This document shows positions 1 to 64,000 of a stretch of DNA of 64,000 nt, one piece after another. Numbering within the stretch: position 1 is the first letter of the stretch; every line of letters begins with the position of its first letter. The position numbers and the translations under genes were made by a program. This DNA is from Romboutsia timonensis (GTDB lineage Bacteria; Bacillota; Clostridia; Peptostreptococcales; Peptostreptococcaceae): the NCBI RefSeq assembly GCF_900106845.1, contig NZ_LT629850.1:1989365-2053364 (forward strand), given 5' to 3'. The notes under the pieces are model-generated. The model worked only from the letters and a program-made list of their open reading frames with translations, searched no databases and was not told the DNA's origin.

Positions 1-108
1 ACTAGAACCTCAATAAAAGTTTTAGCTCATAATATTTCATTTCTAATAAATAAATTGATGAAAAATGATGATTCTATGGCTAAGATAAAAAGATTAGTAT
101 TTGGTTAA
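1..108 (+). CDS. C-terminal end of a transposase-like gene (partial)
   Basis: An open frame runs from the first base of the window to a TAA at 106-108 and encodes the last 35 residues of a protein whose start lies outside. The fragment contains KVLAHNISFL and ends in KIKRLVFG, wording that resembles the carboxyl ends of IS1182/IS4-like DDE transposases. The family name is therefore a weak inference. The catalytic residues are off-window. The sequence 179-196 downstream may be the right terminal repeat of the same element. Confidence 0.45.
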   Translation, partial: TRTSIKVLAHNISFLINKLMKNDDSMAKIKRLVFG

Positions 109-129
109 TATTTACAAATACTAATCTTT
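89..129 (+). terminator. Hairpin overlapping the end of the partial transposase
   Basis: A perfect 15-bp inverted repeat (arms 89-103 and 115-129, 11-nt loop) begins inside the last codons of the partial gene. There is no long T tract after the right arm, so it may be a weak terminator or part of a mobile-element end. Confidence 0.45.
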
Positions 130-178
130 ATGGGATATTGTTTTTGAAAAAAATCAATTTACTTTATTTGGAAAATAA

Positions 179-197
179 TTTTAACTAGCACAACAGA
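179..197. repeat. Candidate right terminal repeat shared with the 51.06-51.18 kb palindromic element
   Basis: The 19 bases AACTAGCACAACAGATTAA here are the exact reverse complement of the left end of a palindromic element near 51.06 kb. They lie about 75 bases after the transposase-like stop codon, where the right end of an insertion sequence would be expected. The shared sequence is seen; the mobile-element reading is inference. Confidence 0.4.
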
Positions 198-264
198 TTA
201 ATTATAATAATTTTATAATAGATATATCTAAAAATATAATAAATAAAGATTAATAACATTATAA

Positions 265-293
265 AAAAGGAGTGCATATAATACACTCCTTTA
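265..293 (-). terminator. Rho-independent terminator of the HesB-like selenoprotein gene
   Basis: Arms 266-274 and 284-292 (AAAGGAGTG / CACTCCTTT) form a 9-bp stem followed on the minus strand by a run of T. It lies seven bases past the stop codon of the gene at 300-623. Confidence 0.8.
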
Positions 294-299
294 ATTATT

Positions 300-623
300 T
301 TAGTGTCCGCAACCAGAGCATCCTCCGCCACATCCACCTTGATCATTTTTCATACTTTCAGGAATTACTCTAAATCCGTATCCTGTATCTTCTATAACAA
401 TATCACCATGTTGTACATATTCGTTTTTATCCATTATAAATTGTAGCCCCTCTACTTCATAAGCTACATCACTATCCTTTTGCTCATCCAGAGCAATACC
501 AAATGATGGACCGCCTCAGCCTATGCCTGCGAAATAAACTCTTATAGTTTGAGGTCTATCTTGATTGTCTTGTAAGATGTCTTTTAACGTCTTTACTGCT
601 GATTCTGGTAAAGTTATCTTCAT
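300..623 (-). CDS. HesB/IscA-like selenoprotein with in-frame UGA at codon 36
   Basis: Reading through one TGA (516-518) gives a 107-residue protein that aligns without gaps to the 108-residue paralogue at 950-1276. The start MKITLPESAVKTL, the block YFAGIG-U-GGPSFGIALDE and the Cys-rich tail (GGCGGGCSGCGH) all match. The TGA sits exactly at Cys36 of the paralogue. From 23 to 39 nt after the U of UGA the mRNA folds as UUGCUC-UGGAU-GAGCAA, a 6-bp stem with G as second loop base; this fits the bacterial SECIS pattern. HesB-like selenoproteins are a described family related to A-type Fe-S carriers. ATG 623 is preceded by AAAGGAT at good distance; an upstream in-frame ATG is too close to that site. 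Sec insertion needs SelA/B/C/D, which are not in this window. A nonsense mutation is the alternative, but the conserved downstream frame and hairpin argue against it. Confidence 0.88.
480..496 (-). promoter_or_regulatory. Candidate bacterial SECIS element
   Basis: On the mRNA (minus) strand the stem UUGCUC/GAGCAA closes the pentaloop UGGAU. The loop begins 25 nt after the UGA, with G at loop position 2, matching the published bacterial SECIS rules (short stem, small loop with an early G, 16-37 nt from UGA). In the Cys paralogue the same codons read ATAGCA-TTAGAT-GAGGAA and cannot form this stem, so the hairpin tracks with the UGA. Confidence 0.75.
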
Positions 624-782
624 TGAAATCATATCCTTTCTTATTTTTTATGAATATACATAGTATATACCTATTATATACATTTTTGCCATAAATAATC
701 AATGCGTGTAGAACTATATTTTTATTTACTATATTTATACCCATTTTATGTAGTATTACTCATAGATTTTTATAACTAATAT

Positions 783-912
783 ACTAAGTAAAAAATTCGC
801 TTCGTTCATATTTCCAATAATCAGGTCAGTTGCTTAAAACCAATTGATTAATATTACTTAAATTTAAAAATTATATACATTTTTTAAAGTATTATAGTAT
901 ATTTAAACGAAA
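783..912 (-). repeat. Dispersed intergenic repeat, copy 1
   Basis: About 130 bases starting with AAAAATTCGCTTCG and running through ...CAATTGATTAATATTACTTA... to ...TTTAAACG match the stretch 26824-26963 with substitutions and a short indel. In both places the repeat abuts the terminator of a minus-strand gene on its downstream side. No protein-coding frame is evident. It fills most of the gap between the two HesB-like genes, of which the rest shows nothing recognisable. Confidence 0.6.
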
Positions 913-940
913 AAAGTTACCTTAGTTTTTAAGGTAACTT
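911..940 (-). terminator. Terminator of the HesB-like (Cys) gene
   Basis: Arms AAGTTACCTT (914-923) and AAGGTAACTT (931-940) with a 7-nt loop, followed on the minus strand by six T. It lies just past the stop codon at 950. Confidence 0.8.
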
Positions 941-949
941 ATATATATC

Positions 950-1276
950 TTAGTGTCCGCAACCAGAGCATCCTCCGCCACATCCACCACCTGTGTTTTC
1001 TGGCATATTTGCAACTACTACTCTAAAACCATATCCTGTATCTTCTATAGTTACATCACCATACTTACTGTATTCAACTTCGCTCATTATAAAATGTAAA
1101 CCTTCTATGTCATAGTGAACATCATCTTCTCTTTCCTCATCTAATGCTATTCCAAATGATGCTCCTGAACAACCCATTCCTGCAAAATATACTCTTATAT
1201 TTTGAGGTCTTTCTTGATTATCTTTTAATATATCTTTTAATGTTTTTATTGCTGATTCTGGTAAAGTAACTTTCAT
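950..1276 (-). CDS. HesB/IscA-like iron-sulfur domain protein (Cys form)
   Basis: A 108-residue small protein of the HesB/IscA (Fe-S biosynthesis) family. It has the YFAGMGCSGASFG block with Cys36 and a Cys-rich tail (GGGCGGGCSGCGH) that could bind metal or a cluster. A-type carriers use three conserved Cys; here the equivalents would be Cys36 and the tail cysteines. It is the tandem paralogue of the Sec-containing gene at 300-623, at high identity, suggesting local duplication and Sec/Cys exchange. AAAAGGAGT-type ribosome binding sequence precedes ATG 1276. Its exact cluster-related role cannot be read from sequence. Confidence 0.85.
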   Translation of the reverse strand: MKVTLPESAIKTLKDILKDNQERPQNIRVYFAGMGCSGASFGIALDEEREDDVHYDIEGLHFIMSEVEYSKYGDVTIEDTGYGFRVVVANMPENTGGGCGGGCSGCGH

Positions 1277-1625
1277 AAAACCAACTCCTTTTCAAAATTT
1301 TGTATATAGAGATTATATGCTTGTTTTATCTAGTAATCAATATATATTAATATAAATTATTTTCTTGATATTATAATAATTACCCACTTTTTTTATGTGT
1401 ATTCACCCATTTTTAAATTTAAAAATTGCCTTTACCTAAAAATTTCTAGCTGATACTTTTTTCTCTGACTTATTTTAAAATAATCTTACACCAATAATTA
1501 TAATTGCTATTTTCCTAGAATTGTTTCCTTTAAATGATGTAAATATGCCAAAATAGATTAAAAGCTATAATAATATTTCAATAAAATACCTATAATTGTA
1601 AATTATATGTATTTTATAATTTAAT
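1277..1625. other. Intergenic region, nothing recognised
   Basis: About 350 AT-rich bases between the HesB-like gene start and the sirtuin stop. It must contain the promoter of the Cys HesB-like gene. No conserved RNA motif, strong hairpin or gene fragment was found on either strand. Confidence 0.5.
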
Positions 1626-2369
1626 TTATAATATTAAATTATTTAACTTTTCTAATACATCTATTATATCTTCTCCATAAATAGAGTAGTTTATATAATT
1701 TGCTATGCTTTCAATCGGTTCTTTATTTATAGCAACTAATTTAGCTCCTTTCTCCTTTGCCATTACAGGTAATTTGTTTATAGGCGAGATACTCATTTCT
1801 GTTCCAATTATTAGCACTATATCACTTTTATACATATTAAATAATGCTAGTTCTAGGTACTTTGGAATTTCTCCAGATAATACTATATTTGGTCTTAATG
1901 TTCCATTGCACTTTGTATACTCTTTTTCAAAATTATCATGCCCATTATTACATTTATGTGACTTTTGATAATATTTACTATTAAATTTCTTTTTACAGTT
2001 TGTGCAGTAAAAATTATTTATATTACCATGTAGTTCTATCACATTTTTTATTCCGTGATACCCATCTATATTTTGAGTTATTACTAAATCTATTATTTTT
2101 TTATTTTTCCATTCTTCTATTATATGGTGAGCTTTATTTGGTTTATTTAATGATATTTGTTTACATATATTTCTATAGTAAGATATAAAATTATTATCTG
2201 ATTTATCAAAATCCTTATTACATAATTTTGATAAGTTAATACCATTATAAACCTGATTGTCAACACTTGTTTTGTAATCTATCTTTTGAGAATCTATACT
2301 AATTCCATCACCGGTTATCACAGTTGTCTTTTTAGACTCTTTTAATAAATTCGCTATTATTTCATACAT
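1626..2369 (-). CDS. Divergent Sir2-family (sirtuin) protein
   Basis: A 247-residue protein; ATG 2369 follows GGAGG by seven bases, better than an upstream ATG. Sirtuin landmarks are present: the glycine loop GDGIS (residues 20-24, usually GAGIS), TQNID (98-102), the catalytic-type ELHGN (His114) and a C-x2-C at 122/125. A later Cys in KCNG starts the TLRPNIVLSGE-like segment. Classical sirtuins follow GAGIS with GIPDFR, which contacts NAD and substrate; here that stretch is replaced by SIDSQKIDYK. The fourth zinc-binding Cys is also unclear. The fold is confident. Protein deacylase activity is uncertain; ADP-ribosylation or NAD hydrolysis are other sirtuin-fold activities. Neighbours give no functional hint. 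Confidence 0.8.
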   Translation of the reverse strand: MYEIIANLLKESKKTTVITGDGISIDSQKIDYKTSVDNQVYNGINLSKLCNKDFDKSDNNFISYYRNICKQISLNKPNKAHHIIEEWKNKKIIDLVITQNIDGYHGIKNVIELHGNINNFYCTNCKKKFNSKYYQKSHKCNNGHDNFEKEYTKCNGTLRPNIVLSGEIPKYLELALFNMYKSDIVLIIGTEMSISPINKLPVMAKEKGAKLVAINKEPIESIANYINYSIYGEDIIDVLEKLNNLIL

Positions 2370-2588
2370 ATTTGTACCTCCAATATAAATTTTATATAAG
2401 TGGTGCAATATTTTATTATATGAATTGCATTTTTAAATGTTAACTTTTAATTCTATTCTTAACATCTTATGCATTAATAAAATTTATATTTTTTATAAAT
2501 AATTAAAAGCTATAAAGTTTTACTTACTTTACAGCTTTATATAGAATACTATCATGTAATTACTCTTATTATTGATATAATTTATCCT

Positions 2589-3053
2589 TTAGTTTATTTT
2601 TATTGATATACAATCCTTTATTTTGTTGAAATTTATTTCTAAATCACCTTTATTCCACGTCTCTATTACTTTATTATCCGATGATACAAATTTTAAAGAT
2701 GATTTTCCAAGTTCATTCCATAGTCTTTCAGATATTATTCTATATGTAGATTCATCATCTTCTACAAAAGAAATATTTATTAATGAAGCTACTTCTCTTT
2801 TTTCATCAAATCCGATATATACATTACTTTCTTGTTGTAGAATTTCTTTTTCATATCCTTTACCAAGTACATTTTCCACATCTATTTTGTTTTTTCCAAT
2901 TAGATTTGCTAAGTCTTTTATTTCATATTCTTCAAGTTGTATATTAGATTTATTTTTTTCATTACCGTATACGTATATTTCTTCTATTATTGATACACCA
3001 GACAGTGTTATTAGCCCTGCTGCTATTAATCCAATTTTTCTTTTTAACTGCAT
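2589..3053 (-). CDS. Small exported or membrane-anchored protein, unknown function
   Basis: About 154 residues starting MQLKRKIGLIAAGLITLSG, a positively charged start plus hydrophobic segment typical of a signal peptide or N-terminal anchor. The rest (EYEIKDLANLIGKNKIDVENVLGKGY) is soluble and charged, recalling small SmpA/OmlA-like or DUF-type exported domains, but no family is assigned. Upstream in-frame GTG and ATG codons exist; ATG 3053 has GGGG nine bases before it. It stands alone with about 200 bases on the sirtuin side. Confidence 0.6.
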   Translation of the reverse strand: MQLKRKIGLIAAGLITLSGVSIIEEIYVYGNEKNKSNIQLEEYEIKDLANLIGKNKIDVENVLGKGYEKEILQQESNVYIGFDEKREVASLINISFVEDDESTYRIISERLWNELGKSSLKFVSSDNKVIETWNKGDLEINFNKIKDCISIKIN

Positions 3054-3068
3054 AATAATCATCCCCAC

Positions 3069-3488
3069 AAACTAAATTTAATTTATTTATACACTTCTTC
3101 ACTTATTCTATTCTCTATAAATAAATTTGTTCCTAAATAATTTTTATTTTATAATAGTTTTTATATTCTAATCTAAGTAAACTAAATAATTTTTTTCTGA
3201 ATTAATAGTTAAAATTTTTACAATTATACTTAATATTATATCTATATTTTAATACTTACATATATATAATCATCGTATATATCATCAACTATTGTAAAAT
3301 TTAGCTAATACAACAAGCTAATTTATAAAAGCAAGCTCATCGTCAAAATTAAATTCCATATTATTGTTAAAAAAATAACTATAATATATTGACATTATAA
3401 ACAAAGTATAATATTCTTATAAAGATGTATATTAGAGGTTATTTTGAAGATAATTGATTTAAATTAGTAATAGGGGGAGTGAGTTTAT
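3069..3488. other. Intergenic region between divergent genes
   Basis: About 420 AT-rich bases hold the promoters of the exported protein (minus) and the YczE-type protein (plus; GGGGGAGTG ribosome binding site at 3473-3481). Positions 3303-3327 (GCTAATACAACAAGCTA) loosely resemble the CTAGCACAAC repeat at 179 and 51.17 kb. No gene or RNA motif was recognised. Confidence 0.45.
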
Positions 3489-4169
3489 ATGAAAAAATTA
3501 TCCGAGACAATAAAAAAATTACTACTATTTTTGCTGGGAATGAGTATTATACAATTTGGAGTGGCTTTATTTTTAAGAATGAACATAGGTTCAGATCCAT
3601 TTACAGTTTTTACACAGGGATTAGCTAATACATTAAATAACCTTGGAATGAATGTAACGACAGGAACAGCAAATAGAATAATTTTAGTAGTATTATTTAG
3701 TATAATATTATTATTAAACAAAAACCATATAAAGATCGGTACAATCATATGCGTTATTGGAGTTGGACCAATTATAGATCTGGGAATCCGTGTAGTTTCT
3801 GTTCTTCCTGTAGAATCGTATAGTTACTTATTAAAAATGTTTTTAATAGCATTAGGATGTTTTATAATTGCTATAGGATTTTCAATACTTTCTGCTACTA
3901 AAGTTGGAGTAGCACCAAATGATATAATACCTTTTATAATAAAAGAAAGAATCAACTGTGAGTATAGATGGATTAGAATTTGCATGGATGCATTTTTATT
4001 AATTGGAGGCTTTATGTTAGGAGGTACTGTTGGTGTAGGAACTATTATAGCTATGGCTACTACAGGTCCTTTTATACAACTATGCTTACCATATGGTCAA
4101 AAATTTACAGATTTTATACTTATAAATAAAGATGAATCTCAAGAAGAGTTGTCAATGAATACTTTTTAG
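3489..4169 (+). CDS. YczE/YyaS/YitT-family integral membrane protein
   Basis: A 226-residue hydrophobic protein with about five or six membrane segments. The pattern MSIIQFGVALFLRMNIGSDPFT near the start, and its internal echo (AIGFSILSATKVGVAPNDI) after residue 120, is typical of YczE-like (DUF6198) proteins, in which two halves repeat a 'G-x-D/N-P' motif. The molecular function of the family is unknown; some members sit next to transporters or regulators. A strong GGGGGAG precedes the ATG. It is monocistronic and ends at a good terminator. Confidence 0.75.
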   Translation: MKKLSETIKKLLLFLLGMSIIQFGVALFLRMNIGSDPFTVFTQGLANTLNNLGMNVTTGTANRIILVVLFSIILLLNKNHIKIGTIICVIGVGPIIDLGIRVVSVLPVESYSYLLKMFLIALGCFIIAIGFSILSATKVGVAPNDIIPFIIKERINCEYRWIRICMDAFLLIGGFMLGGTVGVGTIIAMATTGPFIQLCLPYGQKFTDFILINKDESQEELSMNTF

Positions 4170-4273
4170 TTATTAAAACAGAAATATCTTATTATTATAG
4201 CTAGGTAAGGTTTCTAAATTAATAATTTCTATTAACTTTAGATATAATAATATATTTTTAAGTTTATCTTAAT

Positions 4274-4309
4274 AAAAAAGGCGTAAATAAATTTATTTAC
4301 ACCTTTTTG
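4274..4309 (+). terminator. Terminator after the YczE-type gene
   Basis: AAAAAAGGCGTAAATAAA pairs with TTTATTTACACCTTTTTG (one G-U pair) and runs into T-rich sequence. Confidence 0.75.
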
Positions 4310-4345
4310 TTATTTACTCTCTAATATTTAAAATGTATACAAAAT

Positions 4346-4381
4346 TTAAGCTCACTCAGAAATATTTCAGAGTGAGCTTAT
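4346..4381 (-). terminator. Terminator after the deaminase gene
   Basis: Stem TTAAGCTCACTC / GAGTGAGCTTA (346-357 and 370-380) lies downstream of the minus-strand deaminase gene and is followed by T-rich sequence on that strand. Confidence 0.65.
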
Positions 4382-4414
4382 TATATAATCTTAACCTATT
4401 TAAATTTTATATGG

Positions 4415-4876
4415 TTAGTATTCTATCTTATCATCTTTATCTAACCACATCTTTTGAACTTCAACGCACTCTTTTCTATCCATCTCAATTAACCTTAAAG
4501 AATCTTCATTTTTATTATTTAGCCATTCGTACATGAAGTCATCTCTAAAACCTATATTCCCTGTATCTTGTGCTGTAGCTCCGTAGTATACAGTTTTAAT
4601 ATTAGCCCACATTATAGCGCCTAAGCACATTGGGCATGGATAAGCTGATGTATATAATTCACATCCACTTAAGTCAAATGTACTCATATTCTTACATGTA
4701 TTTTTTATTGCGTTAATTTCACCATGACGAGTAGGATCATTATCAGATGTTACTGTATTATATCCTTCTCCAACTATAACTCCATCTTTAACTATTACTG
4801 ATCCAAAACATCCCCCTTTATTGTTATCCATTGAGTATTTCGCTAATTCATTTGCTCTCTTCATATATTTATTCAT
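4415..4876 (-). CDS. Guanine deaminase-like nucleoside/base deaminase
   Basis: A 153-residue cytidine-deaminase-superfamily zinc enzyme. The Zn and proton-shuttle motifs are H51-G-E53 and P80-C81-P-M-C84. Length and sequence (SDNDPTRHGEINAI, ELYTSAYPCPMCLGAIMWA, and an aromatic FMYEW tail region) are closest to Bacillus-type guanine deaminase (about 156 residues), which converts guanine to xanthine. A tRNA adenosine deaminase is less likely because that family has different C-terminal residues. GGAGTGATA precedes the ATG. It is transcribed alone. Confidence 0.78.
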   Translation of the reverse strand: MNKYMKRANELAKYSMDNNKGGCFGSVIVKDGVIVGEGYNTVTSDNDPTRHGEINAIKNTCKNMSTFDLSGCELYTSAYPCPMCLGAIMWANIKTVYYGATAQDTGNIGFRDDFMYEWLNNKNEDSLRLIEMDRKECVEVQKMWLDKDDKIEY

Positions 4877-5048
4877 ATTATCACTCCTTTTTATATTTTA
4901 TATATTCGATAAATGAAAAAGGACTATGTTCGTTAAAAACATTAAACTCTATATAATCTATGCTCTACTCAAAACCTTAGAAGTTATTTCAATAAAATAT
5001 TAAATGAACCTTCAAATGTTTAGATTTGCTATTCTTTGAGGAGCTTAA

Positions 5049-5459
5049 AATACTCTATGTATTACTTTACTTATGATGAAGAGTAAATCTACTCACTTAA
5101 AATCTTTAGGTAGACTTTGAGTTGTTCCTGAAATATGTGGTATAAATGAGCCTATAATATTCGGTGATCCTATAGTATTTAATCCAATATTAGCTATCCC
5201 GTTTATAGTTACTCCTATTGTTACTGTATGTCTTGGATATTTAGCACAAGTTATGGGACTTATAACGCCTGGATACTTCGTTAATACATCATTTACATTA
5301 TTATTTAATCAAGTATGTTTCTCTTCTATGTACTGGAGAATTGTTTTATTTACATTCGGACTTGTTCTTTTAAGTTTGGTTATATATTATCCATTCTTTA
5401 AGGTTTACGAAAAGAATATGTTAGATCAAGAATGTATAGTTAGCGATTCTGTTGCTTAA
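5049..5459 (+). pseudogene. C-terminal remnant of a PTS lactose/cellobiose-type EIIC
   Basis: The frame from 5049 reads ...KSTHLKSLGRL, a TGA at 5128-5130, then VVPEICGINEPIIFGDPIVF and on to the stop at 5457-5459. ICGINEPIIFG is the signature of PTS EIIC permeases for beta-glucosides/lactose. The in-frame stop replaces the Ser normally found in this position. Only about the last third of a roughly 430-residue permease remains, and the upstream 170 bases (4880-5048) hold no readable N-terminal part. It is therefore a truncated, inactive gene. The intact membrane-segment wording suggests fairly recent loss. Confidence 0.85.
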
Positions 5460-5500
5460 AAAATAAAACCATGTCATTTAATTGACATGGTTTTATTTTT
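5459..5500. terminator. Bidirectional terminator
   Basis: A near-perfect palindrome AAAATAAAACCATGTCA / TGACATGGTTTTATTTT lies between the EIIC remnant (plus) and the transglycosylase (minus), with T runs on both strands. Confidence 0.85.
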
Positions 5501-5512
5501 TATATACTTTTA

Positions 5513-6232
5513 TTACGCTAAATTAAAGTCTCTCTCAGCTAAAATATAATAATCTTCTTTATAATCAATATCTCCATACTTTTGCATAGCTGCAATTACA
5601 TCTTTTTGTCTAGCCACAGCTTTATCATAATATTTCGTTGGATTATATCTCTTCGGAGATTGAGGTAGTCCTGCTAACATAGTTGCTTGTTGTAAATTTA
5701 AATCATCTGATTCTTCTCCAAAGTAGCCTTCACTAGCTTCTTTTATACCTGTATATCCATTACCATAGTTTATTATATTAGCATATATTTCAAATATTTC
5801 ATTCTTAGAGTATTTTTTCTCAAGGTCATTAACTAAAAATACTTCAGATACTTTTCTTGAAAATTCTCTATCTCCATTTAGGTAAAGATTTTTAGCTAAT
5901 TGTTGTGTTATTGTACTTCCACCTTGAACTATTTTTCCTGCTTGTATATTTTTTATAGTTGCTCTTGCTATCGATATAAAGTCTAATCCATGGTGTTCAT
6001 AAAACCTATGATCTTCTACCGATATAATTGCATTTACAAAGTCTTTATCTATATTCTCAAACCTTACATAATTTTCATTATTCCTAATCTCTTCAATCTT
6101 TTTGTCTATACTCATATTGTTTATTGCTTGTTTATATTCAAAGTATCCATCTAATACTACTTTGCTTACTGGAATACTTATCATCATTACTATAGCTATA
6201 GAGATTATTAGATATTTATATTTATTTTTCAT
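5513..6232 (-). CDS. Monofunctional peptidoglycan glycosyltransferase (GT51)
   Basis: A 239-residue protein with an N-terminal membrane anchor (YLIISIAIVMMISIPVSKVV) and a single GT51 domain. The catalytic motif EDHRFYEHHG and the GGSTITQQLAKNL motif are intact. It polymerises glycan strands from lipid II on the outer membrane face. There is no penicillin-binding transpeptidase domain after it, so it is the monofunctional type. The start is set at ATG 6232 because GGGGGG lies five bases upstream; a longer reading from 6256 has no such site. It is monocistronic. Confidence 0.88.
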   Translation of the reverse strand: MKNKYKYLIISIAIVMMISIPVSKVVLDGYFEYKQAINNMSIDKKIEEIRNNENYVRFENIDKDFVNAIISVEDHRFYEHHGLDFISIARATIKNIQAGKIVQGGSTITQQLAKNLYLNGDREFSRKVSEVFLVNDLEKKYSKNEIFEIYANIINYGNGYTGIKEASEGYFGEESDDLNLQQATMLAGLPQSPKRYNPTKYYDKAVARQKDVIAAMQKYGDIDYKEDYYILAERDFNLA

Positions 6233-6256
6233 ATCATCCCCCCTAATTGCTTTCAT

Positions 6257-6796
6257 AATTATTTTCTTATGAAACTATTATATATTTAATTTATTAAGAA
6301 ATACTATCTAATATCTTTCATTTTTATTACGTTTATTTATAAGTTATAAATTGTTAGTCTATTATATATATTCTTTATAAATATTTGTTATTACAATTTT
6401 GTAATATACTTTAGTATCTTAACAATTTATTAAATAAGAAGCATTTTTTAGTATATATGTTTCTTATTTTTTATTCTAAGAACATCCGTTCTTATGCATT
6501 GTAACATACATTCTGTAATTTTGTAAATATTTACATCTGTATTTTTATATTTATTTGTATATTATATTAAAATATATTAATTAAATCGTTGAAAGTCATT
6601 ATACAACTAAATTTAATAAGTTCTTAATATATAGATAACATCTATATATACTTGTATATAATTATACTTATGAATAATTTACATTTTTTCAAAAGAGTTA
6701 TTATGTTCTAACTTATATTAATAGTACTTTAGTGTATAAAAAGTATAAGTTGTTCAAATTATACAAAGTGTATATAAAATTTTAGGAGGTTATAAT
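6257..6796. other. Long intergenic region between divergent genes
   Basis: About 540 AT-rich bases between the transglycosylase and the nitroreductase. Two hairpins are visible: AAATAAGAA...TTCTTATTT (6432-6469) followed by T on the plus strand, and TAAGAAC-ATCC-GTTCTTA near 6477-6494. A small transcript ending at the first is possible but unsupported. Before the nitroreductase, AGTGTATA is repeated about 38 bases apart around 6731 and 6768, a possible operator. Confidence 0.4.
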
Positions 6797-7618
6797 ATGT
6801 TTATTGTAGATAAAGAAAAGTGCATAGCTTGTAAACAATGTATAAACGATTGTCCAGTAAATGATATAATTTTAAAAGATAATAAAGCTCATGTAAAAAA
6901 TGAATCTTGTATAAAATGTGGTCATTGTGTTGCAATATGTCCAACTAAAGCAGTTTCTACAAACGATTATGATATGGATGATGTTATTGAATACAACAAG
7001 GAAAGTTTTACAGTTGATGCTGATAATTTATTAAACTTTATAAAATTTAGAAGAAGTATTAGAAACTTCAAGAATAAAAAAATTGAAAAAGAAAAAATAG
7101 AAAAAATTATAGAAGCAGGTAGATTTACACAAACATCAACTAACAGTCAAGATGTAAGCTATACTATAGTTATAGATAAATTAGATAAATTAAAAGATTT
7201 AGCTTTTGAGTCTTTAAATAAAAAAGGAGAATATATTCTTAATCATTTAACTCCAGAGACCGAGTATCTTAAAAGATATGCTACTCTATGGACATATTTT
7301 TATAAGTTGTATAAAGAAGACCCTATTAAGAATGATAAATTATTCTTTAACGCTCCAGCAGTTATAATTGTAGCATCTAATAATGAACTAAATGGTGCAC
7401 TAGCTGCTTCTAAAATGGATCTTATGGTTGATGCTTTAGGTCTTGGTACTTTCTATAGTGGCTTTTTACAAATAGCTACTAATGATAATAATGAAATTTT
7501 AGATTTTTTACATATTAGTGATAATAAAAAGATTGTTGCTTGTATGGTAGTTGGATATCCTAATGTTAAGTACAAAAGAACTTTTCCTAGAAAAGCTGCA
7601 GATATAAAGTGGATATAA
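6797..7618 (+). CDS. Nitroreductase-family protein with N-terminal 2x[4Fe-4S] ferredoxin domain
   Basis: A 273-residue fusion. Residues 1-60 form a bacterial ferredoxin domain with two clusters (CIACKQCINDCP and CIKCGHCVAICP). Residues 70-270 form an FMN-dependent nitroreductase domain starting at the classic RRSIRNF. Such proteins are common in anaerobic Clostridia and pass electrons from reduced ferredoxin to FMN; the physiological substrate is not known. AGGAGG is well placed before the ATG. It is a single gene in its own transcription unit. Confidence 0.88.
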   Translation: MFIVDKEKCIACKQCINDCPVNDIILKDNKAHVKNESCIKCGHCVAICPTKAVSTNDYDMDDVIEYNKESFTVDADNLLNFIKFRRSIRNFKNKKIEKEKIEKIIEAGRFTQTSTNSQDVSYTIVIDKLDKLKDLAFESLNKKGEYILNHLTPETEYLKRYATLWTYFYKLYKEDPIKNDKLFFNAPAVIIVASNNELNGALAASKMDLMVDALGLGTFYSGFLQIATNDNNEILDFLHISDNKKIVACMVVGYPNVKYKRTFPRKAADIKWI

Positions 7619-7661
7619 TATAGATTTAGTATGTTATTTATAGTAATAAAATAACTAATAT

Positions 7662-7694
7662 AAAAAACGTATCACTTATTTATGATACGTTTTT
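7662..7694. terminator. Terminator between nitroreductase and LRR genes
   Basis: AAAAAACGTATCA / TGATACGTTTTT stem serving the plus-strand nitroreductase and probably also the minus-strand LRR gene. Confidence 0.75.
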
Positions 7695-7711
7695 ACGATT
7701 TATTCTAACAA

Positions 7712-10329
7712 CTATATTTTATCTACTAAACATATATTAACTATTCCACTAAAGTCTATCCAATCATCGTCAATATTATTAAATTCAAATTGTAATTTAT
7801 CTGTAGATAAATTTTCCCAAATTATTGTTTTTGTATGATTATCGTATTTTCCATTTTCTAGTATATAATCTATATCTAAATCCTCACCACCTCGTAGTTT
7901 TATAAAGCTTATATTTAAAGAATATTTATTTTCAGTATTTTTATAATCTTTTAAATCTATTTCTTGTCTTCCTAAGTCTATATATTTTATTTTCACAGGA
8001 ATTTTAGATATATCACTTATCTTATTTTTATCTAATATCAAATATTCTAACTGTAATAAATCATTTAAATTGCATAATTTATATATTTTATTATTCATCA
8101 AATATAAAACCTTTAATTTATACAAGTTTTCAATTCCATTCATTGATGTTATTTTATTATGACTTAAATCTAGAACTTTTAAGTTATATAATTTTTTTAA
8201 ATTACCTATTTCTTCTATATGATTGTTTCTTAAATATAAGTTTTCTAAATTATATAACTCTTCTATACCTTCTGTTGATATTATCTTATTATAACTTAAA
8301 TCTAGACCTTTTAACTTATCTATACTTTTTAAGTTATTTAATCCTTTTATATTCTCTACTTTTTCAATTTCATTATTGCTTAAATCTAATATTTCTAATT
8401 TCTTTAAGTTTTCTATACCTTCCATTGATATTAAATTATTATTATATAAATATAATTCTTTTAAGTTATCTAATTTTTTTATTTCTCCTAATTCTTTTCT
8501 ATTTGTATACCCCAAGTCTAATACTTCTAGGTTTGTTAAATTCTTTATTCCTTCTATTGATATTTTTTCATTACTACGCAGATATAATTCTTTTAAATTA
8601 GTTAATAACTGTATTTCTTCTCCTAACTCTTTTCTATTTGTATATCCTAAGTCTAATGCCTCTAAATGAGTTAATTCTTTTATTCCTTCTATTGATATAT
8701 TTTCATTCTTTGATAAGTTTAAATTCTTTAACTTTAAGTTATATTTCAAGTTTATTATATTCCCTATTTTATTCTTACATAAATTTAAATCTTCTAACTT
8801 GTTTAGCTTATCTAAGCCTTTTATTTCTTCTATTTTACTATTTTCAGATAACTTCCCTAGATTTAAACACTTTAGCTTACTTAATTTATCTAATCCTGTT
8901 ATTTCGTCTATTTTATTATCATATAGATTTAAATCTTCTAACTCTACTAACTGATCTAAACCTTTTATTTCCCTTATTAAGTTGAAAGATAAATCTAAAG
9001 TATTTAACCTTTTTAGATTTTTTAATCCTTTTATCTTAATTATTTCATTAGAAGATAAATTTAAATTTTTAAGTCTTTTTAGATTATCTAATCCCTGTAT
9101 ATCTACTATCTTATTATCTGATAAATTTAATTTGTGTAATTCATCTAACCACTCTAATCCTTTTATTTCTTTTATTTCATTAGAAAATAAATTTAAATTA
9201 CACAATTTTTCTAACATATTTAATCCTTCTATTTTAATTATTCTATTATAAGATAAATCTAAAAATTCTAATTTTCTTAGGCTATTTAATCCTTCAATCG
9301 CCACTATTTTATTGTCTGATAAGTTTAATTTACGTAACTCATCTAACTTATCTAGGCCTTTTATTTCTCTTATTTCATTAAAAGATAAATTTAAGTCATG
9401 TAATCCTTTTAACCTATCTAACCCTTTTATCTCACTTATTCTATTATTAGAAAGGTTTAAACCATGTAATCTATTTAGCTTATCTAATCCTTTTATTTCT
9501 TCTATTCTATTATTTGATAAATTTAATTCATTTAAATCAGTTAAATTATCTAATTGTTTTATCTCCCCTATTATATTATTTGATAAGTTTAAGTTAAATA
9601 TATCTACTAGGCTATTTAAACTTTTTATGTCTTTTATTTTATTATTTGATAGATTTAAATAATTTAATTTTCTTAAATCTTTTAATATATCTATAGACTC
9701 TATTTTATTATTACTTAAATCTAACCATGTTAGACTATATAATCCTTTTAATGCATCTATAGATTCTAATAGATTATTATTTAAATCCAACCATATTAAT
9801 CGCTCTAATTCTTTTAAATCACCTATAAACTCTATTTTATTATTACTCAAATTTAATATCTTTAAATCTTCTAGCTTATTTAATGCCGATAAATCCTTTA
9901 CTTTTGTATTACTTAACTCTAATATTTTTAAATTTTTTAATTTCTCTAGCACTAATATATTACCTATATTAGTATTATTTAAATTTAATTCATCTAGTAA
10001 AATTAATTTTTCTAATATGTCTATATTTTCTATTGGATTACAACTTAAATCTAACCATTGTAAATTAGTTAAGTTCGATAATCTAGCTATATTTTTAACT
10101 TTGTTATTATTTAAATTTAACCATTTTAAGTTAATTAATTTTGATAATTCATCTATATTTTGTATTTGATTATTACTTAAATATAATCTTTGTAAGTTAG
10201 TTAAATTCGATAATTCTTCTATGTCTTTTATTTGATTATTACTTAAATCTATACATTGCAAATTAGTTATATTTGATAATAAACTTATATCATCTATTTT
10301 ATTATTATTTAAATACAATTTTTTTAAAT
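7712..10329 (-). pseudogene. Giant leucine-rich-repeat protein, C-terminal part (gene split by IS30-type element)
   Basis: This is the larger half of one ancestral gene. Roughly 35 tandem SDS22/internalin-type repeats of about 22 residues (LxxLNLSNNxIxxIxxLxxLxx) are followed by a C-terminal Ig-like cap (GKYDNHTKTIIWENL). An apparent start at 10342 lies in the mobile element and has no good ribosome site. Removing the element with one AAT copy joins this frame exactly to 11446-11758. The whole original gene would encode about 975 residues. No signal peptide or wall anchor is seen, so it was probably cytoplasmic and bound proteins. Two near-identical LDLGYTNRKELGE repeats indicate recent internal duplication. 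Expression of the fragment is uncertain. Confidence 0.8.
10327..10329. repeat. 3-bp target-site duplication (AAT), left copy
   Basis: AAT here is repeated at 11446-11448 immediately outside the IS30-type element. Collapsing the two copies restores the LRR reading frame. Confidence 0.75.
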
Positions 10330-11445
10330 CCTGAATTGTCAATTTAAATCAGACAAATTACTTATGAATCACTAAGCAAATGTAAGTAAGCTTTCAAATC
10401 CAGTTGCTTCTTTTATAACCTCATTTGGTGTTTTATAGTCTAGTGATTTTCTAGGTATAGAATTCCATTTATACGCAATCATATTTAATTCTTCTTGAGA
10501 ATATGCAGATAAATCTGTAGACTTAGGTAAATCTTTTCTAACTATTCCATTTGAATTCTCATTTAGCCCTCTTTGACCTGGTGATCCAGGGTCTCCAAAG
10601 TAGATTTCAATATTAACTGAACTATCTTTTTCTATGTCTGACCATTTTGAAAACTCTTTACCTCTATCAAATGTAATAGTAGATATACACGACTTATGTA
10701 AAGATGATAGCCATTTGCAAATTGCTTCTTTAACATCCTCACTCTTTCTACTTGCTTTAAGTAATACAATATATTTTGAATACTTTTCTACTAAAGTAAC
10801 TATAGCTGATTTTCTAGCTTTTCCTACAATAGTATCTCCCTCAAAATGGCCATATTCTATACTAGTTTTAGCATTAGGATACTTTTCATCTCTTTCATGA
10901 ATTGTTTTACATGTATTAATTTTACCTCTTGTTTCGTTATGACCCTTCGGGTTATTTTTACCCTTACGTCTCAACTTATTTATATCTATTACACCTTGTT
11001 TTGCTAATTTGTATAATGTTTTTGTTGATATTTTTTCATCTTTTCCATCTATTTTATCTCTTCCTGCGATAGCATCTAAAGACCAATCATTTTCTAGCTT
11101 ATTATTGATATCATCTAATTTTTCTTTGCTTAATACAATGGGCTTTCTTCCACATCTAGATTTATTTATTAGGTATTGATTATATATTTCTTGAACAGTA
11201 AGTCCTTGCATAAATAGCTTGTAATATCTGTAAACTTTATCTTTTCCAATTTTCATTCTTTGAGCGCAAGCTCTTGCTTTCACGCCTAAATAGTAATTTG
11301 CTTCTAGATTTGTTAGCTGATTTATGTTAATATGATTAAAAGACATTTTTGGTACTCCTTTTGTTGATTTTAGTAGGTTAACTAAGTATATCATAAGTGT
11401 CTTTTTTTGTTTATATATTTGTCTGATTTAATTATACAATTCAGG
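10330..11445 (-). mobile_element. IS30-family insertion sequence in the LRR gene
   Basis: A 1116-bp element. Its ends read CCTGAATTGT...AAATCAGACAAAT inward on both sides as imperfect inverted repeats of about 30 bp. It is flanked by AAT duplications and carries a single transposase gene on the minus strand, the same direction as the host gene. Insertion interrupts codon 105 of the LRR protein (counted from the start at 11758). Confidence 0.85.
10372..11346 (-). CDS. IS30-family transposase
   Basis: An N-terminal helix-turn-helix region (from MSFNHININQLTNLEAN) is followed by an integrase-type DDE core. The first Asp is in EYGHFEGDTIVG, the second in TFDRGKEFS, and the Glu in RGLNENSNGIVRKDLPKS, the IS30 signature ending. 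Length is about 324 residues from ATG 11346, which follows AGGAGT; a longer reading from 11394 lacks a ribosome site. The gene appears intact, so the element may still be active. It catalyses excision and insertion of its own element. Confidence 0.88.
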   Translation of the reverse strand: MSFNHININQLTNLEANYYLGVKARACAQRMKIGKDKVYRYYKLFMQGLTVQEIYNQYLINKSRCGRKPIVLSKEKLDDINNKLENDWSLDAIAGRDKIDGKDEKISTKTLYKLAKQGVIDINKLRRKGKNNPKGHNETRGKINTCKTIHERDEKYPNAKTSIEYGHFEGDTIVGKARKSAIVTLVEKYSKYIVLLKASRKSEDVKEAICKWLSSLHKSCISTITFDRGKEFSKWSDIEKDSSVNIEIYFGDPGSPGQRGLNENSNGIVRKDLPKSTDLSAYSQEELNMIAYKWNSIPRKSLDYKTPNEVIKEATGFESLLTFA

Positions 11446-11758
11446 AATTAATTAAATCTGATAGTACTTTTATATCTTGTATTTGATTGTTGCTTAAATT
11501 CAATATTTTTAAATTAGTTAGTTCTGATAGTGTGCTTATATCTTCTATTTGATTATATCCTAAATATAATTCTTCTAAATTTATTGCATTATCTAATCCA
11601 GTTAAGTCTAAAATTCCCTTATTAGAAGCATCTAGCCATCGAAGTGATTTAATATTATCTTTTGTAATTTCACAATTTGGGTTTAAATTTAATTCATATT
11701 TTATAGCCTCTTCTAAACCTTTATCTGGTATAGTTATAACTTCATTTTTATCTGTCAT
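11446..11758 (-). pseudogene. Giant leucine-rich-repeat protein, N-terminal part
   Basis: The start of the LRR gene interrupted at 11445. Residues 1-60 (ITIPDKGLEEAIKYELNLNP) look like the alpha-helical cap of internalin-like LRR proteins, followed by three repeats (LEELYLGYNQIEDISTL). Read alone it would stop two codons into the insertion sequence. ATG 11758 is preceded by GGAGATGG; the ATG at 11779 is less well placed. There is no signal peptide. The truncated product of about 105 residues could be made but lacks most of the binding surface. Confidence 0.78.
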
Positions 11759-11779
11759 TTCATACCATCTCCATGCCAT

Positions 11780-12007
11780 GTATTGGTGAGCTTAATTTAA
11801 TATTATTTATCTTTATAATATTTATAAAATAATTTTTTATCATAGTTGTTTATAGAGTAAAAAGTTATTAAGTAGAATAGATTTAATTTTACATATTAAG
11901 TCAATATTATTAGCCTTATTTTATATTTATGATTATATCACCAAATTGTTCCATTATTTAGAAAGAATGTATTAAAATTCATTTAAACGCTTTGATGTAA
12001 ATATTAT
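11780..12007. other. Intergenic region upstream of the LRR gene
   Basis: AT-rich sequence that should hold the LRR promoter on the minus strand. No dyad, riboswitch or gene fragment was recognised. Confidence 0.4.
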
Positions 12008-12038
12008 AAAACCGCATCATTTACTTTGATACGGTTTT
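12008..12038 (-). terminator. Terminator after the FAD/Rieske oxidoreductase
   Basis: AAAACCGCATCA / TGATACGGTTTT stem with one mismatch, placed just past the stop codon of the minus-strand gene. Confidence 0.7.
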
Positions 12039-12069
12039 TAATAATCAATGCTTAAAATATCTATTTTAT

Positions 12070-13509
12070 CTAATTATCTATAAGATCTTTAGTTGCAGGA
12101 CTTCCTATTAGTCTTCCTTTATAATCAAATCTTGATCCATGACATGGACAATCCCATGTTAATTCATCTGCATTCCAACCAAGTTGACATCCTAAATGTG
12201 GACATTTTGTTGATACTATAAATTCCTTACCGTCATTATTTTTATAAACGCCAATTTTCTCATCATTATATTCAACAATTCCAGCATGTCCATTTTTAAT
12301 ATGTTCTATTTTACTACTTGGAATATATATTTTTTGTGCGATAAAATTCTTGGCCGTTTCAATCATATCATTGGCAATATTACCTATTGATAATGATAAA
12401 TCAAATCTTTTAGGAGAGAATATTTCTGAAAAATCATTTTCTTTATCTAATATCATATCCGATATAATCATAGCCGACACCATAGAACTTGTCATTCCCC
12501 ATTTATTAAATCCTGTGGCAACATATATATTAGGTGTTTTATCAGAATATTTACCTATATAAGGTATTTTGTCTATAGTCATACAGTCTTGAGCTGACCA
12601 ATGATACTTTTCTTTTGAATTTGGATATAGATCTTTTGCTATTTTTCTCAACTTATCATAGCATCCACCTTTTTCATTTTCTCCTGTTCTTTGATCTATA
12701 GCCCCTAACAATAGTAAATCTTTATAGTTTCTAAAAGAGCATCCATTTTTCTCAACATCTATGTACATACCATTAACATTATCTGCATTTTCTAAAGCTA
12801 TAACATATGATCTTTCTTGGTGCATTTTCATGAAATAATATCCAGGTGCATTCATTATTGGATAATGAGTTGCTACAACTATATTATTTGCAGTTATGTT
12901 TCCCCTATTGGTGATTACTAAATTTTCTTTAATTTCTAATGCTCTGGTATTTTCATAAATAACTAAATCACTTGAAATATCTTTTAAAAATTTAAGTGGA
13001 TTAAACTGTGCCTGATTATTAAATTTGACAGCTCCTTTAATTTCAAAAGGAAGATTAATACTTTCCACAAATTCTGCAGAAATACCAAGTTTATTAGCTG
13101 CTTCTACTTCTTTTTTTATGTTCTCTACTTCATTTAATGAATATACATATGCTGATTTTTCTTCAAATTCACAGTCTATTTTTCTTTCTTTAATAATTTC
13201 TTTATATTTTTTTATAGCAAGTTCATTTGCCTTTGCATATTGTCTTGCCTTTTTCTCTCCAAATTCTGATATTAATTTGTCATAAATTAAATCGTGTTGA
13301 GATGTTATCTTTGCAGTAGTATTTTTCGTATTTCCACTTGCCATTTCAGCTGCATCAATTAAAATTACATCTATACCATTTTGTTTTAGCATGTATCCTA
13401 TTAATATTCCTGCCATACCTGCTCCAATAATTATGGTATCAGTTTTTATATCTTTATCTAAAACTTCTCTTTTTCTGAATTTACAACTCTCACTCCATAT
13501 AGATTGCAT
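12070..13509 (-). CDS. FAD-dependent oxidoreductase with C-terminal Rieske [2Fe-2S] domain
   Basis: A 479-residue protein. Residues 20-60 hold the Rossmann FAD motif (IIIGAGMAGILIGYMLKQNG) of the DAO superfamily, and the middle shares DAO substrate-domain wording. The last 70 residues carry a Rieske domain with CPHLGC and CPCHGS, the two Cys-His pairs that bind a 2Fe-2S cluster. Such DAO-Rieske fusions are widespread and their substrate is unknown. The cluster probably accepts electrons from FAD. It is monocistronic, between its own terminator and that of the upstream kinase gene. Confidence 0.85.
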   Translation of the reverse strand: MQSIWSESCKFRKREVLDKDIKTDTIIIGAGMAGILIGYMLKQNGIDVILIDAAEMASGNTKNTTAKITSQHDLIYDKLISEFGEKKARQYAKANELAIKKYKEIIKERKIDCEFEEKSAYVYSLNEVENIKKEVEAANKLGISAEFVESINLPFEIKGAVKFNNQAQFNPLKFLKDISSDLVIYENTRALEIKENLVITNRGNITANNIVVATHYPIMNAPGYYFMKMHQERSYVIALENADNVNGMYIDVEKNGCSFRNYKDLLLLGAIDQRTGENEKGGCYDKLRKIAKDLYPNSKEKYHWSAQDCMTIDKIPYIGKYSDKTPNIYVATGFNKWGMTSSMVSAMIISDMILDKENDFSEIFSPKRFDLSLSIGNIANDMIETAKNFIAQKIYIPSSKIEHIKNGHAGIVEYNDEKIGVYKNNDGKEFIVSTKCPHLGCQLGWNADELTWDCPCHGSRFDYKGRLIGSPATKDLIDN

Positions 13510-13616
13510 AAATTCACCTCATTTTTATTATTTTATTTTCAAAATTATATACACAATTTATATTTTGCACATTTTCATAAATATATATAATCTCATAAAA
13601 TAATTATTTTTATATG

Positions 13617-13654
13617 CAAAAAACCGTACCATTTATTTATTATACGGTTTTTAT
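13617..13654 (-). terminator. Terminator after the propeller sensor kinase
   Basis: AAAAAACCGTA / TACGGTTTTT stem downstream of the minus-strand kinase gene. Confidence 0.75.
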
Positions 13655-13697
13655 TGCATATTTTAAATTATATGAATTACTTTATCTATTATATATT

Positions 13698-16600
13698 TTA
13701 ATTATTACATAGAGCATCTTCTGATATATCAGGAAGTCCTATAGTAAATTTACTTCCTTTATTAAGCTCACTTTCAAGTCTAATATATCCACCGTGAAGA
13801 TCTACTATATCCTTAACAAGTGTAAGTCCAATACCACTACTAGTTGCCTTTGTAGCACCGTTTCCTTCTACTTGCGAGAATCTTTTAAATATAAACTCTT
13901 GATCTTCTTTTGATATTCCTATGCCATTATCTTCTATAGTGATTTCAATGTAGCCTTTTACTTCTTTAATATATACTCTAATTTCTCCACCTTCAGGAGT
14001 AAACTTAACTGCATTACCTAATAAGTTTATGACACATCTTTCTATTTCTGTTTCATCACAAGAAATAACTTTTTCTTCTATTTCAGGGTCAATTATAAGT
14101 GATAATCCTTTTCCCTCTATGAAATTACTCATATTAAGTGCAACTTCTTCAGCGATATATACTATGTTATTATTCTTTTTATTAATTTTATAATTCCCCG
14201 TTTCTATTTTTGAGCTATCTATTATATCATTTATTATTTTTAATAAATTTTCACAATTTCTATTTATAATCTCTATATATCCTTCAGCTTTTTTATATGT
14301 CATAGTTTTATTTCTCATCATATTATCTGTTAATTGTAATATTGATGTTATGACATTTATTGGTGTTCTAAGCTCATGAGATAAATTTACAAAATAATTA
14401 TTTTTAAACTTTTCATTATTTATTATTTCTTCACTTAACTTTTTATTTTCTTCTAATTGCTTATTTAGTTTCATAGTTTTGTGATTTACTAAGTTTTGTA
14501 ATATCTTAACATAATTGAATATATAAAAAGCTATTGCTAACAATACAATTATATATATTAAATAAGCTAAAGGTGTTTTCCAGATGGGACTTTTAACTCT
14601 TATATTCATACTTGTTTCTTTGGTTAAATTTCCATGTCCATCTCTAGCTCTCATTTTTAAAGTATATTTACCTGGTTCTAATGTTTTAATATTTAAATAA
14701 GACTTACGATCTACATATATCCAATTTGAATCAATTCCTTCAATCATATATTCATAGGTTATATTATTTAAATTTTCATAAATAGGTAAAAAATACTCTA
14801 TTGATAAATCTTTATCATAATGCTCTAAAATTAATTCTTTATTATTATAACTAACCTTATTTTTCCCTATAAAAATATCTCCAAATACAACTTTATTCTT
14901 ATTTCCAATAGGATTTTCTATATCTTCTGGATTAAAATATGTAATACCATTTGTACTTCCAAATATCATCATTCCATCTTTATTTTTTAAACTTGAATTT
15001 ATGTTAAATTGATATCCATATATACCATCCATTTTGGTAAAGTTTATTATATTTGCTTTTTCTATATCAAATTTATTTAAGCCTTTATTGGTACTTATCC
15101 AAAGATTATTATCATCATCTAATAAAATTGAGTTTATAAAGTTATTAGTAAGACCTTCAGCTGTAGTATAAGAAGTAAATTTATTTGTCTTTATATTAAA
15201 TTTACTTAAACCTATATTTGTTCCAATCCATAAGTTTTCAAACTTGTCAAATATCATACAATTTATATCATTATTAATTAATGAGTCACGATTCAAAGAG
15301 TCATGTGTATACTGCTTTATAACGCCCCTTTTCTTATGATATTTAACTAACCCAGTACCTGACCCACCTAGCCAAAGAATATTTTCATCTTCATAGTCTG
15401 GTAATATGTATGTTATTTTTCCCGGATTAATATTAAACTTCTTTAAGTCTTCACCATAAGAAGTTTTTTCTTCAGTCTTTATATTTACAGAACGAAAATC
15501 ACTTGTATTTGAAGACCAAGCAAATTCTCCATCACTATATAAATAATTTAACTCTTCATGATATATATCTTCATATGAGCGTTTAGTAAATATACCGTTA
15601 TTTATATTTACTAATATTGCATACTTATTGGTAACAACTAAAATATCATCCTCATCTATTTTATATAAACCTGTTATATACTCATTATTTAAATCTACTT
15701 TATTATCATTATTTTGACAAATTATATCTACTAAGCTCCCATCCTTTTCATCAAATATATATATTCCATAATACTTAGTAGCCATTAAATAATATCCATT
15801 ATGTTGTATCATAGATACTATACTTTTATCATATAAAGTTCCTTTTTTATGATTATATTCAGTATTAAAATTAAATTGATTACCTTTATTTGCTATATTT
15901 ATACCTTTATCGGTTCCAACCCATATCGTTCCATTAGAATCTTCATAAAAGCATGTTATATTATTACTAGCAAGGTTATTTACAAAAGTAGTATTCTTAT
16001 TTAAATAACTACTTTTTTTATTTTGTAGAGAATATATTTTTATACCGTTACTACTAGATATCCATATATTATTATTACTGTCACTTAAAATAAATTCATT
16101 ATTATAAATTTTTTTATCTTTATCTTTTTCAATATAAATACTATTTATTTTATTTTCTTTTATGTTGTAAATTTTTACTCCTGTATCATCAATAATGTAT
16201 AATTCATTTTTTTTATCTTCTTTTTGATTATAGATAAAAATACCTTCTTTTGTAGAAATCCATGCATTTCCTAGATAATCAAATTCTATATTATAAACAT
16301 ATAAACTATTATCATATACCTTACCTTCAAAATAGTTTATCTCTAAATTTTTTTTATTTATTAGGTTTATTCCACATGTTGTTCCAACCAGTAGAGTATC
16401 ATTTTCATCATTCTTTAAACATGTTATATATGAATTAGTTAATGATTTTTTATCATTTTTATCATGGTATAATGCTTCAAATTTCGAATTTTTAATATCT
16501 ATCTTAATTAGACCATTTTCAGTTCCAACCCACATAATATCATCTTTATCATCTTTTAATAAAGAAGTTATTTTTAAATTAGATAACTTAGGTCCATCTA

Positions 16601-16988
16601 TTTTTAAGTCATTAAACCTTACAATACTATCTGTATTCCTATCTATAATATCTAAGCCTAAATCAGTTCCTACCCATATATTCCCTCTAGAATCTTCCTC
16701 TATAGCATTTATATATGTTGAACTTAATGAGTTCTCTCTATCAACACTACAATTATATACTTTTATTCTTTCACCATCATATCTATTAAGTCCATCTATT
16801 GTCCCTATCCACATATAGCCTTTACTATCTTGAAATATTGATGTTACATATTCATTTGAAAGTCCTTCATCAATAGATAGTTTTTCAAAATTTCCACTTT
16901 TTAATGATTCGGCTGATACTGATATAGGAATTAAAATATTTATTATAATATACCCTAATAGTATTATTTTTGACAGTTTCCCTTTCAT
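13698..16988 (-). CDS. Propeller-type sensor histidine kinase (Reg_prop, Y_Y_Y, HisKA, HATPase)
   Basis: A 1096-residue membrane sensor. A signal peptide (1-26) is followed by two seven-bladed propellers of Reg_prop repeats such as GYMWIGTIDGLNRYD and NLWIGTNIGLSKFN (about 30-690). Then come a Y_Y_Y domain (about 720-800) and one membrane helix (PLAYLIYIIVLLAIAFYIF). The cytoplasmic kinase has NLSHELRTPINV with His871 and ATP-binding motifs INLLGNAVKF, DNGIGIS and SSGIGLTLV. In Bacteroides such proteins usually continue into receiver and AraC domains; this one ends after the kinase. No response regulator lies nearby, so it is an orphan. In Clostridia, orphan kinases can phosphorylate Spo0A; that role here is inference. 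Confidence 0.9.
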   Translation of the reverse strand: MKGKLSKIILLGYIIINILIPISVSAESLKSGNFEKLSIDEGLSNEYVTSIFQDSKGYMWIGTIDGLNRYDGERIKVYNCSVDRENSLSSTYINAIEEDSRGNIWVGTDLGLDIIDRNTDSIVRFNDLKIDGPKLSNLKITSLLKDDKDDIMWVGTENGLIKIDIKNSKFEALYHDKNDKKSLTNSYITCLKNDENDTLLVGTTCGINLINKKNLEINYFEGKVYDNSLYVYNIEFDYLGNAWISTKEGIFIYNQKEDKKNELYIIDDTGVKIYNIKENKINSIYIEKDKDKKIYNNEFILSDSNNNIWISSSNGIKIYSLQNKKSSYLNKNTTFVNNLASNNITCFYEDSNGTIWVGTDKGINIANKGNQFNFNTEYNHKKGTLYDKSIVSMIQHNGYYLMATKYYGIYIFDEKDGSLVDIICQNNDNKVDLNNEYITGLYKIDEDDILVVTNKYAILVNINNGIFTKRSYEDIYHEELNYLYSDGEFAWSSNTSDFRSVNIKTEEKTSYGEDLKKFNINPGKITYILPDYEDENILWLGGSGTGLVKYHKKRGVIKQYTHDSLNRDSLINNDINCMIFDKFENLWIGTNIGLSKFNIKTNKFTSYTTAEGLTNNFINSILLDDDNNLWISTNKGLNKFDIEKANIINFTKMDGIYGYQFNINSSLKNKDGMMIFGSTNGITYFNPEDIENPIGNKNKVVFGDIFIGKNKVSYNNKELILEHYDKDLSIEYFLPIYENLNNITYEYMIEGIDSNWIYVDRKSYLNIKTLEPGKYTLKMRARDGHGNLTKETSMNIRVKSPIWKTPLAYLIYIIVLLAIAFYIFNYVKILQNLVNHKTMKLNKQLEENKKLSEEIINNEKFKNNYFVNLSHELRTPINVITSILQLTDNMMRNKTMTYKKAEGYIEIINRNCENLLKIINDIIDSSKIETGNYKINKKNNNIVYIAEEVALNMSNFIEGKGLSLIIDPEIEEKVISCDETEIERCVINLLGNAVKFTPEGGEIRVYIKEVKGYIEITIEDNGIGISKEDQEFIFKRFSQVEGNGATKATSSGIGLTLVKDIVDLHGGYIRLESELNKGSKFTIGLPDISEDALCNN

Positions 16989-17105
16989 ATATTTACTCCT
17001 TCATACCCCTAAATATATTTAATATTACTATCTAAATTTTATATTAATACATCGTATATGAATTTTCAATATTTTTAAACTTATTTTGACATTTTTATAA
17101 CATAT

Positions 17106-17135
17106 AAAAAGACTATGATATTTACTATCATCGTT
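17106..17135 (-). terminator. Terminator after the MerR-family gene
   Basis: ACTATGATA / TATCATCGT hairpin followed on the minus strand by CTTTTTAT, about 85 bases past the MerR stop codon. Confidence 0.55.
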
Positions 17136-17220
17136 CTTAATAAATTTCTCTTTAATATTTAAAACTATATTATTCTATATGATATACTTAAAAATATTGG
17201 CTAGACATTCAAATTCTAAA

Positions 17221-18042
17221 TTACTTTAATTCAATAATTATTTCAATTAAATATTCTTCTTTGCTATTAGAAGTTAATACATCTAAAATCTCCTTTGTAT
17301 AAGAATTACTTCCAATGACTAGATTATTATCCTTTGCATAAATCGTCATTTTATCATAAGTTTGTTCAATAGTATTATAATAGCCTTTATGATAACCTAT
17401 AAGATACTCTCCCTTTTGTTTTACAACTAATTTATGACTATTAACTTTTTTATTAATCTTTTTTAAAATATATTCGTTATTATATCTATATTCACCACAA
17501 ATCTCTTCAATTGTAATGATAGAGTATCTCGATGTATCTAACCCTTTAATAGAAGTATATTTGCTAAAATTATCCTCAAATAGCTTGTATACATCCTTAT
17601 CTGTAGGATCATCTATATCTATATCTCTATAACGTAAGTAATATTCTTCTTCTTGATACTCTTTATAAATTTTATCAATTTTAACTTCACTAGCGTATTG
17701 TATTTTATCAATCCTAGATTTTAATATTCTTTTATTTTCTTTTAATCTTTTTATTTCATTTGATATTTGATTTATTTTACTTGTAAAAAGCTCTTCCATT
17801 TGCTCTGGTGTTCTACTATTTAAGTAAAACTTTATCTCATCTAATGACATACCTAACTCTTTCATCATAGATATAAAATAAAATAAATTAAGCTGACTAT
17901 AAGAATAAAATCTATATCCATTCTCATCATAATAATCAGGTTTTAATAAACCAATATCATCATAATGAAATAATGTATGCTTTTTCACATTACATATCTT
18001 TGCAAATTCTCCTGTTGTAAGGGGTTTTAATTTCAATTTCAT
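17221..18042 (-). CDS. MerR-family regulator with effector-binding domain
   Basis: A 273-residue protein. The N-terminal winged helix reads [20 protein letters not shown], followed by the usual GLLKP and [11 protein letters not shown] coiled-coil linker lies near 85-125, and the C-terminal 150 residues look like a GyrI/BmrR-type ligand-binding domain. It is divergent from the MATE efflux gene, with 91 bases between the starts and a MerR-type operator between them. This is the classic arrangement in which the drug-bound regulator untwists the promoter of its pump. AGGAGTG precedes the ATG. The ligand is unknown. Confidence 0.88.
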
Positions 18043-18057
18043 TTTTTATCACTCCTA

Positions 18058-18088
18058 TTGACTATCGGGTTACCCTATAGATTATTAT
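18058..18088 (+). promoter_or_regulatory. MerR-type promoter with 19-bp spacer and operator dyad
   Basis: TTGACT (18058-18063) and TATTAT (18083-18088) are separated by 19 bp, the overlong spacing typical of MerR-activated promoters. Inside the spacer lies CTATCGGGT-T-ACCCTATAG (18062-18080), a dyad with 8 of 9 matched positions per arm. It drives the MATE gene and probably also autoregulates the merR gene. Confidence 0.75.
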
Positions 18089-18133
18089 AACAAATATATT
18101 AAAATTTACATATTAATATTAGGTGATGATTTT

Positions 18134-19534
18134 ATGAAAAATAAAAATGTAAACTTAGGTGAAGGTAGTGTTGGCAAGTTACTTATAAACCTTACTGTTC
18201 CTGCTATAATAGCCCAAATGGTTAACCTATTATATAACATTGTAGATAGAATATTTATAGGTAGAATGGCAAATGGTGAAATTGCCATGGCTGGTATTGG
18301 AGTTGCGATGCCTATTATAATGATTATATCTGCATTTAGTTATTTAATAGGTTCTGGTGGTGCTCCACTTACTGCTATTAAAATGGGAGAGAAAAACAAT
18401 GATGAAGCTGAAAAAATTATGAGTAATAGCTTTTCTATGCTTCTTATAATTGGCGTTTCTCTAACAATAGTATTTTTATTATTTAAAGAGCCAATACTTT
18501 GGGCTTTTGGAGCTAGTGAAACAACTATTAATTATGCTCTAGATTATTTAACTATATATGTTATGGGTACTTTATTTGTTCAAATCGCTTTAGGTATGAA
18601 TACTTTTATAAATACTCAAGGATTTGCAAAAATTGGTATGTTTACTGTTTTAATAGGCGCTGTTATAAATATAGCTCTTGATCCTATACTTATATTTACT
18701 TTTGATATGGGTGTTAAAGGAGCTGCCCTTGCAAGTATTATAGCTCAAGGTGTTTCAACTCTATTTGCTTTAAACTTCTTATTTGGTAAGAAAAGTATTT
18801 TAAAAATAAGAAAAAAATATTTAAAGTTAGATAAAAAAATAGTAGGTTCAATTTTAGCTTTAGGTATAGCACCATTTATTATGCAAGCAACTGAAAGTTT
18901 AGTTTTAGTTAGTTTAAATAACCAACTTTCAAGATTTGGTGGCGACTTAGCAATTGGTGCTATGACTATAATGAGTAGTATAATGCAAATAATAACTATG
19001 CCACTTATGGGACTTACTCAAGGTGCTCAACCTATAATAAGTTATAACTATGGTGCTAAAAATTTAGATAGAGTTAAAAAGACTTTTAAGCTTCTTTTAT
19101 TAACTTGTTTATCTTATTCAACTTTAATAGTTGTATTATTAATGTTATTCCCTGATTTCTTTGTTAGTATATTTAATAATAAACCAGAACTTATGGAGAT
19201 AACTACTTGGTCTATTAAAATTTATTTTGCTGGTATGTTTATATTTGGGGCTCAAATAGCTTGTCAGCAAACTTTCTTAGCTTTAGGTAGAGCAAAAATT
19301 TCTTTATTCTTAGCACTTTTAAGAAAAGTAGTTCTTTTAGTTCCATTAATATTTATACTTCCAAACTTTACGAAAAATGGACTTTTCGGTGTTCTTTTAG
19401 CAGAACCTGTTGCTGATATCATTGCTTGTGCTACTACTGTAATTAGTTTTGCAGTATTTTATAAAAATACTTTAAGTAATATGAAAACTGACGAAAGTGA
19501 TATCGTATCAGCTTATTCTCATAATAACAATTAA
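18134..19534 (+). CDS. MATE-family multidrug efflux transporter
   Basis: A 466-residue membrane protein with about twelve helices. It begins LGEGSVGKLLINLTVPAIIA and contains NIVDRIFIGRM and GLTQGAQPIISYNYGAK, markers of the MepA-like MATE branch. MATE pumps export cationic drugs using Na+ or H+ gradients. It is divergent from, and likely controlled by, the adjacent MerR regulator. GGTGATGATTTT precedes the ATG. The substrate range cannot be read from sequence. Confidence 0.9.
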   Translation: MKNKNVNLGEGSVGKLLINLTVPAIIAQMVNLLYNIVDRIFIGRMANGEIAMAGIGVAMPIIMIISAFSYLIGSGGAPLTAIKMGEKNNDEAEKIMSNSFSMLLIIGVSLTIVFLLFKEPILWAFGASETTINYALDYLTIYVMGTLFVQIALGMNTFINTQGFAKIGMFTVLIGAVINIALDPILIFTFDMGVKGAALASIIAQGVSTLFALNFLFGKKSILKIRKKYLKLDKKIVGSILALGIAPFIMQATESLVLVSLNNQLSRFGGDLAIGAMTIMSSIMQIITMPLMGLTQGAQPIISYNYGAKNLDRVKKTFKLLLLTCLSYSTLIVVLLMLFPDFFVSIFNNKPELMEITTWSIKIYFAGMFIFGAQIACQQTFLALGRAKISLFLALLRKVVLLVPLIFILPNFTKNGLFGVLLAEPVADIIACATTVISFAVFYKNTLSNMKTDESDIVSAYSHNNN

Positions 19535-19559
19535 ATTTTCTTTTTAAAATGTTTTAATA

Positions 19560-19603
19560 AAAGAATTAGCTTTATTGTATTGTTTATACAAAGTTAATTC
19601 TTT
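19560..19603 (+). terminator. Terminator after the MATE gene
   Basis: AAAGAATTAGCTTT pairs with AAAGTTAATTCTTT (one mismatch) and is followed by a T-rich stretch. Confidence 0.65.
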
Positions 19604-19694
19604 ACTTTTAATCCTCTTCATCTTCCTATTTTTATGGATGGATCTAGTAGTGCTTATAGAATATATAAGAATTAATCTATACTATTAATATTCT

Positions 19695-19729
19695 AAAATA
19701 GGGTGTCGTATTTCTCGACACCCTATTTT
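19695..19729. terminator. Bidirectional terminator between MATE and kinase genes
   Basis: A perfect 14-bp inverted repeat AAAATAGGGTGTCG / CGACACCCTATTTT with a 7-nt loop lies between the convergent MATE and kinase genes. Confidence 0.85.
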
Positions 19730-19732
19730 AAT

Positions 19733-21652
19733 CTACATATATATATCCGAAAGCTCTGTTTTTATATTAAAATCTAAAACCTCACTATCATATAAAAATA
19801 ATTCCTTATCTTCAATTAAATTAATAGGAAGATTTATAACAAACTCACTTCCCTCATTTTCTTTTGACTTAACGCTAATACTTCCATTGTGTAAACTAAC
19901 AAATGACTTTACTATTGATAGCCCTATACCACTTCCCTCATTTTTCCTTGTCATAGTATTATCAACTTGAATAAACCTATCGAATATTTTATCTAAATAC
20001 TTTTCACTCATACCTATTCCAAAGTCTCTTATACTTATTATTACATTTTCCTCTTTTTTATTTACATTAACATATATTATTCCATCAACATAAGAGAACT
20101 TAATTGCATTTGAAAGTAAATTTAACAAGACTCTTTCTATTTTAGCACAATCTAGAGCCATAACTATGTCTTCATCATTGGTATCAAATATTATTCTCAA
20201 ATTTTTTGATTTTGCATATGGATTAATAGATGATATTATATCTTCTATTAAATTTACTATATTTATATTTTCTAAGTCTAATTTTAATTTATGATTATCA
20301 AACTTTTCAATATCTATTATATTATTTATAAGTCTTAATAATCTTTGACAATTACTATTAATAATTTCTATATTGTGGTTATTCTTACATTCATTATTTT
20401 TTACTTGTACAAGTTGTATAACTGACATTATAACTGTAATTGGAGTCTTTAATTCATGACTTATATTAGATACAAAATGAGCCTTTAATCTATTTGTTTC
20501 TTCTGCTGCATATTTTGCCTTTAACAATTTCTTTTCATATCTTATTTTATATCTTATATAACATATTAATGTTATAATTATACAAATCAATCCCACAAAT
20601 AAGAAAATTAGGCTAATAACTATATCTGGATATTTATAAATTATATCATTAGGATTATTTAGTATTATTGAACCCTTTGGTAAATCCCATTTTTTTATAT
20701 TATATTCTTTTAAAGTTTCATAATCAAATATATAATCATTAATACTATCATCTCCAATGTACAATTGTTTTGTGGTCTCTTCATTTATAATTTTAAGTAA
20801 CATTTCTGTTGCACTTTTTGATTGATTATAATGATTTATAACCTTCCCTCCAATAACACCTTCAGTTATTCCATAACTTAGACATGCATAAATTGGTATT
20901 TGATTTGTATAATTTTTTATTCCTTTATTTATATCATCATAACCAAGCCATTTTACATCTTTAAAATGTATTGGATATAAACTTATTATTGCAGAGTTTT
21001 CTTCTACTTTTTTAAGTTCATGTACAAATTCATCTGATACAATATCATTAGTAATTATCCACTCAAAATTTAAATTACTATATTTTAAAGCATTGTCTTC
21101 ACTTGCTTCAAATTCATTTTTCACCCTATTATCATTATCTATAAAAACAATATTTTCTACATTTTTATGGTGCTTTCGTATTAATTCTATTATCTGGTCT
21201 AAAGATTCTACCTCTCTTACCCCTGCTACATTTTTATATTTTAAAGCTCGTTCTATATTTTTTTTATCATATATTCCAAAAAATGAAGCAGGAATATCTT
21301 TAAACAAATCCTCTTTATATTTCAAATAAAATTCTAATGCATCATCATCTCCTATAAGTATTCCTTCCAAATTTTTATAGCTCGCAATACTATATTTTAA
21401 CAAATTATAGAAATCACTTTCATCAACTTTGTCACTAAATGATTTTGCATTCATATATTGAACTTGTAAATTAAATTCATCCCCTAAAGTATCTTTTATT
21501 CCTTTAACTTGATCTTTAAATGAAATAAATTCTGGGCTATAAGAACTTATAAATAAAATTTCTTTCTCATATATTCCATATGATTTATTAAGATTAACAA
21601 TAATCACAAATAATACTATTAAAGCCCCAACTATTTTCTTTATACTAATCAT
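19733..21652 (-). CDS. Sensor histidine kinase with ABC-type periplasmic-binding-like sensor domain
   Basis: About 639 residues from ATG 21652, chosen because GAGGG lies seven bases upstream and it begins directly with a signal/anchor (KKIVGALIVLFVIIV). The extracellular half (about 30-330) begins EILFISSYSPEF and has GDDDALEFYL, wording of ABC_sub_bind-like (PF04392-type) sensors. A membrane helix (VISLIFLFVGLICIIITLICY) leads to the kinase core: NISHELKTPITV, LLNLLSNAIKFS, DFGIGMS, GSGIGLSIV. No receiver domain or response regulator is nearby, so this is a second orphan kinase within 5 kb. The signal sensed is unknown. Confidence 0.88.
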   Translation of the reverse strand: MISIKKIVGALIVLFVIIVNLNKSYGIYEKEILFISSYSPEFISFKDQVKGIKDTLGDEFNLQVQYMNAKSFSDKVDESDFYNLLKYSIASYKNLEGILIGDDDALEFYLKYKEDLFKDIPASFFGIYDKKNIERALKYKNVAGVREVESLDQIIELIRKHHKNVENIVFIDNDNRVKNEFEASEDNALKYSNLNFEWIITNDIVSDEFVHELKKVEENSAIISLYPIHFKDVKWLGYDDINKGIKNYTNQIPIYACLSYGITEGVIGGKVINHYNQSKSATEMLLKIINEETTKQLYIGDDSINDYIFDYETLKEYNIKKWDLPKGSIILNNPNDIIYKYPDIVISLIFLFVGLICIIITLICYIRYKIRYEKKLLKAKYAAEETNRLKAHFVSNISHELKTPITVIMSVIQLVQVKNNECKNNHNIEIINSNCQRLLRLINNIIDIEKFDNHKLKLDLENINIVNLIEDIISSINPYAKSKNLRIIFDTNDEDIVMALDCAKIERVLLNLLSNAIKFSYVDGIIYVNVNKKEENVIISIRDFGIGMSEKYLDKIFDRFIQVDNTMTRKNEGSGIGLSIVKSFVSLHNGSISVKSKENEGSEFVINLPINLIEDKELFLYDSEVLDFNIKTELSDIYM

Positions 21653-21694
21653 TCCCATTCCCTCTATTTTTTCATTTTTTACACTATTCATCAC

Positions 21695-22189
21695 AAATAT
21701 ACTATATTTCTATTAATTTTTTTGTCGAATATTGAGTAATATTAATAAAAATTTTTTTAGATATAAATTTTTTTAATAAATTCTTTCTAAAGAACTTTAA
21801 TATATTAAAACTTACCTAACTACCATACTTAATATATAAGAGTAAATCTTCAATAAAATTAATAAAAGGTAAATTTATAACAAATAAAATGAAAAATCCA
21901 TAAGATCTAAGAACTAAACTTGATTTATGAATGGAGAATAGAAAATCAAAGATAAGCAGCAACACCTTATTATTAAAACATTACGATAATGATCACTTAG
22001 TAGGAGCTATAATGGAAATTTAGGAATATGAAATAATTGAAGCTTTTAAAATTTAGAATTAAAAATATAAATTATGGAAATAAAAATATTACTTATATCT
22101 TTTAAAACTACTGATAATAAAAATATGTCAGATAAATAAATATTAAGAATGCTTATATTTAATATACTATATATAGTATATTAATACTA
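21695..22189. other. Non-coding stretch with a possible decayed plus-strand gene
   Basis: About 500 bases without an intact gene. On the plus strand a short frame near 21950-22065 reads NTLLLKHYDNDHLVGAIMEI, then a TAG, then EYEIIEAF, which looks protein-like but matches nothing I recognise. The terminator at 22190 faces plus although no plus-strand gene precedes it. That fits a gene remnant or a small RNA. A palindrome AATATACTATATATAGTATATT lies at about 22160-22182. Confidence 0.4.
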
Positions 22190-22225
22190 AAAACATCCAA
22201 TACAATTTATTGGATGTTTTTTATT
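22190..22225 (+). terminator. Orphan plus-strand terminator
   Basis: AAAACATCCAAT / ATTGGATGTTTT perfect stem followed by TTTTTT on the plus strand. No plus-strand gene lies upstream. Confidence 0.8.
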
Positions 22226-22292
22226 TCACATTATATTAGAATTATTCAAAATTTAGTTTATAAAACTTTAAAGAATGGCTATATTTTAAGTA

Positions 22293-22337
22293 AAAAAGTA
22301 GTTACTCTTATATATAGATAAAAATAACTACCTTTTT
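22293..22337 (-). terminator. Terminator after the BMP lipoprotein gene
   Basis: AAAAAGTAGTTA / TAACTACCTTTT stem past the stop codon of the minus-strand gene, with a T run on that strand. Confidence 0.65.
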
Positions 22338-22348
22338 AATTATGTTTA

Positions 22349-23332
22349 TTATTTAGATAAAGCTTCTTTTATAGATTCTACATAATTGATTGTTTCCTCT
22401 GATAAAAGTTCTGTTTTTTCATAGTCAACTCCATCATTTTTCATGCTATAAGTTATATTAACTCCACCTTTTAAATTTCCATCAACATAACTTTTAATTG
22501 TTTCAGTTACACCTACATCAACCTTCTTTATTGCAGAAGTCAATATAGTATTTGGAGATATGTAAGATTGAGCCATATCAACAGCTACTGCATATTTACT
22601 TTTTTCTTTACAAGTTTCGTATACACCATTATTAACACCGCCTGCAGCAGTCATTATACATTCAACACCTTCATTACTCATTTGCTCTGCTATAACTCTA
22701 CCTTTAGCTGCATCTGTAAAAGAGTTAGCATATTGAGTAAGTAAAGTTGCATTTGGATTAACTTCTAAAAGTCCCTTTTCAAATCCATCTCTATAATTAA
22801 TTACTGCTGGAACTTCAAATCCTCCAATAAATCCAAACTTATTTGAATCTGATTGTATAGTCTTTGCTGCTACAATCCCTGCTAGATATCCAGCTTCTTT
22901 TTCATCAAAAACTATTGGAGTAACATTACTTGGTATTTCTTCAAAAGACCCATCAACTATAGCAAATTGTTGATTTGGATAGCTTTTAGCTGCATCTTCT
23001 ATTGCTTTACTAAGATTAAAACCAACACCAATTATTAAATCAGATTCTAAATCTATAGCTGTTTCTATATTTTGAACATAATCTGCATCTGTATTAGATT
23101 CTAGATATTTAACTTCTATACCTAATTCTTTAGAAGCTTGTTCTGCACCTGACCAAGCTGATTCATTGAAAGAACCATCATTAACCCCACCTTTATCTAG
23201 TATTAAAGTTACTAGCACATCTTCATTTTTTTGTGATTTTTCTAAAGTTTTGTTATTAATCGAGCAACCTGTTAGCATTAAAATAAGTGCGGTAAATAAT
23301 GCCCCTATTTTTATAGTTTTATTTAATATCAT
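22349..23332 (-). CDS. BMP/PnrA-family nucleoside-binding lipoprotein
   Basis: A 327-residue lipoprotein: the signal peptide ends in the lipobox LTGC (Cys23). The mature part has the BMP-family pattern LILDKGGVNDGSFNESAW, NQQFAIVDGSF and EKEAGYLAGIVAA. These proteins are substrate-binding components of ABC importers for purine nucleosides or related compounds. The ATPase and two permeases normally follow directly, but here the gene is alone, so it either uses a transporter encoded elsewhere or acts as a sensor. AGGGAGG precedes the ATG. No purine riboswitch was seen upstream. Confidence 0.85.
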   Translation of the reverse strand: MILNKTIKIGALFTALILMLTGCSINNKTLEKSQKNEDVLVTLILDKGGVNDGSFNESAWSGAEQASKELGIEVKYLESNTDADYVQNIETAIDLESDLIIGVGFNLSKAIEDAAKSYPNQQFAIVDGSFEEIPSNVTPIVFDEKEAGYLAGIVAAKTIQSDSNKFGFIGGFEVPAVINYRDGFEKGLLEVNPNATLLTQYANSFTDAAKGRVIAEQMSNEGVECIMTAAGGVNNGVYETCKEKSKYAVAVDMAQSYISPNTILTSAIKKVDVGVTETIKSYVDGNLKGGVNITYSMKNDGVDYEKTELLSEETINYVESIKEALSK

Positions 23333-23538
23333 AAAATCCTCCCTTTTTAGATAGTTTTTAAAAATAACATTACATAAAATAATTATATATTAATAACACT
23401 AATTTGTGTCTAAAAAAGTAAAATTAGTTTAAAAAATGTAAATATTGAAAGTATAATGATAGTTATATTTTTAATTCCTAATGTATTAATTTAATCTTTA
23501 CTATCTTTAATTTATTTTATTCTAAGTTATAATTGCAC

Positions 23539-23586
23539 AAAAAGTCCCTTTGATTTATCACTTAGTGATACTTCAAAGGGACTTTC
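23539..23586 (-). terminator. Terminator after the DUF308 gene
   Basis: AAAGTCCCTTTGA / TCAAAGGGACTTT, with a nested TATCAC-TTA-GTGATA, downstream of the minus-strand gene. Confidence 0.75.
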
Positions 23587-23623
23587 TCTTGTTTATTATA
23601 AGTTTTACTTAAATTTATTTTAT

Positions 23624-24127
23624 TTATAATTTATACCCTAAATATATTTCAGTTACTGCTAAAACTATAAAACATACTCCTAAAATATAAGGTATATATG
23701 GTAAAACAAATACTACACTTAATGGCGCAATAAATACTATACCACCAAGTATTATAGATATAATAGATAAAATAGTTACAGCATTAAATCCAAATGTTTT
23801 ATATTTAAATGCTAATATTATACTATAAATACCTTTTAGTAATATCCATATTCCAAATACTATTATAAGTGTTTCTGTTGTAGATATAGGATTAAACCAT
23901 ATTATAAAACCAAATAATATATCTATAATTCCTGTTAATATATAATACATTTTTGAATCTGTACCAAATGCTCTAATTATTCTTAATATACCAGCTATTA
24001 TTATTAATATTCCACAAATTGTTGTAAAATTAAAAAATGCGTTTACAGGATTTATAAAAAATAATACACCTATAATAGCTAACAAAATACCTTCTAAGAT
24101 AAAAATCTTATCTAAATAGCTTTTCAT
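23624..24127 (-). CDS. HdeD/DUF308-family membrane protein
   Basis: A 167-residue protein with about six short membrane helices arranged in pairs, each pair ending in a GI..I.AG or GIWILLKGI type motif, as in HdeD/DUF308 proteins. In E. coli HdeD is linked to acid stress at high cell density; no mechanism is established for clostridial members. ATG 24127 is preferred because AGGAG lies eight bases upstream; an ATG three codons earlier is too close to that site. It is a single gene. Confidence 0.8.
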   Translation of the reverse strand: MKSYLDKIFILEGILLAIIGVLFFINPVNAFFNFTTICGILIIIAGILRIIRAFGTDSKMYYILTGIIDILFGFIIWFNPISTTETLIIVFGIWILLKGIYSIILAFKYKTFGFNAVTILSIISIILGGIVFIAPLSVVFVLPYIPYILGVCFIVLAVTEIYLGYKL

Positions 24128-24286
24128 TGCATGCACTCCTAACTATTTTTAGTTTATTTTTAATAACTATATTAGCCTTATCTTTTCCAATATTATAAAT
24201 TTCATGACTAATTCTTATATTTTATGGTTGATAATTAAAAATATTTTTGTGATATTCTAATTAATACATGAAAGTAGGAGCTAATA

Positions 24287-24415
24287 CTCCTATCTTAAAC
24301 TTCCTAGTTTATCTTTTGCTATATCTTTATTAACTCAATTATTTGCACACTTATTTTGTACAAAGTGCTCCTGTTGATTCATCAACCAAAATTATATCTT
24401 TAAATTTTCAAAATT
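24287..24415 (-). pseudogene. Fragment of an ABC transporter ATP-binding gene
   Basis: On the minus strand one frame reads DIILVDESTGALCTK, the Walker B and D-loop of MacB/LolD-like ATPases (normally ILADEPTGALDTK). It is followed by stops, and in another frame by VNKDIAKDKLG, which matches the usual next segment. Only about 40 codons remain, with frameshifts and stops. This is the residue of a deleted transporter gene. Confidence 0.65.
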
Positions 24416-24467
24416 TTGTTGCCTTTTTGTATCCTTAATCATATAATTATTATATAATTAATTAAAT

Positions 24468-24574
24468 CCCTGAAGGGGAGTAGCTTACACTTTTAGTGTT
24501 AATCAGTCGTCATTTCAGTGTTTAAAATCACTCGGTTGATTAACAAGTTTTTATACTTGATAGCAAGACCTTCA
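24468..24574 (+). promoter_or_regulatory. yybP-ykoY (Mn2+) riboswitch aptamer
   Basis: Conserved blocks appear in the right order: CCTGAAGGGGAGTAG at the 5' end, CAGTCGTCATTTCAGTG, GGTTGATTAACAAG, and AGCAAGACCTTC closing stem P1 (GAAGG with CCTTC). These are the hallmarks of the yybP-ykoY Mn2+ sensor. The 3' strand ACCTTC is shared with the downstream terminator, so Mn2+ binding should prevent termination and turn on the exchanger gene. Confidence 0.85.
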
Positions 24575-24622
24575 AAATAGTTAGATATTTTTATATCTTT
24601 CTATTTTAGAGGGTCTTTTTTA
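24565..24622 (+). terminator. Riboswitch-controlled terminator
   Basis: AGACCTTCAAAATAG...AGATAT-TTTT-ATATCT...CTATTTTAGAGGGTCT then a T run. Its 5' arm overlaps the P1 stem of the Mn2+ aptamer, making the two structures mutually exclusive. Confidence 0.8.
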
Positions 24623-24652
24623 ATTATAAAAATAAATTTGGAGGTATGAATT

Positions 24653-25645
24653 TTGAATTATATTTTATTAGTAATTGGTTTTATTTTACTTGTTAAAGGT
24701 GCAGATTACTTTGTTGATGGCTCTTCAAGCATAGCAAAAAAACTAAGAATTCCATCACTGATTATAGGACTTACAATAGTTGCATTTGGAACAAGTGCTC
24801 CAGAAGCCGCTGTAAGTATTACAGCTTCTGTAAATGGTCAAAATGGTATGGCAATAGGTAATGTTATCGGTTCTAATATATTTAACTTATTAATGGTTAT
24901 CGGTGCATCTGGTATTATAAAACCTTTATTGGTTGAAAAATCAATATTATCTAGAGAATTTCCATTTGTTCTTTTAACATCTATAATCTTAGTTATATTA
25001 TCTTTAGACTCTTTACTTTTTAACTCTTCTATTAATATTATAAGTCGTATGGATGGTATAATTTTATTAATTTTATTCGCAGTATTCTTATATTACCTAA
25101 TAAATTCTGCTATGAAAAATAGAAAAGAAAATTTATGTGATCCAGAAACTTCTGTTGATATTGATGTGAGCAATGTTAAAGCTATAGAAAAAAATAATAC
25201 TATGATTAAATCTATATTAATCTCAATAATAGGTATAGCAGCAATAATATTTGGTGGAAACTTAGTTGTAAATTCAGCATCAGATATTGCTAGTAGCTTT
25301 GGTGTTAGTGACCAACTAATCGGCCTTACAGTAGTTTCAATTGGTACTTCTCTTCCAGAGTTTGTAACATCAGTTATAGCTGCTACTAAAGGGGAAAGTG
25401 ATTTAGCCTTAGGTAATGTCATAGGTTCTAATATATTTAACATACTATTTGTTATTGGTGCTTCAGCTTTAATTTCTCCTATGACAGTAGATCCTAAATT
25501 AATAATAGACGGTGCTATAATGATTTTATCTACGGTATTAGTTTATTTCTATGCATATAGAAAAAATGATATTAGTAAGTTTGAAAGTATAACTTTATCA
25601 TTGCTATACTTTGGATATATGGGATATTTAGTATTTACAGCTTAA
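24653..25645 (+). CDS. CaCA-family cation exchanger, probably Mn2+-induced exporter
   Basis: A 330-residue membrane protein with two homologous halves. Each half carries the alpha-repeat of the Ca2+/cation antiporter superfamily: TIVAFGTSAPEAAVSI with GNVIGSNIFN, and TVVSIGTSLPEFVTSV with GNVIGSNIFN again. The start is TTG 24653, eight bases after GGAGG. Although the family is often annotated as Na+/Ca2+ exchangers, control by a Mn2+ riboswitch suggests manganese (or Ca2+/Mn2+) efflux. The role is family knowledge plus inference from the leader. Confidence 0.88.
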   Translation: MNYILLVIGFILLVKGADYFVDGSSSIAKKLRIPSLIIGLTIVAFGTSAPEAAVSITASVNGQNGMAIGNVIGSNIFNLLMVIGASGIIKPLLVEKSILSREFPFVLLTSIILVILSLDSLLFNSSINIISRMDGIILLILFAVFLYYLINSAMKNRKENLCDPETSVDIDVSNVKAIEKNNTMIKSILISIIGIAAIIFGGNLVVNSASDIASSFGVSDQLIGLTVVSIGTSLPEFVTSVIAATKGESDLALGNVIGSNIFNILFVIGASALISPMTVDPKLIIDGAIMILSTVLVYFYAYRKNDISKFESITLSLLYFGYMGYLVFTA

Positions 25646-25740
25646 ATTTTAATTTGCTAAAAATCTTTTTACTATTATACAACTACTTATATTTCTTTTA
25701 TTCACATAATTTTTTATCATATAATTTACTCATACGTAAA

Positions 25741-25778
25741 AAATAAAGCTGTATATAAGTTAATACAGCTTTATTTTT
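25741..25778. terminator. Bidirectional terminator
   Basis: AAATAAAGCTGTAT / ATACAGCTTTATTT between the convergent exchanger and DUF4397 genes, with T runs both ways. Confidence 0.85.
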
Positions 25779-25787
25779 ATTATATAT

Positions 25788-26402
25788 CTATTGTGGACAT
25801 GCATAAGTATTTCCATCTACTGATTGTAGAAGTTCTATATTAGGTGGATTTCCAATTATATATATTGAATATATTCTATCAGGTTTAAATTGAATATTTG
25901 ATGTCACTATATCATTTCCAGTTAAGTTACCTCTTACTGATACAGTATATTGTCCTGGGTCTAAATATTCGTATAGTGTTTGATCTCTATAGTCTATATC
26001 GTCTACTACGGGCTTATCATTATAAAAAACATCTGCTATTGGTAAGTCTGGTGATAGGTTAATAAATCTCTGTACTGCTTGAGTATTTGATGTTTTTTGT
26101 TCTACATCCTCATCTACAATTATTAAAGCTTCTTGGCCTACATTTCCTGTAATAGCTAATGTAAATAAGTTTTCATCTGGTAATCTAAATGTTGTTTTTA
26201 TTAATATATTTTTTGTACCAGCTTCATTTATATCAATTTTATATGGTCTATTTTCCATATATACATATGGTGTAAAGTCTTTATATTTTATATCTGAGTA
26301 TAAAAGTTTATTATCAACATATATATCAACTGCTTGTTGTGAAGGTAGAACATTCAAATACCTAATTAATCCTTTATTTTCCTCTATTTTAAAGCAATCC
26401 AT
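25788..26402 (-). CDS. DUF4397 domain protein
   Basis: A 204-residue protein with two copies of a beta-rich module. The first is RYLNVLPSQQAVDIYVDNKL...YVYMENRPYKI and the second RFINLSPDLPIADVFYNDKP...EYLDPGQYTVSV, the pattern of DUF4397 (RxxNLSPD...VDVYV...Y..L..G.Y). No signal peptide is present. Clostridial relatives are often found among spore or surface proteins, but no function is established. GGGGAGGGGAAAT precedes the ATG. Confidence 0.8.
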   Translation of the reverse strand: MDCFKIEENKGLIRYLNVLPSQQAVDIYVDNKLLYSDIKYKDFTPYVYMENRPYKIDINEAGTKNILIKTTFRLPDENLFTLAITGNVGQEALIIVDEDVEQKTSNTQAVQRFINLSPDLPIADVFYNDKPVVDDIDYRDQTLYEYLDPGQYTVSVRGNLTGNDIVTSNIQFKPDRIYSIYIIGNPPNIELLQSVDGNTYACPQ

Positions 26403-26571
26403 TTAGATTTCCCCTCCCCCTCTAAATATACTATTTTTATATATTATGTCATCTGATTTATATTGTTACCTTTAAAATCTAACTTAACTAATCTTCTCAT
26501 TAAACATTTGTATCTATAAAATTTTTATTAAATGGAATAATATTTATATATTATATAAGGAGGAATTACAT

Positions 26572-26787
26572 ATGACTAGAAAAAGAATAGGAATAGAAGG
26601 TATGAGCTGCGGGCATTGTGTAAATCATGTTAAAGAAGCTCTAACTGAAGATATTCAAGGAGTTAAAATAATAGATGTAAGCCTAGAAAACAAGTGTGCT
26701 ACAGTTGAAGTTGATGATAATGTATCTGATGAACAAATAAAAGCTGTAATATCAGATTTGGGATATAATGTTACATCAATAAAATAA
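26572..26787 (+). CDS. HMA-domain metallochaperone (CopZ-like)
   Basis: A 71-residue heavy-metal-associated domain with GMSCGHC (Cys13, Cys16), the metal site of CopZ and of ATPase N-terminal domains. The ferredoxin-like beta-alpha-beta-beta-alpha-beta length is standard. CopZ delivers Cu+ to a CopA ATPase and CsoR, but no copper ATPase is adjacent, so the metal is inferred. AAGGAGG precedes the ATG. It stands alone. Confidence 0.85.
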   Translation: MTRKRIGIEGMSCGHCVNHVKEALTEDIQGVKIIDVSLENKCATVEVDDNVSDEQIKAVISDLGYNVTSIK

Positions 26788-26823
26788 AGATAACATAAAA
26801 TTTTTATTAATTACATTTATAAA

Positions 26824-26963
26824 TAAAAAATTCGCTTCGCTCATGTCGCCAACGACTTCGTCCGTTGCTCAAAATCTTTTTTACGCTCAAAACCAGTTGA
26901 CTGATATTACTTACATTCAGAAGTTATCCACATTTTTTTAAATATTATAATATCCTTAAGCGT
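26824..26963 (-). repeat. Dispersed intergenic repeat, copy 2
   Basis: AAAAATTCGCTTCGCTCAT...CCAGTTGACTGATATTACTTA... matches copy 1 at 783-912 along its length, with extra bases in the middle. It contains TTACGCTC and, at its end, AAGCGTAA as an inverted pair, plus one perfect TTATCCACA (26924-26932). Like copy 1 it abuts a minus-strand terminator. Confidence 0.6.
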
Positions 26964-26964
26964 A

Positions 26965-27006
26965 AAAAAGGAATATAGCATATTTAATAATGCTATATTC
27001 CTTTTT
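26965..27006 (-). terminator. Terminator after the 27.1-kb gene
   Basis: AAAAAGGAATATAGCAT / ATGCTATATTCCTTTTT perfect stem, T run on the minus strand. Confidence 0.85.
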
Positions 27007-27073
27007 GTACTTAGTATCAAAATAAATTTTTGTATAAGCTCTTTATAAAAATAAATCTTAAAATAAATACAAG

Positions 27074-27346
27074 CTACATATGATCTATCATAAACCTTAT
27101 GATTTCAATCACTTCATATTCAATTAAGCTAAACATTTTATATACAACATGACTTTTCGGAATATTTTCAAATTGTTCATCTATATAAGTTTTAATTATA
27201 ATATCTTCCTCTAAATCATAAACTAAGTTTAATGTTGGAGTATCAAAATCCTTTATATCTACAGTAAATATAAAACTTCTATTAGCATCATTATCTATAC
27301 ATTCTTCTATATATTCTATTTTAAATTTCACATTTTCAAATAACAT
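27074..27346 (-). CDS. Small acidic protein, unknown function
   Basis: A 90-residue soluble, acidic protein (FENVKFKIEYIEECIDNDAN) with no signal peptide, metal motif or recognisable family. A good ribosome site (TTTAGGAGGATA) precedes the ATG and a strong terminator follows, so it is probably a real single gene. Confidence 0.6.
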   Translation of the reverse strand: MLFENVKFKIEYIEECIDNDANRSFIFTVDIKDFDTPTLNLVYDLEEDIIIKTYIDEQFENIPKSHVVYKMFSLIEYEVIEIIRFMIDHM

Positions 27347-27493
27347 AATATATCCTCCTAAAACTTATTATTGGTAGATTTGTCCAAGGAAATTACTATT
27401 TATGTTTATAATTATTTTAGTATAATTTTATATATTTTAAATTCATTATATATTTTTTTTATAAAATTTCTAAAATAATCTATAAATGTTTTA

Positions 27494-28630
27494 TTATATT
27501 GTCTTATCCTTTGTTTTTCTATCATAAAGTATGGCGCATAAAACCCCTAGAATCGCCACTGCCATCATAATAAGAATAGCTCTATCAATTTTTAAATACT
27601 CTATTAAAAAACCAACTACAAAAGAACCAATAATAACGCCTAAGCTATTAAACATAGCAAATCCCATAAGCTGAGAAGTTGTTTTTAAATTTTCAGGACA
27701 TACCCTATCTATCATAGTTCTTCCTACCATAAGAATAATTGGATATGTAAATATTTGAAGTAATCCACTTAAATATATAGCATAAATATTATGTATAAAA
27801 TAAAGTACTGACATTTGTATAAATATTGCTATAGGAGATAATATAAGCAATTTATCTGGACTTAGTTTATGCATTATCTTACCACAAAGTATTAGCATTG
27901 CTATTTCACTTACGGAACATATAAAATTGTATATACCTAAGTCTGATGTATTTCCTCCAATTCTTGTTATTCCATAAGGAACTAATTGTAAATATCCTCT
28001 AAATCCTATACATATAATTAAAAGTGTAACTACTATAAATATGTAATCTTTATTTGTTAATAAAGGTTTAAAACTTATACTTCCTTCACAACTTTTAACT
28101 ACATCCTTTAATCTAAATGCACAAAATATTCCAACTAAAAGCGATCCTACATATATAAAGGTTACATATTTATATCCTAAATTTGAAATAACAAAACCTA
28201 CAATTAAAACTCCAAATGCCCATCCTACAGAACCAAAAGCTCTTAATTGTCCAAATCTTGATTTTATATCATTGCTACTTTCCATAATCCAACTATCACA
28301 AAGAGGTCCTAACATAGAATTAAACAATCCCATTAAAAAAAATCCTATGTAAAATACTATACCTTTATTAAATAAAATTGCTATAGCTCCAGTTATAGTC
28401 GTTATTATAAGTGATGGAAATAATACTTTTTTTATAGTTTTAAGCTTATCACAAAAATATCCAATGGAAAAAAGTCCCACTAGACCACTTAATGTAAATA
28501 AGCTAATTAAACTTCCTGTTTGTATAGGATCAAATCCTTTATACTGTAAAAATGGAATTAACATACCAGCTATAGTAGATGTTCCGAAAAATACAAAAAA
28601 GTAAATGATTCTAAATAATAGTGCTCGCAT
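27494..28630 (-). CDS. Major facilitator superfamily transporter (LacY/NupG-like)
   Basis: About 378 residues with twelve predicted membrane helices. The pattern FVFFGTSTIAGMLIPFLQYK, KGFDPIQTGSL and GMLIPF resembles the MFS_1_like/nucleoside-H+ symporter branch. The loop between helices 2 and 3 has GYFCDKLKTIKK, the usual MFS motif A. ATG 28630 (MRMRALLFR) follows a GGGAGGATGAGG site; starting 18 bases earlier would overlap it. Substrate unknown; sugars or nucleosides are family possibilities. Monocistronic. Confidence 0.8.
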   Translation of the reverse strand: MRALLFRIIYFFVFFGTSTIAGMLIPFLQYKGFDPIQTGSLISLFTLSGLVGLFSIGYFCDKLKTIKKVLFPSLIITTITGAIAILFNKGIVFYIGFFLMGLFNSMLGPLCDSWIMESSNDIKSRFGQLRAFGSVGWAFGVLIVGFVISNLGYKYVTFIYVGSLLVGIFCAFRLKDVVKSCEGSISFKPLLTNKDYIFIVVTLLIICIGFRGYLQLVPYGITRIGGNTSDLGIYNFICSVSEIAMLILCGKIMHKLSPDKLLILSPIAIFIQMSVLYFIHNIYAIYLSGLLQIFTYPIILMVGRTMIDRVCPENLKTTSQLMGFAMFNSLGVIIGSFVVGFLIEYLKIDRAILIMMAVAILGVLCAILYDRKTKDKTI

Positions 28631-28795
28631 CCTCATCCTCCCTAACAAATTATTTAATATTAGTATCTACATTTAATTTTTTTATATTATTTAAAATTTA
28701 TTTTTCCTAACCAACATATCGTTAAAACACTTCAAATTTATAGATTACTATTATAATTTGTCCAAAATACTTATAAAATATAAAATACTTATATC

Positions 28796-28838
28796 AAAAA
28801 AGACTGGATATAATTTTAAAATTATATCCAGTCTTTTT
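28796..28838 (-). terminator. Terminator of the met operon
   Basis: AAAAAAGACTGGATATAATTTT directly followed by its reverse complement; a near-perfect 22-bp palindrome downstream of the second metQ, with T runs on both strands. Confidence 0.85.
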
Positions 28839-28923
28839 TAACTTATATAAATTAACTTCATTATTTAATCTATATCACACACAACTTCAATTATTATATA
28901 TTTTTAGATAGGTATACTCTAAC

Positions 28924-29730
28924 TTAAAATATAGGAATTATAGTTCCTTTATACTCATTATTTATAAAATCTCTTGCTTCATCAGATGTTAATGCCTTCT
29001 TTAAAACCTGTATCTTTTCACTTTCTTCATCACCTTTTCTACTCGCTATTATATTAGCATAAGTATTATCAGTTGGTGCAATTAATATTCCTTGTTCATT
29101 TGCATTAATTCCTGCTGCTACAGCAAAGTTTGTATTTATAAATGCTGCCTCCACATCTTTTAATATACTTGGCAGTAGTGATGCTTCATCTTCTACAAAC
29201 TTTAAGTTTTTAGGATTTTCTATTATATCATTCGATGTTACTAATTCACCTTCTTTTATTTTAATTAACCCTGCACTTTCTAGCAATCTTAAGGACCTTG
29301 ACTCATTGCTTGGATCATTAGTAAGAGCTATTGTATCACCATCTTGTAAGTCTTCTAATGAATCTCTTTTATCTGAATATAAAGTTATAGGACATACATA
29401 AAGTGGCTCTACTGCAACTAAATCATATCCTTTTTCTTCATTTGTTTTTTCTAAGAAAGGTTTATGTTGAAATAAATTAGCATCTAATTCTCCATCATTT
29501 AATGCTGTATTTGGCAATACATAATCATTAAATACCTTTACTTCTAATTCATATCCTTCAACCTCAATAAGAGGCTTAACAGCTTTTAAAAGCTCTTCAC
29601 CTGGAACTAAGTTACATCCAACGACTATTTTTTTATCATTTTTGCTTGACTCGTTGCTTGAAGAACATCCAACCGATGATACTATTAATACTCCTGATAA
29701 TACTAACCCTATTAATTTTTTTAATTTCAT
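28924..29730 (-). CDS. metQ: MetQ-type methionine-binding lipoprotein, second copy
   Basis: A 268-residue NlpA/MetQ lipoprotein. The lipobox VSSVGC gives a lipidated Cys22; the mature part has KIVVGCNLVPGEELL, DANLFQHKPFLEK and ALTNDPSNESRSLRLLE, the MetQ fingerprints. It binds methionine outside the membrane for the MetNI transporter. It is the last gene of the operon, 27 bases after the other metQ, and clearly a diverged duplicate. The ligand could differ slightly (D-Met, Met-sulfoxide or a Met peptide), which is speculative. Confidence 0.9.
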   Translation of the reverse strand: MKLKKLIGLVLSGVLIVSSVGCSSSNESSKNDKKIVVGCNLVPGEELLKAVKPLIEVEGYELEVKVFNDYVLPNTALNDGELDANLFQHKPFLEKTNEEKGYDLVAVEPLYVCPITLYSDKRDSLEDLQDGDTIALTNDPSNESRSLRLLESAGLIKIKEGELVTSNDIIENPKNLKFVEDEASLLPSILKDVEAAFINTNFAVAAGINANEQGILIAPTDNTYANIIASRKGDEESEKIQVLKKALTSDEARDFINNEYKGTIIPIF

Positions 29731-29757
29731 TTTTTTATCTCTCCCCTTTATGAATTC

Positions 29758-30573
29758 TTAAAATGCTGGTACTATACTTCCACTATATTTTTCATTTATA
29801 AATTCTTTAACTTCTTCACTATTTAAAACTTCTGTTAAAGCTTTTATTGCTTTACTATCTTTATCTGCAGTTCTACAAGCTAATATATTTGCGTATGGTG
29901 ACTCTTTTGATTCTATAATTATTGCATCTTTAGTTGGATTTAAACCAGCTTCTAATGCATAGTTAGTATTTATTACTGCTGCATCTACATCCACTAAAAC
30001 TACAGGTAATTGAGCTGCATCCAGTTCTTGTACTTTTATATTTTTAGGATTTTCTGCTATATCCTTAGCTCCAGGAGACTCAACATCTTTAAGCTTTATA
30101 ACTCCATTATCCTCTAATAATTTTAATGCTCTTGCTGCATTACTAGCATCGTTAGGTATAGCTATTGTACTATTTTCCTTTAATTCATCTAATGATTTTA
30201 TAGATTTTGAATATAATCCCATTGGCTCTATATGAACCTTTGCAGTATATGTTAAATCATACCCTTGACCATCTATTGTATCTTCTAAGTATGGAACATG
30301 TTGGAAGAAGTTAGCATCTATTGAACCCTCATCTAATGCTGTATTTAATAAAGTATAATCATCAAATACCTTTATATCTAATTCATAACCTTTTTCTTGA
30401 AGTATAGGTTTTACCTCTTCTAATATTTCTGCATGTGGTACAGCCGAAGCTCCTATAACAATTTTGTTATTTCCTTTTTCATCAATATTTTCTGGTTGTG
30501 TTTTACTACATCCTATTGCTGATATTGTTAATACTCCTGATAATGCTAATCCTAATAATTTTTTTAATTTCAT
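29758..30573 (-). CDS. metQ: MetQ-type methionine-binding lipoprotein, first copy
   Basis: A 271-residue NlpA/MetQ lipoprotein with lipobox ISAIGC and the same MetQ pattern (KIVIGASAVPHAEIL, DANFFQHVPYLED, IAIPNDASNAARALKLLE). It follows metI by about 60 bases in the same operon and is a tandem paralogue of the gene at 28924-29730. It supplies substrate to MetN/MetI. Confidence 0.92.
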   Translation of the reverse strand: MKLKKLLGLALSGVLTISAIGCSKTQPENIDEKGNNKIVIGASAVPHAEILEEVKPILQEKGYELDIKVFDDYTLLNTALDEGSIDANFFQHVPYLEDTIDGQGYDLTYTAKVHIEPMGLYSKSIKSLDELKENSTIAIPNDASNAARALKLLEDNGVIKLKDVESPGAKDIAENPKNIKVQELDAAQLPVVLVDVDAAVINTNYALEAGLNPTKDAIIIESKESPYANILACRTADKDSKAIKALTEVLNSEEVKEFINEKYSGSIVPAF

Positions 30574-30632
30574 TTTATTTTCTCCCTTAATTTTTATATA
30601 GTTTAATATGAATATCCTTTACAAAGTAAATT

Positions 30633-31292
30633 TTATTTAAGCTTTTTATAAGCTAAATTCCCTATACATTGAATTAATTGAACTATTACTATTAATATGA
30701 GTACAGTATACAACATTACTGATGTATCAAACTTCTGATAACCATATGTAAGTGCTACTGCCCCTAATCCTCCTGCGCCTACAGCACCTGCCATTGCAGT
30801 ATAACCTAGTATTGATATTGTAGATAATGTTATTCCTGATACTATTGATGGCATTGCTTCTTTTATCATTACTTTAAATATTATTTGAAAATCAGATGCC
30901 CCAAATGATTTTGCAGCTTCTATTAGACCTTTATCAACTTCTTTTAATGCACTTTCTATTACTCTAGCTATAAATGGTGCTGCTCCTATTGTAAGTGGTA
31001 CAAGTGCTGCATTTACTCCTATAGCCTTACCTACTATAAATCTTGTAAGTGGTATTATTGCCACCATTAATATGATAAACGGAAAACTTCGAACAGTATT
31101 TATAATCCCCCCTAATACATCATTTAATTTTTTATTTGGTCTAAGTCCATTTGAGTCAGTTATTACTAAAGTTATTGCAATTATAAATCCTATAATTGTA
31201 GCAAATATTGTTGCTACAGCTGTCATGTATAAAGTTTGGAAAAATGCCTCTATTAAAATATCTTTTGCAAATTCTAAAAAATTAGTTTTCAT
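30633..31292 (-). CDS. metI: Methionine ABC transporter permease MetI
   Basis: A 219-residue permease with five membrane helices. The cytoplasmic EAA loop reads VDKGLIEAAKSFGASDFQII, and VRSFPFIILMVAIIP and AGAVGAGGLGAVALTYGYQ are typical MetI segments. It forms the transmembrane dimer that carries L-methionine, driven by MetN. The start is 14 bases after the metN stop, within the same operon. Confidence 0.93.
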   Translation of the reverse strand: MKTNFLEFAKDILIEAFFQTLYMTAVATIFATIIGFIIAITLVITDSNGLRPNKKLNDVLGGIINTVRSFPFIILMVAIIPLTRFIVGKAIGVNAALVPLTIGAAPFIARVIESALKEVDKGLIEAAKSFGASDFQIIFKVMIKEAMPSIVSGITLSTISILGYTAMAGAVGAGGLGAVALTYGYQKFDTSVMLYTVLILIVIVQLIQCIGNLAYKKLK

Positions 31293-31306
31293 TTAAATCC
31301 CCCCTT

Positions 31307-32308
31307 TTATGCTCTTTCTAATTCTTTATTATTAATTTTATTTTCTTTATTTTGTAATACTTCCCATTTTACATCAGTTAAATTTAAATAATTTATCACT
31401 TGTTCTTTTTTATCTTGTGGAATATTTATAATAAGCGATCCTAATACATCATCTCTAAATTTTTCAAGTTTTCCCCATACTATTGAAAAATCTATATCCA
31501 AACTTCTAGCCATAGAAGTTATTATATAGCCATTTGAAAACTCTTTAGGGAAGAATAGCTTTATATTAACTCCACTATTTGGTACTACTTCTTCCTCACC
31601 TAATAGTTCTTTTAAACACTCTGAATGATTTAAGAATAAATCTTCTGTATCTCCACACTCTAGTACTTTACCATCTTTTAATATTGCTACCTTATTACAA
31701 ACTTCTTTTACAACTTCCATTTGATGTGTAACTATTATTATAGTTATTCCAAGCTTTTTATTTATGTCTCTAAGTAAAGATAGTATTGATTTTGTAGTAT
31801 TTGGATCTAGTGCTGATGTAGCTTCATCGCAAAGCAGTATATTGGGATTTAATGCAAGTGCCCTTGCTATAGCAACTCTTTGCTTTTGACCCCCACTTAG
31901 GTGTTTGGGCTTATTTTTTGCTTTAGCTTCCAATCCAACAAGCCTTAATAGTTCATCTACTTTTTTATTTATTTCTTCTTTGGAATATCCCCAACATTCT
32001 AATGGTAGTGCTATATTTTCATATACAGTTAGTCTCTCTAATAATGAAAAATGTTGAAATATCATACCTAAATCTTTTCTAAATTCTCTTAATTCCTTTG
32101 ATGTTAAATCTTTTATTTCTTTATTATTTACAGTTATACTTCCATCATCATAGCTTTCTAATCCATTTATACATCTTAGTAATGTTGATTTTCCAGCTCC
32201 ACTGTGCCCTACTAAACCAAAAATCTCACCTTTATTTATTTCCACATTAATGTTTTTTAGCACCTGTGTATTTCCAAAGTATTTATTTACCCCTTTTATT
32301 CTTATCAT
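31307..32308 (-). CDS. metN: Methionine ABC transporter ATPase MetN
   Basis: A 333-residue ATPase: Walker A GLVGHSGAGKST, signature LSGGQKQRVAIARAL, Walker B ILLCDEATSALDP, H-loop VTHQMEVVK. The last 80 residues form the C2 regulatory domain found in MetN, where methionine binds and inhibits transport. ATG 32308 is used because GGAGGGGG lies just upstream; a TTG fifteen bases earlier belongs to that site. It is the first gene behind the methionine T-box. Confidence 0.93.
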   Translation of the reverse strand: MIRIKGVNKYFGNTQVLKNINVEINKGEIFGLVGHSGAGKSTLLRCINGLESYDDGSITVNNKEIKDLTSKELREFRKDLGMIFQHFSLLERLTVYENIALPLECWGYSKEEINKKVDELLRLVGLEAKAKNKPKHLSGGQKQRVAIARALALNPNILLCDEATSALDPNTTKSILSLLRDINKKLGITIIIVTHQMEVVKEVCNKVAILKDGKVLECGDTEDLFLNHSECLKELLGEEEVVPNSGVNIKLFFPKEFSNGYIITSMARSLDIDFSIVWGKLEKFRDDVLGSLIINIPQDKKEQVINYLNLTDVKWEVLQNKENKINNKELERA

Positions 32309-32383
32309 CTTTTCCCCCTCCAATTTTAAAATTTATTTTACTTAAAATTAATTTGGTTAAAAATATACTTTATTAGATATCAA

Positions 32384-32665
32384 AAAAACTCCCGAACCTA
32401 AGAACTAAGTCTTAGGAACGAGAGTTAAAACTTCGTGTTACCATCCTAATTTATTTGTACCTCACGATACAAACCTCATCAAGTACACCAAAATATTTCG
32501 GTTATACTCTATCACTGTAACGGGTGAACCCGTTGTAGCCTAAATCAAAAAGATCTCGGTACACCGCTCCAAGGCCATTTTCCCTTTAATATCCTTCGCT
32601 CCCTCTCACCAAATAGGAACTCTCTGTAAAAGTATTCTTAAAGGTACTCTCATTTTCTTAGCGTT
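32384..32665 (-). promoter_or_regulatory. T-box leader (methionine specifier) of the metNIQQ operon
   Basis: On the minus strand the leader has a stem I region with GGTGAGAGG, a specifier context GAAAATGGCCTTGGAGC in which ATG (Met) is in the usual place, and the T-box AGGATGGTAACACG. UGGU can pair with the tRNA 3' end ACCA. It then ends in a terminator (AACTCTCGTTCCTAAGA / TCTTAGGTTCGGGAGTT followed by seven T). Uncharged tRNA-Met should favour the antiterminator and switch on uptake. The specifier assignment is by position and by the downstream genes. Confidence 0.88.
32385..32432 (-). terminator. T-box terminator
   Basis: The regulated hairpin of the T-box leader: arms of 17 bases with few mismatches followed by T7 on the minus strand. 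It is mutually exclusive with the antiterminator that contains the T-box sequence. Confidence 0.8.
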
Positions 32666-33104
32666 TGTTGTTATTTTTTATTTGCTACTTATATTTTAAA
32701 TAATAATTACTTTAGTTTTATTTGTCAATAAATTTTCTGAAATTTTATAATATTCATTTTATTCCTAAAATTACAATTTAAATATTATTTATAGCATATT
32801 ATCTATTTCAATTTTTTTGTTTATTCAAAGAAAGCATTTGAGCATTTAACTATTTTACTTACATTATTTAATCTATAATTTATAAGATCCTTACTAATAC
32901 ATTTATTCTTATAATCTAACATTATCAATAAACTAAGTTCTTTCAATAATATTAGATTATTGTTTAAAATATACATAAACTTGTATTGTATTAATAGTAT
33001 TAAAATCTAATAAACACTAAAAAAACATCCTTATATTTGATTTTTAAAATTATCAAATCTATAATTGTATATGTTAACAATTACTGCAATCGGGGGAAAT
33101 TATT
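32666..33104. other. Intergenic region upstream of T-box leader and AEC gene
   Basis: About 440 AT-rich bases that hold the met promoter (minus) and the AEC promoter (plus; GGGGGAAATT ribosome site). ATAATCTAACATTAT and ATAATATTAGATTAT (about 32911-32960) make an imperfect palindrome. No other motif was recognised. Confidence 0.4.
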
Positions 33105-34043
33105 ATGGAGAATCTTATATTATCACTTAATGTTGTCTTACCATTATTTATTACAATGTCATTAGGTTATTTTCTTAAATCTCTTAATATGTTTGATAAT
33201 AATACATTAGATACGATGAACAACATTACATTTAAATCATTTTTACCTATGTTATTATTTTACAACATATATAAAACTGATTTACAAGGCGTATTCAATT
33301 TAAAGTTAATGATATTTTCAGCAACTTGTGTAATAGCTTTATATTTAATATTATATCTAATAGTTCCATTAATAGAAAAAGATAATAAAAAGCGAGGGGC
33401 TCTACTTCAAGGGCTATTTAGAAGTAACTTTGTAATATTCGGTATTCCTATAACAGAGTCCTTATTTGGAAGTGAAAAAGTTGGTGTTGCTGCTCTTTTA
33501 ATTGCAGTTATTGTCCCACTGTTCAATATTTTATCAGTGATTGCACTCGAAACTTTCAGAGGTGGTAAACCTGATTTTAGAAAGATATCTATAGGAATAA
33601 TAAAAAATCCACTTATAATTGCATCTTGCTTAGGTATACTTACTTTACTTCTTAAAATTAAAATTCCTACAGCAATAGAAAAAACAATAAGTGATGTTTC
33701 AAAAATAGCTACTCCACTTTCACTTATACTACTTGGAGCATCTTTTAAATTTGACAATATAAAAAAATACCTAAAACAAACAACTATAGCTGTTGTCGGA
33801 AAAACTATATTGACACCATGTATCATACTTCCTATATGTATTATGTTTGGATATAGAGGTGTTGAACTTTCTACACTTATGATTATATTTGCTGCACCAA
33901 CTGCAATTTCATCTTTTACTATGGCTCAACAAATGGATTCAGATAGTGATCTTGCAGGCCAGATAGTTGTATTTACGTCTGCTTTTTGTGTGGTTACGGT
34001 ATTTATGTGGATATTTATATTAAAACAATCCCATTTGATTTAA
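33105..34043 (+). CDS. AEC-family (auxin efflux carrier-like) transporter
   Basis: A 312-residue protein with about ten membrane helices in two inverted halves, starting NVVLPLFITMSLGYFLKSLN and ending AAPTAISSFTMAQQMDSDSD, the typical AEC ends. Bacterial members export or import organic acids such as malate and malonate; the substrate here is unknown. CGGGGGAAATTATT precedes the ATG. Monocistronic. Confidence 0.85.
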   Translation: MENLILSLNVVLPLFITMSLGYFLKSLNMFDNNTLDTMNNITFKSFLPMLLFYNIYKTDLQGVFNLKLMIFSATCVIALYLILYLIVPLIEKDNKKRGALLQGLFRSNFVIFGIPITESLFGSEKVGVAALLIAVIVPLFNILSVIALETFRGGKPDFRKISIGIIKNPLIIASCLGILTLLLKIKIPTAIEKTISDVSKIATPLSLILLGASFKFDNIKKYLKQTTIAVVGKTILTPCIILPICIMFGYRGVELSTLMIIFAAPTAISSFTMAQQMDSDSDLAGQIVVFTSAFCVVTVFMWIFILKQSHLI

Positions 34044-34102
34044 TACAAATATAATATTAATCTTAATTTTAAAATCACTAATTTAAATTATTAAATAAAA
34101 AA

Positions 34103-34136
34103 ACTATAGAATGGATAATTATCATTCTATAGCTTT
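34103..34136 (+). terminator. Terminator after the AEC gene
   Basis: CTATAGAATG / CATTCTATAG perfect stem. It overlaps the last codons of the convergent small membrane gene and may stop both transcripts. Confidence 0.65.
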
Positions 34137-34426
34137 TCATTAATTGGCATTATTGATATTATTATTACTATTGAACTTATTATATGAATAATTATGTAAA
34201 CGTAATTTATATTTTGAATATTTATTATTAAAAAAAAAGTTTCAACGATTAAGTAATAATATCCAATTATTTTATTTGATTTTACATTTGTTTCATACTT
34301 GTCATTATTATATTTTTTTCTATAAAACTTTTCAAATATATCCATACCGTAATATAATAAAATATAAATTGATAATATTAAGTGAATAATAAATTGCATT
34401 TTATTACTATATAAAAAATCTATCAT
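34127..34426 (-). CDS. Small three-helix membrane protein (possible partner or immunity protein)
   Basis: A 99-residue protein with about three membrane helices (FIIHLILSIYILLYYG, IIGYYYLIVETFFLI, YIIIHIISSIVIII) and a basic loop between the first two. It starts five bases after the stop of the secreted-protein gene at 34432-34941 and has no ribosome site of its own worth the name, so it is probably translationally coupled. A secreted protein followed by a small multi-helix membrane protein is the layout of bacteriocin/immunity pairs, but no family is recognised. Confidence 0.6.
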   Translation of the reverse strand: MIDFLYSNKMQFIIHLILSIYILLYYGMDIFEKFYRKKYNNDKYETNVKSNKIIGYYYLIVETFFLIINIQNINYVYIIIHIISSIVIIISIMPINEKL

Positions 34427-34431
34427 AATAA

Positions 34432-34941
34432 TTAATTACCTATTATATAATAAAAATTCCTTTTTGCCCAAGTTGCTCCCTCATAGGAATGAGGTGGATA
34501 TGGATTTGATACTGTTATTGAATTACTATATATACGTAGATTTTTTACAGTTCCTGCTATTTCAGCTAATGTTTTCACTGGAACTATTAAATCTATAACA
34601 TCAATGACTTGTGCTTTTCCTAATACAACTTGACCTACTTTGTAAACAACACATGTAGTTAATATTATTGGTGACGCTTTTCCAATTACCGTTTTTGCTA
34701 CCTAATATACAGTAGACCCTCTTTCATCAGAATTCTCGGAATTTAATCTAGATAAGTATTCTTCAGCCTCATCTAAATTATTAGTTACACCTAATAATTC
34801 TCCTTCTCCATTGTAAATTTCATATTGTTCTTCCATACTACTTTTACTATTTGTTTGTAATTCATTAGCATAAACTAATGTACTAGTGCTAGATGTAAAA
34901 GTAAATAAAAACATACTTAAAATTGCTATAAACTTTTTCAT
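34432..34941 (-). pseudogene. Secreted protein gene with in-frame amber codon
   Basis: The frame encodes a signal peptide (MKKFIAILSMFLFTFTSSTS, cleavage near VYA-NE) and a charged segment (EQYEIYNGEGELLG, EEAEEYLSRLNSEN). A TAG at codon 80 (34702-34704) comes next, then 89 more codons in the same frame to TAA. The continuation is protein-like: VAKTVIGKASPIILTTCVVY, KVGQVVLGKAQVIDVI and an aromatic end with WAKRNFYYI. Without the stop the product is about 169 residues. The direct follow-on of the frame and codon use show a single recent nonsense change, or a sequencing error. Family unknown; a toxin or bacteriocin-like role is inference from size, secretion and the membrane partner. Confidence 0.65.
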
Positions 34942-34985
34942 AGCTAGTTTATCCCCCTTTATTTAAAAATAACTTTCAAGTAAAG

Positions 34986-35026
34986 TATGTAACATAATAC
35001 ATTAAACTGTCAACATAATACATTAA
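34986..35026 (-). promoter_or_regulatory. Promoter with two 15-bp direct repeats
   Basis: TTAATGTATTATGTT (minus strand) occurs at 35012-35026 and at 34991-35005, exactly 21 bp apart. The upstream copy abuts a consensus TTGACA (35008-35013); the second lies between it and a TACATA (34986-34991, 16-bp spacing). This looks like the operator of the secreted-protein gene, about 50 bases before its ATG. Confidence 0.6.
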
Positions 35027-35029
35027 CTT

Positions 35030-35080
35030 TTAACCTAATGGAATAACTAATTAACTCACTAGTTATTCCATTAGGTTAAA
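35030..35080. terminator. Large palindrome after the sigma/anti-sigma operon
   Basis: TTTAACCTAATGGAATAACTA pairs perfectly with TAGTTATTCCATTAGGTTAAA (21-bp arms, 9-10 nt loop). It lies downstream of the minus-strand anti-sigma gene but lacks a T tract on that strand, so a terminator role is likely but not certain. Confidence 0.5.
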
Positions 35081-35209
35081 TCTCCATTAATAATTTAATG
35101 CTGTTTGTGTTAATGTAAATTCTTTAATATTTATATTATCTTGTTTTTTTAACTTTTATTGTTTTTGTCTTTTATTTGTATCTTTCCTTATTATTGCAAT
35201 TAAATTTAA

Positions 35210-36493
35210 CTATTCTTTTGTAAAATCTATGTCTATAGGAATTTTATATTTGATTATAGGCTCAACAATTAATTTATAGTTATCTTTTTCCTTAATATTA
35301 AATACAAACTCATGAGTATTATTCTCACTATACCCTTCTTCAGCACAATAGCTTCCATCTAAATTCACATCTCCAAAGTAACTAAAATTACTGTCATTAA
35401 CTTCGATTTCAATATTTAATCCTTTATCATTACGCTCAAATTTATTTATAGTTATATCAGTACCTAAGCAATTTATCTTTTTAGGATAAGTATCATCTAA
35501 TCTAATATTAACCTCTGCCTTATGTCCTATTAAGAATCCATCGGCTTTTAATGAGAATTTTTTGCTATCATCATAATATATAGATGGTACTATAGTCTGT
35601 CTTAAGTTATCCTTATCACCTGTAGCTGATAATATCATATTATCCTTATATATTTGTCCTTTTTCTGATACTATCTTAAAATTATATAAACCAAAGCTAT
35701 CACCTATACCATCTATACCCCCACCACTTCTTAAATACATCATCGTAGGTGATATTTTTAAATCTTTTATATCTACCTTTAATTTACCATCAGTTACAGT
35801 TTTATTTAAGTTTATAGTTTTGCTATCATATATTTCTTTTGGAATATTAAATAAAACTTTTTTCTCTCCAATAATTTCTTCTTTGTAAATTTCTCCATAT
35901 TGGCCCTCTGTCAATCTTAATTTAATCTCTATCTTATCTTTTTTCTCATTATATAACTTTGTAATACCATCACCTATTATCTGAATATTTGTATTAAATC
36001 TATTATCATTTAAACCATGATCAACAGTTATACTTCCTAGTTCATATCCATCTACTACGTTTATAAAATATGTATTCATATAATTTCCCTGTTTATCTTT
36101 TTCAACTTCCGCATTTTTTATAGTAGTATCAAAGCTTAGTCTTAAACTATCAATATATATATTACTTATTTCAATATCATATCCACTTATATTTATAGTT
36201 TGATTTTCTATGCCTTTATACCCATTTTGTACTGCATTTTCAATCCCTAAATCTCCAAATATATATTCAAATACATTATTTGCAAAAATTCTAAAAGATG
36301 GAATAAATCCATATGATAATATACAAATAAGTACTGATGATACTAAGTATTTGCTTACTGACTTATATTTTTTATTAGGCTTAATAGAATTTAACTTTTC
36401 ATTTAATTTTTCATCTAAATTATCAGGTACTTTTATATCAGCGCCTTGAAAATCTTCTAATAATTTATCTATATCTTTATCCTCTATTTTCAC
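35210..36493 (-). CDS. DUF4179-type anti-sigma factor
   Basis: About 427 residues. The N-terminal 45 residues are cytoplasmic (KIEDKDIDKLLEDFQGADIK), one membrane helix follows (YLVSSVLICILSYGFIPSF), and the long outer part is beta-rich with the DUF4179 layout. Such proteins sequester the partner sigma factor and release it on a surface signal. The gene overlaps the end of the sigma gene by about 17 bases. Two GTG starts (36499 and 36493) follow AAGGAG; the second has better spacing. It is a paralogue of the decayed gene at 46604-48010. Confidence 0.8.
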   Translation of the reverse strand: MKIEDKDIDKLLEDFQGADIKVPDNLDEKLNEKLNSIKPNKKYKSVSKYLVSSVLICILSYGFIPSFRIFANNVFEYIFGDLGIENAVQNGYKGIENQTINISGYDIEISNIYIDSLRLSFDTTIKNAEVEKDKQGNYMNTYFINVVDGYELGSITVDHGLNDNRFNTNIQIIGDGITKLYNEKKDKIEIKLRLTEGQYGEIYKEEIIGEKKVLFNIPKEIYDSKTINLNKTVTDGKLKVDIKDLKISPTMMYLRSGGGIDGIGDSFGLYNFKIVSEKGQIYKDNMILSATGDKDNLRQTIVPSIYYDDSKKFSLKADGFLIGHKAEVNIRLDDTYPKKINCLGTDITINKFERNDKGLNIEIEVNDSNFSYFGDVNLDGSYCAEEGYSENNTHEFVFNIKEKDNYKLIVEPIIKYKIPIDIDFTKE

Positions 36494-36995
36494 TATCACT
36501 AAGCTCCTTTCTCATATTTTTTAAAGCAGTATACATTTTTCCTTTAACCGTTCCTATTGATAAATCTAGAATTTGTGCTATTTCTTCAAGCTTATATCCC
36601 ATATAATATTTCATCTTTATCATTTCTCTTGTTTGTGGATCTATACTTTGAAGCGACTTTTCTAAATCAATTTTATTTTCTCTATTAATTTCTTTATCTT
36701 CTTTTAAATCTTTTACATCTTCTAAATATATTACTTTACTATTTTTAGATATTATATTTTTAGCTTCATTTATAACTATCTTTAAAAACCAACTTTTAAA
36801 GTATTTTACTTCTTTTAAATTTTTGATATTTTTGAGTCCTTTTTCAACAGCCTGTAAATATGCATCTATACTATCTTGTTCATTTTTAAGTATTGTATAT
36901 GCTAATTTATACCCATCACTTTTAAGTTCATTAACTAGTATACTGTAGGCATTAAAATTTCCTTTTACAGCTTTTTTTATTAATTTTTCGTCCAT
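36477..36995 (-). CDS. ECF-type RNA polymerase sigma factor
   Basis: A 172-residue sigma-70 family protein with region 2 (YKLAYTILKNEQDSIDAYLQ, KYFKSWFLKIVINEAKNI) and region 4 (MIKMKYYMGYKLEEIAQILD, SIGTVKGKMYTALKNMRKE). It lacks the large domains of primary sigma factors. It is the first gene of a two-gene operon with its anti-sigma, which it overlaps. GAAAGGAGGTAAG precedes the ATG. Its regulon cannot be read from here, but autoregulation is usual. Confidence 0.88.
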   Translation of the reverse strand: MDEKLIKKAVKGNFNAYSILVNELKSDGYKLAYTILKNEQDSIDAYLQAVEKGLKNIKNLKEVKYFKSWFLKIVINEAKNIISKNSKVIYLEDVKDLKEDKEINRENKIDLEKSLQSIDPQTREMIKMKYYMGYKLEEIAQILDLSIGTVKGKMYTALKNMRKELSDSENRG

Positions 36996-37111
36996 AACTT
37001 ACCTCCTTTCATATATTAGACAGTTTAAGTTTATAAAAAGTTATAATATTTTTTAAAAATTTTAATAAAATTCCTATTTTCTAATTTAAAACTAACAATA
37101 TTGTTAATAAT

Positions 37112-37150
37112 AAAAAAACTACCGTCTATAGAAAATAGAATAGTAGTTTC
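37112..37150 (-). terminator. Terminator after the 37.2-kb gene
   Basis: AAACTACC...TCTAT-AGAAA-ATAGA...GTAGTTT hairpin followed on the minus strand by T7. Confidence 0.65.
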
Positions 37151-37210
37151 TAATAAAATGCTTTTTCATAAAATCTATCTTTTATTTAATTTTAATTAAA
37201 AATTTTAGTA

Positions 37211-37585
37211 TTAAATACTTTCTTTATTTATTATATCTAATAAAGTATTTACACTCTTCCTTAGTTCTTCTAAATACTTACTTTTACATTCATATTGCTC
37301 ATACGCTAATATTGATATCTGAGATGCATTATATAATATCGAAGAATTTACATACTCTTCAAATCTATCTATTTTTATATCTATATTATTTTCCTCTGTA
37401 TATTTAATTATCTTTTTTGTATAGTATTCTATTTCTTTAAAATGATTCATGTGAATCCTTTTAAAGGGAAGTTTAATAAAATATCCAATTATACCGGCAT
37501 CAGTATATCCATCAAAATCCATAGCATTTATACACTTTTTTATATGTTTTAATATCATCTTACAATCTCTATTTATATCTTCCAT
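37211..37585 (-). CDS. Helical protein, unknown function
   Basis: A 124-residue, mostly helical, cytoplasmic protein (DCKMILKHIKKCINAMDFDG, YEQYECKSKYLEELRKSVN). No known family or motif was recognised. AGGAGGATAATT precedes the ATG and a terminator follows, so it is an independent gene. Confidence 0.6.
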   Translation of the reverse strand: MEDINRDCKMILKHIKKCINAMDFDGYTDAGIIGYFIKLPFKRIHMNHFKEIEYYTKKIIKYTEENNIDIKIDRFEEYVNSSILYNASQISILAYEQYECKSKYLEELRKSVNTLLDIINKESI

Positions 37586-37901
37586 AATTATCCTCCTGAA
37601 TATAAATTAAATTATAAATAATTTAAAATCTTTTCTTTTTAGTATCATCATTATATATAATTTTCCAATATATGGTTAATTATATCACATAGATTTTTTT
37701 ATAACTAGTTTAAATACCATAACCTATTATTACTTAAAATCATTGTAAATTCTAAGTATATTAATCATATATTTTTACCAAACTAATATAGTTAATAAAA
37801 TTTGATATTTTTTTTGGATAAATTTATAACTTTTTGTTTTAAAATTATCAATCTAGGTATAAATATAATATAAATAATAAAACTCGTAGGAGGTATAATA
37901 A
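37586..37901. other. Intergenic region between divergent genes
   Basis: About 315 AT-rich bases holding promoters for the helical protein and NADH oxidase genes. No operator dyad (for example a Rex-type TTGTTAA..TTAACAA) or RNA motif is visible. Confidence 0.4.
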
Positions 37902-39230
37902 ATGAAAGTTGTAGTTGTTGGATGTACACATGCAGGTACTGCTGCAGTTGTTAATATAAAAGAAAATTATCCTGATAGTGAAGTTGTTATTTACGAAAAA
38001 AATAATAATGTATCATTTTTATCATGTGGTATAGCATTAAATGTAGGTAAAGTTATAGACACAACTGAAAAGTTATTTTATAGTTCACCTGAAGCTTTAA
38101 ACTCTTTAGGTGCTCAAACTAAAATGCAACATGAGGTTTTAGATATAGATTTTAAAAATAAAAAATTATCAGTAAAAAATTTATTAACTAATGAAGTATT
38201 TGAAGATAATTATGATAAATTAGTTTTAACTTTAGGTTCTTGGCCTATCGTTCCTAAATTTGAAGGTGGTACTTTAGATAACATAGTTTTGTGCAAAAAC
38301 TATAACCATGCTTTAAATATAATAGAAAAAAGTAAAGACGCTAAGAATGTTGTTGTAATAGGTGCAGGATACATAGGGGTAGAACTTGCTGAAGCCTTTG
38401 AAATGCAAGGTAAAAACACTACACTTATAGATGCTGAAAATAGAATTATGGCTAAATATCTAGATAAAGAATTTACAGATATAGCAGAAACTGAATTTAA
38501 AAATAAAGGCGTTAATATAGTCCTAGGACAAAAGGTTCAAAAATTTGAAGGAACTGATACTGTAAAAAAAGTTATTACAGACAAAGGTGAATATAATGCT
38601 GATTTAGTAGTTTTATGTATAGGATTTGCTCCTAATACAAAACTTGTTCAGGGAAAATTAGAAACTCTACCTAATGGAGCAATAATAATAGATGAATATA
38701 TGAGAACTAGTGAAGAAGATGTGTTTGCTGCTGGAGATTGCTGTGTAGTTAAATACAATCCTGCAAAAGACACTAGATATATACCTCTTGCTACTAATGC
38801 AGTTAGAATGGGGACTTTAGTTGGTAAAAACTTAATAAAACCAACACTTAAATATATGGGGACTCAAGGTACTTCTGGAATAAAAATATACAATAAGTGT
38901 ATAGCTTCTACTGGACTTACTGAAGAAGTGGCTAAAAATACAACAAATTATAATGTAGGTAGTGTAACAATAGATGAAAACTATAGACCAGAATTTATGC
39001 CTACATTTGAAGAAGCTAAAGTTAAGTTAGTATTTGATAAAGACTCTAGAAAAATACTAGGTGGTCAAATAATATCTAATATAGATTTAACTCAATATAT
39101 GAATACTTTATCTGTAGTTATACAAAATGAAATGACAATTGAAGAGTTAGCTATGACTGATTTCTTCTTCCAACCACACTTTAATAAACCTTGGAGTTTA
39201 TTAAATGCTGTTGCTTTAAAAGCACTATAG
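37902..39230 (+). CDS. nox: FAD-dependent NADH oxidase (water-forming type)
   Basis: A 442-residue flavoprotein of the pyridine-nucleotide disulfide oxidoreductase class. It has an FAD motif at the start (VVVGCTHAGTAAV), the redox-active single Cys42 in FLSCGIAL, an NAD(H) motif VVIGAGYIGVELAEAF near 160, and AAGDCC near 290. This architecture is that of H2O-forming NADH oxidase, NADH peroxidase and CoA-disulfide reductase; Cys42 and length favour Nox. It would detoxify O2 in an anaerobe. GTAGGAGG precedes the ATG. Confidence 0.88.
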   Translation: MKVVVVGCTHAGTAAVVNIKENYPDSEVVIYEKNNNVSFLSCGIALNVGKVIDTTEKLFYSSPEALNSLGAQTKMQHEVLDIDFKNKKLSVKNLLTNEVFEDNYDKLVLTLGSWPIVPKFEGGTLDNIVLCKNYNHALNIIEKSKDAKNVVVIGAGYIGVELAEAFEMQGKNTTLIDAENRIMAKYLDKEFTDIAETEFKNKGVNIVLGQKVQKFEGTDTVKKVITDKGEYNADLVVLCIGFAPNTKLVQGKLETLPNGAIIIDEYMRTSEEDVFAAGDCCVVKYNPAKDTRYIPLATNAVRMGTLVGKNLIKPTLKYMGTQGTSGIKIYNKCIASTGLTEEVAKNTTNYNVGSVTIDENYRPEFMPTFEEAKVKLVFDKDSRKILGGQIISNIDLTQYMNTLSVVIQNEMTIEELAMTDFFFQPHFNKPWSLLNAVALKAL

Positions 39231-39261
39231 ATACTATTTTATATAAATTCCTTTATATCTT

Positions 39262-39302
39262 AAAATGACCTGTTTAAAATTATTTAAACAGGTCATTTTT
39301 TA
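39262..39302 (+). terminator. Terminator after NADH oxidase
   Basis: AAAATGACCTGTTTAAA / TTTAAACAGGTCATTTT perfect stem with T run. Confidence 0.9.
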
Positions 39303-39393
39303 TACAAAGTTTACTCTCTAAACCACAAGTTATACTTATCATATTCATAATACAATAATAAAAAATTAGTCCAATTTATAATAAAGTTTTTTA

Positions 39394-40209
39394 CTATATA
39401 TTCATATCTTTTTTACTATAAATAAAATAGCTACTTATTATCGAAATAATTATTACATAAATTCCAATTATAATAAATTTAACTTCAAACCCATCTTTTA
39501 AAATTTCACTAGGAGCATAGTAATCAAAAGGTGAAAAATACTTTAACCAATTAAAGCTATCCTTAAGTTTTCCTATTATTCCTAAAAAATAAGAAACAAA
39601 AAATATTCCTATTGATATAGGAATTGCTCCTTTATCAGATTTTACAATTGAAGATATTAAAGTTCCTAATGATATAAATATAAGTCCAAGTAATAATATA
39701 CCTATAAATACTACTTTTATATTCATAATTAAATTCATAACTTCAACCTCTTCAGGCTTTACCATATAACATACTCCCATAGTAATTGTACCAATTATTA
39801 AGATATAAACATAAAATATAGCAACTATAGCACATAACTTTGATGTAACTATTTTTAATCTATTTATAGGCTTTGAATATAAAAACTCTATCGTACCCTG
39901 ACTTTCCTCTCTTATAAGAGAATTAACACCTAATATAGCACCATAAACAGCACTTGCCATAGCAATATATTGAATAGCATAACCTAAGTAATTAAATATA
40001 TCTGTAAAGTCCATACTAGAATCTATATTAAAAGCCTTTAGTATTTCAACAGGCATACCTCCCATTTTATCATTTATAATTTGTTGCATTCCCATATCTT
40101 CCATTGTGGGAAATAGACTCATAAATAAAGTAATTAATGCCCCACAAACTAGTGACCATATTATGCAAGACTTTAATAACCTTTTAAATTCAAACTTAAA
40201 TATATTCAT
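39394..40209 (-). CDS. ABC-2 type transporter permease
   Basis: A 271-residue membrane protein with six helices and the ABC-2 pattern GVNSLIREESQGTIEFLYSKPINR. It begins MNIFKFEFKRLLKS, a typical cytoplasmic start. Its ATG overlaps the stop of the ATPase gene (TAATG), so translation is coupled. The operon is a two-component exporter of the YtrE/BcrA style, substrate unknown. Because the ATPase gene has a nonsense codon, the permease is probably left without its motor. Confidence 0.85.
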   Translation of the reverse strand: MNIFKFEFKRLLKSCIIWSLVCGALITLFMSLFPTMEDMGMQQIINDKMGGMPVEILKAFNIDSSMDFTDIFNYLGYAIQYIAMASAVYGAILGVNSLIREESQGTIEFLYSKPINRLKIVTSKLCAIVAIFYVYILIIGTITMGVCYMVKPEEVEVMNLIMNIKVVFIGILLLGLIFISLGTLISSIVKSDKGAIPISIGIFFVSYFLGIIGKLKDSFNWLKYFSPFDYYAPSEILKDGFEVKFIIIGIYVIIISIISSYFIYSKKDMNI

Positions 40210-41099
40210 TAAACTTCCTCCTTATTATTTTCATAATAATTTAAAAATGCATCTTCAAGATTTTCTTTTTCTATTAGTAATTCATCTATCTTGTAGTTCG
40301 CAAGCTCTTTTACAAGAGAGTCTATATTTTTTGAACATATAAAAGTATATAATTTTCCATTTTTATCTAAGATTTTATCAATTAAATTTAAAACTATATC
40401 ATCGGTTATGTCACTACTACTTAAAGTTACCTTTAATTTAAGTTCTGTTTTAGATTTCTCTATTTCTATTATATCTACAATCTTCCCTTCCTTTATTACA
40501 CAAACTCTATCACACAAATTTTGAACCTCTACCAAGTTATGAGATGATAGGAAAACAGTATTTCATTTTTCCTTTTCTTCTATCAATATATTAAGTAATT
40601 TCTTTTGCATTAAAGGATCTAATCCATTAGTCAGCTCATCTAATATTAAAAGTTTCGGATTGTTTATTAAACTTTGAGCTATAGCTACTTTCTTTTTATT
40701 TCCTAAACTTAATTCACCCATTTTTTTATTCATATCTAATTCCAATTCATTACATATTCTATCTACATATTCCTTATTTGATTTAGGGTAAAAACTTTGA
40801 GCATATTTTATAATATCCTTTACTTTAACATCATCATAATATCTTACTTCACTAGGAACGTAACCTATATACTCTTTTATCTTCTCACTTTCTTTTACAC
40901 TATCCATCCCAAATATTAATGCTTCTCCACTAGTTGAGTATATAAAATTTAAAAGAGTTTTTATAGTTGTTGATTTACCTGCTCCATTAGGACCTATAAA
41001 TCCATATATCTCTCCTTCTTTGACAGATATATTAATATCTTGTATTCCTCTATTTTTACCATAAACTTTAGTTAAGTTTTTTATTTCTATTGCATTCAC
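40209..41099 (-). pseudogene. ABC transporter ATPase with in-frame UGA (nonsense)
   Basis: The frame is a complete ATPase of about 296 residues except for one TGA at codon 179 (40563-40565). Before it are Walker A (GPNGAGKST), the signature LSLGNKKKVAIAQSL and Walker B LLILDELTNGLDP. After it come NTVFLSSHNLVEVQNLCDRV (H-loop and beyond) and a C-terminal domain. Relatives have Gly here (EKGNTVFLSSH), so GGA to TGA is the likely change. Selenocysteine makes no sense at this spot. The truncated product lacks the H-loop and would not hydrolyse ATP normally. Confidence 0.85.
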
Positions 41100-41291
41100 T
41101 CAATCTCCCCCAATACGTTTTAATATATTATAATTACTAAATTTATCTAATATTATTTATAACATAAGTATATGTACTCTAATATATAAATTCAATTGAT
41201 TAATTTTAATTTCAAGTATTCATTTATACTTAGTGTTTAAATAGTTAAATATAAGGTATAAGCTATTATATATCTATTTGGAGGGGATACA

Positions 41292-41720
41292 ATGCAAAAA
41301 TATTTTAAAATTTCATCATTTTATTTATTATTTGGACTAGTTATGGGAATCTTTTCAAGAGAGTTTACAAAGCTTAATAACTTTTCTGGATATACTGTGC
41401 TTAAATCAGTTCATACTCATACTTTAGTTCTAGGATTTTTATTTTTTATAATAGTTTTACTACTAGAAAAAAACTTTACTATTTCTAATAATAAAAGTTT
41501 TAATAAATGGATAGTGCTGTATAATTTAGGACTATTGTACTTAATAATAACATTATCAATCAGAGGTATTTTACAAGTTATAGGTTCTGACTTTGTGGGT
41601 CTTAGCCATATTGCAGGGCTTGGACATGCTATATTAGGAGTATCTTTAGTATGGTTTTTGGCAATAGTTAATAAAGAGCTAAAAGTATACGATTCAAATA
41701 TACTGTCTAAAAATAAATAG
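41292..41720 (+). CDS. DUF2871 membrane protein
   Basis: A 142-residue protein with four membrane helices, beginning KYFKISSFYLLFGLVMGIFS and containing SVHTHTLVLGFLFF and SHIAGLGHAILGVSL. The conserved His residues in these helices recall small heme-copper-oxidase-like membrane proteins, but DUF2871 has no established function. GGAGGGG precedes the ATG. Single gene. Confidence 0.8.
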   Translation: MQKYFKISSFYLLFGLVMGIFSREFTKLNNFSGYTVLKSVHTHTLVLGFLFFIIVLLLEKNFTISNNKSFNKWIVLYNLGLLYLIITLSIRGILQVIGSDFVGLSHIAGLGHAILGVSLVWFLAIVNKELKVYDSNILSKNK

Positions 41721-41864
41721 AGTTTAAATTATAAAAACATATTATTAAAAAAGTTTTATATAGTTATAAATGTAAATTTTGCTATAACTTAAATTTAAGT
41801 ATAAATATATTAATAAGAAATCAAAATAATCATGAATTTAAATTTATATTAGGAGGGCAATACA

Positions 41865-42350
41865 ATGAAAGTAACATTTCAAGGAAATCCATTAACATTA
41901 GAAGGAACTCAAGTGAAAGTTGGCGATACTGCACCTGACTTTACAGTTGTAGATAATGATTTAAATCCATTTAAATTAAGTGATACTAAAGGTAAAAGAG
42001 TATTTTTAACAGTGCCATCATTAGACACACCAGTATGTGATACAGAGGTAAGACGTTTTAACCAAGAAGCAGCAAAATTAGGTGATGTAACTATATATAC
42101 AATATCTATGGACTTACCATTTGCACAAGGTAGATGGTGTGGAGGAGCAGAAATTGACAAAGTAAAAACAGTTTCTGATTACAAAGATAGAGAATTTGGT
42201 AAAAATTATGGTGTTTACATAAACGAGCTAGGACTTTTATCTAGAGCTGTATTTGTTGTTGATGAGAACAACAAAATAGTTTATGTAGAATACTTAAATG
42301 AAATAACTGAAGAACCAGATTATGACAAAGCATTAGATGCTTTAAAATAA
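41865..42350 (+). CDS. tpx: Thiol peroxidase Tpx
   Basis: A 161-residue atypical 2-Cys peroxiredoxin with peroxidatic Cys58 in SLDTPVCDTEVRRF and resolving Cys92 in GRWCGG, the Tpx spacing. It reduces peroxides using thioredoxin and protects this anaerobe from oxidative damage. Full length for the family. AGGAGGG precedes the ATG. Monocistronic. Confidence 0.94.
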   Translation: MKVTFQGNPLTLEGTQVKVGDTAPDFTVVDNDLNPFKLSDTKGKRVFLTVPSLDTPVCDTEVRRFNQEAAKLGDVTIYTISMDLPFAQGRWCGGAEIDKVKTVSDYKDREFGKNYGVYINELGLLSRAVFVVDENNKIVYVEYLNEITEEPDYDKALDALK

Positions 42351-42413
42351 TATAATTATCAAAAATATACTTACTTGTAATAAAAAAAGTGTATAATATG
42401 CTCTTAGATTATA

Positions 42414-42458
42414 TACAAATAGCCATTTTTATTTTGAATAAAATGGCTATTTGTATTT
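42414..42458 (+). terminator. Terminator after tpx
   Basis: ACAAATAGCCATTTT / AAAATGGCTATTTGT stem followed by ATTTTT. Confidence 0.8.
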
Positions 42459-42560
42459 TTATATAATGATTTTATTTATCTATATTTAAGTAATTAATAT
42501 AATTTCCTTATATTAAGGGCAACATAACTATAGCAACTTTATAAGGAGGTTTATTTAATA

Positions 42561-43604
42561 ATGAAGATATTAAAATATATGCTTATATTCATACCTATAA
42601 GCTTTATAGCTAAGTTTTTAAATGCTTCTGATAGTATTATGTTTATACTATCCTGTTTATCAATAATACCACTAGCTGGCCTTATGGGTGAAGGTACTGA
42701 AGAAATTTCTTTTTATTCTGGACCTAAAATCGGTGGATTTTTAAATGGTACATTTGGAAATGCAACAGAACTTATAATATCATTTTTTGCTCTTAAAGAA
42801 GGTTTATTTGATGTTGTAAAATCGTCTATTGCAGGTGCTGTTATAGGAAATATATTACTTGTTGTAGGTGCAAGTATGTTAGCTGGAGGACTTAAGTATA
42901 AAACTCAAAAGTTTAATCAAAAAGTATCTGAAGTTTCTTCAAGCATGCTATTATTTGCAGTATTAGGATTATGTATCCCTGCCTTATTTACTCATACGGT
43001 AGATCCTAAACTTCTTAATACTAGATATGAAGGATTAAGTATTTTTGTGGCTGTAGTAATGATTGTTATATATGCACTTAGTTTATTTTTCTCATTTAGT
43101 ACTCATAAACATATCTACAATAATAATGATGAACATGAAGGAAATGCTAAATGGTCATTAAAAAAAGCTATATCCATATTAGTTATTTCTACTATTTTAA
43201 TAGCTATAGAAAGTGAATTTTTAGTAAATGGTATAGAGCCAATAACTGAAAGCTTAGGATGGAGTCAATTTTTTGTAGGAATAATATTAATTCCTATAAT
43301 AGGTAATGCTGCAGAACATAGTACTGCAGTTATTATGGCTAGAAAAGATAAAATGGATGTTGCTCTTGAAATAGCTGTAGGTTCTAGTTTACAAATAATT
43401 TTATTTGTTGCACCAGTTTTAATATTCATAAGTTTATTTTTCACACCTATGAGTATAGTATTTAATCCATTTGAGTTAATTGCACTTATTGCATCTGTAC
43501 TTATAGCTAATAGGGTTTCTCATGATGGAGAATCTAACTGGCTTGAAGGTGTTCAATTACTTGCAGTTTATTTAATTATAGCCGCATCATTTTTCATATT
43601 ATAA
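42561..43604 (+). CDS. Ca2+/H+ antiporter (CAX family)
   Basis: A 347-residue membrane protein with eleven helices in two halves carrying the CAX motifs: GTEEISFYSGPKIGGFLNGTF with GNATE, and GIILIPIIGNAAEHSTAV. An acidic/charged loop (NNNDEHEGNAK) separates the halves. It expels Ca2+ (or Mn2+) in exchange for protons. ATAAGGAGG precedes the ATG. It is distinct from the riboswitch-controlled CaCA exchanger at 24653. Confidence 0.9.
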   Translation: MKILKYMLIFIPISFIAKFLNASDSIMFILSCLSIIPLAGLMGEGTEEISFYSGPKIGGFLNGTFGNATELIISFFALKEGLFDVVKSSIAGAVIGNILLVVGASMLAGGLKYKTQKFNQKVSEVSSSMLLFAVLGLCIPALFTHTVDPKLLNTRYEGLSIFVAVVMIVIYALSLFFSFSTHKHIYNNNDEHEGNAKWSLKKAISILVISTILIAIESEFLVNGIEPITESLGWSQFFVGIILIPIIGNAAEHSTAVIMARKDKMDVALEIAVGSSLQIILFVAPVLIFISLFFTPMSIVFNPFELIALIASVLIANRVSHDGESNWLEGVQLLAVYLIIAASFFIL

Positions 43605-43656
43605 TAAAAAAACTACATAAAGTAAGTTTTTAACACTTATTTTATGTAGCTTTTTA
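43605..43656. terminator. Bidirectional terminator
   Basis: AAAAACTACATAAA...TTTATGTAGCTTTTT between the convergent CAX and oxidoreductase genes. Confidence 0.75.
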
Positions 43657-43684
43657 TTGGGTATTTTTAACATAAACAACTTAT

Positions 43685-44578
43685 TTAATTATTAAGTCCT
43701 TTTATTAATTTACTGCATTCCTCTTCTATATCTTCTATAAATTTATGAATATATATTCCATTTCCACAAGCGTATATATTTTCTCTTGAAGTCATAAATT
43801 TATCATCGACTTCTGGTCCTGTTGTTGTAGGATTTAACTTTATATTACTTCTCATAGATACTAATCCATCAGAAATCATAGGTCTAGCAAACATTAAAGT
43901 ATCACACTCTACAACCTTTTCTTTTCCATCCTTTTCTAAAGTAACACTAGTTATTCTACCAGCTCCTTGAATAGAGACTATTTTATAATCTTTGTATATC
44001 TTATCTGTAAGTCCATAAGTCTCAATATCATTATTTTCAGATATTATACCAACAACATTTATATTTTTATCTTTAAGTTGCTCTTGTATCATATATAAAG
44101 TTTCATAGCCATCTATAAGGATGTTTTTACCAGGTATCATATTACATATGCTAAATATTTTTTTAGCCATTCCTACAGTTAATATTCCAGAACATCTATC
44201 TCCAACCATACTTATAGCCTTTCTTGAACCTTCTTTTGCACCATTAGCTAAAATTATTTTTTTTCCTTTTATCTTTTCTATACCGAATTCCGAACTTGTG
44301 CAAAGTACCTCATTATTTTCTTCTATTTTTAAAACCATAGTATTTAATTTTAAATCAACACTACACTTATCAAAACGTTCCATTAATGTCTTTTTATACT
44401 CTTGTCCATTTATAGCATTTTCTCTACTTATATTATAATTTCCTAAATTTAAAGCTCCACCTAAAACAGGATCTTTTTCTATTAATAATATATTATCTAT
44501 ATCTTTTTTATTAGCTTCTATTGCACATAGTATACCTGCCGCTCCACCGCCAACTATAATTAAATTGTACTCTTTCAT
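43685..44578 (-). CDS. NAD(P)/FAD-dependent oxidoreductase, partner of the GlpA-like gene
   Basis: A 297-residue flavoprotein: FAD motif VGGGAAGILCAIEANKK at the start, EKDPVLGGALN, and a terminal ACGNGIYIH. It begins two bases after the GlpA-like stop. In many Clostridia the GlpA-like dehydrogenase is followed by such a flavoprotein (about 420 residues) and a small DUF1667 protein; here the partner is short and no third gene follows. It probably passes electrons between the dehydrogenase and another acceptor. Confidence 0.8.
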   Translation of the reverse strand: MKEYNLIIVGGGAAGILCAIEANKKDIDNILLIEKDPVLGGALNLGNYNISRENAINGQEYKKTLMERFDKCSVDLKLNTMVLKIEENNEVLCTSSEFGIEKIKGKKIILANGAKEGSRKAISMVGDRCSGILTVGMAKKIFSICNMIPGKNILIDGYETLYMIQEQLKDKNINVVGIISENNDIETYGLTDKIYKDYKIVSIQGAGRITSVTLEKDGKEKVVECDTLMFARPMISDGLVSMRSNIKLNPTTTGPEVDDKFMTSRENIYACGNGIYIHKFIEDIEEECSKLIKGLNN

Positions 44579-44580
44579 AA

Positions 44581-46002
44581 TTAGTCCTCCTTAAATCCAA
44601 CAACTGTAGATGATTTAGAATTTTTATTAACCTCGCTTATATCTATATTTAAAGTTTTACTTAAAATCATACTTATTGGTATCATACATCCTGTTCCTTG
44701 ACATCCACCCATCATTGCACGAGTTCTTCTTTTTATACCATCTAATGTTGTTGCACCTAAAGGTCTTTTTATAGAATCTATAATTTCACCTTCTGTAACA
44801 AATTCACATTTACATACCATTTTTCCGTATGATGGATTTTCTTTTATAAGTTTATTTTTTTCTTCTATATTTAAATCAGCCATTCTTATCATTTTTTCTC
44901 TAGTTGATTTAAAATTCTCTTTTTTAGTTAATTGTATTTTATCACTTATTAAATCTATAACATAAGTTGCTATAGCAGGTGCTGCAGTAAGACCTGGTGA
45001 GTCTATTCCTATTACATTTATAAAGTTAGGATTATCCTTAGCTTCTTCTATTATAAAGTCTTCACTTTCAACTTTAGGTCTTAACCCACTAAATGTATTT
45101 AATACTCTATTAAATGGTAATTCCTTTATTGTTTTCTTACTCTTTTCCATTATTTCATCTATACCAGTTCTTGAAGTAGATATACCATTATCTGCTTTTG
45201 CATTTGGACCAAGTAATAAGTTACCATCAACCGTTGGAGTTACTAAAACTCCTTTACTTAATTTAGATGGTACTTGGAATAGTATTTTTTTACACATACC
45301 TCCTGCAACTTTATCAAATAAACAATATTCACCTTTTACTGGATTTATTTCATATTTAAATTCACTTATTAAATTATTTAAATATGCTCCACCTAGTCCA
45401 CTTGCATTTATAACCATCTTAGCTTTTAAGTTTTCTCCATTATTTAAACTTAAATTATATCCATTATCTTCTCTTTTTATATCTGTAACAGCTAGTCCTA
45501 ATTTAAATTCAACTCCATTTTCAACAGCATTTTCTCCTAATGCTAAAGTCATTTCATATGGACTTACTATACCTGAAGTTTTAACATGTAATGCACCAAC
45601 TACATCTTGATTTATATTACTTTCTAAATCTAACACTTCTTCTTTATTTAAAAGTTCTAATCCTTCAACTCCTAAGTTTTCTCCGTTAGATTTTAATAAT
45701 TTTAATCTCTCTAATTCTTCTTCATTAAATGCTAATACTAATGCCCCATTTCTTTTAAAAGGAAATTGTAATTCGTTGGCTAGTTCATCCATCATTTTAT
45801 TTCCTTGTAAATTTAATTTAGCTTTTAAAGTTCCTTTTTTTTCATTATATCCACCGTGGATTATACCACTATTTGCTTTTGATATTCCTTCTGATACATC
45901 TTCATTTTTATCTATAACTAATACATCTAATTTATATTTTGATAGTTCTCTTGCTATAGCACAACCAACTACTCCCGCACCTATTACTATAATGTCTTTC
46001 AT
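44581..46002 (-). CDS. Glycerol-3-phosphate dehydrogenase-like FAD protein with BFD-type [2Fe-2S] domain
   Basis: A 473-residue protein. The N-terminal DAO domain begins [19 protein letters not shown] and has [18 protein letters not shown]. The C-terminal 80 residues carry a BFD-like cluster domain: [13 protein letters not shown] ... [12 protein letters not shown], four Cys in the C-x-C...C-x4-C pattern. This is the anaerobic GlpA-like type that oxidises glycerol-3-phosphate or a related 2-hydroxy acid. It is the first gene of a two-gene operon. AAAGGAGGAAAT precedes the ATG. Confidence 0.86.
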
Positions 46003-46255
46003 ATAATTTCCTCCTTTGTAATGGGCTTATATATGTAAAATTTTAACTAATATATTTTTATATTATATAATGAATTAATTTATAAGTAAAATTTATAATT
46101 TTTATAATTATCATTAATTTTTCTTATAATACTATATTTATTTTTATTTATATTTTAAAATTATTTCAATATATATATACTTAATTTTTATAATTTTTTT
46201 AGCTTTATAAAAAGTAATTATATCTTTTTCGACATTATTAATTTATTTTCACAAA
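46003..46255. other. AT-rich intergenic region
   Basis: About 250 bases, extremely A/T-rich, upstream of the GlpA-like gene. It should contain that operon's promoter; nothing else is visible. Confidence 0.4.
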
Positions 46256-46296
46256 AAAAGTTGCCTCAAATAATTATTATTTTGAGACAACTTATA
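46256..46296 (-). terminator. Terminator after the zinc-ribbon gene
   Basis: AAGTTGCCTCAAA / TTTGAGACAACTT stem (one G-U) followed by T7 on the minus strand. Confidence 0.75.
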
Positions 46297-46325
46297 ATTT
46301 AATTATAATTAAATTATATATTATT

Positions 46326-46520
46326 TTAACAATCAATCCAAGTATGACTTCCATTATATATAAACTCACTATGTTTACACTCTGGACATACATATACTTT
46401 AAAAATTAAATGCTCTTCAACATCAAATAAAGATTTTAGTATACCTCTATTATTATCTTGTGAATCAAATCTATACTCCTTTAAAAACTTAAGCTCTGTA
46501 TTGCATCTTAAACATTCCAT
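46326..46520 (-). CDS. Small zinc-ribbon protein
   Basis: A 64-residue protein with two CxxC pairs: MECLRCNTE near the start and VYVCPECKHSEF near residue 45, the layout of a single zinc ribbon. ATG 46520 is preferred since GGGGGA lies six bases before it; an earlier ATG is part of that leader. Function unknown. It follows the decayed anti-sigma gene by about 80 bases and may have been co-transcribed with it. Confidence 0.65.
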   Translation of the reverse strand: MECLRCNTELKFLKEYRFDSQDNNRGILKSLFDVEEHLIFKVYVCPECKHSEFIYNGSHTWIDC

Positions 46521-46603
46521 AACAAATCCCCCATTACATTGCACAATTTTTATTAATATTAATTATAACAATATTTAACTATTATATAAATAACTTTATA
46601 TCC

Positions 46604-48010
46604 CTATTTAATTTCCATCTCCCAAGGTCCATATAGTACAAACTCACCATCACTAAATTTAATTTTCATATTTCGTTTATTAATATTTTTAGGTGTTACA
46701 TCAATTATATCTAAAATAGCATCTTCATTTTTCTGTGTAAATGTCATACTACAACCATTAGATGAGTTTCCAAATACTCCTTCTTGAATTTCTACATTCA
46801 GAGTTCTTCTTTTAATCACTTTGTTGTTTTTATTAAAATCCAAATAAATTCTTATATTTTCATCATATCTCTTTATTTTTTTTATTTTAAAAGAATTATT
46901 TTCATTATTAAATCCATAATCTCTATTATTCTCTATAACTACTTCTTTATTAAGATTAATAGTTTAACCATTCTTAGGTATTGGTAGCTTTATTACTTTA
47001 CTACTTTGAACTACACCATATGGAGCTAATGTTATTTTAGGTATTATTATCTTATATGGTTTTTCCATATTAGAAGTATCAAAAGTAAAATTATTACTTC
47101 TATCTCCATGTTGTACTATCTTACCTTCAACTTCTTTTCCTTTTTTATCTCTAAGAATCACTTCATAATCATAAGTATTAGTTTTTTCATTGTAATTATA
47201 TGGGTTTCCATAATCCATTACTTGTAAGTCTTTCTCTTCTATTGAACTTATGAAGTTAACATCTAATAAGTTACCTTCTTCTTTTACTACTGAAACTATT
47301 TCTACATTATTTTTAGTATCTGAAGGACCTAAATCCTTATAGCTAGAAACTGCATCAGACTTTATTAATGAAAAGTTAAGTTTAAAATTGGTTTTATCAT
47401 CAAGATCTAAACTAACTTCTATATTTTCATTACTATAATTAAGGTTATAATTACTACTAATTTCATATTTCCATTCATTTCCCGAACTGCCTATTCCATA
47501 AAAGGTTGTATCTATGTTTTCATTACCTATTTTTATAGTTGTATAATCCTTTTTAGGAATTTGACCAATACCTGATATCTTCATATTAACAGTTTTATCC
47601 TTAGTATCTAATACAAAACTTTCTAAAGTTATTGTATTATTATTCTTATTTTTTGTTATAGGATTTTCTAGTTTGTACACTACTGAATCACTTTTTATAA
47701 CTTGCCCAGTTGTATCTACATAGTTGTATACTTTATCAACTATAGCTTTAACTACAAGTGGAAATACTGTTAAAATACATACAATAAATGCTATAATAGT
47801 AAGCTTTTTGGGCCTTAAATATTTATCATTTTTGTTATTACTTATAGATTTTTTTACTTTTAATTTTATTCTATTTTTAAATTCTTCATCTAATTTAAAA
47901 TTATTTTCTAATTCTTTATTGAATATTTCATCTTCACTTATATTAATATTATTTTCTAATTCATTCTTTATAAGTTCATCAATAACTTCATAAACATCTT
48001 TATCTTCCAC
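46604..48010 (-). pseudogene. DUF4179-type anti-sigma factor with in-frame ochre codon
   Basis: One continuous frame of 469 codons is interrupted by a TAA at 46964-46966. Before it: a cytoplasmic N-terminus, a membrane helix (LTIIAFIVCILTVFPLVVKAIV) and the DUF4179-like beta-rich part. After it, with no frame change: TINLNKEVVIENNRDYGFNN and on to LYGPWEMEIK. CAA to TAA is the likely change. GTG 48010 is taken as start because GGAGGTG precedes it; an ATG at 48025 overlaps that site. The partner sigma gene just upstream is also broken. The truncated 348-residue form could retain the sigma-binding and membrane parts. Confidence 0.8.
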
Positions 48011-48011
48011 T

Positions 48012-48164
48012 CTATACACCTCCATCTATAATCTTTTTAAGAGCTAATCTACATCTATAAAGTCTATTTTCTACTGAACTTAAGGTGGTATTGTACTTTT
48101 TAGCTATTTCTTTAGACTCCATATTAATAAAGTACTTTAAATAAAAGTATGTTTTATCTGGTTC
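48012..48164 (-). pseudogene. Sigma factor gene, 3' part (region 4), split by IS3-family copy 1
   Basis: Fifty codons in frame with the 5' part after removing the insertion: EPDKTYFYLKYFINMESKEI, AKKYNTTLSSVENRLYRCRL and KKIIDGGV, a sigma-70 region 4 helix-turn-helix. It ends at TAG 48012-48014, overlapping the anti-sigma leader. The insertion sequence separates it from regions 1-2 at 49641-50049. Confidence 0.85.
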
Positions 48165-48171
48165 TAAAATG

Positions 48172-48218
48172 TACCCTATAGAGTAGACAACTAATAAAAA
48201 GGTCTACTCTATAGGGTA
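48172..48218. repeat. Subterminal hairpin of the IS3-family element (copy 1)
   Basis: TACCCTATAGAGTAGAC and GTCTACTCTATAGGGTA form a perfect 17-bp stem with a 13-nt loop next to the left end, followed by ATTTTTG. It can act as a terminator or ribosome trap that shields the transposase from transcripts entering from outside. Confidence 0.75.
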
Positions 48219-48266
48219 TTTTTGTATATAATTAAATAAATAATAATTAGATCGGAGAAAATTTTA

Positions 48267-48686
48267 ATGAGTAAAAAATTATTTACAGAACAGGAAATAA
48301 TAATATTAAAACAAAACAAATACATTAAGAAAGTAAGTTCGAAAGGTATTACCTATACCGATGAATTTAAAAAAATATTTATAAATGAAAGTATCAATGG
48401 TAAACTTCCTAGAATAATATTTGAAGAGTGTGGCTTCAATATCGATATTATAGGCATGCAAAGGATTAAATCTTCTGCTAGCAGATGGCGTACGGCCTTT
48501 AAAAATGGCGGAGCTATAAAACTTACAGATACTCGCAAATACAATACTGGAAGACCTATTGAGAAAGATCTTTCAATAGAAGAAAAATACAAAAAACTAG
48601 AAGCTAAAATGAAGTTACTTCAAGCTGAAAATGAATTACTAAAAAAGTTAGATATGATAGAAAGGAGAGTGTTAAAGAAGAAGTAA
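48267..48686 (+). CDS. IS3-family OrfA (helix-turn-helix, copy 1)
   Basis: A 139-residue DNA-binding protein with a helix-turn-helix (TDEFKKIFINESINGKLPRI) and a C-terminal leucine-zipper-like coiled coil (EEKYKKLEAKMKLLQAENEL). It binds the element ends and represses transposition. Ribosomes can leave its frame at A-AAA-AAG (48641-48647), just before its end, to make the OrfAB transposase. Identical to the copy at 52172-52591. Confidence 0.9.
   Translation: MSKKLFTEQEIIILKQNKYIKKVSSKGITYTDEFKKIFINESINGKLPRIIFEECGFNIDIIGMQRIKSSASRWRTAFKNGGAIKLTDTRKYNTGRPIEKDLSIEEKYKKLEAKMKLLQAENELLKKLDMIERRVLKKK
48641..48647 (+). promoter_or_regulatory. Programmed -1 frameshift site (A AAA AAG), copy 1
   Basis: In the OrfA frame the codons are (ct)A AAA AAG, the classical IS3-family slippery heptamer. 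A -1 slip enters the frame that reads through VRYDRKESVKEEVSLFSCEK into OrfB without a stop. A purine-rich AAGGAG lies 15 bases downstream, as a Shine-Dalgarno-like stimulator often does. Confidence 0.8.
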
Positions 48687-48751
48687 GTTTATTTTCTTGT
48701 GAAAAATATGAGATTATTAAGTCTACAATAAAAAAATATAAACTTAAAAAT

Positions 48752-49597
48752 ATGATAAGTTATTTATGTAAAGTTGCAGGTGTATCACGTTCTGGGTATT
48801 ATAAATACTTCTCATCAGAAAGCAAGGATTTAAGAAAATCAAGAGAAGATAAAGATATTTTATCAAAAGAAAATGTATTAAAAGCTTTTAACTTTAAAGG
48901 ACGTAAAAAAGGTGCAAGACAAATAAAAATGGTTTTAAAAGATAGATTTAATATAATATATAATTTAAAGCGTATTAGGAGAATAATGAAAAAATATGGA
49001 ATAGTTTGCCCGTATAGAAAAGCGAATCCTTACAGACGTATGATGAAAGCAAGTAAAGAGCATACTATTGTTTCTAATTTCATAAACAGAGAATTTAAGC
49101 AAGATATACCATATAAAGTGCTATTAACAGATATTACATATTTAAGTTATAAAAATGGAAAAAAAGCATACTTGTCTACAATAAAAGACTCCTCTACAAA
49201 TGAAATATTAGCTCATTATGTCTCAGATAACCTACGGTTAGATATTGTTTTAAATACACTAGAAAAACTTAAGTCAAATGTGAATTTAAAACTCCATAGC
49301 GAAGCTATTTTACACTCAGATCAAGGTGTTCATTACACGAGTCCTAAATTTCAAAAGCAAGTACAGCAATTAGGTTTAAAACAATCTATGTCAAGGAGAG
49401 GCAATTGCTGGGACAATGCTCCACAAGAATCATTCTTTGGGCATTTTAAAGATGAAGTTATTCTTAGCAAATGTAGTACATTAGAAGAAGTGATAAAAGA
49501 AATAGATGATTATATGGATTACTATAATAATTATAGATATCAATGGAATTTAAGCAAGATGACTCCTGTTCAGTACAGAAATCATCTTGTTTCTTAG
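48752..49597 (+). CDS. IS3-family OrfB (DDE transposase, copy 1)
   Basis: The 281-residue part shown from its first ATG; the frame is open back to 48641, so the active protein is the OrfAB fusion of about 444 residues. The rve core has the DDE residues in LLTDITYLSYK, ILHSDQGVHY and DNAPQESFFG. The upstream HTH_21-like segment reads RGRKKGARQIK-type wording (FKGRKKGARQIKMVL). Intact and identical to copy 2, so transposition is probably recent. Confidence 0.92.
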   Translation: MISYLCKVAGVSRSGYYKYFSSESKDLRKSREDKDILSKENVLKAFNFKGRKKGARQIKMVLKDRFNIIYNLKRIRRIMKKYGIVCPYRKANPYRRMMKASKEHTIVSNFINREFKQDIPYKVLLTDITYLSYKNGKKAYLSTIKDSSTNEILAHYVSDNLRLDIVLNTLEKLKSNVNLKLHSEAILHSDQGVHYTSPKFQKQVQQLGLKQSMSRRGNCWDNAPQESFFGHFKDEVILSKCSTLEEVIKEIDDYMDYYNNYRYQWNLSKMTPVQYRNHLVS

Positions 49598-49640
49598 AAA
49601 TACCTTTTTTTAAATTGTCCTTGACAAAGGGTACACTTTA

Positions 49641-50049
49641 TTCTTTAAGGTTATTTATAAAGTTTGCTATATCTTTTAACTTTTCTTTTTTAATAACTTC
49701 TTTTTCAGCGCTTTCATAAGCTATATTTATTTATTTTTAATAATCTATCTTCTTTTATTTTTTCATATTCTTTTTTCTTTATTATTTTTCGCTTATAATC
49801 GAGTGCTATATATTTTGCTTTTATAAAAACAAATGTTTCAAATTTTCCTTTTTTATTATCATAAGTATGTATATCATTATAAACAGATATAAATACATCA
49901 CTTATACATTCTTCAATATCTTCTTTATTTGAATATCCTTTTAAAATTGAATTCACTATATAAGATATTTTATCTGAATATAAATCTACAATATAGTCAA
50001 TACCTCTATGGTCTTTCTTTTTTATAAGTTTTATTATTTTATTTTCCAT
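49641..50049 (-). pseudogene. Sigma factor gene, 5' part (regions 1-2) with a frameshift
   Basis: From ATG 50049 the frame has sigma-70 region 2 wording (YIVDLYSDKISYIVNSILKG, EDIEECISDVFISVYND, ETFVFIKAKYIALDYKRK). It hits a stop at 49714, but a one-base change of frame at an AAATAAATAAATA run (about 49720-49735) continues as YESAEKEVIKKEKLKDIANF and NNLKE into the insertion sequence. Joining to 48012-48161 gives 558 coding bases once the extra base is dropped, a 185-residue ECF-type sigma factor. So this gene is doubly broken. Confidence 0.82.
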
Positions 50050-50172
50050 ATCTAACCTCCTTTCACATTATACTACGTATAATTTTTTATAAAACTCTTA
50101 AAAATTTATTTTAATTTATAAGAAAATTACTATGAATAATGTCTAATAGTTTAAATAACCCTATAATATTAA

Positions 50173-50218
50173 AGAAGACACAATAAGTTAAATTTATATT
50201 TAACTTATTGTGTCTTCT
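50173..50218 (-). terminator. Terminator overlapping the end of the hydrolase gene
   Basis: AGAAGACACAATAAGTTAAAT / ATTTAACTTATTGTGTCTTCT, perfect 21-bp arms with a 4-nt loop. The upstream arm contains the last codons and the stop TAA of the hydrolase gene (50200-50202). Confidence 0.85.
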
Positions 50219-50970
50219 AAAAATCTTTGAAATACTTTTAATATTTTATTTAGTTCATCTTCATTATAGTAAAAATGTCCAGACTTCTCTAAATTTATAA
50301 TTTTATAATCATTTTTCAAATTTTTATAAAATAAATTTAAACTTTTATTACTAACAAGTTCCTCTTTTTTAGTATGTATAATTAATGTTGGTATAGCTAT
50401 GTTTTTAAGCTCTCTCTTCACCATTACTATAAGCTCAAATAAATCTTTATATCTTGGTATCCATCTAGCATAAGTTACTAATGAACTTCTATCAACACTC
50501 AATGCATTATAAGCATATTTAGTTAATGTATCTTCATCTTTAATTTTCCCTAAAGCTATTTTTATACTACTTATCATCATATCAAATCGTACATGTACCT
50601 TAAGTGGAGTTGATATTAATATAAGTGATTTTACTTTATTTTTATATTTTAATGATAACAGTATTGATAATAATCCTCCCATAGAATGACCTACTAATAT
50701 TATATTTTCGTACTTATCTTTGTACTTTAATATCTCTTTTTCCACAGAATTTATCCATTTTTTCATACTACTATTAGCAAATTTTTTACCACTTCCTCCA
50801 TGCCCATCAAGTAGAATTGCTGAATATGAAGAACCTTTATTATATACAACCTCTGTAAATTTTCTAAACTGCTTAGGACCTTCTAGTATTCCATGTACAA
50901 ATATTACCATAGTATTTGATTCTTTATTTTCATATAAAAATGGTGTCTGACTATCTTTTTTTATATCCAT
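50200..50970 (-). CDS. Alpha/beta hydrolase (monoacylglycerol lipase/esterase-like)
   Basis: A 256-residue alpha/beta-fold enzyme with VFVHGILEGP (oxyanion region), nucleophile Ser96 in VGHSMGGLL, an Asp/Glu candidate in the HTKKEELVS segment and His in KSGHFYY. It has no signal peptide and so is cytoplasmic. Such enzymes hydrolyse esters or lipids; the substrate is unknown. AAGGGGTATAAG precedes the ATG. It lies between the two IS copies, in its own transcription unit. Confidence 0.85.
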   Translation of the reverse strand: MDIKKDSQTPFLYENKESNTMVIFVHGILEGPKQFRKFTEVVYNKGSSYSAILLDGHGGSGKKFANSSMKKWINSVEKEILKYKDKYENIILVGHSMGGLLSILLSLKYKNKVKSLILISTPLKVHVRFDMMISSIKIALGKIKDEDTLTKYAYNALSVDRSSLVTYARWIPRYKDLFELIVMVKRELKNIAIPTLIIHTKKEELVSNKSLNLFYKNLKNDYKIINLEKSGHFYYNEDELNKILKVFQRFLEDTIS

Positions 50971-51062
50971 CTTATACCCCTTATTAGACCTTAGATTATA
51001 TACTTAATAATATCATTAAAAGATGTTTATAAAAATATTCATATATATTTTTATTATTTAAT

Positions 51063-51181
51063 CTGTTGTGCTAGTTATTTTACTACACATATTGAAATTA
51101 CTACATAAAGTTTTTTACAAAGAATATAAACTATTCTAAACTCTAGTATTTTCAATAATTAAATCTAACTAGCACAACGAG
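51063..51181. mobile_element. Candidate palindromic mini-element (MITE-like)
   Basis: GTTGTGCTAGTTA (51065-51077) and TAACTAGCACAAC (51166-51178) are perfect inverted repeats about 114 bp apart with no coding capacity between. The extended left end (19 bp) recurs at 179-197 beside a transposase-like gene. This fits a non-autonomous element, but target duplications are not clear. Confidence 0.4.
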
Positions 51182-51200
51182 TTATTTATATACAATATAA

Positions 51201-51217
51201 AAAGTGCCTTAAAATTA
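51201..51217 (-). terminator. Left half of the M16 peptidase terminator, split by IS copy 2
   Basis: AAAGTGCCTTAA here pairs with TTAAGACACTTT at 52698-52709. Without the insertion they form a 12-bp stem (one G-U on the minus strand) followed by T5, a terminator for the upstream peptidase gene. The element is inserted in the loop. Confidence 0.7.
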
Positions 51218-51260
51218 TAAAGTGTACCCTTTGTCAAGGACAATTTAAAAAAAGGTATTT

Positions 51261-52106
51261 CTAAGAAACAAGATGATTTCTGTACTGAACAGGAGTCATC
51301 TTGCTTAAATTCCATTGATATCTATAATTATTATAGTAATCCATATAATCATCTATTTCTTTTATCACTTCTTCTAATGTACTACATTTGCTAAGAATAA
51401 CTTCATCTTTAAAATGCCCAAAGAATGATTCTTGTGGAGCATTGTCCCAGCAATTGCCTCTCCTTGACATAGATTGTTTTAAACCTAATTGCTGTACTTG
51501 CTTTTGAAATTTAGGACTCGTGTAATGAACACCTTGATCTGAGTGTAAAATAGCTTCGCTATGGAGTTTTAAATTCACATTTGACTTAAGTTTTTCTAGT
51601 GTATTTAAAACAATATCTAACCGTAGGTTATCTGAGACATAATGAGCTAATATTTCATTTGTAGAGGAGTCTTTTATTGTAGACAAGTATGCTTTTTTTC
51701 CATTTTTATAACTTAAATATGTAATATCTGTTAATAGCACTTTATATGGTATATCTTGCTTAAATTCTCTGTTTATGAAATTAGAAACAATAGTATGCTC
51801 TTTACTTGCTTTCATCATACGTCTGTAAGGATTCGCTTTTCTATACGGGCAAACTATTCCATATTTTTTCATGATTCTCCTAATACGCTTTAAATTATAT
51901 ATTATATTAAATCTATCTTTTAAAACCATTTTTATTTGTCTTGCACCTTTTTTACGTCCTTTAAAGTTAAAAGCTTTTAATACATTTTCTTTTGATAAAA
52001 TATCTTTATCTTCTCTTGATTTTCTTAAATCCTTGCTTTCTGATGAGAAGTATTTATAATACCCAGAACGTGATACACCTGCAACTTTACATAAATAACT
52101 TATCAT
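51261..52106 (-). CDS. IS3-family OrfB (DDE transposase, copy 2)
   Basis: 281 residues from its first ATG, identical in sequence to the protein at 48752-49597, with the same D, D and E positions (TDITY, HSDQG, QESFF). Expressed as an OrfAB fusion by -1 frameshifting at 52211-52217. Confidence 0.92.
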   Translation of the reverse strand: MISYLCKVAGVSRSGYYKYFSSESKDLRKSREDKDILSKENVLKAFNFKGRKKGARQIKMVLKDRFNIIYNLKRIRRIMKKYGIVCPYRKANPYRRMMKASKEHTIVSNFINREFKQDIPYKVLLTDITYLSYKNGKKAYLSTIKDSSTNEILAHYVSDNLRLDIVLNTLEKLKSNVNLKLHSEAILHSDQGVHYTSPKFQKQVQQLGLKQSMSRRGNCWDNAPQESFFGHFKDEVILSKCSTLEEVIKEIDDYMDYYNNYRYQWNLSKMTPVQYRNHLVS

Positions 52107-52171
52107 ATTTTTAAGTTTATATTTTTTTATTGTAGACTTAATAATCTCATATTTTTCACAAGAAAATAAAC

Positions 52172-52591
52172 TTACTTCTTCTTTAACACTCTCCTTTCTA
52201 TCATATCTAACTTTTTTAGTAATTCATTTTCAGCTTGAAGTAACTTCATTTTAGCTTCTAGTTTTTTGTATTTTTCTTCTATTGAAAGATCTTTCTCAAT
52301 AGGTCTTCCAGTATTGTATTTGCGAGTATCTGTAAGTTTTATAGCTCCGCCATTTTTAAAGGCCGTACGCCATCTGCTAGCAGAAGATTTAATCCTTTGC
52401 ATGCCTATAATATCGATATTGAAGCCACACTCTTCAAATATTATTCTAGGAAGTTTACCATTGATACTTTCATTTATAAATATTTTTTTAAATTCATCGG
52501 TATAGGTAATACCTTTCGAACTTACTTTCTTAATGTATTTGTTTTGTTTTAATATTATTATTTCCTGTTCTGTAAATAATTTTTTACTCAT
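52172..52591 (-). CDS. IS3-family OrfA (copy 2)
   Basis: 139 residues, identical to the protein at 48267-48686, with the helix-turn-helix and coiled coil. The slippery A AAA AAG lies at 52217-52211 on the minus strand. The same 17-bp subterminal hairpin lies at 52640-52686. Confidence 0.9.
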   Translation of the reverse strand: MSKKLFTEQEIIILKQNKYIKKVSSKGITYTDEFKKIFINESINGKLPRIIFEECGFNIDIIGMQRIKSSASRWRTAFKNGGAIKLTDTRKYNTGRPIEKDLSIEEKYKKLEAKMKLLQAENELLKKLDMIERRVLKKK

Positions 52592-52639
52592 TAAAATTTT
52601 CTCCGATCTAATTATTATTTATTTAATTATATACAAAAA

Positions 52640-52686
52640 TACCCTATAGAGTAGACCTTTTTATTAGTTGTCTACTCTATAGGGTA
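52640..52686. repeat. Subterminal hairpin of the IS3-family element (copy 2)
   Basis: The same 17-bp stem as at 48172-48218, here in inverted orientation next to the end of copy 2 that faces the M16 peptidase gene. Confidence 0.75.
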
Positions 52687-52697
52687 CATTTTATTAA

Positions 52698-52709
52698 TTA
52701 AGACACTTT
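52698..52709 (-). terminator. Right half of the split M16 peptidase terminator
   Basis: TTAAGACACTTT, the partner of AAAGTGCCTTAA at 51201-51212, separated from it by IS copy 2. Confidence 0.65.
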
Positions 52710-52715
52710 TATACA

Positions 52716-55643
52716 TTAATTAAATACATTTATTAAATTTTTAAATACATCTTTGTCAGCTTTAATTTTCTTTTCATCACCAACGACACATATAAAATCT
52801 TTCTTCATTATATCTTCTATAAGCTTATTATACTCTTTTATAGTTTCAACATTTGTAGCTAAAACTTCATCTCTTTCTCTCTGTCTATCTTCCTTAGTTA
52901 TACCTCTCATATACATACCAAGAGCTTTTTCACCCTTAGATGCTGGAGTTAGTGGCATATCTAAATTACTTATAGTACCTATAATATATTTTGTCATCTC
53001 TCTATCTGAAACATCAAATGATTTTATAAAATCTGGTGCTTCATTAAAAGCCTTAAGAGTTTCAGTTAAGTTAGGGTCTCTATAAGATACAAATGCCATA
53101 TTACCAGTTCTTGCAATAGTTGACATACATCCATATGCTCCACCTTTAACTCTTACTCTATTCCATAAATAATCATATCCAAGTATAGTTTTTAATACTA
53201 ATAAACTTCCATTGTAGTCATATCCAAGCTTTTTAAAGTTGTATCCTTTACATACATAATCTACATTAGCAGGAGTCATTAATCCTTCATTTTTTTGTTC
53301 TTCATTAAATGTATAATCATTATTATTTAAAGATTCAGTAGATAATACATCAACAACTTTGTTCATATTTTCTTTTAATAAGTTTAATTCCTTATCTTCA
53401 CCAGTTATAAATACCATTAAATTATTTTTATTAAATATAGTATTTTGTAATTCATATAATTTAGATTTTAAGTTTTCTATTTTATTGTCAAAATCATTTT
53501 CTATATCTTTTAAGAATTTATAATAATCATATCCTGATATTTTTTCCATATATGATGCTGCAGGCGAGAAATATGAAGCAACTCTTCCAACTGCAACTTG
53601 GTGCCCTGCTTGCATAAGCATCATTTCTATTCTTGAAATAAGCTCTCTTATTACTTCTCTTATTCTCTTGTTATCTTCAAATAAAGAGTTTTTAACTATA
53701 TCAGCCATTATTTCCATAGATTTGTATATCTTATCATCCATAACCTTAGTGCGTACTTCTAAGAATGGATAGTATTTATTTTCATCTTTATCATTTCCAT
53801 ATACGTTATTTCTAAAGTACATATCACCAGTATTTATAAGTATTTCATTAGATAGTTCTTTATAGTCATAAGTTTTAGTATCAACTTTTGCAAGTAAATT
53901 ACCTAATAAACTAAAGTATGGTATATCATCTTCTGCTATACATTTTCCATAGAACATAAAGTTTAAGTAAGCAATATTACTTGTAAATGTATTACAATGA
54001 AGTATTTCTATATTATTATGTTTAACTTTATTTATAGTTAAATCTTCAACTTCTTTTCCTATATCGTCTAAACTAAGTAGTGGTATAGTTTCTAAAAGTT
54101 CTGGTGAATCTGGCGTACTTTGACGAAGTATTAAGTTGTTAGTTTCTTCTACTATTTTATTTAATTCTTCTTCACTTAAACTATTTTTATAGTTTTCTAA
54201 TTTTTCTTTTAACTCATTTTCTTCTCTTTGTGCTAATCCTTTTTCTGGTTTTAATGTAAGTAAAGATGCATGAGTATTGTCTAACATATATTTTTTAATA
54301 AGCTCTTCAAAGTGATTAGTATTAAGAGACTTCTTGACATTTTCTATAGCGTGTTCATATTTTATATGCATAAGTGGGTCCCCACCATATAGCCAACTAT
54401 CCATAGCATTCATATAATATACTAATCCTTTTGGATATCCACCAGTATCTGCTTCTCTTAATCTAAATTCAAATGCATTTATACACCCTTCTATAAGCTT
54501 TTTATCTATTCCATTTTTTACAATATCATTAAGTGTATCATAAACTACTTTTCTAAATTCTTCTTTTTTACTAACATCACTATTTTTAGCTATTATACTA
54601 AATACAGGTTGAAGTATTCCTCCATCAAAGCTACCAAAAACATCTTTTCCTATTTCTGCATCAAGTAGAGCTTTTTTAAGTGGTGCACCTTCTGCCTCAA
54701 GAAGTATATATTCTAATAAATTTAAGTCCATATAAACTTCTTCATCAGTTGATCTTCCTGTTACATAGTTTAAAGCTAAGAAAGTTTTTTCACTATCATC
54801 ATCTTCTTCAGATATTGAGTAAGTATACTCCACATCTTTTATGCTATTATATTTTTCTTGTGGCTTAATTTCTGCATCTATTTCTTTTCTATCAAAATCA
54901 GCTAAGTATTCTTCATTTATGAATTTTAAACATTTTTCTAAATTCATATCTCCATATAAGAATATATAACTATTAGATGGATGATAGTATTTTTTATGTG
55001 TATCTATAAATTGTTCATATGTTAAATCAGGAATATACTTTGGATCTCCTCCTGATTCATTTGAATAAGTGTTATCTGGGAACAATGTTTCTTGGATTTT
55101 TCTCATTAGTATTCCTTCAGGAGATGAGAAAGCACCCTTCATTTCATTATATACAACACCTTTATATGTTAATTCATCTTCTTTTTTCTCAAGGTCATAA
55201 TGCCATCCTTCTTGCATAAGTATTTCTTTAGTTTTATATATATTTGGATAAAATACTGCATCTAAGTACACATCCATTAAATTAAAGAAATCTTTTTCAT
55301 TTTGACTTGCTATAGGATATATTGTTTTATCGCTAAATGTCATTGCATTTAAAAATGTATTTAAAGAACCTTTTACAAGTTCAACAAATGGCTCTTTAGT
55401 TGGGAATTTTCTAGATCCACATAATACACTGTGTTCTAGTATATGCATAACACCTGTGCTATCTTCTGGAGGTGTTTTAAATCCTATTGAAAATACTTTA
55501 TTAGTATCATCATTTTCCATATGTAAAAGTCTTGCACCTGTTTTTTCATGTTCAAATATTCTAGCTATAGAATTTACTTCTTTTATATTTTCTTCTCTTA
55601 CAAGTACAAATCCATTATAATTTGTGCCTATTTTATATTCCAT
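52716..55643 (-). CDS. M16C-family zinc metallopeptidase (presequence-protease-like)
   Basis: A 975-residue two-halved peptidase. The zinc motif is HxxEH (H67-I-L-E70-H71) with a downstream acidic ligand in YNEMKGAFSSPE. The later KGSLNTFLNAMTFSDKTIYP and the C-terminal VKGGAYGCM (R/Y pair region) match the PreP/Cym1/HypA clostridial group. These enclose and degrade short peptides in a chamber between the halves. The gene is complete and ends just before IS copy 2, which interrupts its terminator. Confidence 0.9.
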   Translation of the reverse strand: MEYKIGTNYNGFVLVREENIKEVNSIARIFEHEKTGARLLHMENDDTNKVFSIGFKTPPEDSTGVMHILEHSVLCGSRKFPTKEPFVELVKGSLNTFLNAMTFSDKTIYPIASQNEKDFFNLMDVYLDAVFYPNIYKTKEILMQEGWHYDLEKKEDELTYKGVVYNEMKGAFSSPEGILMRKIQETLFPDNTYSNESGGDPKYIPDLTYEQFIDTHKKYYHPSNSYIFLYGDMNLEKCLKFINEEYLADFDRKEIDAEIKPQEKYNSIKDVEYTYSISEEDDDSEKTFLALNYVTGRSTDEEVYMDLNLLEYILLEAEGAPLKKALLDAEIGKDVFGSFDGGILQPVFSIIAKNSDVSKKEEFRKVVYDTLNDIVKNGIDKKLIEGCINAFEFRLREADTGGYPKGLVYYMNAMDSWLYGGDPLMHIKYEHAIENVKKSLNTNHFEELIKKYMLDNTHASLLTLKPEKGLAQREENELKEKLENYKNSLSEEELNKIVEETNNLILRQSTPDSPELLETIPLLSLDDIGKEVEDLTINKVKHNNIEILHCNTFTSNIAYLNFMFYGKCIAEDDIPYFSLLGNLLAKVDTKTYDYKELSNEILINTGDMYFRNNVYGNDKDENKYYPFLEVRTKVMDDKIYKSMEIMADIVKNSLFEDNKRIREVIRELISRIEMMLMQAGHQVAVGRVASYFSPAASYMEKISGYDYYKFLKDIENDFDNKIENLKSKLYELQNTIFNKNNLMVFITGEDKELNLLKENMNKVVDVLSTESLNNNDYTFNEEQKNEGLMTPANVDYVCKGYNFKKLGYDYNGSLLVLKTILGYDYLWNRVRVKGGAYGCMSTIARTGNMAFVSYRDPNLTETLKAFNEAPDFIKSFDVSDREMTKYIIGTISNLDMPLTPASKGEKALGMYMRGITKEDRQRERDEVLATNVETIKEYNKLIEDIMKKDFICVVGDEKKIKADKDVFKNLINVFN

Positions 55644-55700
55644 TTTAGCCTCCTTAACATAGTTTTATTTATCTATTTATATTTACTATAATATATATAT

Positions 55701-56339
55701 TTATTCCCTATTTTTTAATAAATAATTGTTATTATCTATTTTAAATCCATATTTTGTGTATAGTTTATTTAAGTCTTCCTGACTTATAACACTTTTAAAA
55801 GGTATTGCTCTTCCTTTTAGGATTTTTATAGGTTTAAAATTATAAGTTTCACTATAGTTATTATAGTTTTTTAATCTACTATTTATGTTATCTATAATAA
55901 AGTTCAAATTATCTAATAACATAGAACCATATCCATTTTTTCTATTTCCAGATACAAATTCTTCTAAATATAATATACCACATTTTTCCTGATAGTATGT
56001 AGCTTTCATATAAGTATCATATTTATCACCTATTATTATTCTTATATCAATATTTAAATTTATATATATTTCGTTTATATCAAATTTGCTTACTAAACAA
56101 ACTAAATTATTAAATTTATCATACATTGTATAAAATTGTATATCACTTGAATCCTTTATATGTTTCTTCAACTTTTTTATTAGTTTAACATAATAGTTAT
56201 AATCTTTAACTTTTTCTTCGTCATATATATCTTTTTCTTTTGCAGGTATAGTTTTATATTTACATTTTATTATATATTTAAAATTTTTAGATACTAAGTT
56301 AGATTTGATTTCTTCTATCCTACTTTCTAAATCTATCAT
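55701..56339 (-). CDS. GNAT-like protein of unknown substrate
   Basis: A 212-residue basic protein. EEFVSGNRKNGYGSMLLDNL near residue 130 resembles motif A of GNAT acetyltransferases (R/Q-x-x-G-x-G/A), after which a helix and KLYTKYGF (motif B-like) follow. The N-terminal 60 residues are unlike standard GNATs. The ATG follows GTGGGGGTTTT, which lies inside a strong hairpin (56342-56388), so translation may be structure-controlled. It is between the M16 peptidase and the RelA/SpoT-domain gene, all on the minus strand. Confidence 0.6.
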   Translation of the reverse strand: MIDLESRIEEIKSNLVSKNFKYIIKCKYKTIPAKEKDIYDEEKVKDYNYYVKLIKKLKKHIKDSSDIQFYTMYDKFNNLVCLVSKFDINEIYINLNIDIRIIIGDKYDTYMKATYYQEKCGILYLEEFVSGNRKNGYGSMLLDNLNFIIDNINSRLKNYNNYSETYNFKPIKILKGRAIPFKSVISQEDLNKLYTKYGFKIDNNNYLLKNRE

Positions 56340-56341
56340 AA

Positions 56342-56388
56342 AACCCCCACATATAAGTATTATTTAATAAATCTTATATATGAGGGTT
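56342..56388 (-). promoter_or_regulatory. Hairpin containing the ribosome binding site of the GNAT-like gene
   Basis: On the minus strand AACCCTCATATATAAG pairs with CTTATATGTGGGGGTT over 16 consecutive positions (two G-U pairs), with a 15-nt loop. The GGGGG of the downstream arm is the Shine-Dalgarno sequence of the gene starting at 56339. It may also serve as the terminator of the RelA/SpoT-domain gene. Confidence 0.65.
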
Positions 56389-56399
56389 ATGAATTATAA

Positions 56400-57260
56400 C
56401 TAGTTTATTATGCTTTCTATATTTTTTATAAATAACTTTTTATCTTTTTCATCTAAAGCTTCATTTTTTAATATATTTTCTTTAAGCTCTAATATCTTTT
56501 TATTTTTTTCTTCTATTTTTTTATTGTATTCACTTTCTATATCTTTAAAATTTTTACTTAATAAATTTATTAAAGATGCCATTTCATCAGAGCTTCCTGC
56601 TATTCTATTAAGCAACATTAGGTTTTGTTCAAGTATTTCTGGTATCTCATTTAGTGAATATCTAAGTTGATGATCAATTTCACCATATCCTTCTTCAAAT
56701 ATAGTTCTAACTTGTACTTCTGTTATAACTTTTTCTGTAGTTGGATATGATTCTATTAAGTAATGAACTGAACGGTATCCTGATAATCTAGAACAAACTT
56801 CAATTCCTAATTCCTCAAATGTCTTGGTATTATCTCCTTTTCTAATGTTTGCAACTATCTCATTTACATTCCACATCTTAGTTATAAAGTTATGAATTTC
56901 TTCCCAATCTTCTTTAAATATATGTATTACTCTTATTCCTACTAAATCTGTTATTTCATCTTTATAATTTTCTACTGTAAAGTTAAAATCCTGTCCATAT
57001 TTTCTTCTTCTATCTTCTGTTTTTCTTATAATCTTCTCTATTAAATGATTCTCATCTTTAACACGTGCTTTAACAGAGTGTACTTTTTTATGTTCCCTAA
57101 GTATATTTGAAATTAAATTTGCTTGAGTTTCATAACTTTTTCTATACATACTATAGTCATTATAAATTTTGTCTAACTCATTCCAGTCTATATTGTTATC
57201 TATTAAAAATTTTTCATCTATATTATACTCTTTTAGAAATTCATCTTTATTAAGTACCAT
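56400..57260 (-). CDS. RelA/SpoT-domain alarmone synthetase-like protein
   Basis: A 286-residue protein with a RelA/SpoT synthetase domain: YKDEITDLVGIRVIHIF, SGYRSVHYLIESYP and EVQVRTIFEEGYGEIDHQLR, all well conserved, then a C-terminal coiled coil (KKIEEKNKKILELKENIL). There is no HD hydrolase, TGS or ACT domain, so it is a small synthetase type that could make (p)ppGpp or a related alarmone. It is larger than RelQ/RelP and carries the extra coiled coil. Activity is inference. Confidence 0.85.
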   Translation of the reverse strand: MVLNKDEFLKEYNIDEKFLIDNNIDWNELDKIYNDYSMYRKSYETQANLISNILREHKKVHSVKARVKDENHLIEKIIRKTEDRRRKYGQDFNFTVENYKDEITDLVGIRVIHIFKEDWEEIHNFITKMWNVNEIVANIRKGDNTKTFEELGIEVCSRLSGYRSVHYLIESYPTTEKVITEVQVRTIFEEGYGEIDHQLRYSLNEIPEILEQNLMLLNRIAGSSDEMASLINLLSKNFKDIESEYNKKIEEKNKKILELKENILKNEALDEKDKKLFIKNIESIIN

Positions 57261-57365
57261 AATAGCCTCCTTAAGTAAAAAATATGATATTAAAATACTT
57301 TTCTATTCATTAATATAGTAAGCATATTTTAATAATAAATAAAGAAATTTAAATATTTTTATGCA

Positions 57366-57412
57366 AAAATACCTCAATTGAAAGATTATAAATCTATCTT
57401 TTGAGGTATTTA
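57366..57412 (-). terminator. Terminator after the NlpC/P60 gene
   Basis: AAATACCTCAA...ATCTTTTGAGGTATTT hairpin with nested pairing, downstream of the minus-strand hydrolase gene. Confidence 0.7.
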
Positions 57413-57432
57413 TATAAAGTATTTAATTTATA

Positions 57433-58788
57433 TTATAAAACTCTTCTTGCTCCTACATATGCTTTGTTCCAGTAGCTGTTGTTTATGCTAACTTTCTCAA
57501 CATTTTTACCATTTCTTGGAGCATGTATCATTTGTCCATCTCCTACATATATAGCAACATGTGTTATATTACCAGTTCCATCAGTACTTGAGAATATTAA
57601 ATCTCCTGCTTTTAAGTTTGATCTACTTACAGCTACTCCTGCGCTGTATTGAGCAGACGAAGTTCTAGGCAATGTTATACCAGCTGCATTTTTATATACA
57701 TAGTATATAAGTCCTGAACAGTCAAAACTATTAGGTCCTTCAGCTCCCCATACGTAAGGCTTCCCTAATTGCTTGTGAGCTAAGTCTATTACTGCTTGTA
57801 CTTTATTAGTAGATGGTGTTGATGGCTGTTCAACCACACTATTTGCTAAGTAGCTTCCACTTACCCATCCTATTGTTCCATTTGATGTTTTTATTTTTTT
57901 CCATCCATTTGATGCACTTTCTAGAACATCTACTACTGTTCCCTTTGATAACTTTGTTATTACTGAATAACTTGTTCCTGCACCTTTTCTCATATTTAGC
58001 GAGTCTGTATTTACTGTTGCTTTATATGATGTTTGTGATGTTGAGTTATCTGTTGATGGATATTCAACTACTCCAGTTGTTAAATAACTTCCGCTTACCC
58101 ATCCTGTTGTTCCATTTGATGTTTTTACTTTCTTCCATCCATTTGATGCACTTTCTAGAACATCTACTACTGTTCCTTTTGATAACTTTGTTATTACTGA
58201 ATAACTTGTTCCTGCACCTTTTCTCATATTTAGCGAGTCTGTATTTACTGTTGCTTTATATGATGTTTGTGATGTTGAGTTATCTGTTGATGAGTTTCCA
58301 GCTGATCCCGTTGTTAAGTAATCTCCACTTACCCATCCTGTTGTTCCATTTGATGTTTTTATCTTTTTCCATCCATTTGATGCACTTTCTATTACATCTA
58401 CTACTGTTCCTTTTGATAACTTTGTTATCACTGAATAGCTTGTTCCTGCTCCACTTCTTACGTTTAATGAAGTTGCAGTTACTGTTGCTTTATATGATGT
58501 TTGTGAAGTACTTCCTGAATAAACTTTTATATAATCTCCACTCACCCATCCTATTTTTCCATTTGATGCTTTTATTTTATGCCATCCATTTGATGTTTCT
58601 AATATTTCTACTTTATCTCCTTTGTATAGCTTAGTAGTAATACCATAACTTGTACTTGGTCCGCTTCTTACGTTTAATGCATCAGCCGTTACTGTACCTT
58701 CATTTGAATTTGCAAATGAAGCTGTAGCTGATAATGCAAGGGCCATAACAGGTACGCTTACTCCTATCGCAATTTTTCTATTTAACAT
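57433..58788 (-). CDS. Secreted cell-wall hydrolase: four SH3b domains plus NlpC/P60
   Basis: A 451-residue exported protein. A signal peptide (up to ASFA) precedes four bacterial SH3 domains (LNVRSGPSTSYG, LNVRSGAGTSYS and two LNMRKGAGTSYS), which bind wall peptidoglycan. The C-terminal NlpC/P60 domain has catalytic Cys in NSFDCSGLIYYVY and His in HVAIYVGDG, and cleaves gamma-D-Glu-diamino acid bonds. Start ATG 58788 has GGAG seven bases upstream; the earlier TTG is part of that site. SH3 domains 2-4 are near-identical 78-residue units. Confidence 0.93.
   Translation of the reverse strand: MLNRKIAIGVSVPVMALALSATASFANSNEGTVTADALNVRSGPSTSYGITTKLYKGDKVEILETSNGWHKIKASNGKIGWVSGDYIKVYSGSTSQTSYKATVTATSLNVRSGAGTSYSVITKLSKGTVVDVIESASNGWKKIKTSNGTTGWVSGDYLTTGSAGNSSTDNSTSQTSYKATVNTDSLNMRKGAGTSYSVITKLSKGTVVDVLESASNGWKKVKTSNGTTGWVSGSYLTTGVVEYPSTDNSTSQTSYKATVNTDSLNMRKGAGTSYSVITKLSKGTVVDVLESASNGWKKIKTSNGTIGWVSGSYLANSVVEQPSTPSTNKVQAVIDLAHKQLGKPYVWGAEGPNSFDCSGLIYYVYKNAAGITLPRTSSAQYSAGVAVSRSNLKAGDLIFSSTDGTGNITHVAIYVGDGQMIHAPRNGKNVEKVSINNSYWNKAYVGARRVL
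57833..58540 (-). repeat. Tandem 234-bp repeats encoding SH3 domains
   Basis: The block CCATCCATTTGATGCAC recurs at 57901, 58135 and 58369, exactly 234 bp (78 codons) apart, and long stretches around it are identical. The fourth unit (58582) is 213 bp away and diverged. Recent unit duplication inside the gene is the simplest explanation. Confidence 0.8.
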
Positions 58789-58978
58789 AATCAATCTCCT
58801 TTAAAATTAACAGATAATGTATCTTTTTTGTAACCTTTTGTATAATATATTTTTATTCATATACATCCATTATATAACATTTATGATTATTTATTCAAGG
58901 TATTTTGTTGATTCATGAAAATATTGGTCCATATCTCTCATATTATAATGAAATTTTAATTTTTATTTAGTATATAAA

Positions 58979-59016
58979 AAAAGTATGACGCCTTATGTAT
59001 TAAGGCGTCATACTTT
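58979..59016 (-). terminator. Terminator after the GH65 gene
   Basis: AAAGTATGACGCCTTA / TAAGGCGTCATACTTT perfect stem, overlapping the stop codon, T run on the minus strand. Confidence 0.85.
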
Positions 59017-61318
59017 AGTTTAATGCAACATCTTTATTATCTATATATTCATTATTTTTTACTATATATTTTTTATCATAAACATTAATTTCTATATCAT
59101 TACCTTCTAAATTAGTTATATTTACACCGTCTTTATTTACTTCTACTTTGAGTTTATTCTCTCTATAATTTATGTTAAAACTATAACTATTCCATTTATC
59201 AGGAAGCTTCGGACCAAATGATAAAGTTTGATTATTTGTTTTCATACCTGCAAATCCTTGAACTATAGATAGCCATGCACCCGACATAGATGTAATATGA
59301 AGTCCATCTTCAGTATCATTATTATAATTATCTAAATCAAGTCTAGCTGTTCTTGAATATAGCTCATAAGCTTTATCAAGATTATCTATTTCACAAGCAA
59401 TTATAGAGTAAATCGAAGGAGATAGAGACGACTCATGAACAGTGTACGTTTCATAGAAATCAAAGTTTCTTTTCTTTTCATCAAAAGTAAATTTATCACT
59501 AAAATAATAAATTCCTTGAAGTACATCTGCTTGTTTTATAAAGCATGATCTAAGTATTTTATCCCATGACCAATTTTGATTTAAAGGTAGATTGCACTTT
59601 GGTAAATCCTTTACCTTTATAAATTCTTTATCTAAAAAATCATCATGTTGAACTATTATATCTAACTCTTCATCATAAGGTAGGTACATTTTAGCTGATA
59701 TATTTAACCATTTTTTAACCTCTTCTTCAGTTACATTATTTCTATTTACTGATTCTATACACTCTTTTTCTAACTTAGATATATTTTCTGCTGCATATTC
59801 TAAGCACCATTTAGCTAGATAGTTAGTGTACCAGTTGTTATTTACATTATTATCATATTCATTAGGACCTGTTACTCCATGAATCATATATAAATCTTTT
59901 CTTTTATTTAAGTGCACTCTACTTGCCCAAAATCTTGCAACTTCAACTATTACATCTATACCGTATTCTTTTATATATTCATAATCTCCAGTATAATTAG
60001 TGTAGTTGTATATCGCATAAACCATAGAACCATTTCTATGAATTTCTTCAAAAGTTATTTCCCATTCATTATGGCACTCTTCACCATTGAATGTAACCAT
60101 TGGATATAAAGCTCCATCTAAGCCTAGCTTTTTAGCATTTTCTTTTGCTTTATCTAACTGATTATATCTATATAATAAAAGATTTCTTGATACTTCTTTA
60201 GATGCTACACCAAGATAAACTGGGATGCAATATGCCTCTGTATCCCAATAAGTTGCTCCACCATATTTCTCTCCTGTAAATCCTTTTGGACCTATATTAA
60301 GTCTTGAGTCATCTCCATAATATGTTGAAAGTAATTGGAATAAATTATATCTTATCCCTTGTTGTGCTAAATCATCACCATCTATTTTTATATCTGCTGT
60401 TTCCCATCTTTTATTCCATGCTTTACTTTGTTCCTGTAAAACTATTTCATACCCCTTATTTGCTTCTTTACTTAATATACATTCAGCTTTTTCTACAAGT
60501 TCATTTTCCTTATAGTCCCTTGTAGTAGTTATAGCAACATACTTTTCTATATATATAGTTTCACTTTCTTTAATATCAAATACTAAAGTATTATCACTAT
60601 AGTATTCTTTATTTGAGTAAGTATTTTTTTTAGCATCTTTATTGGATTTAATATTCATAACTGATGCTATAGTAAACACTTCTGTATTAAATGGATTATC
60701 TTTAGTTCTAGCTACTACACTACCATAGTTTTCTTTAGAATCTGTACTAACGTTAACCCAGAATGCTTCATCATAATTTGAATCTTCATTTTTTACATTT
60801 GAGTCTAAATATGGACAAAACATTACTTCTCCATCAAAATTTAATGCTTTTATCTCATACTTTATAACTCCTAATTCTTTAGCTACTATACTTAAGAATC
60901 TTGTAACTTTAGCTTCTATTTCATATCCATCTATGTTAGCTATAAATTTTCTAGTTAGAGTACCATTTTTCATATCTAACTCTCTATAAAAATCTTTTAC
61001 CTCGGCTTTTCCTAAATCTAATATTTTTCCATTTATATATACATCAATACCTATAAAGTTTACACTATTTGGCACCTTACCAAAATAATTAGGATATCCA
61101 TTTTTCCACCATCCAACACGTGTTTTATCAGGATACCAAACCCCTCCTATATAAGATCCTCTATGAGAGTCCTTACTATAATATTCTTCATAATTACCCC
61201 TCATACCCATATATCCATTACCTATACTCATTATGGATTCAGCTAATCTATTTTCTTCAAACTCTATTTTATCTTGAATTATCTTCCACTCATCAATAGT
61301 GTTAAATAAACGCTTCAT
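59015..61318 (-). CDS. Glycoside hydrolase family 65 disaccharide phosphorylase (maltose phosphorylase-like)
   Basis: A 767-residue protein with the family's N-terminal beta-sandwich (EWKIIQDKIEFEENRLAESI), the (alpha/alpha)6 barrel and a C-terminal beta-domain. GPNEYDNN carries the catalytic acid, Glu487 here. GH65 phosphorylases split maltose, trehalose, kojibiose or nigerose with phosphate, releasing beta-glucose-1-phosphate. The phosphorylated product is taken up by the beta-phosphoglucomutase 22 bases upstream. Maltose is favoured by length and motif, but the specific disaccharide is uncertain. Confidence 0.88.
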   Translation of the reverse strand: MKRLFNTIDEWKIIQDKIEFEENRLAESIMSIGNGYMGMRGNYEEYYSKDSHRGSYIGGVWYPDKTRVGWWKNGYPNYFGKVPNSVNFIGIDVYINGKILDLGKAEVKDFYRELDMKNGTLTRKFIANIDGYEIEAKVTRFLSIVAKELGVIKYEIKALNFDGEVMFCPYLDSNVKNEDSNYDEAFWVNVSTDSKENYGSVVARTKDNPFNTEVFTIASVMNIKSNKDAKKNTYSNKEYYSDNTLVFDIKESETIYIEKYVAITTTRDYKENELVEKAECILSKEANKGYEIVLQEQSKAWNKRWETADIKIDGDDLAQQGIRYNLFQLLSTYYGDDSRLNIGPKGFTGEKYGGATYWDTEAYCIPVYLGVASKEVSRNLLLYRYNQLDKAKENAKKLGLDGALYPMVTFNGEECHNEWEITFEEIHRNGSMVYAIYNYTNYTGDYEYIKEYGIDVIVEVARFWASRVHLNKRKDLYMIHGVTGPNEYDNNVNNNWYTNYLAKWCLEYAAENISKLEKECIESVNRNNVTEEEVKKWLNISAKMYLPYDEELDIIVQHDDFLDKEFIKVKDLPKCNLPLNQNWSWDKILRSCFIKQADVLQGIYYFSDKFTFDEKKRNFDFYETYTVHESSLSPSIYSIIACEIDNLDKAYELYSRTARLDLDNYNNDTEDGLHITSMSGAWLSIVQGFAGMKTNNQTLSFGPKLPDKWNSYSFNINYRENKLKVEVNKDGVNITNLEGNDIEINVYDKKYIVKNNEYIDNKDVALN

Positions 61319-61339
61319 ACATATCCCCCTGTTAACTTT

Positions 61340-61999
61340 TTATTTATTAAATATATCCATTAATGTATCAAATTCTAAATATGTTGTATCTTCTACTACT
61401 AAATTTGCATTTTTTAATGTTTCTTTATCTCCAACTCCTACAGAATACATTCCAGATGTATTTATTGCTTCAATTCCAGAATATGCATCTTCTATCCCTA
61501 TACAATTTTTAGCTTCAACATTTAAACCATTTAAAGCCATAAGGAATATATCCGGCGCAGGCTTACTATTTTTACATTTAGATGCATCTGCTATAAAATC
61601 AAAATAATTAACAAGTTTCAAATTATTAAGCACCATAGTCGCATTTTTACTTGCTGATGCTAATCCTATTTTTATATTATTTGATTTTATATTTTCCAAT
61701 AATTTACTTATTCCTGGTAATATATCTTTAGGTGTTATATTTTCTATTAAGGATACATAGTACATATTTTTATCATTTGCCATTTTTTCTTTTTCTTCAA
61801 TAGTAAAATCATTTTGCTTATTTCCATGTACAAGTATCCTCTCTAAAGATTCCATTCTACTTACACCTTTTAATGTTTCATTAAATTCTCTATCTATTTC
61901 TATACCTATTTTGTTTGCTAATTCTTTCCATGCAAGATAGTGATACTCTGCTGTGTCAGTTATCACTCCATCTAAATCAAATATAAATGCATCTATCAT
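61340..61999 (-). CDS. pgmB: Beta-phosphoglucomutase
   Basis: A 219-residue HAD-superfamily enzyme with DLDGVITDTA (nucleophile Asp8 and acid/base Asp10), the cap-domain pattern ETLKGVSRMESLERIL, and SASKN and IEDAYSGIEA later. These are the beta-PGM hallmarks. It converts beta-glucose-1-phosphate to glucose-6-phosphate, completing phosphorolytic use of the disaccharide cleaved by the GH65 enzyme. It lies between the LacI-type regulator and the GH65 gene in one operon. Confidence 0.92.
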   Translation of the reverse strand: MIDAFIFDLDGVITDTAEYHYLAWKELANKIGIEIDREFNETLKGVSRMESLERILVHGNKQNDFTIEEKEKMANDKNMYYVSLIENITPKDILPGISKLLENIKSNNIKIGLASASKNATMVLNNLKLVNYFDFIADASKCKNSKPAPDIFLMALNGLNVEAKNCIGIEDAYSGIEAINTSGMYSVGVGDKETLKNANLVVEDTTYLEFDTLMDIFNK

Positions 62000-62046
62000 A
62001 CTCCCAATTCCCCTTAAATTTAACTTTTTATTCAGAGTTTATATCA

Positions 62047-63048
62047 TTATATAAAGGATTCTCTCTCTATAAATTCTGTATCTACTATATAGTGTCTTTT
62101 TGCATGCTCTTTACCTTCTAAATTATTTATAAGTAATTTTGCAGCACTATATCCTAACTCATAGGCATTTATATCAACTGTAGCAAGTGGTGGATTTTGA
62201 TATGCTGATAAAGGTGTGTTATTAAATCCTACTATTGATATATTATCTATATTTTTTAATTTTAATTCTTTCATAATACCAAAAGCTATAAGATCATCAG
62301 TTGTAACAATCGCAGTTATATCTTTATTTTGTAAAAGCTCATTGCATGCACTTTGTCCTTCATTTTCTATGAATTCATCTTTATGTACAACAATACTTTC
62401 ATCATAGCTTATTTTGTTATCAAAAAGTGCATTCTTATATCCTATAAATCTATCTTTAGACATATTAAGATTTTCAATAGCCCCTACAAAACCTATTTTT
62501 CTATGACCTTTTTTAATCAACTTCTCTACAACATTATACATTGCACTAATATTATCATTATTAACCCATAAAACTTCCTCTGGATTATCAGGTCTTCCAA
62601 CTACAACAAATGGAAAATCTATGCTTCTTAAATAAGCTGTATTTTTATCGTCTTCACTTACTCTAAGAAGTATAACTCCATCAACTAAATTACTATTTAT
62701 TATATCTTTTAAATGCTTTCTTTCTATCTGCTGAGTCTTACTAAATGTATAAGTTATATAGTAGTTTTTCTTTTGAGCATACATACTCATTCCCTTCATA
62801 GCATTTATGAAAAATGGATTATTTAATATATCATCCGCATCCTCAGGAAGAACTACACCAAGTATTCTAGTTTTATTATTTGCTAAACTTCTAGCTATTG
62901 CATTTGGTTTATAATTTAGTTTTTTTATAGCTTCATGTACATTTTCTTTAGTTTTTTCACTTATTTTAGGGCTATTAGATAAAACCCTAGACACTGTAGA
63001 TGTTGCAACATTTGCCTCTTTTGCTACATCCTTTATTGTTACTTTCAT
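62047..63048 (-). CDS. LacI-family transcriptional regulator (maltose/disaccharide type)
   Basis: A 333-residue regulator: the N-terminal helix-turn-helix (TIKDVAKEANVATSTVSRVL) and hinge (LNYKPNAIARSLANNKTRIL) precede a periplasmic-binding-like domain (GVVLPEDADDILNN). It is the first gene of the group with pgmB and GH65, downstream of a sugar ABC permease. It probably represses or activates the disaccharide genes in response to the sugar or its phosphate. The palindrome at 63089-63132 is a possible site. Confidence 0.88.
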   Translation of the reverse strand: MKVTIKDVAKEANVATSTVSRVLSNSPKISEKTKENVHEAIKKLNYKPNAIARSLANNKTRILGVVLPEDADDILNNPFFINAMKGMSMYAQKKNYYITYTFSKTQQIERKHLKDIINSNLVDGVILLRVSEDDKNTAYLRSIDFPFVVVGRPDNPEEVLWVNNDNISAMYNVVEKLIKKGHRKIGFVGAIENLNMSKDRFIGYKNALFDNKISYDESIVVHKDEFIENEGQSACNELLQNKDITAIVTTDDLIAFGIMKELKLKNIDNISIVGFNNTPLSAYQNPPLATVDINAYELGYSAAKLLINNLEGKEHAKRHYIVDTEFIERESFI

Positions 63049-63088
63049 GGCGTCACCTCTATATAATGCTTTCTATAATTATCTTAAT

Positions 63089-63132
63089 ATTAGAGTTTAA
63101 ATATAAGCATATATTTAAACTCTAATATTATA
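63089..63132. repeat. Palindrome between permease and regulator genes
   Basis: AATATTAGAGTTTAAATAT / ATATTTAAACTCTAATATT, perfect 19-bp arms with a 6-nt loop. There is no T tract on the minus strand, so it may be an operator or a processing/stability hairpin rather than a terminator. Confidence 0.55.
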
Positions 63133-63178
63133 TCAATTTGACTTGTATACTTTTAAATGTTGTATCTTAATCCTATAT

Positions 63179-63997
63179 TTATTTTATACTTCCTACTGTT
63201 ACACTCTTTATAATGTGTTTTTGAGCAAAGAAATAGAATATTAAAACTGGTATTATTGTAAGTACAAGACCTGCAAGTGCTAAATCCCATTGCTTTGTGT
63301 ATTGTCCAAAGAAGAAAAACATTGAAAGTGGTATTGTTCTAGTACCTGCTTGATTTATAACTAATGATGGTAATAAGAAATCATTCCATATCCAAACTGT
63401 ATTAAGTATTGCAACTGTTATTGATATTGGCTTTAAAAGCGGAAATATTATATATCTAAATGTTTGCCACTTACTGCATCCATCTATTAATGCAGCTTCA
63501 TCTAATTCTTTTGGTATACTCTTTACAAATCCATGATATAAGAATATTGCAGATGCAGAACCAAATCCTATATACATAAATATAATTCCTGGTACATTAA
63601 GTAAATTTAATTTCCCCATTATATTTATAAGAGGTAACATTATAGATTGGAATGTAACTAACATTGAAGATATAAATATAAATAATATCATATTACTTAT
63701 TTTAGAGTTTGTTCTTTGTAGCATCCACGCTGCCATAGATGCAAATAGTACTATAAATACTATACTTATAACTGTTATAAATAAAGAGTTTCCTAATACT
63801 TTTATAAAATCTAATTGCTCCCATGCTCTAGTATAGTTATCAAGATTAAACTTTTCTGGTAAAGCTAGTGTACTTTCAAATAATTCCCCTTTTGTCTTAA
63901 ATGAATTTACTATTATTATATAAAATGGCGATAAACATATTAATGCCAGTATTATACCTAATATATCTAGTGCTATCTTACTTAATTTTTTATTCAT
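63179..63997 (-). CDS. Sugar ABC transporter permease (MalG-like)
   Basis: A 272-residue permease with six membrane helices and the EAA loop DEAALIDGCSKWQTFRYIIF; the end reads FFAQKHIIKSVTVGSIK, the typical MalG terminus. It forms half of the channel of a CUT1-type importer whose other genes must lie beyond the window edge. ATG 63997 is three bases from the edge, so the ribosome site is off-window and the start is provisional. It should feed disaccharide to the GH65/pgmB enzymes. Confidence 0.88.
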   Translation of the reverse strand: MNKKLSKIALDILGIILALICLSPFYIIIVNSFKTKGELFESTLALPEKFNLDNYTRAWEQLDFIKVLGNSLFITVISIVFIVLFASMAAWMLQRTNSKISNMILFIFISSMLVTFQSIMLPLINIMGKLNLLNVPGIIFMYIGFGSASAIFLYHGFVKSIPKELDEAALIDGCSKWQTFRYIIFPLLKPISITVAILNTVWIWNDFLLPSLVINQAGTRTIPLSMFFFFGQYTKQWDLALAGLVLTIIPVLIFYFFAQKHIIKSVTVGSIK

Positions 63998-64000
63998 TAT

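Follow-up and report, generated by a model that had tools for sequence, protein, structure and literature searches.

Here, we identified a gene on the minus strand at positions 303..623 of the window (the whole stretch of 64,000 nucleotides of Romboutsia timonensis that was analyzed, G000:C5:1989365-2053364 of a 3.11-Mb draft assembly), which almost certainly encodes a HesB-like selenoprotein of the IscA fold, with selenocysteine (Sec) predicted to be inserted at UGA codon 36 by SelB and Sec-tRNA(UCA) via a downstream hairpin. This assignment was drawn from the open frame, the alternation of UGA and Cys codons among relatives, the covarying hairpin, the Sec machinery of the host and selection on the codons that follow the UGA. 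The initial annotation had proposed that the gene is expressed as a selenoprotein; on the basis of this conservation, we infer that Sec is indeed incorporated.

Reading from 623 to 300 with TGA translated as U, the gene gave 107 residues (from MKIT to GCGH, with predicted Sec36, the motif GUGGP and a Cys-rich tail, GGCGGGCSGCGH), followed by a TAA stop (300-302, minus). The TGA at codon 36 (516..518, minus) was the only internal one, so that translation confirmed the otherwise open frame reported initially; the interval given for it, 300-623, was also right, and the strand, which had been left out, is minus. A Shine-Dalgarno-like AGAAAGGAT lies 5' of the ATG, and an intrinsic terminator (266..292, minus) lies 3' of the gene. 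The upstream neighbor is a tandem paralog of 108 amino acids (950..1276, minus), which contains Cys36 (TGT), lacks a SECIS element and encodes a product 71% identical to that of the Sec gene. As had been claimed, the TGA falls on Cys36 of this neighbor; it also aligned with the Cys that serves as the first ligand in IscA and HI1723. The two products could be aligned residue for residue throughout, apart from a single residue in the C-terminal tail (107 vs 108 amino acids). Another intrinsic terminator (914..940, minus) separates the two genes; with a terminator after each, they probably form separate transcription units, the Cys paralog probably supplying a selenium-independent version of the protein.

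Relatives of the gene could be found in 64 of the 71 genomes of the family, often with exactly one internal TGA. Alignment of homologs, which had been suggested as a check, revealed the expected alternation: among 47 distinct relatives, codon 36 was TGA in 27 and TGT or TGC in 19, the remaining one being a divergent tandem paralog with Ala (GCT) at this site (L058:2526-2843), which directly adjoins a UGA-containing copy. When the U or C state was mapped onto a protein tree, for which every U had been entered as C, six changes were needed (5-7 in bootstrap trees), although the deeper forks of this short-protein tree were weakly supported; this suggests that the site has switched between Sec and Cys several times. 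Tandem Sec/Cys pairs were observed in the four genomes of the source genus and in G013, G032 and G033. The genes of G032 and G033 formed one clade apart from those of the source genus and the G013 pair was located elsewhere again, and such scattered positions point either to gene conversion or to several duplications, each with a Sec-to-Cys change. By analogy with the switch between Sec and Cys isogenes in Methanococcus maripaludis (PMC11097638), one might further speculate, with rather low confidence, that the HesB-like proteins of Peptostreptococcaceae include a separate subfamily, with a metal-binding tail rich in Gly and Cys, in which Sec and Cys genes repeatedly come to lie in tandem and allow isoforms of a metal or Fe-S carrier to be switched in response to selenium. 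These neighboring pairs offer a natural, testable system for the contribution of selenium to an IscA-type protein.

A hairpin fitting the bacterial SECIS (bSECIS) pattern is located at 480..496 (minus), with a 6-bp stem (UUGCUC/GAGCAA), a loop of 5 nt (UGGAU) carrying G at positions 2 and 3, a UGA-to-loop distance of 25 nt and an energy of -7.6 kcal/mol. All these values are within the published limits (loop of 3-9 nt, with G in its first two positions and at a distance of 16-37 nt from the UGA, stem of 4-16 bp and MFE of at most -7.5; PMC13188914 Fig 2A), in agreement with what had been noted before. The earlier description of the hairpin as 25 nt downstream holds for the distance to the loop, whereas the stem already starts 19 nt after the UGA. 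Such an arrangement was rare by chance: only 7 of the 1949 TGA triplets in the whole window had a hairpin passing all four of the published constraints, and, when codons 37-57 were recoded synonymously 5000 times, a passing one arose in only 3 cases. Among the family relatives, all limits were met in 22 of the 27 UGA genes and in none of the 20 others, the hairpins of the other five UGA genes being outside the strict energy or loop limits. The mean local hairpin energy was -7.3 in UGA genes vs -0.5 in the rest (Mann-Whitney, p ~1e-9, the sequences being related). In addition, the Leu codon CTG, which is rare in the long frames of the window (31 of 1518 Leu codons, 2%), occurred 22 times across the 27 UGA genes and was absent from the others; CTG is the hairpin's own codon, and the hairpin read CTCTGGAT in the same number of UGA genes (22).

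We also measured covariation in the helix. The 21 close UGA genes contained one compensatory pair, and, when 17 distant paralogs were included (38 UGA genes), double changes were found at four of the six helix pairs; the covariation score was reached by none of 500 shuffles, and the helix scored above every slid control. It should be noted that these genes are related, so neither the hairpin counts nor the covarying changes are independent events. The larger set included a second, distant HesB-like gene of the source genome with an in-frame TGA and the motif UxGP (G000:C20:25168-25527; L052:3169-3528), whose SECIS has the same UGGAU loop as the window gene and a different stem (GGUUC/GAACC). 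Thus, the hairpin, whose conservation the initial annotation had proposed to examine, proved to be conserved and covarying in UGA genes and absent from Cys genes. An Rfam search of window positions 1-3000 gave no match. A strict 39-base pattern, scanned against 398 genomes of the phylum, matched in the source genome only, and is therefore specific, yet too strict to describe distribution.

The complete Sec machinery, another check that had been suggested, was found in the source genome. SelA, SelB and SelD profiles scored 618, 380.7 and 401.2 bits, respectively, all over their cut-offs, and selA, selB, selD and a tRNA-Sec with a UCA anticodon (L071:1030-1126), which also passed its cut-off, are clustered within ~7 kb (C5:2246-2253 kb). 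In this selD-selA-selB cluster, selD (L071:6479-7549, minus) also encodes a selenoprotein, an in-frame TGA being present at the classical GGUAAK site. SelB was present in 68 of the 71 family genomes, and the UGA form was absent from the three genomes without it; since nearly all genomes have SelB, its presence hardly discriminates within this family. Taken together with these genes, the mechanism would be that SelB carrying Sec-tRNA(UCA) binds the hairpin just 3' of the UGA and Sec is inserted at residue 36.

The TGA could instead be a real stop in a decaying pseudogene of the Cys paralog, considering that codon 36 is where a standard gene finder would close the frame and that an intact Cys copy is adjacent. 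We regard this as very improbable: the same TGA has been retained across many genera of the family, the hairpin is conserved alongside a complete Sec system and the codons after the TGA showed dN/dS values of 0.14-0.29 among four members of the genus, by which measure the sequence 3' of the UGA is under purifying selection. A near-cognate tRNA, such as one for Trp or Cys, might also read through the UGA and likewise yield a full-length product without Sec; this is equally implausible, as it leaves unexplained the conserved hairpin with its constant spacing, the loss of that hairpin in Cys genes, the alternation of UGA and Cys and the clustered sel genes. Both readings were rejected on the grounds of conservation and the hairpin, and insertion of Sec at codon 36 is the one that we retain.

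A second copy of the Sec gene was detected at C5:2097332 (L051:7333-7653), with 672 bases (C5:2097283-2097954, in the region C5:2097269-2097954; L051:7270-7955) identical to those of the window. It breaks off exactly where a single N stands, next to another copy of a multicopy insertion sequence (IS), with N-gaps; this IS had ~20 strong matches in the source genome, and the end of its transposase occupies positions 1-109 of the window and extends upstream (L070:3295-4473). In G047, of the same genus, the next gene after the Sec gene is one that we take to encode a DUF305-like protein; in the source genome, the two are separated by the IS. The exact identity, the end at a single N and the N-gaps by a multicopy IS suggest that the second copy is probably a gap-filling assembly artifact and only possibly a real IS-linked duplication, and for the same reasons the idea of the Sec gene as IS cargo was rejected. 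Elsewhere in the window, two inverted copies of 1.49 kb with 99.7% identity (48165-49650 and 51207-52693) and a long leucine-rich-repeat protein of 876 amino acids with internal repeats (7712-10342, minus) were observed.

With respect to family assignment, the top two curated-family matches of the full-length Sec product were NF038090 (IscA_HesB_Se; 65.3 bits vs a cut-off of 85) and TIGR01911 (HesB_rel_seleno; 53.5 vs 66.35), these cut-offs being NCBI annotation thresholds and not biological definitions. Pfam PF01521 gave 25.4 bits vs a cut-off of 26.3, and the gene is thus unseen at gathering level. Two relatives in the same UGA tree, L068 (76.6 bits) and L062 (73.4 bits), pass TIGR01911. Considering these matches and relatives, the window gene is, as judged from its sequence, a new and somewhat divergent member of the long-established HesB-like family, and the annotation can be corrected for a gene that both standard gene finders and NCBIfam thresholds would miss.

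When the family profile was searched against the PDB, HI1723, AQ_1857 and IscA were found, with residue 36 placed on their first Cys (GCSG). The AlphaFold2 model had a pLDDT of 86, falling below 50 in the C-terminal tail, and Foldseek matched it to 2apn, 1r94, 1s98 and 2d2a at E ~1e-5, that is, to HI1723, IscA and SufA folds. The tail, Cys-rich in nearly all members, reads C98-x3-C102-x2-C105 and differs from the three-Cys site of A-type proteins, C-x(n)-CGC, the first Cys of which is here Sec. Given the A-type fold, Sec at the first ligand position and the Cys tail, the role is most likely that of an Fe-S, metal or redox site. Sec36 would occupy the first cluster- or metal-ligand Cys position of IscA-type proteins and, in such an A-type Fe-S, metal-binding or redox protein, its selenolate may act together with the Cys thiols of the tail, a cooperation proposed for a region that was modeled with low confidence. 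No isc, suf or nif neighbors were seen in the stretches read around the gene.

HesB-like selenoproteins, whose existence the initial annotation had taken as known, were described by 2005 (TIGR01911; PMC1088965) and are also listed, with the motif UxGP, in PMC13188914. Eleven had been counted in bacteria by 2006, when Sec-to-Cys changes were already described (PMC1794560). In M. maripaludis, the HesB-like selenoprotein has been seen by 75Se labeling, and nitrogen fixation was retained in a mutant in which its gene was disrupted (PMC11097638). No papers on Romboutsia selenoproteins were found in the open-access literature. The window gene appears to share with this family (TIGR01911, NF038090) the IscA-like fold, a UxGP motif (here UGGP) whose Sec takes the place of the first ligand Cys, a bSECIS directly 3' of the UGA, Cys homologs and Sec-to-Cys changes (PMC1794560 Table 1, Fig 4). 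It differs in scoring below both NCBIfam cut-offs, in being in tandem with a Cys paralog and in belonging to a clade of Peptostreptococcaceae whose members have a Gly/Cys-rich tail. IscA, SufA and ErpA (PF01521; PDB 1s98, 2d2a, 2apn and 1x0g) have the same fold as that predicted for the window product, which resembles them in the position of Sec36 at the first conserved Cys and in having C-terminal Cys residues. In contrast with these proteins, it shows only ~12-24% identity in structural alignments, uses Sec in place of Cys, has a longer Cys tail instead of the CGC motif and falls below the Pfam and equivalog cut-offs.
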